Assembly (NCBI GenBank): GCA_030065815.1
Contig: JASJCU010000007.1
Span: 1 to 56,193 of the forward strand
Length of the DNA stretch: 56,193 nt
DNA from: Gammaproteobacteria bacterium
GTDB lineage: Bacteria > Pseudomonadota > Gammaproteobacteria > Chromatiales > Chromatiaceae
Direction of reading: 5' to 3'
The notes under the pieces are model-generated. The model was not told where the DNA came from. It saw only the letters and a program-made list of their open reading frames with translations, and made no database searches. This document shows positions 1 to 56,193 of the stretch, one piece after another. The position numbers and the translations under genes were made by a program. Each line of letters begins with the position of its first letter. Position 1 is the first letter of the stretch.

Positions 1-378
1 GACCCGGCGCCGCCGCCCGCCGAACCGGAGCTGGCGCGTGGCCGCTACCTGGTCGACGCGCTCGGTCACTGCGGCGAATGCCACACGGCGCGCAAGTTCG
101 CCGGCCTCAGCGACCGCAGCCGCTATCTCGCCGGCACCCGCGACGGCCCGGGCGGCGAGAAGATCCCGAATATCACACCGCACCGCGACGACGGCATCGG
201 CAAATGGTCGGCAGACGATCTCGACTACTTTCTCGAGACCGGCGCACTGCCCGACGGCGACTACACCGGCAGCGCCATGGCCGAGGTCATCGACAACACG
301 ACGTCGCGGCTGACGACCGCCGACCGCCGCGCGATGGGCCGCTATCTGCGGTCGCTGCCCGCCCTGCCCGGACCCTGA
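1..378 (+). CDS. c-type cytochrome, C-terminal part (5' end outside window)
   Basis: The reading frame is open from base 1 to a TGA at 376-378 and gives 125 residues. A covalent haem-binding motif CGECH sits at visible residues 24-28, preceded by a GRYLV segment. This is the usual start of a class I cytochrome c domain such as the haem domains of membrane-bound alcohol or gluconate dehydrogenase cytochrome subunits. The Pro-rich first residues look like a linker, so more domains may lie upstream. A Met in the later segment after a GDYTG stretch is a candidate distal haem ligand. It would act in the periplasm as an electron carrier. It is unrelated to the nif genes and the partner enzyme is not visible. 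Confidence 0.8.
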   Translation, partial: DPAPPPAEPELARGRYLVDALGHCGECHTARKFAGLSDRSRYLAGTRDGPGGEKIPNITPHRDDGIGKWSADDLDYFLETGALPDGDYTGSAMAEVIDNTTSRLTTADRRAMGRYLRSLPALPGP

Positions 379-501
379 CGGCGGCGGCCGTCGTTGCATC
401 GCGTCCGCCCGCGGCATCGACACGACATCGAGCGGTTGCACGCCGCTGACAGCGGTGATCGCGGTTCCCCCGGGTATAGCGCGGGCCGGCCGGGCGCCGG
501 G

Positions 502-1914
502 TCACAGACTCAGGTCGACGATCTCCATGCGGTGGTTGCCGCAGGGATACTGCTCGGACGGACCCTGGGCAAGTACCGCAAGACCCGACGCGACACCCTG
601 ACCGCGGATCCACTCGCGCAGGAACGGCGTCCAATCGGCGGCATCGTAGTCGACGTGCACCGGTTGCACGCCGTACGAGAACTGCAGCGCCTGACAGGTC
701 GCGTGCTCCTGGCTGAATGCCGTGATCCAGGTCGGCAGCCGGAAGCGCGCCACCGAGCGCGCCATGTGCCCGGAGCGCGTCGGCACGACGACCGCGCTCG
801 GCTCGAGGCTGGTGACGGCGTGTTGGATGCTGCGCGCGATCAGGTCCGATTGATCACTGTCGCGCGGCGCGCGCGCATCGAACGGCGTGCCCTGGCGGTG
901 CGGCTCGGTCGCCGCGGCGATCTCGGCAAGCATCGCCACGGCATCGACCGGGTAGCGCCCCATCGCCGACTCGGCGGACAGCATCACGGCATCGGTGCCG
1001 TCGAAGATCGCGTTGGCCACGTCGGTGGCCTCGGCGCGCGTCGGCCGGCGGTGGTGGGTCATCGACTCGAGCATCTGTGTCGCCGTGATCACCGGCTTGC
1101 CGAGACGGTTCGCGGCCTGCATTAGGCTCTTCTGCACAACCGCCATCTGCGCGATCGGCAGTTCCACGCCGAGGTCGCCGCGCGCGACCATCAGGCCGTC
1201 GGCGGCATCGAGGATCTCGTCGAGGTTGTCGATCGCGCGCGCGCGTTCGATCTTGGCGATCACGAACGGCCGGTAACCGAGGTCGGCGGCGGCCTGCCGG
1301 ACGGCGACGACATCGGCGGCGCTGGACACGAACGACTGGCTGACCGCGTCGACACCGTGCTGCAGCGCGAATGCCAGGCAATCGCGGTCGTGCGCGGTGA
1401 ACGCACTGATACCGAGGTCGATGCCAGGCAGGTCGACACCCTTGCGCGACGACAGCTCGCCGCCGGCGCGCACTTCGCAGTGCACGTCACTGCCGTCGAC
1501 GCGCTCGACCTTCAGCGAGATCAGGCCGTCGTTGAGGAACAGCTTGTCGTCCGGCTTGACGGCCAGCGGCAGGCGCTCGAAGTTCACCGAGAAGCGTCGT
1601 CCATCGCCGATGATCTCGTCGGTCGTCAACACGACGCTGTCGCCGATCGCCAGTTCCACCGGTTCGCTTGCCAGTTCGCCGATGCGGATCTTCGGCCCCG
1701 GCAGGTCCGCCATGATCGCGAGCCGTCGCCCGGCGCGGTCCGCCGCGTCGCGCAGCGTGGCGATGATGCGCGCATGGTTGTCGAAGTCGCCGTGCGAAAA
1801 ATTCAGCCGCGCGACGTTCATGCCGGCATGCAGCATGGCCTGCAGGACATCCGGGGACTCGGATGCCGGCCCGATCGTGCATACGAGCTTGGTCTTGTTG
1901 GCGGGCAGATACAC
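502..1914 (-). CDS. pyk: pyruvate kinase
   Basis: 470 residues, the normal size for pyruvate kinase, which makes ATP and pyruvate from phosphoenolpyruvate and ADP. The N-terminus TKLVCTIGPAS and the segment NFSHGDFDNH are the conserved nucleotide- and metal-binding starts of the family. The middle part has KIERARAIDNLDEIL and MVARGDLGVELP, followed by ITATQMLESM, the active-site signature. The start is GTG at 1914, chosen because AGGAGG lies five bases upstream. It reads in the same direction as the nif genes to its right but is separated from clpX by about 390 bp with no nif-type promoter, so I treat it as a flanking housekeeping gene. Confidence 0.95.
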   Translation of the reverse strand: MYLPANKTKLVCTIGPASESPDVLQAMLHAGMNVARLNFSHGDFDNHARIIATLRDAADRAGRRLAIMADLPGPKIRIGELASEPVELAIGDSVVLTTDEIIGDGRRFSVNFERLPLAVKPDDKLFLNDGLISLKVERVDGSDVHCEVRAGGELSSRKGVDLPGIDLGISAFTAHDRDCLAFALQHGVDAVSQSFVSSAADVVAVRQAAADLGYRPFVIAKIERARAIDNLDEILDAADGLMVARGDLGVELPIAQMAVVQKSLMQAANRLGKPVITATQMLESMTHHRRPTRAEATDVANAIFDGTDAVMLSAESAMGRYPVDAVAMLAEIAAATEPHRQGTPFDARAPRDSDQSDLIARSIQHAVTSLEPSAVVVPTRSGHMARSVARFRLPTWITAFSQEHATCQALQFSYGVQPVHVDYDAADWTPFLREWIRGQGVASGLAVLAQGPSEQYPCGNHRMEIVDLSL

Positions 1915-2304
1915 GCGGGCCTCCTGCAGCTACGCGGGGTTGCAGGCGCAGTATGCGCCCGTCGTCGGCGTTTCTGTGCGACAGGTTCGCGACAGACCGT
2001 AGCCTCGGCCCCGCGTCGGCGGCGACCCGAAGGCCTCGCCGATACCTGGTCGGCGGTGTGCGGCCGCTGTTGGCCATGACCACGGTGTCTACGTCCGCCA
2101 GTACCGGGGGCGCTCGGCGATATCGGCGCGGTGCGTCGACGTCATGGACGGGCGGGAACAGAGACGTCGCCGCTCGTCGCCGGGTACCACGACGCGGGCG
2201 CCGTTTGCCAGGCATGGCACGGCCGCCGGTGACCGACTCGAGACCATCCGGGCAGACCTACCAACGGATGTCGTCGGATCTCGGCGGGCGTCGACGAGAC
2301 CCGA
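1915..2304. other. intergenic spacer between clpX and pyk
   Basis: About 390 bases between the end of the nif-linked clpX and the start of pyruvate kinase. I see no credible gene on either strand. A TGGCAC occurs near 2215, but no TTGC follows at the right spacing, so it is not a sigma-54 promoter. I saw no clear terminator with a T tract. Confidence 0.5.
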
Positions 2305-3558
2305 CTACGGCGAATCTGCAGCGATCGTGATCTTCACGGCCTGCCCGGCACCGGCCGCCTGCTCGTCGACCAGGCACTCGCTGGCGCCCACGGTGGTCGG
2401 CAGGTCGAACATCGTCTTCCGCAGCAGGCCCTCCATGACCCCGCGCAGGCCGCGCGCACCGGTGCCGCGGGCGATCGCCTGGCGGGCGATCGACATCAAT
2501 GCCTCGTCGGTGAAACGCAACGCCACGCCCTCGAACTCGAACAGACGCTGGTACTGCCTGACCAGGGCGTTGCGCGGCTCGGTCAGTATCTGTACCAGGC
2601 CCTGCTCGTCGAGCTCGTGCAGCGCGGTGATGATCGGAAAACGGCCGATGAACTCGGGGATCAGGCCGAAGTGCCGCAGGTCGTCGGGTTGCACCTGTTC
2701 GAACACGCGGCACGCCTCGTAGGCGGTCTTCGGATCGCTGAGGTCGACGTGGAAGCCGATCCCCTGGCCGCGGCTGTCGAGCCGTCGCTGCAACAGGGTC
2801 TCGAGGCCGGCGAACGCGCCACCGGCGATAAACAGGATGTTGCGCGTATCGACCGTGCGCTCGGCATGCTGCTTGCCGCCGCCCTTGCCGTTGAGCTTGA
2901 CGCGCGATCCCTCGACCAGTTTCAGCAGGGCCTGCTGCACGCCCTCGCCGGACACGTCGCGCGTCCCGTGCGACGACTCGCTGGAACGCGCCAGCTTGTC
3001 GATCTCGTCGATGTAGACGATGCCCCACTCGGCCAGGTCCTGGTTGCCGTCGGCGGCGTCGAGCAGGCGGCCGAGTATGCTCTCCACGTCTTCACCGACA
3101 TAACCCGCCTGGGTCAGCGTCGTCGCATCGGCGATCACGAACGGCACGCCGACGACCCGCGCCAGCGTTGCGGCGAGCAGGGTCTTGCCCGTCCCGGACG
3201 GCCCGAGCAGCAGAATGTTGGATTTCTCGACCTCGACATCGTCGGCGGTCGCCTGCATCTGCTGGCCTTCGCTTTCCATGTTCAGGCGCTTGTAATGGTT
3301 GTAGACCGCGACCGCGAGCGTTTCCTTGGCCAGTTCCTGGCCAATCACGTAGTGGTCGAGCCGGGCCTTGAGCTCGGCAGGCTTGAGCAGGCTCTTCATC
3401 GGCCTGATCGCGGCCCGCTTGCGGCCCCAGCTGCCGACGACCTGAGACGCAAGGCGCACGCATTCCTCGCAGATGTGTCCCTCCTCGCCGGCGATCAAAG
3501 GCAGATCGGGACCCTGCTGCAGACCGCAGAACGAGCAATGCGCCTTGTCGGTGTGCAC
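2305..3558 (-). CDS. clpX: nif-associated ClpX, AAA+ unfoldase subunit
   Basis: 417 residues with the full ClpX plan. An N-terminal zinc-binding domain has Cys8, Cys11, Cys30 and Cys33. The Walker A motif GPSGTGKT is at 119-126 and Walker [10 protein letters not shown] at 180-188. An IGF tripeptide, the ClpP-docking loop of ClpX, is near 267-269, so docking to ClpP seems retained. No clpP is adjacent, as it would be for a housekeeping copy. The gene starts (GTG) directly after the nifM stop codon. A second clpX next to nifM is also found in the Azotobacter nif cluster. By inference it is a nitrogen-fixation-specific unfoldase acting on nitrogenase assembly or scaffold proteins; its substrates cannot be read from sequence. 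Confidence 0.93.
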
Positions 3559-4437
3559 CTAGATGGCCTCCGGGTTCGCGGATCGCTGCAGCTCGGCGAG
3601 CCATGCCTTCTGGCAGTTGCGTCCGCGGCGTTCCTCGAGAAGGCTCCGGATCCTCGGCGCGGCCTTGGACAACGCGGTACGCCTGCCGGGCTTGATCTTG
3701 TCGCACAGCAGCAGGTGGAGCCCGACTTCACTCTCGACGATCGCACTGACCTCGCCCGGCCGCAGGCGAAACAGCGCGCCATCCAGCTCGGGGTAGAGTA
3801 CGCCGCGACGGACGTCGCCGAGTTTGCCACCGTCCATCGCGGTCGGGCATTCGGAGTAGCGCCTGGCCATGTCGGCAAACCGGTTGGCTCGACCGCGCAG
3901 GCGCTCCGCGACCTGGCGGATGCGCGATGTCGCGGCAACCCGCGTGTTCTCGACGTAGTCCGGATTGATCGTGATCAGGATGTGCCGGGCACTGCGCAGT
4001 TCCGGCGACGCGAAACGCTCGCTGTGCATCTCGTAGAACAGCCGAACGTCGATGTCATTGACCGCCGCACCCCTGGCGGCGACCCGCTGCATCACCGCAT
4101 CGAACAACAGCTCGCGGTGCAGCGCGCGTCGCAGCGTCGCGGCGTCCAGGCCATTGGCCTGCAGGTCGGACAGAAACTCCCGCTCGTGCGGATAGCGTGC
4201 CGCAACGGCCCGCAACGACGCCTCGACCTGATCGTCGGGGATGACCAGGGCGCCGGCTTCGGACGACTGCAGCACCAGGGACTCGAGCCGGAAGCTCTTG
4301 TCCGCCGAGCGCCGCACCAGCTGCAGCTGGTCGTCGTCGAGCTCCGGGAGACTGCACTGGAAGCGGTCGAGTGCGCTGCGCAACAGGTGATAGTTGAACG
4401 CCGCGTCGCGCCCGCCGACTGCGCGCATCGATTCCAT
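3559..4437 (-). CDS. nifM: NifM, peptidyl-prolyl isomerase for NifH maturation
   Basis: 292 residues. The C-terminal half is a PpiC/parvulin domain, visible as RSARHILITI, a GRANRFADMARRYSECPTA stretch, GGKLGDVRRG and the EVGLHLLLCDKI ending. The N-terminal half is helical and NifM-specific. NifM is required for correct folding of the nitrogenase Fe protein NifH. The start chosen is ATG at 4437, which overlaps the nifZ stop codon by one base and has GGAGG six bases upstream; a TTG one codon earlier is less likely. It sits between nifZ and clpX, as in Azotobacter. Confidence 0.92.
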   Translation of the reverse strand: MESMRAVGGRDAAFNYHLLRSALDRFQCSLPELDDDQLQLVRRSADKSFRLESLVLQSSEAGALVIPDDQVEASLRAVAARYPHEREFLSDLQANGLDAATLRRALHRELLFDAVMQRVAARGAAVNDIDVRLFYEMHSERFASPELRSARHILITINPDYVENTRVAATSRIRQVAERLRGRANRFADMARRYSECPTAMDGGKLGDVRRGVLYPELDGALFRLRPGEVSAIVESEVGLHLLLCDKIKPGRRTALSKAAPRIRSLLEERRGRNCQKAWLAELQRSANPEAI

Positions 4438-4892
4438 CAAGGCCCTCCCGCGACGTTGTCGAGGGGCTCGAGGGTACTCTCCGGCACCAGCAGGGTCCGC
4501 CCGTTGAAGCGGGCATGGTAGGCAGGGCCGCCGGCGGCATCACGCAGCACTTTCTCGATCTCGCCAGCATCGCCAGGGCGTGCGACGACCTCGCCGCGGA
4601 TCGCGAGATCAACGTTCGGCGTCACCTTGTCGCGGAACTCGAACCGGGTGGGCACCCACGGATCCGTGGCCGCCTGCAGTTCCTGCTCACGGCATCCGAC
4701 CATGCGCTGCTCGTCGACGAAGTCGACCGAGTAGATCAGCTGGTCCTGCAGAAACGTCCCGACATCGCGCACGTAGCCGACGCTGCCGCGGCGCACCAGC
4801 AGCCGACCGGTCTCTTCGCCGGGATAGGTACCATCATTGCGTAGATTGCGGATCACGCGCACCGGTTCGCCGTATTCGTATTTCGGCCGCAA
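4437..4892 (-). CDS. nifZ: NifZ, nitrogenase MoFe-protein (P-cluster) assembly factor
   Basis: 151 residues carrying the NifZ domain in the first ~75 residues (YEYGEPVRVIRNLRNDGTYPG, then GSVGYVRDVG and IYSVDF), plus a C-terminal extension. NifZ helps form the second P-cluster during MoFe protein (NifDK) maturation. The likely start is a TTG at 4892, seven bases from the nifW stop, because the homologous residues begin immediately after it and there is no nearby ATG. It overlaps the following nifM. A second, shorter NifZ-domain gene lies on the other strand at 10610. Confidence 0.9.
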   Translation of the reverse strand: MRPKYEYGEPVRVIRNLRNDGTYPGEETGRLLVRRGSVGYVRDVGTFLQDQLIYSVDFVDEQRMVGCREQELQAATDPWVPTRFEFRDKVTPNVDLAIRGEVVARPGDAGEIEKVLRDAAGGPAYHARFNGRTLLVPESTLEPLDNVAGGP

Positions 4893-4898
4893 CGTCGA

Positions 4899-5228
4899 TC
4901 ACCGACCCGGCAGGAGATCGGTCAGCGGGATCTGCACATCGACCGGCTCGTTCATCCGGAACACCTTGAAGACCTTCTCGGTCTGCGCATCGGAATCGAC
5001 GAAGTCGGCGTAGGCCCGCTGCAACCAGTGCGCGTAAGCGGCGCGCTGTGCCTCCTCGTCATCGGGCAGGGCCCCGACGTCATCCAGGTAGTCGTGGAAG
5101 CGCTGCAGGATGTGCAGACGGTTCACGTGCACGATGGCGGCGTCGTAGGGCACGCCGAAGTACTCGAAGAAGTCCTCGGCGCTGCTCAGTTCTTCAAGGT
5201 CCAGTTGCAGTTCGCTGTCACTCATCAT
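4899..5228 (-). CDS. nifW: NifW, nitrogenase stabilising/protective protein
   Basis: 109 residues with the typical NifW features: an acidic start with EELSSAEDFFEYFGVPYD, then VNRLHILQRFHDYL and a helical part ending in EPVDVQIPLTDLL. NifW interacts with NifDK and is thought to protect it from oxygen or to assist its maturation. I chose the ATG-ATG pair beginning at 5228 because GGAG lies six bases upstream; the earlier in-frame ATG at 5240 contains that Shine-Dalgarno within its own coding region. It lies between the TPR-like gene and nifZ in one operon with very short spacers. Confidence 0.92.
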   Translation of the reverse strand: MMSDSELQLDLEELSSAEDFFEYFGVPYDAAIVHVNRLHILQRFHDYLDDVGALPDDEEAQRAAYAHWLQRAYADFVDSDAQTEKVFKVFRMNEPVDVQIPLTDLLPGR

Positions 5229-5248
5229 GGCTTTCTCCATTGTCAAAT

Positions 5249-5767
5249 CTACGATATAGGGACATCGCTGCGCGCCTCAGTCTTCCCGCGCGCGACGTCG
5301 AGCAGCGACCGGGCGCCGATGCGGTCGTCGTCGTCGAGCTCGACCACCTTCTGCAGCCGACACAGCGCCGACGCATAGTCCCCGGTACGCAGCTCCAGGT
5401 AGGCGGCACCCTTCAGCGCCCACAGATAGAACCTCAGCATTGTCATCGACGCCGGCTGGTGGGCTTCGAACATGGCCGGTGCGAGTTCCCGCCAGTCGGC
5501 GGGGATGCCGAGACGACGGGCGAACAGGCACAGCACGCGCTCGGCGATCCGCATCGCATCGACGAAGCGGTGCTGGTAGTAGAAATAGCGATACAGCGCG
5601 ACGAGGACCAGCGGGTGCTCGGGCTCGAGATAGTAGGCACGCAGCAGGCGGCACTCGGCGCGCTCGTCACCGTACAGGGCTGCCGCCTCATCGACCGCGG
5701 CCCTGGCATCGGCGTCGATCGGCTCGTCGAAATACAGTAGCTCGGCGTCGAAGTCCAGCAGGTCCAT
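5249..5767 (-). CDS. TPR-like protein of nif cluster, paralogue 1
   Basis: 172 residues, no enzyme motif. It is helical with TPR-like pairs: LVALYRYFYYQHRFVDAMRIAE, an IPADWRELAP segment, and a C-terminal RFYLWALKGAAYLELR followed by VELDDDDRIGA. The same order and several of the same residues occur in the 172-residue product at 13020-13538 (ALYKYHVYRGD, DRDWKTLGP, LYGLKALAFIRLR, LDPTDQVGS), so the two are paralogues. The start ATG at 5767 directly follows the cysE stop; a longer upstream reading frame runs into cysE and is unlikely. It lies between cysE and nifW and is therefore expected to be co-expressed with nitrogenase maturation genes. A protein-binding scaffold role is inference. Confidence 0.75.
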   Translation of the reverse strand: MDLLDFDAELLYFDEPIDADARAAVDEAAALYGDERAECRLLRAYYLEPEHPLVLVALYRYFYYQHRFVDAMRIAERVLCLFARRLGIPADWRELAPAMFEAHQPASMTMLRFYLWALKGAAYLELRTGDYASALCRLQKVVELDDDDRIGARSLLDVARGKTEARSDVPIS

Positions 5768-5768
5768 G

Positions 5769-6563
5769 TCAGCTCCCGGTGCGTTGCAGTTCGATCTCGA
5801 CCGGCTCACAGACCTGCGCGGCATCGCATTCCGTGCAGCCGTCTTCGGGCTCGTCCCCGCCGGACAGACGGCCGTGCATGCCGACCTGCTCCTCGAGCAG
5901 GCGGATGCGCTCCAGCAGGCAACTGACCGCCTCGGCGACGGGATCCGGTATCAGGTGATGATTGAGGTCGATGCCGTCGACGTGCTGTTGGTCTGCGAGC
6001 ACCTTGGAGCGGACGACCTTGCCCGGGATCCCGACGACGGTCTTGCCGGCCGGGACCGGCGCGATAACCACCGAATTGGCGCCGACGCGGGCGCCCTGGC
6101 CGACCTCGACCGGGCCCAGGATCTTCGCACCGGCGCCGACCACGACCCGGTCGCCGAGGGTCGGGTGGCGCTTGCCCTTGTTCCATGACACGCCGCCCAG
6201 CGTCACGCCGTGATAGATGGTCACGTCGTCGCCGACTTCGGCGGTCTCGCCGATCACGACGCCGGTACCGTGATCGATGAAGAAGCGCCGCCCGATCGTC
6301 GCACCCGGATGGATGTCGATGCCGGTCCAGACCCTTCCGATATATGAGAGCAGCCGCGGCAGGTAGCGGTTACCGCGCTGCCAGAGGCGGTTTGCCAGCC
6401 TGTGTAGCGCGATCGCGTGTACGCCGGGATACGTCGTCGCGACCTCGAACCGCGTACGCGCGGCCGGATCACGCTGAAACACGCAGTCGATGTCTTCGCG
6501 CAGCAGTGCGCGCAGCCGCGGTCTCGCCGCCGCCCTTTGTCGCTGCGACATGATGGCGTTCAT
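5769..6563 (-). CDS. cysE: nif-linked serine O-acetyltransferase
   Basis: 264 residues. The first third is the helical CysE domain ([33 protein letters not shown]). The middle is a left-handed beta-helix of hexapeptide repeats with the active-site region [24 protein letters not shown] and [10 protein letters not shown]. It makes O-acetylserine for cysteine, the sulfur donor that NifS uses for Fe-S cluster and cofactor synthesis. The start ATG at 6563 overlaps the nifV stop (ATGA). The C-terminal tail has a [10 protein letters not shown] cysteine-rich segment, unusual for CysE and possibly a metal or regulatory site. Position after nifV matches cysE1 of Azotobacter. Confidence 0.93.
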
Positions 6564-7702
6564 CGCTGCATCCACCCGGCTGCAGCGCCGTGCACTTCGA
6601 CATAGAAGCGGCGCAGGTCCGAGACGTCCGGCGCACACTTATGACGGATGCTGTGACGGCGCACCAGGGCCAACAGGTTCGCCGCCTGTTCACGGTCGAG
6701 GTGGATGCCCAGATCGGCATAGGCACGGATGACCGCATGGCTGCCGGAATGCTTGCCGAGCACGAAGCGATGGTCGCGCCCCATCTGCGCCGGATCCACG
6801 CCCTCGTAGTTGCCGCGGTCTTTCATCAGGCCGTCGACATGGATTCCCGACTCGTGGGTGAACACGCCCTCGCCGACCAGGCTCTTGTGCCATGCGACAC
6901 GATGGCCCGAGGCCTGTTCGACCAGCTGTGACAGACCGGCGAAGCGTTCCATATCGATCGCGTGGCCCTGGTCGAAGAACCGGCGCAGACCCATCACGGC
7001 CTCTTCCAGCGGCGCGTTGCCGGCGCGCTCGCCCAGGCCGTGCACGGTCGTGTTGATGTGCGTCGCACCGCCGCGAATCGCGGCGAGCGTGTTGGCAGTC
7101 GCGAGACCGAGATCGTCGTGTGCATGCATCTCGAGTTGCAGATCGCAGACGCCGCGCAGGTCACGGAAGATCTCGCAGACGGCAAACGGCTCGAGGATGC
7201 CGACGGTGTCGGCGAACCGGAAACGGCTGGCGCCCGCGTCCTGCGCACGCTCCACGACTCGCCAGAGGAACTCCGGGTCGGCGCGGGAGGCGTCCTCGCC
7301 GCCGACGCACACCTCGAGGCCCAGGTCGAGCGCCGCGTATACGTTCTCCGTGACCTGGGCCAGGACCCAGTCGCGATCCCTGCCGAGCTTGCTGTGGATC
7401 TGCTGGTCCGATACCGGGATCGACAGGTCGACTCGCCGGACACCGAGGTCGCGGCACTGCACGATGTCGTGACTGTGCATGCGACACCACACCATCAGCT
7501 GTGCGTGCCGCACGGCATCGGCGACGGCGCGGATCGCCGCGCGTTCGTCGTCGCCCATCGCCGGGATGCCGACTTCGAGCTCCGGCACGCCGAGGACGTC
7601 CAGTGCACGGGCGATGGCCAGCTTTTCGTCGATCGAGAAGGCCACGCCGGCGGACTGTTCGCCATCGCGCAGCGTGGTGTCATTGATCGTGATCTGTTGC
7701 AT
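6560..7702 (-). CDS. nifV: homocitrate synthase
   Basis: 380 residues. NifV condenses acetyl-CoA with 2-oxoglutarate to give homocitrate, the organic ligand of FeMo-co. The signature [17 protein letters not shown] is at the N-terminus, and the metal-site motif [13 protein letters not shown] and the [13 protein letters not shown] region follow in order. The C-terminal [20 protein letters not shown] is typical of homocitrate synthases. ATG at 7702 is preferred over the adjacent TTG because AGGGAG stands upstream at good spacing. It has its own sigma-54 promoter and NifA site in the spacer after nifS, so it is the first gene of the nifV-cysE-TPR-nifW-nifZ-nifM-clpX unit. Confidence 0.96.
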
Positions 7703-7727
7703 CAATCGCTCCCTTTACCAGGCATGA

Positions 7728-7743
7728 AGCAAGGCCCATGCCA
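7728..7743 (-). promoter_or_regulatory. sigma-54 promoter of nifV
   Basis: On the minus strand the sequence reads TGGCATGGGCCTTGCT, a -24/-12 element with GG and GC ten bases apart. Transcription would start near 7717, leaving a very short leader that still contains the AGGGAG ribosome-binding site. Confidence 0.87.
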
Positions 7744-7816
7744 TGGGACTTTTACTCGATTTTTCCAACAGTTAGAGAAGGGCAAAGCAGCGCTGAACTG
7801 TCGTCTTTGCGGCGTT

Positions 7817-7832
7817 TGTCGGTGTTGCGACA
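7817..7832. promoter_or_regulatory. NifA upstream activator site for nifV
   Basis: TGTCGGTGTTGCGACA matches the NifA site TGT-N10-ACA exactly. It lies 74 bases upstream of the nifV -24 element, in line with the other NifA sites of this window. Confidence 0.83.
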
Positions 7833-7922
7833 ACGCCGATGCGGGCACCTGCGGGTGGATTCGTGACCGCCCGGCGGGCAACCGGCCATGCACGCCGGGT
7901 CGCGATCGCCATGACCTACAGC

Positions 7923-7951
7923 ACCGGGCCGCAGCGAGACTGCGGCCCGGT
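7923..7951. terminator. strong stem-loop between nifS and nifV
   Basis: A perfect 12-bp stem (7923-7934 pairing with 7940-7951) with a five-base loop lies 25 bases after the nifS stop. No T tract follows on the minus strand, so it may be a weak terminator or an mRNA 3'-end stabiliser. It separates the iscA-nifU-nifS transcript from the separately promoted nifV unit. Confidence 0.55.
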
Positions 7952-7976
7952 TAACGTGCGGTGAGTAGGCGTGCGC

Positions 7977-9188
7977 TCAGGCGTAGGTCGGCGCGAACGC
8001 CTTCTCCGGTTCTTCCACCGGACCGCCGTCCGCCCAGTACGGCGAGAGCTTGCGCAGCTGCTCGACGATCGGCGGCACCGCCTCGATGACCCGTTCGACC
8101 TCTTCCATCGTGTTGTAACGCGAGAACGAAAAACGCACCGAGCCGTGTGCCGCGGTATACGGAATGTCCATCGCCCGCATCACGTGCGACGGCTCGAGCG
8201 AACCCGATGTGCACGCCGATCCGCTGGACGCCGCGATCCCCATCTTGTTCAACAGCAGCAGAATCGCCTCGCCCTCGATGTACTCGAACGCGATATTGCA
8301 CGTGTTCGGCAGGCGGTTGCCCGGATCACCGGTCACGAAGCAGTGCGGGACCCGTTCGAGGATCCCCTGCTCCAGGCGGTCGCGCATCGACTTGACGAAG
8401 GTCTTTTCGAAATCCATGGCCTCGTGCGCCATTTCGCAGGCCTTGCCGAGCGCGACGATCGATGCCGCATTCTCGGTGCCGGCACGGCGACCCCGTTCCT
8501 GATGACCACCACGCAGCAGTGGACGGAAGCGTACGCCGCGCCGCAGGTACAGCACGCCGATACCCTTCGGCGCATGCAGCTTGTGGCCGGACAGCGACAG
8601 CATGTCGATACTGGTGTCTTTCAGGTTGATCGGCAATTTGCCGACGGCCTGCACGGCATCGGTATGGAACATCACGCCGGCCGAGCGGGCCATCTCGGCC
8701 ATCTCCTCGACCGGGAACAAGGTCCCGCTCTCGTTGTTCGCCCACATCACCGAGACAACCGCGACCTTGTCTGACAGCAGGCGCTGGTACGCCTGCATAT
8801 CGAGCCGGCCCTTGTTGTCGACCTTCAGGTAGTGGACCGTGTAGCCGTCTTTCTCGAGCTGTTCGCACAGGGTCAGCACGGCCGGGTGCTCGACGACGGT
8901 CGTGATGATCTCCCGGCGCTCGGGCTGCGCCTTCAGGGCCGACAGTATCGCCGTCGAATCCGATTCGGTGCCACACGACGTGAAGATGATCTCCGAGTCG
9001 TGTTCGGCACCGAGCAGCGACTGCACCTGCTTGCGCGCCTTCTTCAGCGCGCGCCCGACCTTGTCACCGAACTGGTGCATCGACGACGGATTGCCGAACT
9101 GCTCGGTGAAGTACGGCAGCATCGCCTCCACGACCGCCGCATCGACCATCGTCGTGGCATTGTTATCGAGATAGATACCTGACGTCAT
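7977..9188 (-). CDS. nifS: cysteine desulfurase NifS
   Basis: 403 residues, a pyridoxal-phosphate enzyme that takes sulfur from cysteine for Fe-S cluster assembly on NifU. The start MTSGIYLDNNATT is the class signature. The PLP lysine lies in LSLSGHKLHAPKGIG, and the mobile-loop catalytic cysteine is in SSGSACTSGSLEPSHV near the C-terminus. The start at 9188 comes three bases after the nifU stop. It is the third gene of the iscA-nifU-nifS transcript. A nif-type rather than Isc-type assignment rests on the context and on the adjacent three-domain NifU. Confidence 0.96.
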   Translation of the reverse strand: MTSGIYLDNNATTMVDAAVVEAMLPYFTEQFGNPSSMHQFGDKVGRALKKARKQVQSLLGAEHDSEIIFTSCGTESDSTAILSALKAQPERREIITTVVEHPAVLTLCEQLEKDGYTVHYLKVDNKGRLDMQAYQRLLSDKVAVVSVMWANNESGTLFPVEEMAEMARSAGVMFHTDAVQAVGKLPINLKDTSIDMLSLSGHKLHAPKGIGVLYLRRGVRFRPLLRGGHQERGRRAGTENAASIVALGKACEMAHEAMDFEKTFVKSMRDRLEQGILERVPHCFVTGDPGNRLPNTCNIAFEYIEGEAILLLLNKMGIAASSGSACTSGSLEPSHVMRAMDIPYTAAHGSVRFSFSRYNTMEEVERVIEAVPPIVEQLRKLSPYWADGGPVEEPEKAFAPTYA

Positions 9189-9191
9189 GGC

Positions 9192-10079
9192 TCACGCTCC
9201 CGCGGCGCGGCGCGCCAGTTCTTCGTGTGGCAGCACCTGGATGAATTCACCAAGACCCTCGGCGAGGTGCTGTTGAATACCACCCAGGGTCGTCGCCGCC
9301 ATCTGGCAACCGGCACAGGCGCCGGTCATCTTGACGTAGACATACTTGCCGTCGACCTCGATCAGTTCGACGTCGCCGTGATCGCGCTGCAGATTGGGAC
9401 GGATCTCTTCGAGCAGCTCCTCGATGCGCCGCATGCGCTGCAGGTTGGTCAGGCCCGACGTCGGTTTCTTGATTTCCGCGGCAACCGCATTCGGATCGAA
9501 ACTCTCGCCCCGCTCGGCGAGCACCGCGGTCAGGATCTCCTCGATGCCCTCGTGACACGAGGAACAGCCGCCGCCGGCCTTGGTGTAGTTGGTGACCTCT
9601 TCGACCGTGCGCAGGTTGTTGGCACGGATCGTCTCCTCGATCATGACGGCATCGATCGCAAAGCACTTGCAGATCAGTGCACCTTCCTCGTGGTCGTCGC
9701 TCCATTCCTCGCCGCGATAGTTAGCGACAGCCGCCTGCAGCGCCTCCCTGCCCATGACCGAGCAGTGCATCTTCTCCGGCGGCAGACCGTCGAGGTAGTC
9801 GGCGATGTCCTGGTTGCTGACCTTCAGCGCGTCGTCGATATGCATACCCTTGATGATCTCGGTCAGGGCCGAGCTCGACGCGATCGCCGAGCCGCAGCCG
9901 AAGGTCTGGAAGCCGGCGTCGAGAATCGTCTCGGTGTCGGGATCGACCTTGAGCGTCAAGCGCAGGGCATCACCGCAAGACAGCGAACCGACATCACCGA
10001 CCGCATTGGCATCGTCGACGGCACCGGCGTTGCGCGGGTCGAAGAAATGCTCTTTTACCTTTTCCGAGTAATCCCACAT
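9192..10079 (-). CDS. nifU: Fe-S cluster scaffold NifU
   Basis: 295 residues with the three NifU modules. The IscU-like scaffold comes first ([31 protein letters not shown], then [11 protein letters not shown]). A central [2Fe-2S] domain has a [18 protein letters not shown] stretch and [13 protein letters not shown]-terminal Nfu domain has GACAGCQMA. It assembles [4Fe-4S] clusters with NifS for nitrogenase apoproteins and NifB. The start ATG at 10079 is set by homology; a longer frame upstream runs through the spacer and into the iscA-like gene. The product is full length with all expected cysteines. Confidence 0.96.
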
Positions 10080-10095
10080 CGTTGTACTCCTGCCG

Positions 10096-10419
10096 TCAGG
10101 CGGTGAAAGAGTTGCCGCAACCGCAGCTGGCGGTGGCATTCGGGTTGTCGAACTTGAACCCGCTGCCATCCATGCTGTCGAGGAAGTCGACGGTCACGCC
10201 TTCGAGCAGCGGCGCGCTGGCGGGATCGACGAAGACCTTGAGGCCGCCGAGTTCGAGGACGATGTCGTCGCTGCGGCCGGACGCCTCGAGTGCCATGCCG
10301 TACTGCATGCCGGAGCAGCCACCACCGGTGACCTGGATGCGCAGCCCCTCGACCGCTTCTTCGGCACCGTGAATGAATCGACCGATCGCTTTGTGCGCAT
10401 TTTCTGTCAGTGTCAGCAT
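10096..10419 (-). CDS. IscA-like A-type Fe-S carrier of the nif operon
   Basis: 107 residues of the HesB/IscA/SufA family. The three conserved cysteines are present in [10 protein letters not shown] and in the C-terminal SCGCGNSF. Family members receive or donate Fe-S clusters or iron, and a copy upstream of nifU is common in proteobacterial nif clusters. ATG at 10419 follows AAGTAAG and is supported by the IscA-type N-terminus [12 protein letters not shown]. It is the first gene behind the sigma-54 promoter at 10469-10484. Confidence 0.92.
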
Positions 10420-10432
10420 GCTTACTTCTCCA

Positions 10433-10448
10433 TGGCAGGTGTCTTGCA
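10433..10448 (+). promoter_or_regulatory. possible sigma-54 promoter pointing to the short nifZ-like gene
   Basis: TGGCAGGTGTCTTGCA on the plus strand has GG and GC ten bases apart. It faces the minus-strand iscA promoter at 10469. No NifA site lies upstream; the one at 10549 would be downstream of its start point. It may be a chance match. Confidence 0.4.
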
Positions 10449-10468
10449 TTGCGAGTTGACGCAATCGC

Positions 10469-10484
10469 TGCAAGGCGTGTGCCA
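10469..10484 (-). promoter_or_regulatory. sigma-54 promoter of iscA-nifU-nifS
   Basis: The minus strand reads TGGCACACGCCTTGCA, an exact match to the sigma-54 consensus TGGCAC-N5-TTGCA. It gives a leader of roughly 40 bases before the iscA-like start at 10419. Confidence 0.92.
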
Positions 10485-10548
10485 CGCAGTGAGGCAGGCC
10501 GCTACTCATTGATTTGAAAAGGCGATTTCTCAGCACCCGGTGCGCGGC

Positions 10549-10564
10549 TGTCGCCTTTACCACA
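10549..10564. promoter_or_regulatory. NifA upstream activator site for iscA-nifUS
   Basis: TGTCGCCTTTACCACA is an exact TGT-N10-ACA, 65 bases upstream of the minus-strand -24 element. Confidence 0.8.
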
Positions 10565-10609
10565 ATCCGTGCGGCCATCCGAGGTAACGAAAGCGACAAG
10601 GAGAAACCT

Positions 10610-10867
10610 GTGGAACTCGAACAGCTGCAGCCCGGCGACACGGTCTATGCCGCCAGCCATATCTACAACGACGGCGGGATTCCGCGACTGCCCGAGGACG
10701 CCCTGCTGGCACTGCCGGGCACGCGTGGCGTGATCGTCGAAACCGGGCACCTCGAAGAGGCGCCGGCGCGGCGCGTCTATCTGGTGCGCTTCGAGGATGC
10801 CGAGCTGAACCTCGGGCCGCCGACCGGCTGCTGGCCGGAAGAACTGACGGCACTCGCCCCGACCTGA
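10610..10867 (+). CDS. short NifZ-domain protein
   Basis: 85 residues made up almost only of the NifZ domain: LQPGDTVYAASHIYNDGGIP, then ALPGTRGVIVETGHLE and RRVYLVRFED. The same pattern (G-D/E-x-V, NDG, G-x-x-G-x-V) occurs in the longer NifZ at 4437-4892. The start is GTG at 10610, supported by AAGGAG ending about seven bases upstream. It is the only plus-strand gene in the left half and stands alone, divergent from iscA-nifUS. A role in nitrogenase maturation is inferred from the domain; there is no direct evidence for its target. Confidence 0.8.
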   Translation: MELEQLQPGDTVYAASHIYNDGGIPRLPEDALLALPGTRGVIVETGHLEEAPARRVYLVRFEDAELNLGPPTGCWPEELTALAPT

Positions 10868-11202
10868 CGGCCGCCGGGCGGCAACCGCCAGCTGCCCGCT
10901 CACCGCATCGTCCGGTCCGGCACGGCCTCGCCGGGCCGCTGGACTCGGCGATCCGGAGCCCGGCAAACGGGGAGAAGGCCGGAGCAGCGGATCATTGCGT
11001 TGCCCGCCTCCGTCGGCGGCGGTGTGTGCAGGACGGGCGGCGTCGACGCGCGGCCACGCGGCCGGCAGTTGGCAGGCCCGGTTGCACGGCTGACGGCCCT
11101 GGACAGGGGCGTCCGGACAGGGGCGCCAGGCCACCCCGGGAAACAGTGCGGCCGGCAGGCCTGACCGCTGGGGTTGCCTCCGGACCGACCCTGTAACCGT
11201 TC
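10868..11202. other. intergenic spacer between the short nifZ gene and apbE
   Basis: About 335 bases between convergent genes. I see no credible gene. It holds an imperfect tandem repeat (GGACAGGGGCG twice, starting at 11101 and 11115). No T-tract terminator is evident. Confidence 0.5.
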
Positions 11203-12225
11203 TCAGCCGTCGAGACGTACCCGATCGTGCATCGCCGGCGTCAGCGACACACGCCCACGATCGTCGACGACCATCGCCAGATCGACGTCGAGGCGGTCGG
11301 CCACGTCGCGCCAGCGGCCCGGTCCGGCCACGACGAGCGCCGTTGCCGCCGCATCGGCAAGTGCCGGATCGGCATGCACCACTGTCGCCGACGCAATTCC
11401 GCGCACCGGTTCTCCGCTGCGCGGATCGATGATATGCGGATAGCGGCGCCCACCGGATTCGCGAAAACGCTCGTAGCTGCCCGACGTGAAGACCGCCTCG
11501 CCGCCGACAGTCGTCAACCAGGCGATCCTGCCAGCTCGCTGCGGATGACGTATCGCCACGTTCCACGGCACCCCTTGCGGCGCTGACCCCAGCGTCACGA
11601 GATCGCCGCCGGCATTGATCAGCGCATGCTCCACGCCTTGCTCGGCGATCAGCCGCCGACCCAGATCGATGGCGTATCCCTTGGCATAGCCGCCCAGATC
11701 GATCTGGACGTCGGGATTGGTGCTGCGCAACCACCCCCGGGACAGCTGCAGGTCCATGGGGCTCGGTCGTGACGCGATCAAGCGGTCGATCACGTCACGC
11801 CGTGGGGTGTGCCAGCCGTCGGCGGTGCCACCGTGAAAGCCCCAGTGCGCAACGACCCTGCCGATCGCCGGATTGAATAACCCGTCGCTGGCTTGATGCA
11901 GCTGCCGAACGTGTTCGAGCATATGCGCCATGTGCCGATCGACTCGTATCGGCGCGCGCGAGGCGATCGCGTTGTTGATATCGCGCATGACGCCGGGCTT
12001 CCACGGATGCCAGTCGCGATTGCGGCGCTGCAGTTCAGTGGACAATGCCGCTAGCATCGATCGCGCGTCGCTGTGCGATACGCCACTGATCGTGACGTCG
12101 ACCAGGGTTCCGAACAGGTACCATCGCTCGCGGTGGACGTCGGCACGCGCCGCCTGGCGCCCGGCAACGGCGATGACGCCAAGTCCCAGGCAGGTATTGA
12201 TAAATGTCCGACGTGACATTGCCAT
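11203..12225 (-). CDS. apbE: ApbE-type FAD:protein FMN transferase
   Basis: 340 residues. The N-terminus MAMSRRTFINTCLGLGVIAV is a twin-arginine-like export signal. The body has ApbE features: FGTLVDVTI, a DGLFNPAIGRVVAHWGF stretch, IDLGGYAKGYAID, HALINAGGDLV and YPHIIDPRSGEPV. ApbE attaches FMN to a threonine in S-G/S-A-T motifs of exported or membrane proteins; both RnfD (Thr178) and RnfG (Thr177) encoded in this window carry such motifs. It is the last gene of the nifE operon, six bases after the preceding unknown. I infer that it supplies flavinylation for the nitrogenase-linked Rnf complex. Confidence 0.93.
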   Translation of the reverse strand: MAMSRRTFINTCLGLGVIAVAGRQAARADVHRERWYLFGTLVDVTISGVSHSDARSMLAALSTELQRRNRDWHPWKPGVMRDINNAIASRAPIRVDRHMAHMLEHVRQLHQASDGLFNPAIGRVVAHWGFHGGTADGWHTPRRDVIDRLIASRPSPMDLQLSRGWLRSTNPDVQIDLGGYAKGYAIDLGRRLIAEQGVEHALINAGGDLVTLGSAPQGVPWNVAIRHPQRAGRIAWLTTVGGEAVFTSGSYERFRESGGRRYPHIIDPRSGEPVRGIASATVVHADPALADAAATALVVAGPGRWRDVADRLDVDLAMVVDDRGRVSLTPAMHDRVRLDG

Positions 12226-12230
12226 CGTGA

Positions 12231-12656
12231 TCAGCCCCCCAGGACCGTTTCGTATGCCCCGCGCAACAGCTGCAGCTCAATCGGCGGCAGGCCGCGCGCC
12301 TGGGTCAAGTCGATGAAGCGGCCACCAATCGTCTCTGCCAGCGCGAACGGCGGGTCGACCGTATCGATGCCGACCAGGAAGATGCGAATGCGCGCGTCGG
12401 CCCCCTCGATCTGAACCCGAAAGCCTTGTTCGGCATGCAGCGTGTCGGGCTCGAATCCGTAGGTCTCGCGCAGGCGGCCGACCACCGGTGCCGGATGCAA
12501 GGCCGGATGCTCGCGCTGATCCACATGCATCCGCGCAGGTGCCGGCACCCGGCCAAACGCACACACGCTGTCGTGCGCAAACAGGAGGAAACGCAGCCGC
12601 GCACTGGTGCTCTGCTTGTGGAAGAGGATTGCCCGGTAGTCCATGCTGTCACTCAT
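12231..12656 (-). CDS. unknown protein of the nifE operon (141 residues)
   Basis: I do not recognise this family. The product is about 141 residues from ATG at 12656, which overlaps the upstream stop codon (ATGA). It begins MSDSMDYRAILF and contains RLRFLLFAHDSV, an RLRETYGFEP segment, a beta-rich FRVQIEGADARIRIFLVG part and a C-terminal LPPIELQLLRGAYETVLGG. No transmembrane segment, signal peptide or metal motif is evident. Tight overlap with its neighbours and its place before apbE indicate co-expression with nifEN and the ferredoxins. Confidence 0.7.
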   Translation of the reverse strand: MSDSMDYRAILFHKQSTSARLRFLLFAHDSVCAFGRVPAPARMHVDQREHPALHPAPVVGRLRETYGFEPDTLHAEQGFRVQIEGADARIRIFLVGIDTVDPPFALAETIGGRFIDLTQARGLPPIELQLLRGAYETVLGG

Positions 12657-13036
12657 TCCGGCATCCGCAACAGGCGCGCCTCGGCCTTGATCTGCCCTTC
12701 GCGTCCCCATGCATTTACCGCCTCGACGAACCAGCGGGGCTTTGCCGGATGCGGTCGCCCGATATCGTGCTCAACGAAGAAGCTTCCGTCGGCATGAAAC
12801 AGCAGTTCGCCGAACTTGATGCCGCACTCGTCGCGCCATTCACCTACCAGGCTGTCGCGACCGTCTGACGGATCACGCTGCAGCCGAAACACCGCGTCGT
12901 CGGGCGCGTGCAGGGTGATCGGCGCGGCATCGAAGCCGAGCTTGTCGACGACATCCTGGAGCCGGTCGGCGATGTCGCCGGCCAGGTCTGCGAGCGCCGC
13001 GTAGCGGGACGCGACCGGATCATCGGCGCTGCTCAT
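12653..13036 (-). CDS. unknown protein of the nifE operon (127 residues)
   Basis: I do not recognise this family. ATG at 13036 lies within the last codons of the upstream TPR-like gene (17-base overlap). The 127-residue product has a helical N-terminal third (RYAALADLAGDIADRLQDVVDKLGF) followed by a beta-rich part with GEWRDECGIKFGELLFHADGSFFVEHDIG and a KPRWFVEAVNAWG segment. There is one cysteine. No signal peptide or membrane segment is seen. It is translationally linked to both neighbours, so it is very likely a genuine nif-operon gene. Confidence 0.7.
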   Translation of the reverse strand: MSSADDPVASRYAALADLAGDIADRLQDVVDKLGFDAAPITLHAPDDAVFRLQRDPSDGRDSLVGEWRDECGIKFGELLFHADGSFFVEHDIGRPHPAKPRWFVEAVNAWGREGQIKAEARLLRMPE

Positions 13037-13538
13037 CTCGCATGCCTTCGAGCAGGTCACGAAGCACACCGCTTCCGACCTGGTCCGTTGGGTCGAGGCG
13101 ATCGAGCGTCGCCAGTATGTCCTCGGCCCCGGCGCAGTCGTGCTGACGCAGCCGAATGAAGGCCAGGGCCTTGAGGCCGTAAAGAAAACTGCGCGCCGGC
13201 CCGCGCTTTGCATGCCAGTCGGCGCTCTCGGGCCCGAGTGTCTTCCAGTCGCGGTCGAAACCGCCTTGGATCGACGCCTTGATCAGCGTCTGGAAGACGA
13301 TGTCCAGTGCCTGCTGCAGGTCACCGCGATAGACGTGGTACTTGTACAGCGCCTGGAGCACATCGAGCTGATCCGGGGCGCGGCGGCGTGCGGCATTCAG
13401 CGCCTTCAGTGAGGCGTCGCCGGCACTGACACACGCCGCCGCCGACTGCAGCCAGGCATCGACGTGCGGATCGAGATCGAATCCGAAGTGCACCGATCCG
13501 ACATCGAGACCGCTGAGGTTGTGCTCCGGCATGGCCAT
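13020..13538 (-). CDS. TPR-like protein of nif cluster, paralogue 2
   Basis: 172 residues from ATG at 13538 (a second ATG is at 13532). The core shows helix pairs: QLDVLQALYKYHVYRGDLQQALDIV, FDRDWKTLGPESADWHAK, then RSFLYGLKALAFIRLRQHD and LDRLDPTDQVGSGVLRDLLEG. It aligns along its length with the protein at 5249-5767, which has the same length. The gene follows the [2Fe-2S] ferredoxin by seven bases in the nifE operon. A TPR-like scaffold role is inferred; nothing catalytic is visible. Confidence 0.75.
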   Translation of the reverse strand: MAMPEHNLSGLDVGSVHFGFDLDPHVDAWLQSAAACVSAGDASLKALNAARRRAPDQLDVLQALYKYHVYRGDLQQALDIVFQTLIKASIQGGFDRDWKTLGPESADWHAKRGPARSFLYGLKALAFIRLRQHDCAGAEDILATLDRLDPTDQVGSGVLRDLLEGMRDEQRR

Positions 13539-13545
13539 CGACCCA

Positions 13546-13872
13546 TCAACCCCAGTACTCGTCGGACATGCGCAGGCGCTCGACCGGTTCGCCCTTCTCG
13601 AGATGACGCTCGAAGATCTCGGCGACATCGTCTTTGCCGACTTTCGCGTACATCACTCCTTCCGGATAGACCAGCACCGACGGTCCTTCGCTGCACGGCC
13701 CGAAACAGCTGGCCGTGGACACGGCCACCTTGTCGAACAGCTGTCGCTGCTGCAGCTGCAAGTAGAACTCTTCGGCAACATCGGACGCGGTCTTCTGGCC
13801 GCACGAGGGCCGGGGGTGTCCCATCGGGCGGTTCTGTACACAGACGAAAACGTGCTTCTCCGGTCTTGGCAT
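13546..13872 (-). CDS. thioredoxin-fold [2Fe-2S] ferredoxin
   Basis: 108 residues. The N-terminus MPRPEKHVFVCVQNRP followed by GHPRPSCGQK, and later ASCFGPCSEGPSVLVYPEG, match the thioredoxin-like [2Fe-2S] ferredoxins (Azotobacter Shethna protein I and the Clostridium pasteurianum [2Fe-2S] protein). Four cysteines in these two segments are the likely cluster ligands. The start ATG at 13872 is set by homology. It follows fdxB in the nifE operon and is a candidate electron carrier for cofactor synthesis or nitrogenase. Its exact partner is not known. Confidence 0.9.
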   Translation of the reverse strand: MPRPEKHVFVCVQNRPMGHPRPSCGQKTASDVAEEFYLQLQQRQLFDKVAVSTASCFGPCSEGPSVLVYPEGVMYAKVGKDDVAEIFERHLEKGEPVERLRMSDEYWG

Positions 13873-13889
13873 GACTACGTCCCCTACCC

Positions 13890-14225
13890 TCAGGCCGTCG
13901 CTGCCTGCGGTTCGTGAGTGAAACATTTCTTCGGGCAGATCCGGGCACACGATCCGCAGCCGATGCAGTCGAGAGCATTCTTAAGGCTCATGACCATCGC
14001 CGCGTCATCGGAGAACCCGTCGTCATCATCGCCATAGTCGTCGTCTTCATAGTCGTCGGCAGCGGCCAGGCCCTCGACGTCTTCGCGGTCTATCAGGTCA
14101 AAGACCTCGCGCGGGCAGACCTTGAAGCAGCGGCCGCAGCCGATGCAGTTCTGCTGATTGATGTCCATGACGAAGGCCGGCGTGTACTCGACACCGCCAC
14201 GCGTCAATCCGGTGATCATGCTCAT
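13890..14225 (-). CDS. fdxB: nif-specific ferredoxin III (FdxB), 2[4Fe-4S]
   Basis: 111 residues with two complete cluster motifs: Cys27-x2-Cys30-x2-Cys33-x3-Cys37-Pro and Cys87-x2-Cys90-x2-Cys93-x3-Cys97-Pro. The N-terminus TGLTRGGVEYTPAFVMDIN is typical of FdxB. Between the two motifs lies a very acidic insertion (residues 58-74, mostly Asp with a few Tyr and Gly) that is longer and more acidic than I would expect. The start ATG at 14225 has GAGTC upstream and is ten bases from the previous gene. Position after nifX, the DUF269 gene and the CCE_0567-like gene is the classic order. Confidence 0.93.
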   Translation of the reverse strand: MSMITGLTRGGVEYTPAFVMDINQQNCIGCGRCFKVCPREVFDLIDREDVEGLAAADDYEDDDYGDDDDGFSDDAAMVMSLKNALDCIGCGSCARICPKKCFTHEPQAATA

Positions 14226-14235
14226 GACTGACTCC

Positions 14236-14451
14236 TCAACCGACGGCGGATTCGGCCGCCTTGAATGCTGCCTCTGCCTCGGCCCAGGCCTTGCACGCAT
14301 CGTAGGTCTGCTGTGCGATCAGCGGCAGGTCTTCGTACGCGGCGGGCAGGCGGTCCTCGACGAGATCGTGCAGTTCACCGGCCTTCTCGGTCGCGATACG
14401 CTTGGCCTTGCGCGCCGATTTCTGCATCGCTTTCAGTTCTTCGGGGGTCAT
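14236..14451 (-). CDS. CCE_0567-family small protein (nifX-associated)
   Basis: 71 residues, predicted all-helical: MTPEELKAMQKSARKAKRIA followed by LHDLVEDRLPAAYEDLP and LIAQQTYDACKAW. This is the pattern of the small metal-binding CCE_0567-type proteins found between the DUF269 gene and fdxB in many nif clusters. The start ATG at 14451 has GGAGAC upstream. Its biochemical role is not established; the context points to FeMo-cofactor synthesis or its electron supply. Confidence 0.85.
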   Translation of the reverse strand: MTPEELKAMQKSARKAKRIATEKAGELHDLVEDRLPAAYEDLPLIAQQTYDACKAWAEAEAAFKAAESAVG

Positions 14452-14468
14452 ACTCGTGTCTCCTGCGT

Positions 14469-14942
14469 TTACATCCCGGCCACTTTCGGATGCTGGCCGA
14501 TGATCTCGAGCGCGACGGCCAGCAGCTTGTCGGCCTCGTCCTTCATCTTTGACAGCGTCGGGAATCCGAAGCGGTGAACGTCTCTGAGGGTCTTGTCCAT
14601 CACGACGAGTTTGCCGACAGTGATCAGCGCACGACCAAAGCCCTCGTGGGTCAGATTGATCACGGGCACGGCCATCAGGCCGCACTCCTTTTCGATCAGC
14701 GCCGAGATCGCGTTGTAGAAGGCCTTGACCCGTGACATCGTGACCTCGTCGGGGTCGCCGACGACCGGGATCTCGCGCTTCTTCTCCTTGGTCAGCACGA
14801 ACGGTTCGAGGATCTTCTCGAGCGGCCAGTCGTCGTAGGTGCCGTAGGTGTCGACTGCGCGCATCTGGCGCACCATCTCTTTCGCAAAGTCCGTTTCCAG
14901 TACCGGGTCGTCGTTGCTGATTGCCAATGCGGCTTCGCTCAT
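14469..14942 (-). CDS. NifX-associated protein (DUF269)
   Basis: 157 residues. The core is recognisable as the NifX-associated DUF269 family: FAKEMVRQMRAVDTYGTYDDWP, a KILEPFVLTKEKKREIPVVGDPD segment, then VKAFYNAISALIEKECGLMA and a C-terminal FGFPTLSKMKDEADKLL. The start ATG at 14942 overlaps the rseC stop by four bases. Family members occur almost only in nif clusters after nifX and are assumed to help in cofactor biosynthesis. No metal-binding cysteine cluster is present. Confidence 0.9.
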   Translation of the reverse strand: MSEAALAISNDDPVLETDFAKEMVRQMRAVDTYGTYDDWPLEKILEPFVLTKEKKREIPVVGDPDEVTMSRVKAFYNAISALIEKECGLMAVPVINLTHEGFGRALITVGKLVVMDKTLRDVHRFGFPTLSKMKDEADKLLAVALEIIGQHPKVAGM

Positions 14943-15415
14943 GGTTGCTTCCTCGTCAAATCGGTCAGTTCGAATTCGAATCCGCGACCGGGCGTCAGCC
15001 TCAACAGCCGCGGCGCATAGCGCTGTTGCGCACGTGCGTCGCCGGCGGCACGACCGGCCAGCAACAGGCCGGCGATCAGTCCGCCGACGGCCACGAGCGC
15101 CTGCAGTGCATCGTGCAGACCCGCCGCACCCGCCAGCGCGGCAGCACACAGCATGACCAGCAGCGGGAACAGGTAGGCCCGCAGCGAGACGGCGACCACG
15201 ACCTCGTCGGGCACGCCGACAACGACCTGTTGGCCCGGACGCGCCCGCAGGCTGTTGAACACGCGCAGGCGGTTGCGTTTGACACCGAACAGTCGGGCGA
15301 TCACGGACGTACTGCAGCTTGCCGTACCGCAGTGTGTGCAGGCGCTGCGCGCCTGCGTCTCGATCCAGACATGTTCACCATCGGTGTCGATCACGGTTCC
15401 GGTCTCTTCGAGCAT
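14939..15415 (-). CDS. rseC: RseC/MucC family membrane protein
   Basis: 158 residues. The N-terminus MLEETGTVIDTDGEHVWIET and the cysteine-rich ACTHCGTASCSTS are typical of RseC. Two hydrophobic segments follow around residues 75-95 and 97-115 (AYLFPLLVMLCAAALAGA; LQALVAVGGLIAGLLLAG). In E. coli RseC belongs to the SoxR-reducing system together with the Rsx (Rnf-like) complex. Here it sits between nifX and the DUF269 gene. I infer it supports the nitrogenase-linked Rnf complex encoded at 41347-46648 rather than envelope stress signalling. The start ATG at 15415 is nine bases from the nifX stop. Confidence 0.88.
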   Translation of the reverse strand: MLEETGTVIDTDGEHVWIETQARSACTHCGTASCSTSVIARLFGVKRNRLRVFNSLRARPGQQVVVGVPDEVVVAVSLRAYLFPLLVMLCAAALAGAAGLHDALQALVAVGGLIAGLLLAGRAAGDARAQQRYAPRLLRLTPGRGFEFELTDLTRKQP

Positions 15416-15423
15416 GCCGCCAC

Positions 15424-15855
15424 CTACTCTTCCCAGCCCTCGGCTTCCATGGCATCGAAGCGCGACGGATCCGACGGCAGCGCATTGGCCATCGCCTTCG
15501 CCAGCCAGCGACTCGGACCGGTGCGCAACTCGTCCTGCAGCGACTCGATCAGGTCGGTGATCTCGGCCCCCGGCGACACCTTGACGGGTTGGATCCCGTT
15601 GGCCTTCAGCTGGTTCATCGCCGAGGCGCCGACTGCCTGGCTGTATACCGCCACGCATTCATTCAGAGCGTCGATCTTGACGCCCAGCTTGTCTTCGTTG
15701 CCGTCCATGTCGAGTTGGCCGAACTCGTTGGCCTCGACGAAACGCGCCTGCTCCCGGTCGATCGCATAGATCGCAAAGGACTTGGCCGCGCCGAAGTGCT
15801 GATCGACGTGCTTCAGATCCGTCGTTGCGAATGCGACCTTAACGGGCCGTTCCAT
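15424..15855 (-). CDS. nifX: NifX, FeMo-cofactor precursor carrier
   Basis: 143 residues of the NifX/NifY/NifB-C-terminal family. The fold signature is KVAFATTDLKHVDQHFGAAKSFAIYAI, followed by DALNECVAVYSQAVGASAMNQLKANGIQPVKV. NifX binds NifB-co and the VK cluster between NifB, NifEN and apo-NifDK. The start ATG at 15855 is ten bases from the nifN stop. It is followed in the same operon by rseC rather than directly by the DUF269 gene. Confidence 0.94.
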   Translation of the reverse strand: MERPVKVAFATTDLKHVDQHFGAAKSFAIYAIDREQARFVEANEFGQLDMDGNEDKLGVKIDALNECVAVYSQAVGASAMNQLKANGIQPVKVSPGAEITDLIESLQDELRTGPSRWLAKAMANALPSDPSRFDAMEAEGWEE

Positions 15856-15865
15856 CTGACGCTCC

Positions 15866-17290
15866 TCAGTGTCGCCGTGTACCAGCTGCAGCCGTCGTTG
15901 TAGCGTCATGCGTGTCCACCTGTCGGTATTCGGGTTTCTGCGCGAGCTCTGAGCGGTACGGGCGAATCTCGCCCCGCTCCAGGCCAAGCATGATGTTGGC
16001 GAGATCGAACAGCGTCTGGCGGGTACCGCGGTAGCCGATCCACGTCTTCTGGTAGCCGCCGAGCGTGTCGTACTGTGGGAACCCGGCTCGCAGCAGCGGT
16101 ATCCCCAGTCGTTCGGCGCTCTCGACGCCGTGCGAATTGCAGATCAGCACTTCGGCCGCGTTGTCACGCGCCAGCGATTCGAGGTCCTCGAGATCTCCGA
16201 TCTTCACGCTGTCGACCCGCGCATCCTTGAGGATCGGCGCGTTCACAGGCGATACCGCGGCGACCACGCCGGCACCGACGCCATGCAGCATCTCGCTAAA
16301 GGCATGCAGCAGGTCCGGGTCTCCGGCAACCGCGAGCCGGCTCATGCCGAGCATGAAGTGGCAGTCGAGCATCGCGTCCTGCAGTTGTGCACGCTGCCGC
16401 TCCAGGCGTTCGGGCACCGGCTCGCCGCTGATCTCGCTCAGGGCGACGATCAGCGAATCCATGGCCGGCAGGCCCATCAGGTGATCGAAGCGATAATCCG
16501 GCACGCCGGTCAGCGTCTTCAGGGTGTCGGCGGCCTTGTGCATCGAGCGGCCGACAACCAGCGTCGCGACCGCGTCGCCAAGCGTCTGCAGTTCGGCGAC
16601 ATCGGTGCCACCGATGGTCAGCGGCGAGAAGTCTTCGTCGCCGAGGTGGCCATCGAGGGAATCGGACAGGTCCGGCAGCAGCAATGGCCGCAGTCCGAAC
16701 AGCGCGATGACGTCGTTGAGTTCTTCGAGGTCGCCCGGCGTCAGCGACGCGCCGACGAGCACATTGACCTGTCGGCGACGACGCCCCGGCAAGGTCCCGG
16801 CGTCGCTGGCCGGCGGCACCAGTGTGGCGATGATCGCCTCCATTGCCTTCGCGAAGCCGGTTTCCAGGCAGCCGGTGAAATCGGGCGTCGATACCGGGAC
16901 CACGGGAACCCTATCGAACTGCGGGCATTGCGTGCGGAACTGGGCAACCGCCATACCGACATCGCTGCCCTGGGTCTCCGACAGCCCGGTCGTCGGCACG
17001 CCCAGCAGCGACGGCGAGTTCTTTTCGCAGATCGTCCTCAGCCCTTCGACGACCGAATCCTCAGAGCCCATGACGGTCGTCACCTGATCCATCGCCGTCG
17101 TCTGCAGCGGGATCGGCTCGCGGAAGTGGCGCACGAAGAACACCTTGCCGAACGCGGTGCAGCCCTGCGAGCCGTGCAGCATCGGGATGGCGCGGCGGAA
17201 TCCGAGGAATGCCAGCGCCGCACCGATCGTCTGGCTGGCCTTAAGCGGGCTGACCGAGAGGGCTTTGTTGCGTTTGACGATCTCGACCAT
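15866..17290 (-). CDS. nifN: NifN, FeMo-cofactor scaffold subunit
   Basis: 474 residues, homologous to NifK. The start [38 protein letters not shown] is followed by [21 protein letters not shown], where the cluster-ligand cysteine lies, and [15 protein letters not shown]. NifEN accepts NifB-co and converts it to a FeMo-cofactor precursor with molybdenum and homocitrate. Only three bases separate it from nifE, so translation is probably coupled. The C-terminal tail is short and Ala/Thr-rich. Nothing suggests truncation. Confidence 0.95.
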
Positions 17291-17293
17291 GAT

Positions 17294-18751
17294 TCAGGCC
17301 CCCACACTACTTTCGATCTGAGTGCCGCGATCATCCGCGGTCGGCATGTCGCCGCGCACATCCAGTGGCTTGACGACCCGTGCTTTTGCCCACGGCGCCG
17401 GCGTGCGAACCGCATCCCAGACTGGGCTATCGATGGTCAGCACCAGCTGACGCGCCAGCTCGACCATGCCGTCGTAACCGGCATAGCCGAAATCGCGTTC
17501 CTGGTTGATGTCGAGGAACGGGATACGCGCCTTCAGCGCCGTGTACATATTGCGGCCGCCGGCGATCAACACGTCGACGTCGTTGTCGCGGACGATCTTG
17601 ATCAGCGCACGCGGATTGCCGTCCTCGATCATCACCGCATCGCGCCCCATGAGCTCGCGGATGCGGGCCTTGTCGTCCTCGGTGGACTTCTTCGTGCCGG
17701 TGGCCACGACCTCCATGCCGAGGTCCTGAAGCGCGGCGATCACCGACCAGGATTTGACGCCGCCGGTGTAAAGCAGCACCTTTTTGCCGCGCAGCTGTTC
17801 GCGCCACGGTTCGAGCGCAATGTCGATCTTGGCCTCCTCGCGGGCAATCACCGTCTCGGTGCGCTGGGCCAGATCGGGGTCATTGATCAGGCGGGCGAAA
17901 TCGCGCAGCGCCTGCGATACATCGCGCACGCCGTAGAAGCTGCCCTCGAACCACGGGGTGCCGAAGGCCTCCTCGAGCTTGCGCGCGACGTTGATCATCG
18001 CCTTCGAGCAGACCATCATGTTCACCCGCGATCGATGCATGGTCTGCACCTCGCGGTAGCGCGCGTCACCGGACAAGGTACACAGCACACGCAGTCCCAG
18101 TTCGTCGAGAAGGGGCAGCACGTGCCACAGCTCTCCGGCGATGTTGTACTCACCGATCAACGTGACGTCGTGAATCGTTCTGCCGTCGGTCGTCTCGGGC
18201 ACCGGATCGGGCTCACGCGTGCCGCACACGTGCTTGACCATCGACTCACCGGCAATGCGGTTGCCCAGGTTCTTGGTCCCGTAGAAGCCCGCGGCGTCGA
18301 CCGGCACCACCGGCGTGCCCCAGCGTTTCTCGGCCTCTTTGCACACGGCATCGATATCGTCGCCAATCAGCGCCGGGACGCAGGTGTTGTAGACGAACAC
18401 CGCGGCCGGCGCGTGATCCTCGACGGCCTGCTTGATCGAATGGAACAGGCGCTTCTCGCCGCGCCCCATGATCACGTCCTGTTCGGTCAGATCGGTGGTC
18501 ATGCCGACGCGATACAGCCGCGGCCCGGAGGAACGGGTGCCACGGTTGTCCCAGGAGCTGCCGGCGCAGGCGATCGGACCGTGCACGATGTGCGCGACGT
18601 CGGCGATCGGCAGCAGCGCGATCTGAGCGCCGTCAAACGCGCAACCGCCGGCGGTTGCGCCGGGCTTCGGTTTGGCACACCCGGACTTGGACTTGGTGTT
18701 GTGCGCACAGGCCGGTTCGTCCAGCAGCTCGGTGATGTCTTTCTGCTTCAT
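17294..18751 (-). CDS. nifE: NifE, FeMo-cofactor scaffold subunit
   Basis: 485 residues, homologous to NifD. Recognisable parts: a Cys-rich N-terminus ([23 protein letters not shown]), [37 protein letters not shown] and [15 protein letters not shown]. The cysteines in these segments correspond to the Fe-S ligands of the NifEN scaffold. It is the first gene of a twelve-gene operon that runs through to apbE, and it has its own sigma-54 promoter and NifA site upstream. Confidence 0.96.
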
Positions 18752-18788
18752 ATTCCGTCAGGCCCCGCGTGTTCGATGCAAGAATATG

Positions 18789-18804
18789 TGCAACCGTCAT
18801 GCCA
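18789..18804 (-). promoter_or_regulatory. sigma-54 promoter of nifE operon
   Basis: The minus strand reads TGGCATGACGGTTGCA, with GG and GC ten bases apart. Transcription would start near 18778, leaving a leader of about 27 bases before nifE. Confidence 0.88.
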
Positions 18805-18849
18805 GACCGTACGTCGCTGTTTTGACGAGGCTTTCTCGACGCGTGCCGC

Positions 18850-18865
18850 TGTCGCAAACCCGACA
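18850..18865. promoter_or_regulatory. NifA upstream activator site for nifE
   Basis: TGTCGCAAACCCGACA matches TGT-N10-ACA and is nearly palindromic. It lies 46 bases upstream of the -24 element. Confidence 0.83.
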
Positions 18866-19349
18866 ATGCGACAAAGCAGACGGTACGAATGTCGCGTGCC
18901 GCGGACCCGGATTTCGCCGGCAACCGCGTCACGGCGCGCGGTAGCGCCACGTCAACGCAATGCGCGCAGCGATCGCGTCGAACCGGGTACGCAACGCCGC
19001 GGTCCGCCGGCGGGTCCGTGCCAACGATCGGTGGATTGGCAGTGGCGATCCCGCGCGCCAATCGACAACGGCACCAGCCCTGGCCGGCAGCGCTGGCGCG
19101 GCCTGCGGCGCGCACCGGGGCGCGGTGAACGGCCGCAGCGCCGCCGCGTCGTGCGCACGGCCCAGACTGCAGATATCCAACGGGTGCCGTGATTGGGGCT
19201 ACCTGCGGGACGCCACGTTGCGGCGTGGCCGACGGCCTATCGTGCGCCAACCAGGCAGCACCAGCTCGACCGCGCGTGGCCGGTCATGCCGCCTGCCACG
19301 CAACGGTTCTCGACAACCGGCCCACGATGCGCATCGACGTGGCGTGCGA
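18866..19349. other. intergenic spacer upstream of the nifE promoter
   Basis: About 480 bases between the nifE activator site and the end of the 333-residue unknown. Several short open frames exist on both strands, as expected in GC-rich DNA, but none has a convincing start, composition or recognisable product. No clear terminator for the nifH transcript was seen. Confidence 0.5.
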
Positions 19350-20351
19350 TCAGACGCCGTAGGGCCGCTCTTCCCAGTCCCGCAACACCCGCAGGTCCCT
19401 GGCGCACAGGTACTCGTAGGCGCCCATCTGGTCGGCGAGCACGGCGTCCGCGAGGGCGTAGTTGCCGGCCTTCTGCCCGAGCATCATGAAATACCACGCG
19501 AACGGATAACCCATAGACCGGTCGTAGGCATGGATCGCATTGGCCAGCGCCGCGCCGCGGACCCCTTCGCTGTGCGGCAGCTCCGGCGGCTCTCCGCTGA
19601 ATGTCGCAACCGGTTTGGCCATGAGCTGTGGCAGTCCCTCGCGGTCGCGGTACTCGCGCAACGACAGGACCCAATGATCACAGAAGCTGGCATGCTCGCC
19701 GGCGCTGCTGACCGACCAGTCGGCGAAGAAGCGACACAGGCTGTCGATCTGGCGGCTAAACGTCGCACTGCCGATCAGGTCGCCGACAACCGTGATCCGT
19801 CGAAACTGGAAATGCGCCGGCGCGACTGGCTCCGGTTCGACGCGCGGGTAATCGATCGGCTCGAGAAACTCTTCGACGCTGTCCGGGCACCAGTCCTGGT
19901 CGACCAGCGGCCGGTCCAGGGCCTCCTGCAGCTCCTCGACCTCGATCTGCACGAAATCATGCGGCGAGTCACTGCGGGCGGCGGTCAGATAGTGCGTTGT
20001 GCCGGTCAGACGCGTGGCAAAGAAACCGGAGCCGACGTAGCTGGCCACCAGTTCGTCTATGTCGCCGTCATACTCGTGTTCGACCCAGTCGACGATGTTG
20101 CCCGCGACGCGGCGGTATTCGTGATCGACGACACCGCCGAGCCGATGCCAGCCACCGCGACTGAGCGCGTGCTTGAAGCGCAGCGTCGGCATCAGCCGGT
20201 TCACCGCGGCTACCAGATGGTCGATTCCACGCTGCGGATCACACTCGCCGCACAATCGCGTCAGCGCATCCGGCGTAGCCAGTGTCGGCGCGGCCAGTGA
20301 GCGATCGTCATTGTCCGTCAGCAAGGCGTTGTCGCACGATGTCGCGCACAT
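19350..20351 (-). CDS. unknown protein at the end of the nifH operon (333 residues)
   Basis: I do not recognise this family. I place the start at ATG 20351, with GAGG about seven bases upstream, which overlaps the preceding gene by 44 bases; a TTG around 20324 is an alternative. Near the N-terminus there is a CGECDPQRGIDHLVAAVNRLMPTL segment. The middle contains WVEHEYDGDIDELVASYVGSGFF and a negatively charged FVQIEVEELQEALDRP stretch. The C-terminal half is helical with CRFFADWSVSS and YPFAWYFMMLGQKAGNYALADAVL. No signal peptide or membrane segment is seen. It is translationally linked to the leucine-rich-variant protein gene, so it is a real member of the nifHDK transcript. Confidence 0.72.
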   Translation of the reverse strand: MCATSCDNALLTDNDDRSLAAPTLATPDALTRLCGECDPQRGIDHLVAAVNRLMPTLRFKHALSRGGWHRLGGVVDHEYRRVAGNIVDWVEHEYDGDIDELVASYVGSGFFATRLTGTTHYLTAARSDSPHDFVQIEVEELQEALDRPLVDQDWCPDSVEEFLEPIDYPRVEPEPVAPAHFQFRRITVVGDLIGSATFSRQIDSLCRFFADWSVSSAGEHASFCDHWVLSLREYRDREGLPQLMAKPVATFSGEPPELPHSEGVRGAALANAIHAYDRSMGYPFAWYFMMLGQKAGNYALADAVLADQMGAYEYLCARDLRVLRDWEERPYGV

Positions 20352-21060
20352 CTTGATCCTCGTCTTCGGGCATGGCCCGCAACATGCCGATTGGCGCCCG
20401 CTGGCTGGCGATCCGACGGACCCGCCAATCGCAGTCGGCGAGCAGACCACCCAATGCCGGCGCATCGATGCGCTCGGCCACGACCATACGAATCTCCGCT
20501 TCCACGTCACGCGCCATGAGCCCCAGGCTCTCCGGCGGCAGTCGCCGTGCCACGGCCCGACGCACTTCGCGATCGGGATCGTTGATCATGCGAAACAGCC
20601 GGCCGGGCCTGAGTCGCTTGGCGACATACTGGCGCACCAGATAATCAGCGTCGTCGACGAGCGATTCGAGCTTGCCGACCGGCAATCGGTCCGCGACGGT
20701 GATGCGCACCTCGCGGTCCGGGTCGCCGATCATGCGGTCCAGTTCGTCGACCGGCAGCCGGTAGGCCAGTACCCGGCGCACGACCTCGTCCGGATCGTCG
20801 ACCATCTGCAACAGCCGCTGCTGCGGCAGATGACGGGCCGCAATCGCCCGGCGCTCCCAGAATTCGTCCGCCGCGTACTGCGACGCGAGGTCCGGGTTCT
20901 GCGTGAAGAACCTCGCTATCTGGCGGCCGCTCATTGCCAGCGCGCAGGCATCGCCCGGCGCACAACGCCCTGCGGCCAGACGATCGCCGCGATGCGGACA
21001 GCCCGTACAGTCGGCGGTCGGCACGTCCACGCCGTCGTTGCGCGTATTCATCGCCAGCAC
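20308..21060 (-). CDS. leucine-rich-repeat-variant (LRV) Fe-S protein
   Basis: 250 residues. The N-terminus carries four cysteines (Cys18, 21, 33, 39; CTGCPHRGDRLAAGRC then CAPGDAC) that suit a [4Fe-4S] cluster. The rest is about eight LRV repeats of roughly 24 residues, each with a pattern like DPDREVRITVADRLPVGKLESLV. This is the architecture of the LRV protein from the Azotobacter vinelandii nif region. The start is probably GTG at 21060, with AGGGG upstream; an ATG three codons later also fits. The function is unknown; the repeat surface suggests protein or nucleic-acid binding. Confidence 0.88.
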   Translation of the reverse strand: MLAMNTRNDGVDVPTADCTGCPHRGDRLAAGRCAPGDACALAMSGRQIARFFTQNPDLASQYAADEFWERRAIAARHLPQQRLLQMVDDPDEVVRRVLAYRLPVDELDRMIGDPDREVRITVADRLPVGKLESLVDDADYLVRQYVAKRLRPGRLFRMINDPDREVRRAVARRLPPESLGLMARDVEAEIRMVVAERIDAPALGGLLADCDWRVRRIASQRAPIGMLRAMPEDEDQDVRDIVRQRLADGQ

Positions 21061-21107
21061 GCGTCAACCCCTGCGCAGCGTTCCACAACCGGGCAGGCCA
21101 CGAGATC

Positions 21108-21374
21108 TCACTCGTCGACCAGCTCTGCGACGACCAGCCCGCTGGCGGCTTCAGGATCGGTCGTCAGGCTCAGACAATGGCTGCTACTGTCGACCAGGTA
21201 CAGATTGAAACCCGGCAGCTCCGATGCGGGCGTGTCCGCGATGACGTCGTCATCGAGACAGAACGTGAAGTGGAGATCGGGGAACGCGGCGCGCAGATCC
21301 CGCTCCATGCCGGCGTCGCCGCCGCGCTGCTGCAGCCAGCTGCCGACCGCGTCGAGTGCTTCAGGGCTGATCAC
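21108..21374 (-). CDS. small conserved nif-operon protein (possibly DUF6129)
   Basis: 88 residues from GTG at 21374, which overlaps the nifY stop (GTGA) and has GAGGAG eight bases upstream. Sequence features: an N-terminal helix EALDAVGSWLQQRGG, FPDLHFTFCLDDDV and a C-terminal half with FNLYLVDSSSHCLSLT and SGLVVAELVDE. Small proteins of this kind directly after nifY are common in gammaproteobacterial nif clusters; I believe it is the family called DUF6129 but cannot confirm this. No function can be assigned. Confidence 0.75.
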   Translation of the reverse strand: MISPEALDAVGSWLQQRGGDAGMERDLRAAFPDLHFTFCLDDDVIADTPASELPGFNLYLVDSSSHCLSLTTDPEAASGLVVAELVDE

Positions 21375-22084
21375 GCCGTCGCCTCCTCGGCATCCTGTTC
21401 GAAACGAATCCGCTCCTCGGGCGCCTGACCCATGACCTTGGCCAGCCAGGGCGGGGCCTGCGGGCCGATGCGGGCCTGCAATGCCGCAAGCTCGACACGC
21501 GCCTCGCCCATGTCCGGCTTCTTGATCGGGTGCACGCCGGCGCGCACAACTTTGGCCGCGGCCGGACCGCCGATCGACGCCACGAACAGTAGCTGACAGT
21601 CGTTGATCAGCGATGCACGGTAACCGTTCTTGTCGCCGTCCGCTGCGGCGTCGTTGATGCCACGGACATCGACCAGCCGCAGCTCGTCTCGCGATACCTG
21701 GTAGATGAGAAAGCGCTGGCACGAGCCGAAATGGCCGTCGAGCTTCTCGCCCTTGTTGGACGCGCAGGCGACACGAATGCTGCCGGGCATATCGCCTTCA
21801 CCGAGGGGCTCGACGTCGGGCAGCGGATCGCCACCAATCGCTGTTTCGCCCTTCAGGTAGCCGAGCGCCGCCTTGATCGCGGCCGCATCGACATCGGCGT
21901 ACTCGCCGTCGGCGGCGGCCTTGAAAGCCTTGACGGTGAGACCCGACAACGACTCGGCGCTGGGCGGCAGTTCGACGGCGTCGGCCAATACGCCCAGCAG
22001 GCGTTTGGCATCGGTTTCCGGCAGCTCACGTGCGGCAAGTCCGATGCGCAGCGCGATCTCCCGATTCAACGTGGTGTTGCTCAT
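21371..22084 (-). CDS. nifY: NifY/NafY-type cofactor-binding protein
   Basis: 237 residues in two parts. The N-terminal ~90 residues are helical (REIALRIGLAARELPETDAKRLLGVLADAV), as in NafY/NifY. The C-terminal part is the NifX-like cofactor-binding domain: RVACASNKGEKLDGHFGSCQRFLIYQV, then GYRASLINDCQLLFVASIGG and RAGVHPIKKP. NifY/NafY binds apo-NifDK and FeMo-co and helps its insertion. The start ATG at 22084 is chosen because the homology begins there. The gene follows nifK-nifT-ferredoxin, the usual place. Confidence 0.92.
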   Translation of the reverse strand: MSNTTLNREIALRIGLAARELPETDAKRLLGVLADAVELPPSAESLSGLTVKAFKAAADGEYADVDAAAIKAALGYLKGETAIGGDPLPDVEPLGEGDMPGSIRVACASNKGEKLDGHFGSCQRFLIYQVSRDELRLVDVRGINDAAADGDKNGYRASLINDCQLLFVASIGGPAAAKVVRAGVHPIKKPDMGEARVELAALQARIGPQAPPWLAKVMGQAPEERIRFEQDAEEATA

Positions 22085-22176
22085 ATCATCTTCCCGTATT
22101 GTCGATTTCCGCATCGCAGGGGCCGTTGCGCGTCGTCATACGACCGCGCGCCTGCCGGTCATGAGATCGATCGCGC

Positions 22177-22371
22177 TCAGGCCGGGATGATGCAGTCGTC
22201 TTCCATACAGACGTCGAGGCACTGCGGCGCGTCGAACTCACCCTCGCACTCGGTGCAGGTATCGGCCTCGATCTTGTAGACGCCTTTGAACGGAATGATG
22301 GAATTCGTCGGACAAACCGGTTCACAGTCACCGCAAGCGGTGCAGATATCACGAACGATTGCTAGAGCCAT
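22177..22371 (-). CDS. 2[4Fe-4S] ferredoxin
   Basis: 64 residues with two cluster motifs: Cys10-x2-Cys13-x2-Cys16-x3-Cys20-Pro and Cys39-x2-Cys42-x8-Cys51-x3-Cys55. The eight-residue gap in the second motif is typical of alvin-type ferredoxins such as that of Allochromatium vinosum. The same arrangement is found in the ferredoxin at 35716-35994. It lies between nifT and nifY in the nifHDK transcript and is a likely low-potential donor to nitrogenase or to its maturation enzymes. Confidence 0.92.
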   Translation of the reverse strand: MALAIVRDICTACGDCEPVCPTNSIIPFKGVYKIEADTCTECEGEFDAPQCLDVCMEDDCIIPA

Positions 22372-22391
22372 GATAATTCTCCTGAGTAAAA

Positions 22392-22607
22392 CTATTCGGC
22401 GCGCTTGAAACGCAGTGTTGTCGGGAAACGCGGGCGCGGACTGATCGGATCGATGTAGTACTTCGACCCGTCGGTCAGTTCGACCTCGCCGCCCCACTCG
22501 CTGTCGGAATCCTTTTCGACGGTGGCGATTTCGTCTTCCTGGTCCTTCTTGGCGATGTAGAACAGCAGACCACCGTCGTCTTTCACGCGAATCATTACGT
22601 TGGGCAT
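22392..22607 (-). CDS. nifT: NifT/FixU
   Basis: 71 residues. Features: MPNVMIRVKDDGGLLFYIAKKD at the start, then GGEVELTDGSKYYIDP, the conserved NifT segment. NifT is a small protein encoded directly after nifK in many diazotrophs; mutants usually fix nitrogen normally and the role is unclear. The start ATG at 22607 has GGAGGG about six bases upstream. Confidence 0.94.
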   Translation of the reverse strand: MPNVMIRVKDDGGLLFYIAKKDQEDEIATVEKDSDSEWGGEVELTDGSKYYIDPISPRPRFPTTLRFKRAE

Positions 22608-22632
22608 GGGACCCTCCTCGAGTCCAACTACC

Positions 22633-22654
22633 GGGCGGTGCCGCAGCACCGCCC
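22633..22654 (-). other. intercistronic stem-loop after nifK
   Basis: A perfect 9-bp stem (22633-22641 with 22646-22654, GGGCGGTGC / GCACCGCCC) with a four-base loop, 23 bases after the nifK stop and before nifT. There is no T tract. It may stabilise the nifHDK message or attenuate transcription into nifT. Confidence 0.6.
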
Positions 22655-22676
22655 TGCCCTGGTCAGCCGACGGATA

Positions 22677-24248
22677 TCAGCGGATCAGGTCGTAGTTGTA
22701 GTCAGTCGTGCCCATGCCGCGCGTTTCCTCATCGAGACGCTCGAGCACGGAATTGACCAGCATCTTGAGCATGTACATCGCGCCCTCGTAGCCCAGGGTG
22801 GTATCACGGTGCATATGGTGACGATCGAAGATCGGGAAGCCGATCCGGATCAGCGGCACCTCGTGCTCCTTGCCCTTGTGCAGCGTGTCACGCTGGATGA
22901 ACTTGCCGTAGCTGTTGCCGATCATGAAGTCCGGCTTGTTGGTAAACATCAGCGAACGGAAGTGCCACAGGTCCTTGCCGATATGGACTTCGCTGTTCTG
23001 GCCATAAGGCGACTCCGACAGCATCTTCTCCATGGCCTTCTTCCAACGCTTGTTGGCGTGGTTGCAGAGGACATGGGTCGGCTCGGCGCCCAGCTCCAAC
23101 AGGAAATTGGTCATGCCCAGTACGAAATCAGCATCGCCGTAGAGGCCGAATTTCTTGCCGTGCAGCCAGGCGTGGCTGTCGGTCATCATGTCGACCAGGA
23201 TGCCGCGCTCGCGCGTCAGCGATTCCGGGATCGGCTTGCCGGTGAGCTCCGAGACCTTCATCAGAAACTCGTCGGTCGCCTCCAGACCCATCGGGATCGT
23301 CACATCGGTCGCCGCCTGCTTCCAGGTGTTCTTCGTGAACTTGCGGCTCTTGACCGACTGCCACGGCTGCAGGAACAGCGTGTCGATGGCGTTCGGCGCG
23401 TCTTTCATCTCGTCGATCGTCGTACCGCCGTCGAACATGCGGTACTCACCGTCAGCCGGCGTATCGAGCACATCGGTGGGATCGGACAGCAGCGAGTACT
23501 CCACGCCCATCTCTTCCATCATGCGCTTCATGACACGATAGTTGCCGAGGTAGGTCTCGAAGCCAGGCACGATATTGATCTTGCCGTTGCTGCCGACTTC
23601 CTTGTCTTCCATGTGGTTCAGCGTGAAGTAGCGCTGGATGCCCTCGAACATGTTGTCCCAACCGGTCGTATGCGAGCCCACGAAGCTCGGCGTGTGGGCG
23701 AACGGGGTCGGGAACTCCTGCTCAATGTGGCCCTCCTTCTTGGCGTTGCCGATGAAGGCATTGAGGTCGTCACCGATCACCTCGGCCATGCAGGTCGTCG
23801 AGACGGCGATCATCTCCGGCTTGTACAACGCCTTGGCATTCTCCAGGCCGGCGAACATGTTCTTCTGTCCGCCGAACACCGCCGCGTCCTCGGTCATCGA
23901 GTCGGAAACGCACGCGACCGGCTCCTTGAAGTGACGGTTGAAGTAGGTCCGGAAGTAGGCCACGCAGCCCTGCGAGCCGTGGACATATGGCAGGGTCTTC
24001 TCGAAGCCCAGCGCACACAGTACCGCGCCCAGCGGCTGACAGGCCTTGGCCGGGTTGACCGTGAGTGCTTCGCGGGCAAAGTTGAGCTCCTGGTATTCTT
24101 CGGTCGTGGTCCACTGGAAGATCTCGTCGATCTTCACCGACGGGACTTTTTCCTCGAACATTTCCTGCTTGTTGCCCAGCGTGTCCTTGTACTCGTCTTT
24201 GCGGAACAAGGGGTAACTCGGCATGATGTTTTCGACTTCTTGACTCAT
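22677..24248 (-). CDS. nifK: nitrogenase MoFe protein beta subunit
   Basis: 523 residues. The P-cluster cysteines are recognisable in AKACQPLGAVLCALGF, HGSQGCVAYFRTYFNRHFKEP and STTCMAEVIGDDLNAF. The TGWDNMFEGIQRYFT segment is typical of NifK. With NifD it forms the alpha2-beta2 MoFe protein that carries the P-cluster at the subunit interface. Two adjacent ATGs (24251, 24248) follow GGAG; I use the second, giving a seven-base spacing. The sequence is intact. Confidence 0.98.
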   Translation of the reverse strand: MSQEVENIMPSYPLFRKDEYKDTLGNKQEMFEEKVPSVKIDEIFQWTTTEEYQELNFAREALTVNPAKACQPLGAVLCALGFEKTLPYVHGSQGCVAYFRTYFNRHFKEPVACVSDSMTEDAAVFGGQKNMFAGLENAKALYKPEMIAVSTTCMAEVIGDDLNAFIGNAKKEGHIEQEFPTPFAHTPSFVGSHTTGWDNMFEGIQRYFTLNHMEDKEVGSNGKINIVPGFETYLGNYRVMKRMMEEMGVEYSLLSDPTDVLDTPADGEYRMFDGGTTIDEMKDAPNAIDTLFLQPWQSVKSRKFTKNTWKQAATDVTIPMGLEATDEFLMKVSELTGKPIPESLTRERGILVDMMTDSHAWLHGKKFGLYGDADFVLGMTNFLLELGAEPTHVLCNHANKRWKKAMEKMLSESPYGQNSEVHIGKDLWHFRSLMFTNKPDFMIGNSYGKFIQRDTLHKGKEHEVPLIRIGFPIFDRHHMHRDTTLGYEGAMYMLKMLVNSVLERLDEETRGMGTTDYNYDLIR

Positions 24249-24315
24249 CATCTTTCTCCTACCGCGCCACCAATCTGTGGACATACGGCTGGTTGAAACT
24301 AAAACCGATTGTCGG

Positions 24316-24337
24316 GTGCCCGCCCGAAGGCGGGCAC
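24316..24337 (-). other. intercistronic stem-loop with UUCG loop after nifD
   Basis: A perfect 9-bp stem (24316-24324 with 24329-24337). On the transcript the loop is UUCG closed by C-G, one of the most stable RNA tetraloops. It starts 13 bases after the nifD stop. A T-rich run (GGTTTTAGTTT) follows about 20 bases later, so partial termination is possible. Confidence 0.65.
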
Positions 24338-24349
24338 ATCAGGTCACGA

Positions 24350-25831
24350 TCAGGCGCCGGCAGCGGCCGCTTCCGGCTCTTCCTCGCTCTTCAGCCAGGG
24401 TGCCTGGATCTTGTTCCAGCACGGATTGTTCAGGGTCATATCCATGTCACGGGCGAAGATGGCGAAGCCGTCGTAGCCGTGGTACGGACCCGAGTAATCC
24501 CAGGAGTGCATCTGACGGAACGGGATGCCCATCTTCTGGAAGATGTACTTTTCCTTGATACCGGAACCGATCAGGTCGGGTTTGACCTTCTTGACGAATT
24601 CCTCGAACTCGTAACCGGTCACGTCGTCGTAGATCAGCGTGGCGTTGCCCATCTCCTTGATGGTGCGGTCGTAGTCGTCGTTGTGGGCGAACTCGTAGCC
24701 GGTACCGACCACTTCCATGCCCAGGTCTTCGTAGGCACCGATCACGTGACGCGGGCGCAGGCCGCCGACGTACAGCATGACGCGCTTGCCTTCGAGGCGC
24801 GGACGGTACTTGGCGATCACTGCCTCGTACTCGGCCTTGTACTTCTCGATGACCTTCTCGGCGTTCTCCTTGATCGTATCGTCGAAGAATGCAGCGATCT
24901 TGCGCAGCGACTCGGCGATCTTGGTCGGGCCGAAGAAGTTGTACTCCATCCACGGGATGCCGTACTTCTCTTCCATGTGGCGCGAGATGTAGTTCATCGA
25001 GCGGTAGCAGTGCAGCAGGTTCAGTTTCGCCTTCGGCGTGTTCTCCATCTCCGACAGCGTGCCGTCACCCGACCACTGCGCGATCACGCGCAGGCCCATC
25101 TCTTCGAGCAGGGTGCGCGATGCCCAGGCGTCACCGCCGATGTTGTAGTCACCGATGATCGTGACATCGTACGGCGTGGCCTCGAAGCTGCTGTCGTTGT
25201 CGCGATTGCCCAGCACCCAGTCACGCACCGCGTCGTTGGCGATGTGGTGACCGAGCGACTGCGACACGCCGCGGAAGCCCTCGCAGCGGACCGGTACGAC
25301 CGGCTTTTCGATCTCGGCGGTGGTCTTCTTGGCGACCGCTTCGATATCGTCACCGATCAGGCCGATCGGGCATTCCGACTGGATCGTGATGCCCTTGTTG
25401 AGCGGGAACAGCTGTTCGATCTCGGTCATGATCTTCGCGAGCTTCTTGTCGCCGCCGAACACGATGTCCTTCTCCTGGAAGTCAGACGTGAAGTTCATCG
25501 TGCCGAAGGTGTTCACGCCGGTCGTGCCGACGTAGTAGTTGCGGCGGCCGGCACGCGAGTACTGGCCACAACCGACCGGGCCGTGCGAGATGTGGATCAT
25601 GTCCTTGATCGGACCCCACACCACGCCCTTCGAACCAGCATAGGCGCAACCGCGAATGGTCATCACGCCGGGCAGCGACTTGCGGTTGGAGGTGATGCAT
25701 TTCTTGGACTGTTCGACCTCTTGGTCATTGACCGTGAGGTGTTTGGCGCGGTCCTTCTTGGCGTTGTCCGGGTAGACCTCGAGCACCTCCTGGATGAGGG
25801 CCTCGGTCTCTTCGCGCGTCATGTTGGACAT
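24350..25831 (-). CDS. nifD: nitrogenase MoFe protein alpha subunit
   Basis: 493 residues. All key residues can be placed: P-cluster ligands Cys62 (RGCAYAG), Cys88 (GPVGCGQYS) and Cys154 ([11 protein letters not shown]). The FeMo-co environment has [12 protein letters not shown], the Cys ligand in [10 protein letters not shown] and the His ligand in the [14 protein letters not shown] region. Numbering of the first three matches Azotobacter vinelandii. The C-terminus ends in a Glu/Ala-rich tail. It is the molybdenum type (VnfD and AnfD differ in size and sequence). Confidence 0.98.
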
Positions 25832-25890
25832 AACTTTCTCCTGTTCCTGCCACCACTAATCCGTGGATGGCCAGGTCATGAAAAGTGAGT

Positions 25891-25916
25891 TGGGCCGGCC
25901 GCGAACGGCCGGCTCA
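25891..25916 (-). other. intercistronic stem-loop after nifH
   Basis: A core stem of 7 bp (25894-25900 with 25907-25913, GCCGGCC / GGCCGGC), extended to 10 bp with one G-U type pair, with a six-base loop. It begins 13 bases after the nifH stop, the same distance as the stem after nifD. Stem-loops at this site are known to protect nifH mRNA and give more Fe protein than MoFe protein. Confidence 0.6.
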
Positions 25917-25928
25917 GGGCACGTTCGC

Positions 25929-26837
<909 letters not shown>

Positions 26838-26885
26838 TCACCCAAGAACAAACTCATGCGAGTTCACTCGCTCAATGCTGGTTTG

Positions 26886-26901
26886 AGCAAGCGGCGTGCC
26901 A
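26886..26901 (-). promoter_or_regulatory. sigma-54 promoter of nifHDK
   Basis: The minus strand reads TGGCACGCCGCTTGCT, an exact -24/-12 consensus. The start point would be near 26875, leaving a leader of roughly 70 bases before nifH. Confidence 0.93.
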
Positions 26902-26969
26902 AACATGGAGTGAGCACTCAATGCCTTGTTTTCTAAACAGTTATCGCGTCTACTAAAGACCATGTGAAC

Positions 26970-26985
26970 GGTGGGGTTCCTGACA
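26970..26985. promoter_or_regulatory. probable NifA activator site for nifH (one mismatch)
   Basis: On the minus strand TGTCAGGAACCCCACC matches TGT-N10-ACA except for the last base. It lies 69 bases upstream of the -24 element, where the exact sites of the other nif promoters are found. It is only 16 bases before the draT start. Confidence 0.5.
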
Positions 26986-27001
26986 AACCCGACTTCGATG
27001 T

Positions 27002-27856
27002 ATGGCTGAACACCGACAATCAGGGAGCGCGGCATTGCGCCTGCCGAGACATGCGCGGCTTCCCATCAACCGCTGCAGTCTGCCGCCGCAGATCCTCGGC
27101 GGCCCGACCTTTCAACAACACCCCGCCACGTTGCAGATCGACGGCGTGCAGGCCCTGCACGGACACTTCTTCGAGAGGCTCGATACCATCGCCGATGCGG
27201 CGCGGCGCGCTGCGGCCTTCAAGGACTACATGCGTGCATCCTTCTCCCTCGATCGTCCCGACGAGGCCGGTCTGCAACCGGGGCGTCAACGCGTTCGGCG
27301 CGATCAGGCCGACTATCTGCGCATGCTGCGCGGCTGGATGTTCGATGCCGATGGTCGCGAGGCGGCGGTCCTCAAAGGCTGGGTGGAATCGCGCTTCGGT
27401 CTGCTGCCGCGCTATCACCGGGGTCCACTCGGCGACTTCAGCGGCGCCAACTATCAGTCGTACCTTGCTGCGCGCTCGCACGGGCTCTACAACACCAACG
27501 CGCTGGAGGCGCAGGTCGACCTGCTGTACACCTTCTGCCAGTATGAACTGTCACGCCGTTACCGAGGACAACGGCACCTGCGGCTGTTTCGCGGCACGAA
27601 CCGGATCGAGGCGCACGACGTTCTGGCACGACCGGACCGCGGCAGTTGGATCCTGCTGCTGAACAACCTGACGTCTTTCAGCGGCGACGCCGAGCGCGCC
27701 GACGAGTTCGGCGACCTCATCATCAGCAGCCAGGTGCCACTGGCAAAGATCCTGTACCTGCCCGGCCTGTTTCCAGGGACGCTGAACGGCGAGCAGGAGT
27801 ACCTCGTAATCGGCGGTGTTTACCGAGTCGATACGCACACGCTGTTGGGGCCCTAG
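27002..27856 (+). CDS. draT: NAD(+)-dinitrogen-reductase ADP-ribosyltransferase DraT
   Basis: 284 residues. Recognisable DraT parts: LPINRCSLPPQILGGPTFQQHP, IDGVQALHGHFFERLD, AAFKDYMRASFSLD, GNYQSYLAARSHGLYNTNALEAQVDLLYTF-like core (here GANYQSYLAARSHGLY) and the ADP-ribosyltransferase strand LRLFRGTNRI. DraT uses NAD to modify Arg101 of NifH and so switches nitrogenase off after ammonium or darkness. ATG at 27002 is divergent from nifH. I see no sigma-54 element pointing to it, so expression is probably from another promoter. The reversing enzyme DraG is at 31466-32437. Confidence 0.94.
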   Translation: MAEHRQSGSAALRLPRHARLPINRCSLPPQILGGPTFQQHPATLQIDGVQALHGHFFERLDTIADAARRAAAFKDYMRASFSLDRPDEAGLQPGRQRVRRDQADYLRMLRGWMFDADGREAAVLKGWVESRFGLLPRYHRGPLGDFSGANYQSYLAARSHGLYNTNALEAQVDLLYTFCQYELSRRYRGQRHLRLFRGTNRIEAHDVLARPDRGSWILLLNNLTSFSGDAERADEFGDLIISSQVPLAKILYLPGLFPGTLNGEQEYLVIGGVYRVDTHTLLGP

Positions 27857-27991
27857 CATCACGTTGGGAAAGTCGTCGTGCGCCGCAGTGCCGACGAACC
27901 GATGGCGCCGCGCGACCAACCGCACCGCGTGATCGCCCAGACAGGCGATGCCGCGCGCTTGGCCCTGATCAGACAAACGTCATGGGTCGGC

Positions 27992-28007
27992 TGTCTCAGA
28001 TCCAACA
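27992..28007. promoter_or_regulatory. NifA activator site for the SIR2-like operon
   Basis: TGTCTCAGATCCAACA is an exact TGT-N10-ACA, 51 bases upstream of the sigma-54 element at 28059. Confidence 0.75.
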
Positions 28008-28058
28008 ATTCGTGTGCTGGCGATGCCCAAGCGACTGCCCAGTGGTGATTTTTTTGCT

Positions 28059-28074
28059 TGGCCCGCGTCTTGCT
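28059..28074 (+). promoter_or_regulatory. sigma-54 promoter of the SIR2-like operon
   Basis: TGGCCCGCGTCTTGCT on the plus strand has GG and GC ten bases apart; only one -24 base differs from consensus (C for A). The start point would be near 28086, 26 bases before the ATG. Confidence 0.78.
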
Positions 28075-28111
28075 TGATGACTGCCAAACCCATGGGTGAT
28101 CGGAGCAATCG

Positions 28112-28996
28112 ATGAGTGATTCCATGCTGCACGACCTGGCTGCCGGTATCAGGGCCGGCTGCATCGTGCCCTATCTTGGCCCCGGTGTACTCGCCGACGT
28201 GACCAACGCCGGCACGGGCACGGCCATACCGGCCGACAGCGACAGCCTGATACTGGCGATGAACGACGGCAAGCCGATGGCGCCGCGGCTGATGTACGAG
28301 TTCCCGCGCGCGGCGATGGATGTCGAGCTCAAGCGCGGCCGCTCGGCCCTGCAGCGGTTCCTCGATTCCACCTACGGCCAGACGGACTGGACGCGCGCGG
28401 CATTTCATGACTGGCTGGCGAGCGTGAAACCGCACTACGTCATCGATATCAACCGCGACACCCAGCTGCAACAGAGCTATGCCGATACGCCGCACACGCT
28501 GATCCGCGGCATTGCGCGCGTCGCCGGCACCGACTACCGCTTTCGCATCCACAGCTATGACGGCGACCAGTACACCGAGATCGAGCAACAGGCCGTCGAC
28601 CCGTCATTTCCCGTGCTGTTCAAACCGATGGGCAGTCCCCTGCCTGACTCGACCTACGTCGCGTCGGATGCCGACTACGTGGACTACATCACCGAGCTGA
28701 TGGGTGGCTTTGCCATTCCGGATTTCGTCAAGAGTTACCGCAAAGGCAAGAAGTATCTGTTCGCCGGCGTACGAATGACGCGCGACACCGAACGCATGGT
28801 GCTCTCCGACATCATCTACGGCGCCGGCTCCCCGGCCGGGTGGGTACTGTTGCCTGATCCGACGGACAAGGAGCGGCGATTCTGCACCAGGATGGGCCTC
28901 GAGATCGTCGAATCCGACATCACGGACCTGCTGGCAGCCGACCGCCCCGCGATCCTCGCGCACGCCGCGGAAACGGTGCTCGAAGTGGGCTGCTGA
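28112..28996 (+). CDS. SIR2-like domain protein under nif control
   Basis: 294 residues. The N-terminal AGIRAGCIVPYLGPGVLADV resembles the glycine-rich NAD-binding start of SIR2-like (SIR2_2-type) proteins. YVIDINRDTQLQQSYADTPHTLIRG is in the place of the usual T-x-N-x-D segment, and VLFKPMGSPLPDSTYVASDADYVDYI fits the SIR2-like K-x-x-G...DY segment, with Met in place of the His of the usual HG. The classical four zinc-binding cysteines of deacetylase sirtuins are absent, so NAD hydrolysis or binding is more likely than protein deacetylation. It heads an operon with a NifA/sigma-54 promoter next to draT, which also consumes NAD. Its actual activity is unknown. Confidence 0.72.
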   Translation: MSDSMLHDLAAGIRAGCIVPYLGPGVLADVTNAGTGTAIPADSDSLILAMNDGKPMAPRLMYEFPRAAMDVELKRGRSALQRFLDSTYGQTDWTRAAFHDWLASVKPHYVIDINRDTQLQQSYADTPHTLIRGIARVAGTDYRFRIHSYDGDQYTEIEQQAVDPSFPVLFKPMGSPLPDSTYVASDADYVDYITELMGGFAIPDFVKSYRKGKKYLFAGVRMTRDTERMVLSDIIYGAGSPAGWVLLPDPTDKERRFCTRMGLEIVESDITDLLAADRPAILAHAAETVLEVGC

Positions 28997-28998
28997 CC

Positions 28999-29250
28999 GT
29001 GGTCTTCACCCCCTGCCAGGGCAAAACGGCATGTCGCGACGATGGCTCGCGCTGCCGCACTTGCGGGCGAACACTAGCCGAGATCGCCGGGCTGCGCGAC
29101 ATCATGGACGAGATGGCGAACCTGGTCATCGCCTACGACTACGAGAACGTCGAGGAGTTCGCCGCCTACGTCGCACGCAAGCTGCCAAAACTGGTCACGC
29201 ACCGCTGCGCCGCTGCCGAGGAGGCGAGACGACATGCTCATCGCATTTGA
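28999..29250 (+). CDS. small Cys-rich protein, possible zinc or Fe-S binder
   Basis: 83 residues from GTG at 28999, two bases after the SIR2-like stop. Four cysteines lie at the N-terminus (Cys6, 12, 19, 22: TPCQGKTACRD then RCRTCGRTLAEI). The CxxCGRTLAEI end resembles DUF1289-type zinc-ribbon proteins, but the remainder (DIMDEMANLVIAYDYENVEEFAAYVARKL) is different. It overlaps the hemerythrin gene by 17 bases, so it belongs to the same transcript. I cannot assign a function. Confidence 0.68.
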   Translation: MVFTPCQGKTACRDDGSRCRTCGRTLAEIAGLRDIMDEMANLVIAYDYENVEEFAAYVARKLPKLVTHRCAAAEEARRHAHRI

Positions 29251-29653
29251 CGACACCCTCCTGCTCGGCGTTGACGACATGGATGATACCCACCGCGAGT
29301 TCGTCGAGCTGGTCAACCGGATGGGCGATGCCGACACGGTCGGGTTCATCGAGCTCTTCCCTTTGCTCATCGCCCATACCGAACGCCACTTCGAAAACGA
29401 GACTTCGCTGATGCGACAGTCGGGCTTTCCGGCGATTCGCGAGCACATGGATGAACACTTGCGCATACTCGGCGAACTCGGGCGATTGGCGCACAAGGTC
29501 GCCCGGGGATCGGTGACACTCGCGCGCGCCTACGTGCAAGAACATCTGCCCGCCTGGTTCCGACTGCACGCCGCGACGATGGACAGCGCCCTTGCCGCGC
29601 ACGTCAAGCACCAGGGACCGTCGCCGGTGTTCGCTTCCGCCGCCCTTCACTAG
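29234..29653 (+). CDS. bacteriohemerythrin
   Basis: 139 residues with the diiron ligand pattern of hemerythrins: His20, His48-x3-His52-x3-Glu56 (HTERHFENE), His71-x3-His75 (HMDEH), then HLPAWFRLHAATMD providing His and Asp near 112-117. The domain binds O2 reversibly at a non-haem diiron site in the cytoplasm. In a nif operon the likely role is oxygen buffering or sensing near nitrogenase. It sits between the Cys-rich small protein and the CCG-domain fragment. Confidence 0.88.
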   Translation: MLIAFDDTLLLGVDDMDDTHREFVELVNRMGDADTVGFIELFPLLIAHTERHFENETSLMRQSGFPAIREHMDEHLRILGELGRLAHKVARGSVTLARAYVQEHLPAWFRLHAATMDSALAAHVKHQGPSPVFASAALH

Positions 29654-29794
29654 CAGTGCCAGACGACCTCAGCGAACTTCACGAACGGTCGTCGCCGCCT
29701 GTCGCTTTCGCCACCTCTTAAGCTGGCGCCGTCGGCGTTCTCTCTCCCGCTCAGCGAGTTACGCAACAAACCCAACAGGCATGGCGCTTGCGAC

Positions 29795-30265
29795 ATGAAG
29801 ACACCAACGCTGCCGTTCGAGGAACTCATCGCACGCAAGGTCGTCAGCAAACGCTTTCGGCCGCAACCCTCGCCGATCGACACCGGCGGCACACCGTTGC
29901 CCTTTCACGGTCATTGTCATGAGAAGGCCGTCGGCGCGATGAAGACCATGCGCGGAGTGTCCAGGGCAATCACACGGCTGCAGTTCGCGCTGCTCGATTC
30001 CAGCTGCAGTGGCATGGCCGGCGGCTTCGGGATGGACCAAAAGCCTGCCGATGTCGGCGTGGCTATGGCCGAAACGGCGTTGTTTGCCGTATCGCGCCGG
30101 CACCCACAGGCCCGAACCCTGACCGACGACTTCTCCTGCGCGTTGCAGATCCGTGAGGGTCGACAGCACAACGTCATCCACCTTGCACGCCTGCTTCTCG
30201 AGTCGGCGACCGGTGCCGGCAGCAGGAGTGCTTCCCCACGACCAGTCCAGGAGACCACACGATGA
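29795..30265 (+). CDS. stand-alone C-terminal fragment of a CCG-domain (GlpC/glycolate-oxidase-type) protein
   Basis: 156 residues that resemble only the C-terminal end of FAD/Fe-S oxidoreductases such as glycolate or D-lactate dehydrogenases: PFEELIARK, LPFHGHCHEKAVGAM, LDSSCSGMAGGFGM and TDDFSCALQIREG. The usual CCG motif is changed to SCSG. The N-terminal FAD and ferredoxin domains are absent, and the 141-base spacer upstream does not contain them in this frame. It overlaps grxD by four bases and so is translated with it. It may be a decayed gene or a small domain put to new use; I favour a retained partial protein because the frame is intact. Confidence 0.65.
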   Translation: MKTPTLPFEELIARKVVSKRFRPQPSPIDTGGTPLPFHGHCHEKAVGAMKTMRGVSRAITRLQFALLDSSCSGMAGGFGMDQKPADVGVAMAETALFAVSRRHPQARTLTDDFSCALQIREGRQHNVIHLARLLLESATGAGSRSASPRPVQETTR

Positions 30266-30588
30266 AAACGACCGACAAGATTCGCAAGCAGTTGGCCGAG
30301 AACCCGATGATTCTGTACATGAAGGGTTCGCCGACGCTGCCGATGTGCGGTTTCTCGGCGAAGGCCGCGCAGGCCCTCAAGGATGCGGGACACGATTTCG
30401 CCTACGTCGACGTCCTGATGAACCCACAGATCATGCAGGCCCTGCCCGAGGTTTCGGACTTTCCGACGTTTCCGCAGCTGTTCGTTGGTGGCGAACTGAT
30501 CGGCGGTAGCGACATCATCGAGGCAATGCTGGAAAGTGGTAAACTGCAGCCCCTGATCGAAGCCGCACGCCCGGAGACGCCGTCATGA
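30262..30588 (+). CDS. grxD: monothiol glutaredoxin (Grx4/Grx5-type)
   Basis: 108 residues. The active site CGFS is at Cys29-Ser32, preceded by ENPMILYMKGSPTLPM. The glutathione and cluster-bridging segments FPTFPQLFVGGELIGGSDII are complete. CGFS glutaredoxins bind a shared [2Fe-2S] cluster with glutathione and pass it on, often together with BolA-type partners; the next gene encodes one. A nif-linked monothiol glutaredoxin is also known in Azotobacter. It overlaps the next gene by four bases. Confidence 0.92.
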   Translation: MKTTDKIRKQLAENPMILYMKGSPTLPMCGFSAKAAQALKDAGHDFAYVDVLMNPQIMQALPEVSDFPTFPQLFVGGELIGGSDIIEAMLESGKLQPLIEAARPETPS

Positions 30589-30812
30589 AAGCCGAAGAGA
30601 TCGTCGACCGCATCTGCGCCGCCTATCCCGACGCCAAAGTCACGCCCGACGGTGCGGACTGCAATTTTTCGGTGACGGTCGTCAGCGAGGCGTTCGACGG
30701 ACTGTCGCCGATCCAGCGCCAGCGCCCGATTCTGGCGCTGTTCAAGGACGACATCAGCAGTGGCGCACTGCACGCGTTGTCGATCGTCGCCAAGACGCCG
30801 GGCGAGGTCTAG
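30585..30812 (+). CDS. BolA/IbaG-family protein
   Basis: 75 residues. The pattern FSVTVVSEAFDGLSPIQRQRPILALFKDDISSGALHALSIVAKTP is the BolA/IbaG fold with the invariant His in HALSI. The RxxH usually found before the second helix reads RQRP, so one conserved histidine is replaced. BolA-type proteins pair with CGFS glutaredoxins to hold or transfer [2Fe-2S] clusters. It is the last gene of the SIR2-like operon. Confidence 0.85.
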   Translation: MKAEEIVDRICAAYPDAKVTPDGADCNFSVTVVSEAFDGLSPIQRQRPILALFKDDISSGALHALSIVAKTPGEV

Positions 30813-30871
30813 CGGTCAGCCGTCGCCGGGGGACCAGCCGACCATCGACAGCCTGGTTTGCATCGCGCGGT

Positions 30872-31231
30872 TCAGACCGGGCCCGCCTGCGACATCTCCC
30901 TGATCACACGCCCACGCTCGCGCACCGCCAGCCATTCACGTAGCTCGCTCAGGAAGAAGTGCCGGTTGTCCTCGTAACTGAAGTGACGCACGGTGTCCTT
31001 GTCGCGGTCGAGGTACAGAAGGGCCATGTTTCGATACATCCGCGGCATCAGATCGTTCACCGGCAAGTCGCGCGTCAACAGCCGCACGACCTGGCGAAAA
31101 AGCAGCGCGAAGCGACCGCCGTACTCGCGCTCACGCCCGGCGAAATCCTTCAGCTGCTGTTCGTAGGGTTGGAAGAGCACCAGGTATTCGTCGAGACCCT
31201 GCAACCGTGATGTGTCCGACTTGTCAGGCAC
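30872..31231 (-). CDS. unknown protein at the end of the nifB operon (119 residues)
   Basis: I do not recognise this family. The predicted protein is helical and charged: GLDEYLVLFQPYEQQLKDFAGRE, VVRLLTRDLPVNDLMPRMYRNMALL and YEDNRHFFLSELREWLAVRERG. There is no signal peptide, membrane segment or cysteine. It overlaps the DUF3144 gene by eight bases, so it is very probably expressed as part of the nifB transcript. The DNA after it is convergent with the BolA gene. Confidence 0.7.
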   Translation of the reverse strand: MPDKSDTSRLQGLDEYLVLFQPYEQQLKDFAGREREYGGRFALLFRQVVRLLTRDLPVNDLMPRMYRNMALLYLDRDKDTVRHFSYEDNRHFFLSELREWLAVRERGRVIREMSQAGPV

Positions 31232-31466
31232 CGCCGAGTTCTTCCATGCATTCTTGTAACATCTTCCGGTACTGATCGCAGTAGTATTGCTCTGCCTGCC
31301 GGCGCTTCTCGGGGTCGCCGTCAGTTTCGTAGAAGAAATGCGCGTTGAAACGTGCTGCCGCGTACAGGAAAGCGGCGCTCAGGAAAGGCAAGGCCCAGTC
31401 TTCGCTCAACTGATTGGCGAGGTTGATGAACTCGTCGGCAACCTCGTGGAAATCCGCCTCTTGCAT
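31224..31466 (-). CDS. DUF3144 family protein
   Basis: 80 residues. The sequence FHEVADEFINLANQLSEDWALPFLSAAFLYAAARFNAHFFYE and RRQAEQYYCDQYRKMLQECMEELG fits the DUF3144 family, small helical proteins. The start ATG at 31466 overlaps the draG stop. It may relate to DraG control, but only its position indicates this. Confidence 0.78.
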   Translation of the reverse strand: MQEADFHEVADEFINLANQLSEDWALPFLSAAFLYAAARFNAHFFYETDGDPEKRRQAEQYYCDQYRKMLQECMEELGGA

Positions 31467-32437
31467 CAGTACCCACCCGCGCCGACCACCAGACCGCCGG
31501 CCCTGCAAGTCGCCAGTTCGATCAGCTGCAACGCCTGCTGCCGACAGACAGCCGCGACGTCGGCATCCAGAGCCGCGAGCCAGCGCGTCGGTATCACGGC
31601 GAGACCGTACATGGCGCCCGCAAGCATGCCGGCAATCGCGCCCGTGGTATCCGCGTCGCCGCCCCGATTGACGACATCGACCAGCGTCTCCTCGAATTCC
31701 TTGTGCGCGAATAGGGCCTGAAACACGACCTGCAGCGTATCGACGATCCAACCGCTTGGGTTGGTCACCGTGCGCCGATCGAAGCCGTATTCGGGAGAAC
31801 GTGCGACCAGACGCTGGGCGTGCCCGCGCAATGCCGAATGGGTGCCACCATGGAGCGCCGCAACCAGCATACGCAGCACCGCCTCGCCGCCCGCATCCGC
31901 CGACGGTGAGTTATGCGTCACGTGCGCCTGGCGCCGCGACGCCTCGACCAGTTCGCGCTCGTCGTCCATGCAGTGGCGCAGTGCCACCGGCAGGCAGCGC
32001 ATGCAGGCACCGTTCCCGGCGTTGTGGTCATCCGCCGCCACGTGCGCTACGCCCGTGCGCCTGAAGTGCGAGATGCCGCGCCTGACGGTATTGCCGATAT
32101 CGACGGGCTTGCCGCGCATCCATGCGCTGAATGCCCCCGCAACGGCATCGGGTTCGACACGGCCGCAATCGAGAATGGATCGACCGAGCGCGATTGCCAT
32201 CTCGGTGTCGTCGGTCACCCGCCCCGGCTGCAGGCGCAACCATCCGCCGCCGACGATCTCCCTGTGGACACCGAACCTGTGGCGGATCTCAGTCGGCGTC
32301 ATGAACTCAGTGGTCGCGCCCAGGGCGTCGCCGACCGCCAATCCCAGGTAGGCGGCGACGGCACGCTGCTGCAGGTCGCCGAGCTCCCGGTCGCCGGCCC
32401 CGGCGGCAGGTCTGTCACTACGCAAAACCATCGACAA
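31466..32437 (-). CDS. draG: ADP-ribosyl-[dinitrogen reductase] hydrolase DraG
   Basis: 323 residues of the ADP-ribosylglycohydrolase family. The binuclear Mn/Mg site residues are in GRVTDDTEM and NRGGDADTTGAIAGML. The N-terminal AAYLGLAVGDALGATTEFM is typical. DraG removes ADP-ribose from Arg101 of NifH and restores activity. The start at 32437 directly follows the nifQ stop; a second ATG two codons on is possible. The gene lies in the nifB transcript, not next to draT. Confidence 0.95.
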   Translation of the reverse strand: MSMVLRSDRPAAGAGDRELGDLQQRAVAAYLGLAVGDALGATTEFMTPTEIRHRFGVHREIVGGGWLRLQPGRVTDDTEMAIALGRSILDCGRVEPDAVAGAFSAWMRGKPVDIGNTVRRGISHFRRTGVAHVAADDHNAGNGACMRCLPVALRHCMDDERELVEASRRQAHVTHNSPSADAGGEAVLRMLVAALHGGTHSALRGHAQRLVARSPEYGFDRRTVTNPSGWIVDTLQVVFQALFAHKEFEETLVDVVNRGGDADTTGAIAGMLAGAMYGLAVIPTRWLAALDADVAAVCRQQALQLIELATCRAGGLVVGAGGY

Positions 32438-33013
32438 TCAGTCCTCAGGGCCGAAACACGCAGCGTAGTCGACACAGACCTCGCAGCTGGGCGCCCGGCA
32501 GGTGTAGATGCCCTCGGCCTCGCACAACTGCTTGTAGAGGAACTTCTTCCACTTCATGTCGGCGACGTTGCGCACTGCCAAGGGTGCAAAGTTCTGTGCG
32601 ATCAGGCGGGACAGGTCGTCTCGGCACCACAGCCCAAGATCCTGCCAGAGGTGATTGCCTCCCATGCAGGCGGCGGCCACGATCTCCGCGACGAGGGCCT
32701 CTGATTCGGTGCCGTCGGTACGGTTCTGCATCAGCAGGATGAGCAGATCCTCGATCTCGGCGTGCCGCTCGACTTCGACGGTAGCGCATAGGTCGGGTAG
32801 CGCATCGGGTGAATACCCGGGGAAATGGCGCCGCATCATCTGTTCAAAACGCTCGCGCCGCAAACCCAGCCACTGCGGCAAGGCGCCGTTGCCGACTGAC
32901 CACGATGCCAGGATCTTTGCCAATACTGCCTCGACGGGATCCCCGCGGCGCGCCGCCATCAACGCCCGATAGACGTCGAGCGGCGTCAGTTCCGGGGCAG
33001 CCGCCGCGGTCAT
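32438..33013 (-). CDS. nifQ: NifQ, molybdenum donor for FeMo-cofactor
   Basis: 191 residues. The family signature is the C-terminal cysteine motif CRAPSCEVCVDYAACFG, preceded by WKKFLYKQLCEAEGIYTC. ACMGGNHLWQDLGL is another conserved NifQ segment. NifQ carries an Fe-S cluster and supplies molybdenum to NifEN/NifH during FeMo-co synthesis. The start ATG at 33013 overlaps the stop of the FeSII-like gene by four bases. Confidence 0.94.
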   Translation of the reverse strand: MTAAAAPELTPLDVYRALMAARRGDPVEAVLAKILASWSVGNGALPQWLGLRRERFEQMMRRHFPGYSPDALPDLCATVEVERHAEIEDLLILLMQNRTDGTESEALVAEIVAAACMGGNHLWQDLGLWCRDDLSRLIAQNFAPLAVRNVADMKWKKFLYKQLCEAEGIYTCRAPSCEVCVDYAACFGPED

Positions 33014-33366
33014 TGCCCGTCGAATTCCACGACGATGTCCTCGTCGCGCGGAATGAACTGGCAGGCCAGGCGCCATTCGCTCGGCTGGTCGTTGGTCGTC
33101 AGCTCCTCAAGCCGATCCTTGCTGACCTTGCCAAGCTCTTTGAGCATGCGCTTCTCCTTTTCTTCCATGTGGACACCCAGAGGTGCGTTGTCGCCGAGGT
33201 ACTTGACCTTGATCAGGCAGCTTCCGCACTCGCCGTCCCCGCAGTCGAACGCGATCGGAATCTTGTTGGTCTTGGCGATCTTCAACACCGTTTCGGTGAA
33301 GCTGCCAGCGACGGCATACACCGTCTTGTCCTTGTACTCTGGACTGGAAAACGTGATCAATGGCAT
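33010..33366 (-). CDS. fesII: FeSII-like (Shethna protein II) [2Fe-2S] ferredoxin
   Basis: 118 residues with [2Fe-2S] ligands Cys42, Cys47, Cys50 (CGDGECGSC) and Cys102 (RLACQFI). The N-terminus ITFSSPEYKDKTVYAVAG, the middle MEEKEKRMLKELGK and the ending RDEDIVVEFDGQ resemble Azotobacter vinelandii FeSII, which on oxidation binds the two nitrogenase proteins in an inactive, oxygen-protected complex. The match is from memory of the FeSII sequence. Location inside a nif operon next to a flavodiiron protein fits that role. Confidence 0.82.
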   Translation of the reverse strand: MPLITFSSPEYKDKTVYAVAGSFTETVLKIAKTNKIPIAFDCGDGECGSCLIKVKYLGDNAPLGVHMEEKEKRMLKELGKVSKDRLEELTTNDQPSEWRLACQFIPRDEDIVVEFDGQ

Positions 33367-33399
33367 GTCGGGATCCTCTTCTACAACAACCGATAGCGG

Positions 33400-33714
<315 letters not shown>

Positions 33715-33732
33715 TCATTGAGATACCGCGGT

Positions 33733-35013
33733 TCAGGCGAGATCGGCGAACTCGATGACGTCTTTCTTCTGGCTCTTGCCAACGAGGGCCTCCGCGATCT
33801 GCCGGCCGAACGCGCGGCACTCTTCGAGTTCAGCCTCGGTCGGTATCAGCTTCACGCGCACCCCTGGGGTGGGGATGTGCATTTTCAGGCCGCGCATGCG
33901 GTCCTCGATCATGCGCACCGCTTCACCCGACCAACCGTACGAGCCGAACGCCGCACCCAGCTTCCCCTTGAGGTTCACGACCGCCAGCGACGACAGCAGG
34001 TCCCATACCGGCTTCACCGCATCGCCGTTGATGGTCGGCGACCCGAACAGCAACGCGTCGGCCTCCTCGATCAGATCGACAAACGGCTCGGTCTCACCGC
34101 CCTGCAGGTCGTACAGCGAAACCCGCACGCCGCCGACGTCGCCGGCGCCCTCGCTGATCGCCTCGGCCATCCGGGCGGTGTTGCCATAGGAACTCATGTA
34201 GAAAACGATCATCGACTGATCATCGTCACCGATACCCCGCGAGAGCGCGGACGTAGAGAGCTCTCGGTAATGGGTCACGTATCGGCGCGGCCGCTCCCGC
34301 AGGATCGGTCCATGGGTCGGCGCGATCTGGCGCAGCTGCAGCGGCTCGATGAGCTTGAGCGCGTCGAGCACGTGCCGCTTGAATGGCCGCATGATGTGTG
34401 CGTAGTAATAATCGAACGAGAAGCGGAAATCGCCGACCAGGTCGTTGAACAGTCGCTTGTCGCAGTAATGACAGCCGAACACGTCTCCCGAGAACAGCAC
34501 GCCTTCCTCCCTGAGGAAGGTGCATTGCGTGTCTGGCCAGTGCAGAAACGGGGTGTGCAGGAACTCCAGCGTTCGATCGCCGAGACTGACCGTATCGCCG
34601 GTCTTGACGGTCGTGTATTTCAGTCCGTCTTCGGCGTGCAGCAACGCCTTCAGCATCGATGTCGCGCGCTGCGAGATGTAGAGCCGTGCCTGCGGCGCGC
34701 GACGCATCAGCTCAGGCAACGCGCCGCTGTGATCCGGTTCCAGGTGATTCAATACGATCACCTTGATATCACCGTAGTCGACTTCGGACTCCAGACGCGC
34801 GAAAAACTCGTCGCTGAAGTTCTCCTTGACGGTATCGATCACCGCGACCCCGTCGCTGCCCTTTACCAGGTAGGAGTTGTACGTCGTACCGTTGGCCGTC
34901 GTCAGAATGATATCGAAGCTGCGCAGCGTAGGATCCAGCGCGCCCACCCAGAACACGCCGTCGGCGAATTCGACAGCGCGGCGGTGGGCCGAGACATCGA
35001 CGTTCGCGCTCAC
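33733..35013 (-). CDS. flavodiiron protein (A-type flavoprotein, FprA-like)
   Basis: 426 residues. The N-terminal metallo-beta-lactamase domain has the diiron motif HLEPDHSG (His90, Glu92, Asp94, His95) with further ligands in FLHWPDT, FSGDVFG and APTHGP. The C-terminal flavodoxin domain begins MIVFYMSSYGNTARMAEAI and binds FMN. Such proteins reduce O2 to water or NO to N2O in the cytosol. In a nif operon, oxygen removal near nitrogenase is the likely role. Its start overlaps the nifO stop (ATGA). No rubredoxin domain is fused, so electrons probably come from one of the neighbouring ferredoxins. Confidence 0.93.
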   Translation of the reverse strand: MSANVDVSAHRRAVEFADGVFWVGALDPTLRSFDIILTTANGTTYNSYLVKGSDGVAVIDTVKENFSDEFFARLESEVDYGDIKVIVLNHLEPDHSGALPELMRRAPQARLYISQRATSMLKALLHAEDGLKYTTVKTGDTVSLGDRTLEFLHTPFLHWPDTQCTFLREEGVLFSGDVFGCHYCDKRLFNDLVGDFRFSFDYYYAHIMRPFKRHVLDALKLIEPLQLRQIAPTHGPILRERPRRYVTHYRELSTSALSRGIGDDDQSMIVFYMSSYGNTARMAEAISEGAGDVGGVRVSLYDLQGGETEPFVDLIEEADALLFGSPTINGDAVKPVWDLLSSLAVVNLKGKLGAAFGSYGWSGEAVRMIEDRMRGLKMHIPTPGVRVKLIPTEAELEECRAFGRQIAEALVGKSQKKDVIEFADLA

Positions 35014-35435
35014 GTCGGTTCCCCGCAGCGCGGCGACGCATCGTCCATCGGGCAGGACTGCATATCATGACCCGGGTGCAGCGAGACGCCGAGCGCCGTC
35101 AACACCGGACCGTCGACGAATCCCGACTGGAAGATGTCGCCGATCTGCAGCAGCGGGCGCCGGATCAGGATCGGGTCCTGCAACATCAAGCGCAAGGCCT
35201 CGGATTCGCTGCAGTCGCCGATGTCGACGTCGCCGGACTTGACCGCCGGCGCGCTCTGGTTGAACCAGTCACGTATCGGGATGCTGCCGAAGAACCGCCG
35301 CAGCTCCTGCTCCGACCAGTCCGCCGACAACAGGTCGCGCACGTCCAGCGTTATGCCCCTCGCGCGCAACAGGGCTCTTTGCCGCTGATTGCCGATACAA
35401 CCGGGTTTCTCGTAGAACACCAGATCACCGCTCAT
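35010..35435 (-). CDS. nifO: NifO, ArsC-family nitrogenase-associated protein
   Basis: 141 residues of the ArsC/Spx family: VFYEKPGCIGNQRQRALLRARGI, then LRRFFGSIPIRDWFNQSAPAVK and ILIRRPLLQIG. The Cys of the PGC motif is kept but the fold has the nif-type sequence called NifO. In Azotobacter NifO affects molybdenum partition and cofactor synthesis. The start ATG at 35435 is three bases from the end of a small upstream frame. Confidence 0.9.
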   Translation of the reverse strand: MSGDLVFYEKPGCIGNQRQRALLRARGITLDVRDLLSADWSEQELRRFFGSIPIRDWFNQSAPAVKSGDVDIGDCSESEALRLMLQDPILIRRPLLQIGDIFQSGFVDGPVLTALGVSLHPGHDMQSCPMDDASPRCGEPT

Positions 35436-35438
35436 ACG

Positions 35439-35639
35439 TCACGGCCCGTCGCGTTCGTACAGCGTCATGAGCAACGCCGAGTTCCGCTTCCACGCACGCT
35501 CGGACACGCGCATCCGTCTCGGCTTGACGCCTGCATCCGGTGCCCGAAGACTGGCCATTACGCGCCATGCGAATCGCACCAGGAGCGGCGTCGCCGCGCC
35601 TGCCGTGAGTTCTCTGATCTGTCTCGCTGCTGCTACCAC
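35439..35639 (-). CDS. possible small protein between the ferredoxin and nifO (66 residues)
   Basis: An uninterrupted frame from GTG 35639, with AGAGG about eight bases upstream, ending three bases before nifO. The predicted product is basic and helical (VAAARQIRELTAGAATPLLVRFAWRVMASL). I do not recognise it. Position and spacing suit a translated gene, but composition alone does not prove it. Alternatively this is a plain spacer. Confidence 0.35.
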   Translation of the reverse strand: MVAAARQIRELTAGAATPLLVRFAWRVMASLRAPDAGVKPRRMRVSERAWKRNSALLMTLYERDGP

Positions 35640-35715
35640 GTCGCAACCTCTGTATTCGATACGCTGCCGCCAGCCGATCCCGCGCGCGCAACCGCCGGCG
35701 GGAATCCGACCATCG

Positions 35716-35994
35716 TCAGCGCGCCTGCATCTCCGCCATGGCCTCGGCCATGCGCTCCGGCGGGATGCCGGTCAGCGACCCGGGCGGGTTCGCCTGCACG
35801 CCAAACGGGTCGAGAATGGCACCCTCGATCGGGCAGATGCTCGCGCACTGCGGATCGGCGTAATCGCCGTCGCACTCGGTGCACTTGTTTGCGTCGATGA
35901 CGAAATGCGGGCGTGCGTCGGCGATGGCATTGCTCGGACACACCGGCTCACAGGCCCAGCAGTTGACACAGCTCTCAACGATTGCGTAAGCCAT
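35716..35994 (-). CDS. fdxN: 2[4Fe-4S] ferredoxin downstream of nifB (FdxN-type)
   Basis: 92 residues. Cluster motifs are Cys9-x2-Cys12-x2-Cys15-x3-Cys19-Pro and Cys38-x2-Cys41-x8-Cys50-x3-Cys54-Pro, the same arrangement as in the ferredoxin at 22177-22371. A C-terminal extension of about 30 residues (FGVQANPPGSLTGIPPERM) follows. FdxN-type ferredoxins beside nifB supply electrons for NifB-co formation. The start ATG at 35994 is ten bases from the nifB stop and has GAGGG upstream. Confidence 0.9.
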   Translation of the reverse strand: MAYAIVESCVNCWACEPVCPSNAIADARPHFVIDANKCTECDGDYADPQCASICPIEGAILDPFGVQANPPGSLTGIPPERMAEAMAEMQAR

Positions 35995-36004
35995 CGGACC
36001 CTCC

Positions 36005-37513
36005 TCAAGCGCTGATCTGCACAGTGGCGGAATGCGGCGCCTGGTCCGTCAGCCCGCTGCTGACCATCTCCGCATAGACGGCGGCGACCGCCTCTTCGAT
36101 CGGCTCCATGGCGTGCTCGCCGTTCGGCGCGATGCCGGCCTGCTCCAATTGCTCCCAGGGCTCGTAGCCGATCTTGGAGCACAGCACCGCCTCGCAGCCG
36201 TCGAGCGTGCGGATCGTCTTCTGCAGCACGCTCTCGCCGTCACCGCAGGTGTCGCCGCCCTCGCAATACAGGTCCACCTTGCGATGGCCGATGAAGCGGA
36301 CGTCGGTCGCCGAGGCCTCGTAGACCAGAAACTCCTTGGCATGACCGAAGTGCTGATTGATCACGCCGCCGCCAGTCGTGGCGACTGCCATCAGCACTGG
36401 ACGCGTTTCCCTGCGGGCCTTGCCGATCGACGACAGCGCGACGAAGCTCTCGCCGCTGTTCTGGCGCTGCGCCTCGAGCGTCGCGAGCGCCGCCGCCTGG
36501 TACTCGGCACGTTCCTCCATTGCCGCTTCGTAGTCGATATGCATGTTCTCGACCTTGTCCATCGTGAACTCGTCACCGCGGTCTTCGCCGAGCATGCCAA
36601 CGGCATCCGCCCGGCACTGGCGGCAATGGCGCATCATGTTCATGTCGCCTGCACACTTGTCCTGCAGCGCCTGCAGTTCGTCGTGCGTCGGTCCGCGCTG
36701 ACCCATTACGCCGTAGAACGTGCCGTGCTCGGCCTCGGCGATCAGTGGCATGACGTTGTGCAGGAAGGCGCCTTTCTGCTTGACGATCCTGCTGACCTCC
36801 TCGAGGTGCTCGTCGTTGACGCCGGGTATCATGACCGAGTTGACCTTGACCAGGATGCCGCGCTCGGTCAGCATCTCCAGCCCCTTCTGCTGCTGGTCGA
36901 TCAGGATTTTCGCGCCCTTCTTGCCTTTGATACGGCGGTTGTTCCAGAAGATCCACGGGTAGATCTTGGCGCCGATCTCGGGGTCCACGCAGTTGATCGT
37001 GATGGTCACGTGATCGATGTTGTGCTTGCACAGTTCGTCGACCTGCTGCGGCAGCGAGAGTCCGTTGGTGGAGACACACAGCTTGATATCCGGTGCCTTC
37101 TCCGTCAGCTGCCGGAAGGTCTCGAAGGTGCGTTCGGGGTTGGCCAGGGGGTCGCCGGGACCGGCGATGCCGAGCACCGTCATCTGCGGAATGTTGGCCG
37201 CGACGGCCATCACCTTCTTGACTGCCTGGTCCGGTGTCAGCAGCTCCGACACCACACCGGGGCGGGATTCGTTGGCGCAGTCATACTTGCGATTGCAGTA
37301 ATGGCACTGAATGTTGCACGCGGGCGCCACTGCGACGTGCATACGCGCAAAATGATGGTGGGCATCTTCGGAGTAGCAGGGATGGTCCTGCACCTTCTGG
37401 CGGATACTCTCGGGAAGATGCGACAGCTGATCGCTGGTGCCGCCACACCCCGAAGAACTGCAGCCACCCTCGGCAGCTGGCCCCGCGTCCTGACCGATTA
37501 CCGTCAATTCCAT
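36005..37513 (-). CDS. nifB: NifB, radical SAM enzyme for NifB-cofactor
   Basis: 502 residues from ATG 37513. The radical SAM motif is CNIQCHYCNRKYDC, preceded by DHPCYSEDAHHHFARMHVAVAPAC. Further NifB cysteines lie in MMRHCRQCRADAVG. The C-terminal ~140 residues form a NifX-like domain (VLMAVATTGGGVINQHFGHAKEFLVYE) ending in SSGLTDQ. It fuses two [4Fe-4S] clusters and inserts carbide to make NifB-co. It leads a ten-gene transcript behind the promoter at 37565. Confidence 0.97.
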   Translation of the reverse strand: MELTVIGQDAGPAAEGGCSSSGCGGTSDQLSHLPESIRQKVQDHPCYSEDAHHHFARMHVAVAPACNIQCHYCNRKYDCANESRPGVVSELLTPDQAVKKVMAVAANIPQMTVLGIAGPGDPLANPERTFETFRQLTEKAPDIKLCVSTNGLSLPQQVDELCKHNIDHVTITINCVDPEIGAKIYPWIFWNNRRIKGKKGAKILIDQQQKGLEMLTERGILVKVNSVMIPGVNDEHLEEVSRIVKQKGAFLHNVMPLIAEAEHGTFYGVMGQRGPTHDELQALQDKCAGDMNMMRHCRQCRADAVGMLGEDRGDEFTMDKVENMHIDYEAAMEERAEYQAAALATLEAQRQNSGESFVALSSIGKARRETRPVLMAVATTGGGVINQHFGHAKEFLVYEASATDVRFIGHRKVDLYCEGGDTCGDGESVLQKTIRTLDGCEAVLCSKIGYEPWEQLEQAGIAPNGEHAMEPIEEAVAAVYAEMVSSGLTDQAPHSATVQISA

Positions 37514-37564
37514 CACTGCGCCTCCGCGACTGCCCGACAGGTTCGGGCGCTCTGCAGCGGACGT

Positions 37565-37580
37565 TGCAAACCGCATGCCG
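37565..37580 (-). promoter_or_regulatory. sigma-54 promoter of nifB operon
   Basis: The minus strand reads CGGCATGCGGTTTGCA. GG and GC are ten bases apart; the first T of the -24 element is C. Start point near 37554, about 40 bases before nifB. Confidence 0.8.
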
Positions 37581-37641
37581 AGTTTCTTCCGGCCGACATC
37601 GTTCTGATTTCGTTGCTGTTTTTCTTGCCGACGGCGCGGCT

Positions 37642-37657
37642 TGTCGGACTGGCGACA
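37642..37657. promoter_or_regulatory. NifA activator site for nifB
   Basis: TGTCGGACTGGCGACA is an exact TGT-N10-ACA, 62 bases upstream of the nifB -24 element, in the spacer after nifA. Confidence 0.83.
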
Positions 37658-37789
37658 GGCCGCGGACAGGACAATGTTCGGTAGCTTACAGGCGCTGCTG
37701 ACCCGCTTGACGTCGCTGCACCCAGCGGCCGGGGAGGCGGTCGCACCATCGCAGCGGATCGCCGGCAGCCGGGGTCGCCCGGGACGGCG

Positions 37790-39349
37790 TCAGATCTGCC
37801 GCATCTTGATGTTCAGCGTCTGGATCCGGTAGCCGATCTGCCGCGGTGTCATGCCGAGCAGCCTTGCGGCCTTGGCCTGCACCCAACCCGCCTGCTCCAA
37901 CGCCGCAATCACCCGATCACGCTCGTCGAGGTCCGGGTCATCGAGATCGACACGGCCGACCGCGGTGGAGACGCTGCCGATACTGCCGTTCTGGATTCCC
38001 GTCAGGCTGATCTCGCGCAGACCGATGGTCCCGGCCTCGCTCATGACCGCTGCCCGTTCCAGACAGTTCTCGAGTTCGCGCACATTGCCAGGCCACTCGT
38101 GGCCCATCAACGCGCGCAGCGCGCTGTCGTCGATGGAGAGTTCCCGCCCCTGGCCCTTGCCGATCTTGGTAACCAGATACCGCGCCAGATCGGGCACATC
38201 TTCAACGCGATCGCGCAGCGGTGGCATGTTGATGGGCATGACGTTGAGGCGGTAGTAGAGGTCCTCGCGGAAACCCCCATCCTGGACTTCACCCTCGAGA
38301 TCCCTGTTGGTCGCTGCAACGACACGGACATCGACTGTCTGCGTCTTGGTGCCGCCAACGCGCTCGAACTCGCCCTCCTGTAGCACCCGCAGCAGCTTGG
38401 CCTGGAAAGCGGGCGAGATTTCGCCGATTTCGTCGAGGAAGATGGTGCCTCCGTGGGCCTGCTCGAATCGTCCCTTGCGTTGGCTGGTCGCACCGGTGAA
38501 TGCACCTTTTTCGTGGCCGAACAGCTCGGATTCGAGCAGCGTGTCCGGCAATGCCGCACAGTTGAGCTTGATGAACGGACCGTTGGCGCGCGGCGAGTTG
38601 TAGTGGATCGCGTTGGCGATCAGTTCCTTGCCGGTACCGGACTCGCCGCGAACCAGCACCGTGGTGTTCCATTTCGCCACCTGGCGCACCTGCTCGAACA
38701 CCACCTGCATGCTGCGGGTGTGGCCGACAAGGTTGGAGAATCCATGCTCGCCGCGCATCTGGCGGCGCAGCAGATCGCGCTCTGTCTTGAGCTCGAGCTG
38801 CGCATCCTTGACCTCACGTGCCAGCCGAACACTCTGGCCGATCAGGTTCGCGACCATGGTCAGGAAACGCTCGTGCATCACCAGCGCGCGGGGGTCGCCT
38901 GCAGGCTGCGCCGCCAGTACGCCGGCCGTCTGCTGTCCGATCTGAATCGGCACGCCGACGAACGGCAGCTGTCCGTCGTATATGCCGAGCCGGTCGAGAA
39001 AGCGCTCATCCTCGGCGATCCGGCGCAGCACCAACGGCCGTGCCGTTTCGAGAATAGTGCCGACGACGCCCTCGCCGGACTTGTAGCGAACCGGCTTGAC
39101 CGACTCCGGACCCTCGTGCAGGGCGCTGACCAGCAGGTCACCGCTGTCTTCGTCCAGCAGGCTGATCATGCCGTGACGCATGTTGTTCTCGTCGTCGAGC
39201 ACGCGCAACACCTCGGCCAGCGTCTCGCGAAAATCCAATGAACGGCTCAGTACCTGGCTGACGTGGTACAGCGTCTCGAGTTCACGCTCGAACAACGACT
39301 GAGGAGCGACATAGTGACCAATTCCTTCATCATACTCATGCAACGTCAT
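37790..39349 (-). CDS. nifA: NifA, sigma-54-dependent nif activator
   Basis: 519 residues. An N-terminal GAF domain (about 20-175) is followed by an AAA+ domain with Walker A GESGTGKE, the sigma-54-contacting GAFTGA loop, and Walker [14 protein letters not shown]-terminal Fis-type helix-turn-helix ends [19 protein letters not shown]. The cysteine-bearing linker of oxygen-sensitive alphaproteobacterial NifA is absent, consistent with control by NifL. The start at 39349 overlaps the nifL stop (ATGA), giving coupled translation. It would act at the TGT-N10-ACA sites marked in this window. Confidence 0.97.
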
Positions 39350-40983
39350 GGCCCATCTCCCGCACTACTCACGTAGGGCAACCGGACGAAGACACGGCAA
39401 CCGCCAATGAAATGCCTGTCGATCTCGATACTGCCGCCGTGGCTGATCGCCACCTCCTGGGCCATGGTCAATCCCATGCCCGAATGATCGCGCGAATGCT
39501 CCCAGCCGCAGTAGAAGGGTTCGAATACTCTTAACGTGTGGGCGTCGGAGATTCCAGGACCGTTGTCCATTACGGCGACGACGACGTCGCCGTTCTCTTC
39601 GCGCGTCTCGATGCGCATCTCACGGTAGTCGCGGCCGGACTCGTTCAGCGCCTGGGTAGCGTTGTCGATCAGATACTTGAGCAGCGCACGCAGACCGTTG
39701 GGTCTGCCGCGCAGCGCCGGCAATACCGGCGCGGCACGCCAGTCGACGACAACGCCGGCCGCCAGCAGGCTGTCAGTGGAGAGGCGCAGCACCTCGTGCA
39801 CCAGCTCGTTCATGTTGACGCTCGCAGCCTGCTCGGCACGCGGCCCCGGCAGGGCGTGGTGCAGGCTCTCGACGGCCTCTTCTCCCGAGTCGAGCGCCTG
39901 TTGCAGGACCGGCCCCATTCCGCAGCAGTCGTTGCCGTGCGCACACATCGCCATCGCCGCCTTGATGATGTTGATCGGCGCCTGCAGTTTGAACAGCGAC
40001 GCGGAAATGGCCTCGCGCATGGTCTGCACCATCTGCTGTTCCGCCATGTTTGCGCGGATCATGTTGAGGCGCGCCTCGTTGACGCGGTTTCGACTCTCGG
40101 TTACCTCGTTCGCAATCAGTAGCAGGCAACTGCGCTCACCGTCATCGTCGCGGCGGAAGTAGCTGCCTGCGGCGTCGTCCAGGTCCACGATCCGCACGCC
40201 GGAACAGGAGAACCAGCGCGGAGTCTGCGCGCCGCGCCGATCCAGTCGGACATCGATGTTGGTGAAACCGTCGCTCTCGTCACCGCCGTTCGAGAGATCG
40301 AAGCCGATCTGCTGCTGCAGGGCATCGACAAACAGCGTCGCCGGTTCGCCCCCGAGATCGCCGAGCAATGCCTTGTAGGCGTGGTTGTCGAGCAGCACCC
40401 TGCCGTCGCTGCCGATCATCGCGACGACCATCGGCGCCGCGTCCAGCGCAGCCTCGGTCAGTTTCTTCTGGAACGCCAGGCGCTGCTCGAGCGCGTGCAG
40501 CTCGGTGACATCGCGGTGCATGCCCAGGAAATAGGCAACACGACCATCGGGGTTCAACACCGGCGAGATGATCAGCTCGGCGAGGTACTCGCCTCCGTTC
40601 TTGCGATGGTTGACTAGGGTCCCGCGCCAAACCTTCTTTTCCTTGATGGTCTGCCATAGGCCCTGGTACACCTCCATCGGCGTCGAATTGCTGGACAGAA
40701 CGGATTCGTTGAGGCCGACGACGTCGTCCCGCGTGTAGCCGGTCAGCTTTTCGAAGGCCGCATTGGAGTAGAGAATGCGGGCCGCCGGATCGGTGATAGA
40801 GATCGCAACCGGCGCCTGCTCCACGGTTTCGAGGAACAGCTTCGGCGGCAGGAAATCCTTGTCGCCTAACAAATCGAATGCCCGGATGATTTCACGCGGC
40901 GTACCCTCCGGCGGTGCGGCGAGAAAACGGCTGATGGCATCGATGACTTCCCCGTAGACAGCAGTTGATTGGCGTTTTGACAT
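39346..40983 (-). CDS. nifL: NifL, redox and nitrogen-status sensor inhibiting NifA
   Basis: 545 residues. PAS1 lies at about 35-150 ([31 protein letters not shown]) and is the FAD-binding redox domain by family. A second PAS-like domain follows ([22 protein letters not shown]). The C-terminal half is a kinase-like module with [17 protein letters not shown] in place of the phosphoacceptor region, and an ATP/ADP-binding GHKL domain with [16 protein letters not shown] and [12 protein letters not shown]. NifL binds and inhibits NifA under oxygen or fixed nitrogen. It is translationally coupled with nifA. Confidence 0.95.
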
Positions 40984-41034
40984 GGCGGTTCCCGATCCGT
41001 TTCAGTTCTTCCAGCGTGCCCTGGCGCGTTGCCG

Positions 41035-41050
41035 TGCAAGAGCCGCACCA
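41035..41050 (-). promoter_or_regulatory. possible sigma-54 promoter of nifLA
   Basis: The minus strand reads TGGTGCGGCTCTTGCA, with GG and GC ten bases apart; two -24 bases differ from consensus. Three NifA-type sites lie upstream of it, the nearest 54 bases away. It would imply NifA autoregulation or NtrC control. Confidence 0.55.
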
Positions 41051-41103
41051 ACTTGGACTTCCACGGCAGCTGCGGGGCGTTTGCGACATCGACAGCGGGA
41101 CCT

Positions 41104-41119
41104 TGTCGCAGTGCCGACA
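41104..41119. promoter_or_regulatory. NifA activator site 1 between nifL and rnfA
   Basis: TGTCGCAGTGCCGACA, exact TGT-N10-ACA. First of three sites in 93 bases. Confidence 0.83.
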
Positions 41120-41136
41120 ATGGCGCTTTCGCGGCT

Positions 41137-41152
41137 TGTCGCGAACCCGACA
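41137..41152. promoter_or_regulatory. NifA activator site 2 between nifL and rnfA
   Basis: TGTCGCGAACCCGACA, exact TGT-N10-ACA, 33 bases (about three helical turns) from site 1 and nearly identical to the nifE site. Confidence 0.83.
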
Positions 41153-41180
41153 AATCGCGCCGATCGGCACCGGTTCCGGA

Positions 41181-41196
41181 TGTCATGGAGCCGACA
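41181..41196. promoter_or_regulatory. NifA activator site 3 between nifL and rnfA
   Basis: TGTCATGGAGCCGACA, exact TGT-N10-ACA, 44 bases (about four helical turns) from site 2. Confidence 0.8.
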
Positions 41197-41295
41197 AGCC
41201 GCGCGGTCGAGGCCTGCGTTTTGAGCGGTTTTTCAGCCACCTAGGAAACCCTGTCGAGGATGCCGACGAGGATTGGCGACGCCCGCCGGCGCGTT

Positions 41296-41311
41296 TGGCA
41301 TATTTCCTGTT
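41296..41311 (+). promoter_or_regulatory. weak sigma-54 promoter of rnfABCDGEH
   Basis: TGGCATATTTCCTGTT: the -24 half is perfect, the -12 half has GT in place of GC. It is at the right spot, 25-35 bases before rnfA and about 100 bases after the activator sites. Confidence 0.55.
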
Positions 41312-41346
41312 AGACCCCGGGTACCTGCAGTCAGCGATATGGGGCT

Positions 41347-41925
41347 ATGGAGTACCTGCTCATCATTCTCTCGACGGCGCTGGTGAACAACGTCGTCCTG
41401 GTCAAGTTTCTCGGCCTGTGCCCGTTGATGGGCGTTTCCAACAAGCTTGACTCGGCGTTGGGCATGGGGCTGGCAACGACCTTCGTGCTGACACTGGCGG
41501 CTTTCTGCAGCTGGCTGCTCGAGCATTTCGTGCTCGGTCCGCTGGACCTCGGTTTCCTGCGCATCCTCACGTTCATCCTGGTCATCGCCGGCGTTGTGCA
41601 GTTCACGGAGATGGCGGTACGCAAGCTGTCACCGGGCCTCTACCAGGTGCTCGGCATCTTCCTGCCGCTGATCACGACCAACTGCGCTGTGCTCGGCGTG
41701 GCGCTGTTGAACGTCCAACAGGAGAACGGCCTGCTCGAGAGCCTGTTGTATGGCTTCGGTTCGGCGTTGGGCTTCACGCTGGTCCTGGTGATGTTCGCCG
41801 GGCTGCGTGAACGGCTCGCGCTGGCCAATGTACCGGCGGCGTTTGCCGGCTCGCCGATTGCGTTCCTCGTCGCCGGATTGCTGTCGCTGGCCTTCATGGG
41901 CTTCTCGGGACTGACCACGCAATAG
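41347..41925 (+). CDS. rnfA: RnfA membrane subunit
   Basis: 192 residues, six hydrophobic segments. The start [31 protein letters not shown] and a later [16 protein letters not shown] contain the two conserved Cys-bearing helices shared by RnfA and RnfE, which bind a membrane [2Fe-2S] cluster in Rnf/Nqr complexes. Rnf uses the ion gradient and NADH to reduce ferredoxin, the donor for nitrogenase. First gene of the rnf operon, divergent from nifL. Confidence 0.96.
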
Positions 41926-41935
41926 GATTGATTCG

Positions 41936-42466
41936 ATGTTCAGCGCGATCGTGATCGTTTCACTGCTGGGGATCTTGATGGGAACCGCGCTCGGTTTCGC
42001 GGCGCGGTTCCTCGCCGTCGACGGCAATCCGCTGCAGGCCGAGATCGAGGAGCTGCTGCCCGGATCACAATGCGGACAATGCGGTTACCCGGGCTGCGGC
42101 CCGGCTGCCGAGGCCGTGGCCAACGGCGAGGCTGCGGTGACGATGTGCCCGCCCGGCGGCAAGGCGCTGGCCGAGGCGCTCGCACAGAAGCTCGGCGTCA
42201 GCATCGACCTTTCCGACGTCGAAGACAAAGCGCCCAGGGTCGCTTATGTCCACGAGCATCTGTGCGTCGGCTGCACCAAGTGCTTCAAGCGCTGCCCGAC
42301 CGACGCCATCGTCGGCGGCCCGAAACAGATCCACGCCGTGTTCATGGATGCCTGCACCGGCTGCGAAAAATGCTACGACGTCTGTCCGACCGAGTGCATC
42401 GAGATGCGCCCGCTCCAGGCCACGCTGCAGACCTGGTACTGGCCGATGCCGGCGAAGGCCGCGTGA
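41936..42466 (+). CDS. rnfB: RnfB Fe-S subunit
   Basis: 176 residues. An N-terminal transmembrane helix (AIVIVSLLGILMGTALGFA) is followed by the Fe-S motif CGQCGYPGCGPAAEAVA with a further Cys, then two ferredoxin motifs, CVGCTKCFKRCPTDAIVG and CTGCEKCYDVCPTECIEM. It passes electrons between the membrane part and soluble ferredoxin. Ten bases after rnfA; next gene starts one base past its stop. Confidence 0.96.
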   Translation: MFSAIVIVSLLGILMGTALGFAARFLAVDGNPLQAEIEELLPGSQCGQCGYPGCGPAAEAVANGEAAVTMCPPGGKALAEALAQKLGVSIDLSDVEDKAPRVAYVHEHLCVGCTKCFKRCPTDAIVGGPKQIHAVFMDACTGCEKCYDVCPTECIEMRPLQATLQTWYWPMPAKAA

Positions 42467-42467
42467 C

Positions 42468-43967
42468 ATGAAACTCTTCAAGATACGGGGCGGCGTACAC
42501 CCCGACGATCGAAAGGCCCGCAGCGCCGATCGGCCGATCGAGAATCTGCCGATGCCGTCGTTGCTGCATATCCCGTTGCAGCAGCACATCGGCGCACCGG
42601 CCGAACCGCTGGTGACGCGCGGCCAGCTCGTCCGCAAAGGGCAGCTGCTGGCACGCAGCCAGGGCATGATCTCGGCACCAGTGCACGCACCGACATCGGG
42701 GCGCATCGTCGGCATCGGCCGTTATCCGGCGCATCACGCGTCGGGTCTGCTGGTGCGCACGATCACGCTGAAACCGGATGGCTACGACGAATGGGACGAT
42801 GACTGCAAGGGCGAGGCCGACCCCTTCATCCTTGCCGCAGAAGAGATCGCCAGTCGCGTGGCCCAAGCCGGCATCGTCGGTATGGGCGGTGCGACCTTTC
42901 CGTCGGCGGTGAAGCTCAACCTGCGCGAACGCTACGACCTCGAAACTTTGGTCATCAACGGTGCCGAATGCGAGCCCTACCTGACCTGCGACGACCGCCT
43001 GATGCGTGAACGTCCGCACGACGTCCGCGACGGCGTGCTGCTGATGGCGCGGGCACTGGGCGTCAGCAGGATCCTGTTCGCGATCGAGAACAACAAGCCC
43101 CAGGCGCAACAGGCCATGCGCGAGGCGGCGAAGGACTTCTCCGAACTGCAGGTCGTCGGCCTGCCCGCGCGCTATCCGATGGGGTCGGAAAAGCACCTCG
43201 TGCAGGCGTTGATCGGCAAGGAGACCCCGGCGCGCGGGCTCACCGCAGAGATCGGCGTGGTCGTGCACAACGTCGCGACCGCCGCCGCGGTCAACGATGC
43301 CCTGCGCCACGGCCGGCCGCTGATCTCGCGCGTCGTGACCGTGACCGGCGGCTCTGTCACGCAGCCGCGCAACCTGCACGTGCCGATCGGCACACCGCTG
43401 GACGATCTGATCGCGTATTGCGGCGGCTTCGTCGACGAGCCGGCGAAGCTGATCAGCGGCGGACCGATGATGGGCCAACCGTTGCCCAGCCTGCGTGTGC
43501 CGGTCATCAAGGGCAGCAACGGCGTGCTCGCGCTCAGCGCCCTCGAGGTACGCCATGCACCGGAAATGCCGTGCATCCGCTGCGCCAGTTGCGTCGATGT
43601 CTGTCCCTGCGGCCTGCTGCCGCTGAGCATGTCGGCGAACATCCGCGCCGGCAGCCTCGAGGCCTCGGTCGACCTGGGCCTGCTCGACTGCATCGGCTGT
43701 GGTTCCTGCGCCTACGTGTGTCCCTCGCATATACCGCTCGTGCAGCACTTCAATTACGCCAAGGGCGAACTCGCCGCCCGTCAGCGCGCCCAGCACAAAC
43801 AGGGGGAGACCAAGCGCCTGATCGAGGCGCGCAGCGCACGCATGGAGGCGATCAAGAAGGCCAAACGTGACGCGATGGCGAAACGCAAGAGGGAGATGGC
43901 GGCAAAGAAGGCGGCAGAAGCCGCTGCCAAAGTCGATGGGACGCAAGCGGCGGAGGCGGAGGCATGA
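42468..43967 (+). CDS. rnfC: RnfC, NADH-binding subunit
   Basis: 499 residues. The start MKLFKIRGGVHPDDRK and QGMISAPVHAPTSGRIVGIG are typical. The flavin/NADH-binding region has GIVGMGGATFPSAVKLN and NGAECEPYLTCDDRL. Two [4Fe-4S] motifs follow, CIRCASCVDVCPCGLLP and CIGCGSCAYVCPSHIPLV. The C-terminal tail is Lys/Ala-rich and of average length for this subunit. Cytoplasmic subunit that takes electrons from NADH. Confidence 0.96.
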   Translation: MKLFKIRGGVHPDDRKARSADRPIENLPMPSLLHIPLQQHIGAPAEPLVTRGQLVRKGQLLARSQGMISAPVHAPTSGRIVGIGRYPAHHASGLLVRTITLKPDGYDEWDDDCKGEADPFILAAEEIASRVAQAGIVGMGGATFPSAVKLNLRERYDLETLVINGAECEPYLTCDDRLMRERPHDVRDGVLLMARALGVSRILFAIENNKPQAQQAMREAAKDFSELQVVGLPARYPMGSEKHLVQALIGKETPARGLTAEIGVVVHNVATAAAVNDALRHGRPLISRVVTVTGGSVTQPRNLHVPIGTPLDDLIAYCGGFVDEPAKLISGGPMMGQPLPSLRVPVIKGSNGVLALSALEVRHAPEMPCIRCASCVDVCPCGLLPLSMSANIRAGSLEASVDLGLLDCIGCGSCAYVCPSHIPLVQHFNYAKGELAARQRAQHKQGETKRLIEARSARMEAIKKAKRDAMAKRKREMAAKKAAEAAAKVDGTQAAEAEA

Positions 43968-45049
43968 CCGAGACCGCATTGCTCAGTGGGCCCTATGCGC
44001 ATGAGAAGACCAGCGTCGGCCGTACGATGCGGCTGGTCATCATCGCGCTGCTGCCCGCGACCGCGGTCGGCCTCTTTCAGTTCGGCTGGCCCGCCATCTA
44101 CCTGTTCGCGGTGACCGTTGTCAGCGCGGTCTTTGCCGAAGCGCTGGCCCTGTGGCTGATGAAGAAGCCGCAGAAGCCGTTCCTGCTCGACGGCTCCGCG
44201 GTGCTGACCGGCTGGCTGCTCGCGATGACGCTACCGCCGTGGGCGCCGTGGTGGATCGGCGTCGTCGGCGCCCTGCTCGCGATCATCGTCGGCAAGCACG
44301 TGTTCGGTGGCATCGGCCAGAATCTGTTCAACCCGGCGATGGTTGCGCGGGTCGCCCTGCTGATCTCGTTTCCGCTGGAGATGACGCAGTTCCTCGCGCC
44401 GCAACCCCTGCTGTCGGCGGGCGCTCCGGGGATGCTGGAGGGCCTGGCGATCACGTTCGGCGGTTCTGCGCAGATCGATGCGGTATCGAGCGCCACGCCA
44501 CTGAGCCATATCAAGACCGAACTGAGTCGCGGCATCGGCGTCGATCAGGCGCTGCAGGATACCGACTCGCTGTGGCAGCTGACGGTCGGTACGGCCAGCG
44601 GCGGTCTGGGCGAGACCTCGGCGCTGCTGCTACTGGCCGGCGGTCTGCTGCTGATCTACCTGCGCGTCATCAGCTGGCACATTCCGGCGGCCATGCTCGG
44701 CACGCTGGCCGTGCTCGCGGGTGTCTTTCACCTCGTCGACCCTGACAGCTACAGCAGCCCCTGGTTTCACCTGGTGTCCGGCGCAGCGATGCTGGGCGCG
44801 TTCTTCATTGCCACAGACCTCGTGACGTCCCCGGTGTCGGTGCGTGGCAAGCTGCTGTTCGGCGCCGGCTGCGGCGCCCTGGTCTTCATCATCCGCACGT
44901 TCGCCAGCTACCCCGAGGGCGTCGGTTTTGCCGTGCTGCTGATGAACGCCTGCACGCCGCTGATCGATCACTACCTGAAGCCGCGCATCTATGGCAGGGA
45001 TCGCAAGGGCGAGCCGCTGGATTACACGAAGGAGAGCGGTGACGCATGA
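43964..45049 (+). CDS. rnfD: RnfD, flavinylated membrane subunit
   Basis: 361 residues, about eight to nine hydrophobic segments. The covalent FMN site is DAVSSATPL with Thr178, matching the S-S/G-A-T motif recognised by ApbE. ApbE is encoded at 11203-12225. The gene overlaps rnfC and rnfG by four bases each (ATGA). It is a membrane electron and ion-transfer subunit. Confidence 0.95.
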   Translation: MTETALLSGPYAHEKTSVGRTMRLVIIALLPATAVGLFQFGWPAIYLFAVTVVSAVFAEALALWLMKKPQKPFLLDGSAVLTGWLLAMTLPPWAPWWIGVVGALLAIIVGKHVFGGIGQNLFNPAMVARVALLISFPLEMTQFLAPQPLLSAGAPGMLEGLAITFGGSAQIDAVSSATPLSHIKTELSRGIGVDQALQDTDSLWQLTVGTASGGLGETSALLLLAGGLLLIYLRVISWHIPAAMLGTLAVLAGVFHLVDPDSYSSPWFHLVSGAAMLGAFFIATDLVTSPVSVRGKLLFGAGCGALVFIIRTFASYPEGVGFAVLLMNACTPLIDHYLKPRIYGRDRKGEPLDYTKESGDA

Positions 45050-45702
45050 GTACGGCGGCACCTTTCCGCGAACGCGTCAGCTATCAGGCCATGCTGCTGG
45101 GCGGATTCTCGTTCATCGCGACGGCGCTGCTGGTGATCGGCAACCTGGCCACCCGCGATGCCATCGACGAACGCAGGCGCGAAGACCTGCGCGCGTCGTT
45201 GGCCCAAGTGGTACCCGCCGCCGTGCACGACAACGACCTGCTGGCCAACCCGCTCAGCGTCATCGACGACGCCGGGCTGCCGCTGACCGTCTACCGCGGC
45301 ACCGTCGGCCTTCACGTGACCGCGTTGGCCTGGGAGATCGTCGGCAAGGGCTATTCGGGCGACATCCGGCTGATACTGGGCGTGAACACCGCGGGCGAGG
45401 TGCTCGGCGTTCGCGTGCTGTCGCACGCCGAGACTCCGGGGCTCGGCGACAAGATCGAGGTCGCACGCGACGACTGGATCCTCGGCTTCGACGGGCTGTC
45501 GCTGCGCGACCCGCCGATCGAGCGCTGGAAGGTCGACAAGGACGGCGGCCGATTCGACGCCTTCAGCGGCGCGACCATTACACCGCGCGCGGTGGTCGAT
45601 GCCGTGCGCGGCGGCCTGGAGTTCTTCCGCCGCCACCGGACCGCGCTGGTCAACCCGGTCGTCATCACCACCCCGTCGCTGTCTCAGGAGTCCGCGGAAT
45701 GA
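45046..45702 (+). CDS. rnfG: RnfG, flavinylated periplasmic-facing subunit
   Basis: 218 residues. One N-terminal transmembrane helix (YQAMLLGGFSFIATALLVIG) is followed by the FMN-binding domain with GYSGDIRLILGVNTAGEVLGVRVLSHAETPGLGDKI and the covalent FMN motif FSGATITPRAVV (Thr177). Overlaps rnfD and rnfE by four bases each. Confidence 0.95.
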   Translation: MSTAAPFRERVSYQAMLLGGFSFIATALLVIGNLATRDAIDERRREDLRASLAQVVPAAVHDNDLLANPLSVIDDAGLPLTVYRGTVGLHVTALAWEIVGKGYSGDIRLILGVNTAGEVLGVRVLSHAETPGLGDKIEVARDDWILGFDGLSLRDPPIERWKVDKDGGRFDAFSGATITPRAVVDAVRGGLEFFRRHRTALVNPVVITTPSLSQESAE

Positions 45703-46376
45703 GCCACGATTACCGACGCATCAGCAAAGACGGTCTGTGGGACAACAACATCGTTTTCGCCCAGGCACTCGGGCTGTGCCCATTGCTGGCAGTCACCGGC
45801 ACCGCGAGCAACGGGCTGGGAATGGGCCTGGCCTCGACCGCCGTGTTCGTCGCGTCGGCGCTAATGATCTCGCTGTTGCGCAACATCATCACGCCGCAGG
45901 TCCGCATACCGATCTTCGTGCTGATCATCGCGGTCCTGGTCACCCTCGTCGACATGGGCATGAACGCCTGGGTGCACGACCTGCACAAGGTGCTCGGCCT
46001 GTTCATCCCGCTGATCGTCACCAACTGCGCCATCCTCGGCCGCGCCGAGGCCTTCGCGTCACGCAACAGCGTGCTGCCCGCGGTGGTCGACGGCATCATG
46101 ATGGGGCTCGGTTTCACGCTGGCGCTGGTCGCGCTAGGCGCAGTGCGCGAAGTGCTCGGCAGCGGCACGTTGTTCTCCAGCGCCGCGTTGCTGCTCGGCG
46201 ACTGGGCGGCGTTTCTCGACGTGCAGCTGATCGCCGACTACAAGGGCTTTCTGCTGATCATTCTGCCGCCGGGCGGTTTCATCGTGCTGGCCTTCCTGCT
46301 GGCCGGCAAGCGCTTGATCGACCGGTCGCTGGCGGCGCGCAACGCCGGTGCGGCAGCGCAGGCCGCCGGCATCTGA
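45699..46376 (+). CDS. rnfE: RnfE membrane subunit
   Basis: 225 residues. It is homologous to RnfA, with six membrane segments and the conserved half-motifs NNIVFAQALGLCPLLAVT and IPLIVTNCAILGRAEAFA carrying the membrane-cluster cysteines. The start ATG at 45699 overlaps the rnfG stop. It lies between rnfG and rnfH, as in the Rhodobacter/Azotobacter rnf1 order. Confidence 0.95.
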   Translation: MSHDYRRISKDGLWDNNIVFAQALGLCPLLAVTGTASNGLGMGLASTAVFVASALMISLLRNIITPQVRIPIFVLIIAVLVTLVDMGMNAWVHDLHKVLGLFIPLIVTNCAILGRAEAFASRNSVLPAVVDGIMMGLGFTLALVALGAVREVLGSGTLFSSAALLLGDWAAFLDVQLIADYKGFLLIILPPGGFIVLAFLLAGKRLIDRSLAARNAGAAAQAAGI

Positions 46377-46387
46377 GAGGTCATACG

Positions 46388-46648
46388 ATGAACGTGGGCG
46401 TGGCATATGCCGACAAATTCCGACAGGTCTGGCTCAAGCTCGAGGTACCGGACAACTGCACGGTGCGCGACGCCATCGACCACTCCGGCATCCTCGAACA
46501 GTTTCCGGAGATCGACCTGACGACACAGAAAGTCGGCATCTTTGGCAAGTTGACCAAACTCACCGCCCCGGTCAGCGACGGCGAACGCATCGAGATCTAC
46601 CGCGAAATCACCGCCGATCCCGAACTCGTCGAACGACGCGATACCTGA
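46388..46648 (+). CDS. rnfH: RnfH
   Basis: 86 residues, ubiquitin-like fold of the RnfH/UPF0125 family: VGVAYADKFRQVWLKLEVPDNCTVRDAIDHSGIL, KVGIFGKLTKLTAPVSDGERIEIYR. RnfH is encoded with nitrogenase-linked rnf operons and is needed for full nitrogenase activity in Rhodobacter, possibly as an assembly factor. It follows rnfE by 11 bases; modA follows 28 bases later. Confidence 0.93.
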   Translation: MNVGVAYADKFRQVWLKLEVPDNCTVRDAIDHSGILEQFPEIDLTTQKVGIFGKLTKLTAPVSDGERIEIYREITADPELVERRDT

Positions 46649-46676
46649 GACCACGACACTGCGCCCGGAGCCGACC

Positions 46677-47405
46677 ATGCGACGACTGATCTTGACCTTG
46701 CTGCTGCTCGCGACACCGCTGGCCCACGCCGACCGGGTCAAGATCGCCGTCGCGGCCAATTTCACGGCGGCGATGAAAGAACTATCGGCACTGTTCCACG
46801 AATCGACCGGCTATACGGCCGTGGTCAGCTACGGCTCCACCGGCAAGCTCTACGCGCAGATACTCAATGGCGCGCCTTTCCAGGTCTTCCTCGCGGCCGA
46901 TCGCGAGCGGCCGTCGATGCTCCACGCTGCCGGCCTCGGTGACAGCCCGTACACCTACGCGATAGGCCGCCTCGCGCTGTGGAGCCCCGACCCCTCGCTG
47001 GTCGACGACCGCGGCGAGGTACTGCAACGCAACGACTTCGCCCGCCTCGCGATCGCCAATCCCAAGACCGCGCCGTATGGCGCCGGCGCGATCCAGGTGT
47101 TGCGCAAGCTCGGCGTCGAGACGCAGACCCGCTCGAAGATGGTGCGCGGCGACAATATCGCGCAGACCTACCAGTTCGTGATGACCGGCAACGTTCCGCT
47201 GGGTTTCGTCGCCGTCTCCCAGGTCGCCACGAACGCGCAGGGCTCGGTTTGGGTGCCGCCACAGTCGCTGTACCCGCCGATCAGGCAAGACGCGATACTG
47301 CTGGAGCGTGGCCGTGATACCCCTGCTGCCGTGAGCTTCGTCCGCTTTCTGCAGACCGATGCCGCCCGCGCCGTGATCCGGCGACACGGCTATGCCACCG
47401 GTTAG
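46677..47405 (+). CDS. modA: molybdate ABC transporter, periplasmic binding protein
   Basis: 242 residues. An N-terminal signal peptide ([18 protein letters not shown]) precedes the ModA domain: VAVAANF-type start ([18 protein letters not shown]), [28 protein letters not shown] and [21 protein letters not shown]. It binds molybdate for FeMo-co synthesis. The close spacing after rnfH suggests that it shares the NifA-controlled rnf transcript. Confidence 0.94.
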
Positions 47406-47422
47406 ACAACCGGGGGACGACG

Positions 47423-48103
47423 ATGGCGATCGACTGGCAGCCGGTGTGGCTTACGTTGAAGCTGGCCACGCTGACCACCGTGATCCTGCTGCTGCTCGGG
47501 ACGCCGCTCGCGTGGTGGCTGGCACGCACCCGCTGTCTGTGCCGTGACTGGATCGGCGCCGTCGTCGCGCTGCCGCTGGTACTGCCGCCAACGGTGCTGG
47601 GCTTCTACCTGCTGCTGCTGCTGGGACCGAACGGGCCGATCGGCCAGGCCACCCAGGCGCTCGGGCTCGGCACGCTGCCGTTCACGTTCAGTGGCCTGGT
47701 CGTCGGGTCCGTACTCTACTCGCTGCCTTTCGTCGTGCAGCCGGTGCGCAATGCCTTCGAAGCGATGGGTACGCGGCCGATGGAAGTCGCGGCAACGCTG
47801 CGTGCCAGTCCGCTGCGCGCCTTCTTCAGCGTCGCGCTGCCGCTGGCTCGGCCGGGGCTATTGACCGGCGCGGTACTCGGGTTCGCGCACACGGTCGGCG
47901 AGTTCGGCGTCGTGCTGATGATCGGCGGCAACATCCCCGGCGAGACCAAGGTCCTGTCGGTCGCCATCTACGACCACGTCGAGTCGCTCGAGTGGGCCCA
48001 GGCACACTGGCTGGCCGGCGGCATGCTGGTGTTCTCGTTCATCGTCGTCGTCGCGATGTACCAACTCGAGCGTCATATGCAGCAGGCCCGGCGTGAGCAT
48101 TGA
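47423..48103 (+). CDS. modB: molybdate ABC transporter, permease
   Basis: 226 residues with about five transmembrane segments. The inner-membrane permease loop interacting with ModC is in [64 protein letters not shown] is typical of ModB. It overlaps the modC start by 11 bases. Confidence 0.94.
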
Positions 48104-49166
48104 GATCCGGTTCAATCTGCGGCAGCGCGACGGCTTCTCGCTCGATGCCTCGTTCTCGGCACCGGGTCGTGGCGTCACCGCATTGTTCGGCCGTTCGGGG
48201 TCGGGCAAGACCACGGTACTGCGCTGCGTCGCCGGTCTGCAGCGTGCTCGCGGGACCTGCCGTATCAACGGCGAGACATGGCAGGACGACGCGACCTGGC
48301 GCCCCCCGCACCGACGACCGATCGGCTATGTGTTCCAGGAGGCCAGCCTGTTCCCCCACCTTACGGTTCGCCGCAACCTCGAATTCGGCTACCGGCTCGC
48401 GCCGGCGTCCGAGCATCGAATCGCGATCGACGACGCAATAGACCTGCTCGGCATCGCCGAACTGCTCGACCGCGCACCGGCCCGGCTCTCAGGTGGCGAA
48501 CGGCAGCGCGTCGCGATCGCCCGCGCGCTGCTGTCGGCGCCGAGACTGCTGCTGATGGACGAACCGCTGTCGGCGCTGGACCACGCCAGCAAGCAGGCGA
48601 TCTTTCCGTATCTCGAGGGCATCCACAACGAGCTCGATCTGCCGGTGTTGTATGTCTCGCACGACCCCGACGAGGTCGCCCGGCTGGCCGACCGGATGAT
48701 CCTGCTCGAGGCGGGGCAGGTACGCGCCAGCGGCCCGATCGGCGGCGTCATGACCGAGCTTCGCCTGCCGCTATCGCACTTCGACAATGCATCGGCGGTC
48801 GTCAACGGTGTCGTCAGCGCGCACGACGAGACATTCGGCCTGACGCATGTCACCTGCGGCGGCAATCGGTTTACGCTGCCGCGCGAGGACCTCGCGGTAG
48901 GCACGCGTGCGCGCCTGCAGATCCATGCCCGCGACGTCAGTCTGGCGTTGAATGCGCATCACGACAGCACGATCCTCAACATCTTCCCGGCCGTGGTCGC
49001 AGACACCCGCGATTCCGGGTCGTCGCAGATGCTGGTCAGGCTGCGCCTCGAAGACGGCCAGAGCCTGCTCGCACGGATTACCCGGCGCTCCGGTGTCGCC
49101 CTCGGCATTCGCGAGGGCATGATCGTCTACGCCCAGGCCAAAGGGGTCGCGACCGTCGGTACCTGA
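48093..49166 (+). CDS. modC: molybdate ABC transporter, ATP-binding protein
   Basis: 357 residues from GTG at 48093. Walker [10 protein letters not shown], signature [16 protein letters not shown], Walker [13 protein letters not shown] and H-loop YVSHD are all present. A C-terminal MOP-like domain binds molybdate ([35 protein letters not shown]). It energises molybdate uptake and can act as a feedback site. Last gene of the proposed rnf-mod transcript. Confidence 0.95.
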
Positions 49167-49574
49167 GCCTCGCCGTTGCATGGGCCGGGTACTGCGCGGT
49201 CAACCCCGACGCCCGCCGTATCCGCACGACAGCTGGGCCTGCGAGCAGTCGATGTCGAATCAACCGGCGCGCGGCACTACTGGCCGCCCCAAGACATCCG
49301 CGCCTGCGGTCTGCGTCGCCGGCGACGACTCGGCGCCATGACGGCCGCAAGCCCGCGACCGGGCGCCAGCCCGATGCGCAGCATGGCCGGACCCGTTCGC
49401 CGGGACTCTCGACCGCACCCAAGACAAGCCGTTTGGCCGTAAGCTGTCGTCGTCCGTGGCTGGCGCGTGATGCCCCAGCAACGCGCGGGGAATATCCCGG
49501 CGCGACCTCAGGCAGAGTCTCGCCGTGGGGAGATCAACGGTCCGAATGCAGGCGATTCAGGAGACGACGCACTG
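49167..49574. other. intergenic spacer after modC
   Basis: About 400 bases between modC and the next plus-strand gene. An 88-codon open frame (49176-49442) has no recognisable product and a basic low-complexity composition, so I do not call it a gene. No clear terminator was seen. Confidence 0.5.
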
Positions 49575-49979
49575 ATGGCAAAGAAGCTCGGGATTACCAT
49601 CCTGGTCATAGTCGCGCTTTCGGCGCTGGGCTACTTCGTGACGACGGGCATCGTCAAGCCGATTGGCAGTGACCTTTCTGTCATTGGCCAGGGCAAGCCG
49701 GCATTGGTGCTGGCGTACGAGAATTTCTCGCCGACCAGCGGCGCGGCGCTCGACCGGTTACGCCAGGTGAGGTCCGATTACGAGCCACGCCTGCTGTTCG
49801 TTGTCGCTGACCTCGGGGCCCCGCAGGGTCGCGCGTTCGCCAGTCGCTTCGGACTGTCTGAAGGCCAGACAGTGTTCCTGTCGCCGGATGGCCAGGCGCT
49901 GTTCATCACCTACCTGCCGAGCGACGAACAGGAACTGCGCGCGCTTCTCGACGACACGATCGCGGCGATGGGATCGTAA
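49575..49979 (+). CDS. membrane-anchored small protein, thioredoxin-like possibility
   Basis: 134 residues from ATG 49575 (in-frame starts upstream give an unlikely polar extension before the membrane helix). One N-terminal transmembrane helix at about residues 6-25 (GITILVIVALSALGYFVTTG) is followed by a soluble part: KPALVLAYENFSPTSGAALDRLRQV, RLLFVVADLGAPQGRAFASRFGLSEGQTVFLSPDGQALFI. The order of strands and the late GLSEGQTVFLSPDG segment suggest a thioredoxin fold, but no CxxC is present. Function unknown. It lies outside the nif operons. Confidence 0.7.
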   Translation: MAKKLGITILVIVALSALGYFVTTGIVKPIGSDLSVIGQGKPALVLAYENFSPTSGAALDRLRQVRSDYEPRLLFVVADLGAPQGRAFASRFGLSEGQTVFLSPDGQALFITYLPSDEQELRALLDDTIAAMGS

Positions 49980-50197
49980 GCCTGCGCGAACGTACGTGGA
50001 CGTGTTTGAGCCGGCGCACCCAGAGGGTGCGCGGGCTGGCTTTCTCGCTCGCGTCAAGTAACGGCCGATCCTAGCCGCAAAACCGGGTGCGTCAGCGCTC
50101 CAGAGAGTCGCTCGTCCCGCCGGCGAGTTGTCCGACACGTCGCCCGCGTGCAGTGGGTTGAACTGGCCAATAACACCACTATCGACCCGCCACATGA

Positions 50198-50227
50198 CGA
50201 AGAGCCCGGCGTTATGCCGGCTCTTCG
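50198..50227. terminator. bidirectional stem-loop between the small membrane gene and mrp
   Basis: A stem of about 12 bp (50198-50210 with 50216-50227, one bulged base; CGAAGAGC / GCTCTTCG plus CCGGC / GCCGG) with a five-base loop lies between convergent genes. No long T tract. Confidence 0.6.
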
Positions 50228-50253
50228 CAAGCTAGCGGTCAGCGGTCGGGTGG

Positions 50254-51345
50254 TCAGTTGTTCTGGATCACGATGTTCGGGAACTTGGCCGCGTAGCTCT
50301 TGGCCTGGCGCGACAGCTTGGCGGCGGCCTTGCGGGCGATCTCGCGGTAGATCATCGCCGGCCGCGACTCTGGTTCGGCAACGACGGTCGGCTTGCCCGA
50401 GTCGGTCTCCTCGCGGATGCGCGTCTCCAGCGGCAGCGCACCGAGAAAGTTGACGCCGTACTCCTCGGCCATGCGCGAACCACCGCCTTCACCGAAGATG
50501 TGTTCCTCGTGGCCGCACTTCGAACAGATGTGGATCGACATGTTCTCGACGATACCGAGGATCGGCACCTCGACCTTCTCGAACATCTTAAAACCCTTGC
50601 GCGCATCGAGCAGCGCGATGTCCTGCGGCGTCGTGACGACGATCGCGCCCGACACCGGGACCTTCTGCGCCAGCGTCAGCTGGGTGTCGCCGGTTCCCGG
50701 CGGCAGGTCGATAACGAGGTAGTCGAGCTCGTCCCAGTTGGTGTCGTTGAGCAGCTGTTCGAGTGCCTGCGTGACCATTGGGCCACGCCAGATCATCGGC
50801 GTCTCTTCGTCGATCAGGAAACCGATCGACATCGCCTGCAGGTGGTAGCTCATCATCGGTTCGAGGGTATTGCCGTCCTTCGACTCCGGCTTGCCCGAGA
50901 TACCGAGCATGCGCGGCTGCGACGGGCCGTAGATGTCGGCGTCGAGGATGCCGACGCGCGCACCTTCGGCGGACAGCGCCAGCGCGAGGTTGACCGCGGT
51001 GGTCGATTTGCCGACGCCGCCCTTGCCGGATGCCACGGCGATGATGTTCTTGACGTTGTCGATCGGCTTCAGCGATTTCTGCACCGAGTGCGCAACGACG
51101 TTGGTGTCGATGCCGACATCACAGGTTGCAACGCCGTCGAGCGCCTCGACAGCGCCTTTCACGGCAGCCGCGATGTCGCCGTGCGCACCCTTGGCCGGGA
51201 AACCGAGCACGACGTCGACACTGACCTTGTCGCCGTCGATGCGGATGTCCTTGATCGACTTGGCGGTGACGAGATCGGTTTCGAGGTGCGGCTCGATGAA
51301 GCCCTTGATGGCGTCTTCGACGTGCGCTTGTGTGATGTCTGCCAT
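50254..51345 (-). CDS. mrp: Mrp/ApbC iron-sulfur cluster carrier
   Basis: 363 residues. An N-terminal DUF59-type domain (VEDAIKGFIEPHLETDL) is followed by a P-loop NTPase with ASGKGGVGKSTTAVNLALAL and a C-terminal pair of cysteines in ICSKCGH that bridge a [4Fe-4S] cluster in the dimer. It transfers Fe-S clusters to apoproteins. ATG 51345 has AGGA eight bases upstream. It is divergent from metG, a common bacterial arrangement, so I regard it as housekeeping. Confidence 0.94.
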   Translation of the reverse strand: MADITQAHVEDAIKGFIEPHLETDLVTAKSIKDIRIDGDKVSVDVVLGFPAKGAHGDIAAAVKGAVEALDGVATCDVGIDTNVVAHSVQKSLKPIDNVKNIIAVASGKGGVGKSTTAVNLALALSAEGARVGILDADIYGPSQPRMLGISGKPESKDGNTLEPMMSYHLQAMSIGFLIDEETPMIWRGPMVTQALEQLLNDTNWDELDYLVIDLPPGTGDTQLTLAQKVPVSGAIVVTTPQDIALLDARKGFKMFEKVEVPILGIVENMSIHICSKCGHEEHIFGEGGGSRMAEEYGVNFLGALPLETRIREETDSGKPTVVAEPESRPAMIYREIARKAAAKLSRQAKSYAAKFPNIVIQNN

Positions 51346-51642
51346 GATGTTTTCCTGAGACAAATTAGCCATTTAGCTGCTCCCCGCTCGACGGTTGCTG
51401 TGCCGCCGGCCGGGGCCAAATCCGGAAGACGGGCGATTCTACACGAATGACGGCGTCATAGCCTAGCAAATTGGTCAGGAATAGAGCTTGAACGAGGGCG
51501 GCTGCGAATCAACCCGCCGCTTTTTGGAGAAAAGGATCGCGAGCGCCGCGACCGCGCGCCAACCGGCGAGTCGCACGCCCGCACCGCGCCGACGTGACAT
51601 AATTTCATGTTTACAGACTGCTCCGCCGTGCCCATCGCCGAC

Positions 51643-53694
51643 ATGCCAGAACCCCGCAAGATCCTGATCACCAGCGCACTGCCCTACGCCAACGGCTCGA
51701 TCCACCTCGGCCACCTCGTCGAATACATCCAGACCGACATCTGGAGCCGCTTCCAGAAGATGCGTGGTCACGAGGCCTACTACGTCTGCGCCGACGACGC
51801 TCACGGCACGCCGATCATGCTGCGTGCGCGCGCCGAGGGCATCGAGCCGGAGCAGTTGATCGAGCGCGTCTGGCACGAGCACACAGAGGATTTCGCCGGC
51901 TTCGAAATCGGATTCGACAACTACCACTCGACGCACTCGGAAGAGAACCGCGTCTGCGCGACGACGATCTACGAGCGCAACCGCGACGCCGGGCACATCG
52001 TGCGGCGCACGATCTCGCAGGCCTACGACCCCGAGGCCGAGATGTTCCTGCCCGACCGCTTCATCAAGGGTACGTGTCCGCGGTGCGGCGCCGAGGACCA
52101 GTACGGCGACAACTGCGAGGTCTGCGGTGCGACCTACGCCCCGACCGAGCTGAAGAACGCGGTCTCTGCGGTATCCGGCGCGACACCGATCAAGAAGGAC
52201 TCCGAGCACCTGTTCTTTAAGCTCGGCGACTTCGAAAAGGTCCTGCGCGACTGGCACAAGGCCGGGCATGTCCAGGCCGAGGTCGCGAACAAGCTCAACG
52301 AGTGGTTCGAGGCCGGCCTCAACGACTGGGACATCTCGCGCGACGCGCCGTACTTCGGCTTCGAGATCCCCGACGCAGCGGGCAAGTATTTCTACGTCTG
52401 GCTGGACGCACCGATCGGCTACATGGCCAGCTTCCGCAACTACTGCGACAAGACCGGTGTCGACTTCGACGCGTTCTGGGACGCCGACTCCGACACCGAG
52501 CTGTACCACTTCATCGGCAAGGACATCATCTACTTCCACGCGTTGTTCTGGCCGGCGATGCTGCACGGCGCCGGCTTTCGCAAGCCGACCGGCGTCTACG
52601 CCCACGGCTTCCTGACCGTCGACGGCGCCAAGATGTCGAAGTCGCGCGGCACCTTCATCAAGGCGCGCACCTACCTCAAGCACCTGAACCCGGAATACCT
52701 GCGCTACTACTTTGCGGCCAAGCTCAGCTCGGGCGTCGATGACCTGGATCTGAACCTCGAGGACTTCGCCGCACGCGTCAACGCCGACCTGGTCGGCAAG
52801 GTCGTCAATATCGCCAGCCGCTGTGCCGGTTTCATCAAGAAGCGTTTCGACAACCGCCTCAACGACACACTCGATCAACCGGAGCTGTATGCGACCTTCG
52901 TCAAGGCCGGCGACGAGATCGCCGAGCTGTACGAGAAGCGCGAGTTCGGCCGTGCGGTGCGCGAGATCATGGCGCTCGCCGACCTCGCCAATCAGTACAT
53001 CGACGACAAGGCGCCGTGGGTCATTGCCAAGCAGGACGGCCGCGACGCCGAGCTGCACGCGATCTGTTCAATGGGCATCAACCTGTTCCGCGTGCTGATC
53101 GGCTATCTGAAGCCGATCGTGCCGGTCATGGCCGCGCAGACCGAGGCCTTCCTGAATGTCGAGCCGATGCGCTGGGACACACAGGCCGAACCACTGCTCG
53201 ATCACAAGATCAACGCGTTCAAACCGCTGATGACGCGCGTCGACAGAGACCGGATCAACGCGATGATCGAGGACTCGAAGGAAGACCTCGCGACCGAGCA
53301 ACAGGCGACCGGCGGCGGCAGCGCTGCCGTGGCCGCGGATTCGCCGCTGGCCAGGGACCCGATCGCCGCGACCGTCGATTTCGCCGACTTTGCCAAGGTC
53401 GACCTGCGCGTCGCCCGCATCGCCAAGGCCGAGCATGTCGAAGGCGCCGACAAGCTGCTGCGCCTGACACTCGACCTCGGCGGCGAGATGCGCAACGTGT
53501 TCGCCGGGATCAAGGCCGCGTACAGACCGGAAGACCTCGAGGGCAGGCTGACCGTCATGGTCGCCAACCTCGCGCCGCGCAAGATGAAGTTCGGCGTATC
53601 CGAGGGCATGGTGCTGGCCGCCGGACCTGGCGGCGAGGACATCTTCGTGCTGCAACCCGATGACGGCGCCGAACCCGGCATGAAGGTGAAGTGA
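51643..53694 (+). CDS. metG: methionyl-tRNA synthetase
   Basis: 683 residues from ATG 51643; an earlier ATG at 51607 would add twelve residues. The N-terminus [25 protein letters not shown] aligns with known MetG starts and has the HIGH-type HLGH. The zinc knuckle is [23 protein letters not shown] is intact in [13 protein letters not shown]-terminal tRNA-binding (Trbp111-like) domain follows a linker ([33 protein letters not shown]). It charges tRNA-Met. Flanking gene. Confidence 0.96.
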
Positions 53695-53818
53695 CGCACG
53701 GTCCCGCACGCCTCGGCCGCGGGCCCGGCCCCGACTGTCAAAGCATTCCGCGGCGCGGCCGCTAGACTGCCTAGTACGCGCGCGGGCATCGCTTCGCGCG
53801 ACTGACAGGTGGGGTTCG

Positions 53819-55648
53819 GTGGGCAGACAACGGAATCTCGCGCGTATTCTGCGTCTCTCTTTCGCCGTCGCCGTGGCCGCGATCGCCGCGCTGGTGGCCG
53901 GCATCTGGCTGCTCGTCGACGTCGACGCCTACCGCGCCGAGATCGCGGCAGCGATTGAATCGGCCACCGGACGCGATGTCACGATCGCCGGCGACGTCGA
54001 CCTGGCGCTGCTGCCCCGACCGCGGCTCGCGGTCGGCGACATTCGGCTGGGCAACGCCGACTGGGGCAGTAGCCCACAAATGCTGCAGATCGGCAGGCTC
54101 CACGCACGGCTCGACCCGCTACCGTTGCTGACCGGCGATATCGTCATCGACCACGTCGCGCTCGGCGCCATCGATCTGTTGCTCGAGACCGACCCCGAGG
54201 GACGCGGCAACTGGTCGATCGGTGAACCACGGACCGGTGATGGAGCGGCACCGGGCCGGCTGCCAACAATCAGCAAGCTGGTCTTCGACGATGCCCGGAT
54301 AACGTGGCGGCCCGGCGCAGACGGCAGCCAACGCGTCTACCGGATCGACCGGCTGGAGGTCGTCGGGCTGGGCACCGGCCGCCCGGTCGCGATCGCCGCG
54401 CACGGCACCGGCGCAGGCCCCGGGGCCTGGTCGCTCGGTGCCAGCGTAACGCCGCAGGGCGACAGCCACCTTGTCGACGACGTCGATATCCGCAGCGGCG
54501 ACAGCGACATCACCGGTCAATTGCGCCTCGCGGCGACCGCGGCGACGGCACGGCTCGACGGCACCCTGGCATCGCGCCTGCTGCGCAGCGACGACGTCAG
54601 CGCCATGCTCGCCGCGATCACCGGCGCCGACGACGCAACGCGTGCCGAATCCGCGGGCCGGGTGTTCGCCGATACGCCGCTGGGCATCGAACTGCCGAGG
54701 ACCCTGGCCGTCGACGTCCGCTACGACGCCGAGCGCGTCGACGCCGCCGCGCTGACGCTGCGGGGGCTGTCGGGGCGGGTCCGAATCGCCGACCAGGCAC
54801 TGTCGATAGCCGTCGACCAGGCCGACCTGCGCGGCGGTCGGGTCACGGCCGGTCTGATCCTCGACAGTGCGCAGCGCCGGCCGCAGCTGCAATTGACATT
54901 GACCGGCGAAGGCCTGCCGCTGGCCCGGCTGCTGCCGACGTCGCACGGCGCACCCTGGCTCGAATCGCCGGCCGACGTGGATATCCGCGTGCACGGTGCC
55001 GGGCGCTCGGCGGCGTCGATCGCGGCCGACCTGTCGGGCACGGCGCGCCTGCTGGTCGGCAAGGGCCGCGCCGACCTGCGCGCGGTCGACACGCTGATCG
55101 GCGGGTTGAGCACCGCGCTCGCGACGCTCGGTGACGGCAGCCGCGAACCCGCTGTGCTCAACTGCATGGCCGCCAGTTTCGACGTCGAACAAGGCATCGC
55201 GACCAGCCGGCTGATGCTCGCCGACACCGAGCATTCGACCGTCTACGGCGAGGGCAACGTCGATCTGCGGCGCGAACGCCTCGACCTGCTGCTGCGCCCC
55301 AAACCCAAGCAGGCATCGCTGAGCGTCGCCGTCCCGGTCAGGATCGGCGGCACACTGCTGGCGCCACAGTTCACGCCGGACAAGGCCGCGGTCGCCCGGA
55401 AGGGCGCCGGCGTGCTCGCCGCGGTCGGCCTGATCTCGTTCCCACCGGCGATCCTGCTCGGCCTCGGCGAACTCGGCAGCGGCGACCCGAATCCCTGTCT
55501 CGATGTCGCGGCCGGCCCGTCGCAGACGCAGGCACAGGCACGCGGCAACGGCAGCGGGCGCACGAAGAACCTGATCGAACGCGCGGCCGACACGGCCGGC
55601 GCGACGCTCGACGGCATCGGCAATGCCGTGAAGGGGCTGTTCGACTAG
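53819..55648 (+). CDS. AsmA-family protein
   Basis: 609 residues from GTG at 53819, with AGGTGGGG about six bases upstream. The N-terminus has a transmembrane helix (FAVAVAAIAALVAGIWLLV) and the AsmA start VDAYRAEIAAAIESATGRDVTIAGDVDLALLPRPRLAVGDIRL. The C-terminus contains EHSTVYGEGNVDLRRERLDLLLRPKPKQ, the AsmA C-terminal region. Such inner-membrane-anchored, periplasmic proteins take part in outer-membrane lipid transport or assembly. It follows metG by 124 bases and is unrelated to the nif genes. Confidence 0.85.
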   Translation: MGRQRNLARILRLSFAVAVAAIAALVAGIWLLVDVDAYRAEIAAAIESATGRDVTIAGDVDLALLPRPRLAVGDIRLGNADWGSSPQMLQIGRLHARLDPLPLLTGDIVIDHVALGAIDLLLETDPEGRGNWSIGEPRTGDGAAPGRLPTISKLVFDDARITWRPGADGSQRVYRIDRLEVVGLGTGRPVAIAAHGTGAGPGAWSLGASVTPQGDSHLVDDVDIRSGDSDITGQLRLAATAATARLDGTLASRLLRSDDVSAMLAAITGADDATRAESAGRVFADTPLGIELPRTLAVDVRYDAERVDAAALTLRGLSGRVRIADQALSIAVDQADLRGGRVTAGLILDSAQRRPQLQLTLTGEGLPLARLLPTSHGAPWLESPADVDIRVHGAGRSAASIAADLSGTARLLVGKGRADLRAVDTLIGGLSTALATLGDGSREPAVLNCMAASFDVEQGIATSRLMLADTEHSTVYGEGNVDLRRERLDLLLRPKPKQASLSVAVPVRIGGTLLAPQFTPDKAAVARKGAGVLAAVGLISFPPAILLGLGELGSGDPNPCLDVAAGPSQTQAQARGNGSGRTKNLIERAADTAGATLDGIGNAVKGLFD

Positions 55649-55699
55649 GCCGTCGACCCGTCGTTCGCGACGCCGGCCGAGCACGCAACGTGCGCACCG

Positions 55700-56101
55700 T
55701 CAGTCGTCCAGCGGCTCCAGCACCAGGTCGAACCGTGCCGCGTCGACGCGCCGCTCGGCGACCCACTGCGTCGCCAGCGGGCGATGGCCGGGCGCCTCGA
55801 CAAGGAAATGCACGTGCGGCGGCCGCAGTGCCGGCCACTCGGTCTCGAAGCGGTAGGCGCCGTTGGCATCGCTGAGCCGCCACGCGTACAGGCGGTCGAC
55901 GTAACGCCCCTGCTCCCCGGCCTGCCAGTGCACGATCTTGATCCCGGCGAGCGGGCGGCAGCCCGCGGCCGATAACACGCGACCGTGCAACAACAGTCCC
56001 TTGCCGATGTCCGCCGGTTGGTGAGTGGCCTTGTCGATGTCGTAGTGGGTACCGACGCTGCGGCCGGTTGTCGGCACGCAGTCGGCCGCCGATAGGGCCA
56101 C
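55700..56101 (-). CDS. intradiol ring-cleavage dioxygenase-like protein, 5' end disturbed
   Basis: 133 residues visible. The core GLLLHGRVLSAAGCRPLAGIKIVHWQAGEQGRYVD and ANGAYRFETEWPALRPPHVHFLVEAPGH follow the pattern of the protocatechuate 3,4-dioxygenase beta/alpha family (beta-strand core, an HVHF metal-ligand segment). CVPTTGRSVGTHYD near the start suits the family N-terminus, but the frame meets a stop just upstream of a weak GTG. That part is replaced by an inverted copy of the gene itself (see the inverted repeat), so the true 5' end is missing or altered. Function beyond the family is not certain. Confidence 0.6.
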   Translation of the reverse strand: MALSAADCVPTTGRSVGTHYDIDKATHQPADIGKGLLLHGRVLSAAGCRPLAGIKIVHWQAGEQGRYVDRLYAWRLSDANGAYRFETEWPALRPPHVHFLVEAPGHRPLATQWVAERRVDAARFDLVLEPLDD

Positions 56102-56193
56102 TCACCAACCGGCGGACATCGGCAAGGGACTGTTGTTGCACGGTCGCGTGTTATCGGCCGCGGGCTGCCGCCCGCTCGCCGGGATCAAGATCG
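55933..56193. repeat. 98-bp inverted repeat at the end of the sequence
   Basis: Bases 55933-56030 and 56096-56193 are exact reverse complements, separated by a 65-base loop. The outer copy runs to the last base of the window and copies coding sequence of the dioxygenase-like gene. Such a fold-back at a sequence end is more typical of an assembly or amplification artefact than of a natural element. Confidence 0.85.

Follow-up and report, generated by a model that had tools for sequence, protein, structure and literature searches.

Introduction

The closest described counterpart of the gene analysed here is pnfA (PST1325) of P. stutzeri A1501, which depends on NifA. In a mutant without it, nitrogenase activity at 0.5% oxygen falls to 23% and nitrate no longer supports fixation, but nifH transcription is unchanged and the cells still grow on nitrogen-free semisolid medium (PMC2820453). 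Among the literature that we found, a need for PnfA in full microaerobic nitrogenase activity has been published for A1501 only (PMC2820453). The available text of this 2010 paper does not contain the term "sir2" and proposes a likeness to UspA or to an electron-transfer flavoprotein; elsewhere, PST_1325 is tabulated as a SIR2 family protein (PMC11332353). Two further proteins, Rcc03262, which was not found in a nifA double-mutant proteome according to the accessible part of that study (PMC6925177), and ZMO1821, which is increased under N2 fixation (PMC8600466), presumably belong to the more distant of the two subfamilies discussed below, judging by their descriptions rather than by alignment. 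The literature that we located, as far as its text was accessible, reports no ligand binding or partner for any PnfA-family member.

Here we consider a SIR2-like gene in a 56,193-nucleotide stretch of gammaproteobacterial DNA (the window). A sequence-only reading had presented it as the head of a candidate undescribed system; very probably it is instead a member of the known, little-studied PnfA family of nitrogen-fixation helpers.

The pnfA locus and its promoter

The gene (28112..28996, forward strand) encodes a PnfA-family SIR2-fold protein of 294 aa and 32.5 kDa, in a region where nifD, nifK, nifT and NifQ are found besides nifH. Directly upstream lies draT (27002..27856, forward strand; Pfam DRAT, 334 bits), and nifH (25929..26807, reverse strand; TIGR01287, 474 bits, above cut-off) is divergent from draT-pnfA. 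A profile match confirmed DraG at 31466-32437. Orthology with PST1325 is inferred, with strong support, from position, size, promoter, restriction to diazotrophs and the label "SIR2 family protein". As described in the accessible text (PMC2820453), PST1325 also lies in the nif cluster divergent from nifH, is preceded by TGT-N10-ACA and a -24/-12 promoter, encodes a protein of 31.7 kDa and was reported solely in diazotrophs, as is the case for the family here; a second subfamily at ~20% identity was noted there too. Unlike the PST1325 locus, the window has draT between nifH and the SIR2 gene.

The promoter pair described by the sequence-only reading is present: an exact TGT-N10-ACA, a NifA-type upstream activator site (TGTCTCAGATCCAACA, 27992..28007, forward strand), and a -24/-12 sigma-54 promoter element (TGGCCCGCGTCTTGCT, 28059..28074, forward strand) with one mismatch to the searched consensus, beginning 53 bases 5' of the start codon. 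The spacing between them is 51 bases. Each pattern alone is near chance in the window, with 11 TGT-N10-ACA sites against 6.5 expected (7 of 100 shuffles reach as many) and 14 sigma-54 patterns, at up to two mismatches, against 10.8 expected. We judge the pair to be real because the upstream regions of relatives conserve both elements. Across 79 upstream regions (the window counted, relatives drawn from the best 80 of at least 590, and L074 and L111 omitted for having fewer than 300 bases upstream), a sigma-54 score of at least 12, on weights that we set ourselves and that are uncalibrated, is reached in 78, TGT-N10-ACA is present in 66 and both elements occur together in 65; first-order Markov resampling (100 rounds) gave 15.9, 6.4 and 1.2, respectively. 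For 64 of the 78 relatives, drawn from the same best 80, the best sigma-54 site lies between -65 and -45. Control ORFs of these loci carry the sigma-54 element in 33/424 cases, the NifA-type site in 27/424 and both in 5/424. The comparison shows a conserved promoter of predicted NifA/sigma-54 type in front of the window gene. A sigma-70 promoter search from 27850 to 30900 found none.

A SIR2 fold with an altered active site

That the protein is SIR2-like, as had been proposed, was borne out by a Pfam SIR2_2 match of 34.3 bits (cut-off 24.5) and by a profile search of solved structures, which succeeded where a single-sequence search returned nothing useful and placed KomC, ThsA and DSR2 nearest; no NCBIfam model matched. 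These SIR2-domain NADases share the fold with the window protein at 10-17% identity. They differ from it in their defence-system context, as opposed to a nif context, and in their catalytic Asn and His, of which the window protein retains Asn114 but has Met173 at the His position (KomC H146 and DSR2 H171 in the entry titles, equated by motif). CobB-type deacetylases likewise differ in having the catalytic His and four zinc-binding Cys. The window protein has three Cys only, at 17, 258 and 294, and therefore no four-Cys sirtuin zinc site, in agreement with the sequence-only reading.

The catalytic Asn/His pair is complete in 2 of 123 PnfA-family sequences. In the near subfamily, to which the window protein belongs, Asn114 and Asp116 are present in all 104 sequences and the His is missing in 102; in the far subfamily, Trp replaces the catalytic Asn in 19/19. 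The outgroup SIR2 proteins have the His in 16 of the 17 read (19 proteins, with L171 and L182 excluded). Since the near subfamily mostly lacks the His and the far subfamily has replaced the Asn by Trp, the function common to the family is unlikely, on these alignments, to be classical NADase or deacetylase chemistry. Because two Marinobacterium near-subfamily proteins have both residues, sirtuin catalysis is possible in some members. The NAD hydrolase activity suggested by the sequence-only reading is doubtful, since the His is Met here and the pair is so rarely complete. Sirtuins with altered sites and ADP-ribosyltransferase activity exist, however, and loss of the His is therefore no proof that all NAD chemistry has gone.

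The sampled far subfamily and the window's subfamily group together on the tree, where 97% support for one nif group calls for caution because the outgroup branches are very long and the method quick. Alignment A1 omits L012 (nearly a duplicate of L011, truncated at a contig end and included in the tree) and L029 (a weak hit, G080). Alignment A3 holds the window and 44 of the 80 named loci, the best 80 of at least 590 relatives; 31 loci never entered it, L087 and L098 were excluded for a stop codon in the given coordinates, and L110, L118 and L121 by choice.

Distribution and tie to nitrogen fixation

For the window's class we sampled 369 genomes, and the presence of the family, as two related subfamilies, in 27 of the 32 that have NifD is new here, as is the rarity of the complete Asn/His pair. 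The sample gave 28 strong hits (19 near, 9 far) and one weak hit; 27 of the strong hits are in NifD genomes and one, in a genome 81% complete, lies beside nifH. Of 17 strong hits among 398 genomes of the phylum sample, 15 are accompanied by NifD above cut-off and two by NifE-like or fragmentary NifD matches; weak hits (G439, G486, G725) and fragments were excluded from family membership. Neither sample contains a strong hit in a genome without nif genes, and occurrence within them is confined to diazotrophs and linked to nifHDK. Neighbourhood and genome surveys thus tie the homologues to nif, a link on which the sequence-only reading depended, and show the window gene to be a member of a SIR2-fold protein family dedicated to nif. 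Of the three outcomes that would have overturned that reading, a different fold and homologues unconnected with nif did not occur; for the third, expression that does not respond to NifA, the evidence is the published NifA dependence of a homologue (PMC2820453). A strong hit is missing in 5/32 class-sample and 26/41 phylum-sample NifD genomes, so nitrogenase as such does not require PnfA.

Plasmid records gave 72 hits among 72,556, tallying to Rhizobium, Sinorhizobium, Mesorhizobium, Bradyrhizobium, Methylococcus and Paraburkholderia, and the two neighbourhoods read have the order nifA-nifB-4Fe-4S-nifZ-nifT-SIR2. Unlike the window gene, rhizobial copies stand after nifT and close a nifB-nifZ-nifT run. 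The alphaproteobacterial nif "SIR2 family proteins" resemble the window protein in being SIR2-like and embedded in nif, and differ in sequence (~24-31% identity) and in having Trp instead of the catalytic Asn.

The named loci, several of them on short contigs, lean to close relatives because the best 80 of at least 590 were taken. A nifH match was found in 33 of these 80 and, in the class sample, in 13 of the 18 neighbourhoods examined around near-subfamily genes. Linkage is common but not universal, as 24 of the best 80 have no core nif gene, draT or draG in the fetched DNA; a further nif check took 23 of the 24 (L127 left out) together with L065 and L066. Both promoter elements are still present in 16 of 23 loci (from the same best 80) without a detected core nif gene, and this extension of promoter conservation to loci with no nif gene detected nearby is also new.

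A model for PnfA action

PnfA probably supports nitrogenase without being an ordinary sirtuin, because the sirtuin shape is kept and part of the active site is almost always lost. The reading that we favour, by a little over even chances, is that the window gene is a nif-dedicated, NifA/sigma-54-promoted PnfA orthologue whose non-sirtuin pocket acts post-transcriptionally as a sensor or adaptor supporting nitrogenase. In this model, PnfA would act after transcription, with the sirtuin catalysis of its SIR2 fold lost or altered. The retained pocket may still bind NAD(H) or an ADP-ribose-like ligand, and could serve as a sensor or adaptor docking on nitrogenase or its electron-supply chain; docked PnfA would then keep nitrogenase working during cell respiration. 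More tentatively, the family may be a NifA-switched pseudo-sirtuin family of proteobacterial diazotrophs in which two lineages broke opposite catalytic halves, the NAD pocket becoming a non-catalytic NAD(H) gauge that tunes nitrogenase to respiration post-translationally and separately from DraT/DraG.

It is conceivable, if rather unlikely, that PnfA is instead a sirtuin-like enzyme that is altered yet active and modifies nitrogenase or a partner protein, working through Asn114/Asp116 as, for instance, a slow NADase or an ADP-ribosyltransferase. The invariance of these two residues in the near subfamily fits such an enzyme, M-class sirtuins are active without the usual catalytic His, and DraT is a precedent for NAD chemistry at nitrogenase. 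However, the far subfamily is also nif-embedded and has Trp for Asn throughout, nearly all near sequences lack the His, and pnfA occurs both with and without DraT.

The position of the window gene directly 3' of draT, which the sequence-only reading had rightly pointed out, and a draT match in 13 of the best 80 of at least 590 loci, a minority, would suit an NAD-linked partner of DraT/DraG in nitrogenase on-off control. This is improbable: DraT is present in 13/28 PnfA genomes and in 4/5 NifD genomes without PnfA, so that the association does not hold as a general feature, and DraT/DraG were not found in PnfA-bearing A1501, according to the accessible text (PMC2820453). Slightly less credible still is a deacetylase role with nitrogenase or acetylated enzymes as substrates, as proposed for Zymomonas ZMO1821. 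This reading has in its favour the "SIR2 family" label and the increase of ZMO1821 alongside nif proteins (PMC8600466), and against it the residue losses across the family. A phage-defence NADase lying in the nif region by chance, as the nearest folds might suggest, can largely be dismissed given empty searches (PADLOC with 3 proteins, PnfA family in 50,697 phage records), strong hits all in class- and phylum-sample genomes with nif genes, and the conserved nif-type promoter.

The family is present in most class-sample NifD genomes, stands under a NifA-type promoter and, in one species, accounts for some three quarters of the activity of nitrogenase. Placing pnfA in a single SIR2-fold family with the "SIR2 family" genes from nif clusters, both rhizobial and other, brings together observations that had been scattered. 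This view speaks against the published deacetylase reading and yields point mutants able to decide on NAD chemistry. It is also relevant to work on nif-cluster transfer, where it matters which accessory genes count.

Genes downstream of pnfA

The operon genes listed by the sequence-only reading were confirmed for a small four-Cys protein (28999..29250; weak DUF1289 likeness, below cut-off), a bacteriohemerythrin (29234..29653; Pfam Hemerythrin, 33.5 bits), a Grx4-type monothiol glutaredoxin (30262..30588; TIGR00365, 127 bits, above cut-off) and a BolA-like protein (30585..30812; Pfam BolA, 50.8 bits), all on the forward strand. The fifth, a C-terminal fragment of a CCG-domain protein resembling GlpC (29795..30265, forward strand; weak NCBIfam GlpC match, no Pfam match) in which CCG has become CSG, is probably a remnant by its alignment: it matches solely residues 336-464 of a relative's 469-aa GlpC-like protein, the remaining part of which was searched for in the window and not found. 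A 141-base gap precedes it, where a terminator-like hairpin is at chance level (2 in the region against 1.8 expected).

Low recurrence rules out a conserved six-gene operon. Among the best 80 of at least 590 relatives' loci, glutaredoxin was matched in 5, BolA in 4 and the CCG gene in 1. The four-Cys gene was matched in 16 of these loci and hemerythrin in 21; the first 3.1 kb downstream hold every four-Cys match and 19 of the hemerythrin matches. The conserved His, Glu and Asp of the hemerythrin, which we take to be the iron site, are present in 25-28 of 26-28 sequences; in the four-Cys protein, Cys6, 12 and 19 are present in 22/22 sequences and Cys22 in 21/22, the window counted.

Identity and published relatives

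The SIR2-like gene (28112-28996, plus strand; 294 residues) sits in a nif cluster. The minus strand carries nifT, nifK, nifD and nifH; draT, the SIR2-like gene and its neighbors follow on the plus strand, and beyond them draG and nifQ are again encoded on the minus strand. Every element listed by the sequence-only reading is present in the window sequence, and its observation is correct and perceptive: this nif gene is real and conserved. In all likelihood it is pnfA, the counterpart of PST1325 of P. stutzeri A1501, which Yan and colleagues reportedly described. Contrary to the proposal of an undescribed system, the gene has very probably been named and partly characterized already (PMC2820453). 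New here are the family's breadth and its reading as pseudo-sirtuins.

According to that paper, PST1325 encodes a 31.7 kDa protein, is linked to and divergent from nifHDK, and has a -24/-12 promoter with a TGT-N10-ACA motif, this linkage and both promoter elements being shared with the window gene. It was judged NifA/sigma-54-dependent, with RT-PCR in nifA and rpoN mutants, and its homologues were placed in diazotrophs only, a further subfamily being about 20% identical (PMC2820453). In a non-polar mutant nitrogenase activity fell to 23% at 0.5% oxygen, with no significant change in nifH transcripts; anaerobic mutant cells resembled wild type, and fixation supported by nitrate was lost. Activity returned on complementation, and the mutant could still grow on nitrogen-free semisolid medium, both given as data not shown (PMC2820453). 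The authors likened the protein to UspA and electron-transfer-flavoprotein, and “sir2” is absent from their text (PMC2820453); a later table labels PST_1325 a SIR2 family protein (PMC11332353). Rcc03262, a SIR2 family protein of Rhodobacter capsulatus nif cluster A, was detected in wild type and undetected in a nifA double mutant (PMC6925177), and Zymomonas ZMO1821, a presumed deacetylase, was higher under N2 fixation (PMC8600466; also listed in PMC8594446). From location and label, both presumably belong to the far subfamily, a second nif-embedded group of lower identity to the window protein.

Association with nitrogen fixation

pnfA is strongly tied to nitrogen fixation, but the tie runs one way. 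Matches occurred in 29 of 369 genomes of the window's class. The near subfamily accounts for the window's gene plus 18 more of 59 to 75% identity, the far subfamily for nine of 26 to 31%, and one match (G080) is weak; no genome of the 369 carried both subfamilies. NifD exceeded the cut-off in 31 of these genomes, or 32 when G240, whose NifD is split across two contigs, is added. The gene is carried by 27 of the 32 and was not found in G057, G068, G177, G194 and G322; the remaining strong match, in the 81% complete genome G079, adjoins nifH, and together these results bear out the suggested dedication to nif. All nine fetched far loci contain nifT, and 15 of 18 near loci have nif, nifQ, nifX-like or draT matches, with none in L038, L040 and L047.

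In the phylum sample, which overlaps the class sample in some genomes, strong matches occurred in 17 of 398 genomes, 15 of them passing the NifD cut-off and two (G450, G628) having NifE-like or fragmentary NifD matches; no strong match was found in 26 of its 41 NifD genomes. Outside the window's class, many genomes with NifD (families f208, f211 and f215) have no strong PnfA match. Among named-genome loci, the best 80 of at least 590 relatives to a profile built from 27 sequences, 24 gave no match to a core nif gene, draT or draG within the DNA fetched around them. The NifD model nevertheless matched in all 25 genomes tested, covering 23 of those 24 loci; 19 pass the cut-off and the other six matches are partial or NifE-like. 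Plasmids gave 72 matches among 72,556 records (Rhizobium 55, Sinorhizobium 7, Mesorhizobium 7, and one apiece in Bradyrhizobium, Methylococcus and Paraburkholderia), the two neighborhoods examined reading nifA, nifB, 4Fe-4S protein, nifZ, nifT, SIR2, while 50,697 phage records gave none.

Promoter

Across the whole window, the NifA-type motif occurs 11 times against 6.5 expected and the -24/-12 pattern, at up to two mismatches, 14 times against 10.8; both are near chance, so the sites at 27992-28007 and 28059-28074 are by themselves no proof of regulation. Relatives nonetheless back the proposed NifA/sigma-54-type promoter. Counting the window's own, 79 upstream regions are 300 bases or longer (the others drawn from the best 80 of at least 590 relatives); 78 of them have a sigma-54 site scoring at least 12, 66 have TGT-N10-ACA and 65 have both, against first-order Markov resampling means of 15.9, 6.4 and 1.2. 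With the window set aside, the best sigma-54 site begins 45 to 65 bases 5' of the start codon in 64 of 78 relatives. In a second count, which used fixed position windows and excluded the window's own locus, the two elements occurred together at 43 of the 55 loci where a core nif gene, draT or draG was matched and at 16 of the 23 where none was (some being short contigs whose nif genes may sit past the ends), against 5 of 424 other ORFs of the same loci. The promoter thus tracks the gene, beyond neighborhood alone. Three Thiocapsa loci (L067, L082, L085) keep both sites with no nif gene within 10 kb; their genomes have NifD elsewhere.

Catalytic pair and possible function

The protein has a SIR2 fold. 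Profile alignment of the family with 17 other SIR2_2 proteins gave an hhalign probability of 96.9%. It pairs Asn114 with the Asn of TTNYD, and Met173 with the K-x-H-G His, a register with which a Marinobacterium KPHG agrees; this His is present in 16 of 17 readable outgroup proteins. In the near subfamily Asn is retained in 104 of 104 sequences and His in two (L117, L130), whereas in the far subfamily Trp replaces Asn in 19 of 19 and His persists in seven. Both are intact in 2 of 123 sequences, counts that are non-independent as some genomes enter twice (unnamed and named copies) and that include 80 named closest relatives, the best 80 of at least 590. The two intact proteins, from Marinobacterium, may represent an ancestor-like state. 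Across the 123 sequences 15 positions are invariant, gaps set aside, including Gly23, Glu72, Arg77, His99, Pro172, Gly174, Asp186, Asp188, Arg210, Arg228 and Glu254, so the family is under constraint for something other than conventional chemistry. A tree of 56 rows, built by a quick method and with long branches, groups both subfamilies against other SIR2_2 proteins (97% SH-aLRT). Several near-subfamily proteins end in Gly-Cys (28988-28993 in the window), Cys occupying that position in 5 of 27 aligned rows, window included.

In A1501, where neither DraT nor DraG was found, PST1325 acts at a stage later than transcription of nifH and is important under low oxygen and in the presence of nitrate (PMC2820453). 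DraT is present in 13 of 28 PnfA genomes, pnfA occurring with or without it. On the favored reading PnfA would be a nucleotide-pocket protein binding either nitrogenase or the electron supply of nitrogenase. Its chief competitor is an altered NAD chemistry among the near-subfamily proteins, which retain Asn and Asp. As both nif-embedded subfamilies break the pair, and do so differently, a non-catalytic role is favored from these alignments, as yet unproven.

Remainder of the proposed operon

The rest of the proposed six-gene operon gives a mixed picture, its four-Cys protein and hemerythrin recurring in a minority of relatives: within 3.1 kb 3' of pnfA they occur at 16 and 19 loci, respectively, of the best 80 of at least 590. 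The four-Cys protein (28999-29250), which is weakly DUF1289-like, keeps three Cys in 22 of 22 sequences and the fourth in 21. The CCG-domain ORF (29795-30265) looks like a decaying remnant, because its CCG is changed to CSG and it matches only the C-terminal third of a 469-residue GlpC-like protein, which one relative keeps whole near pnfA (L030, 1236-2645). Glutaredoxin and BolA lie elsewhere near nif in a few of the same best 80 relatives.
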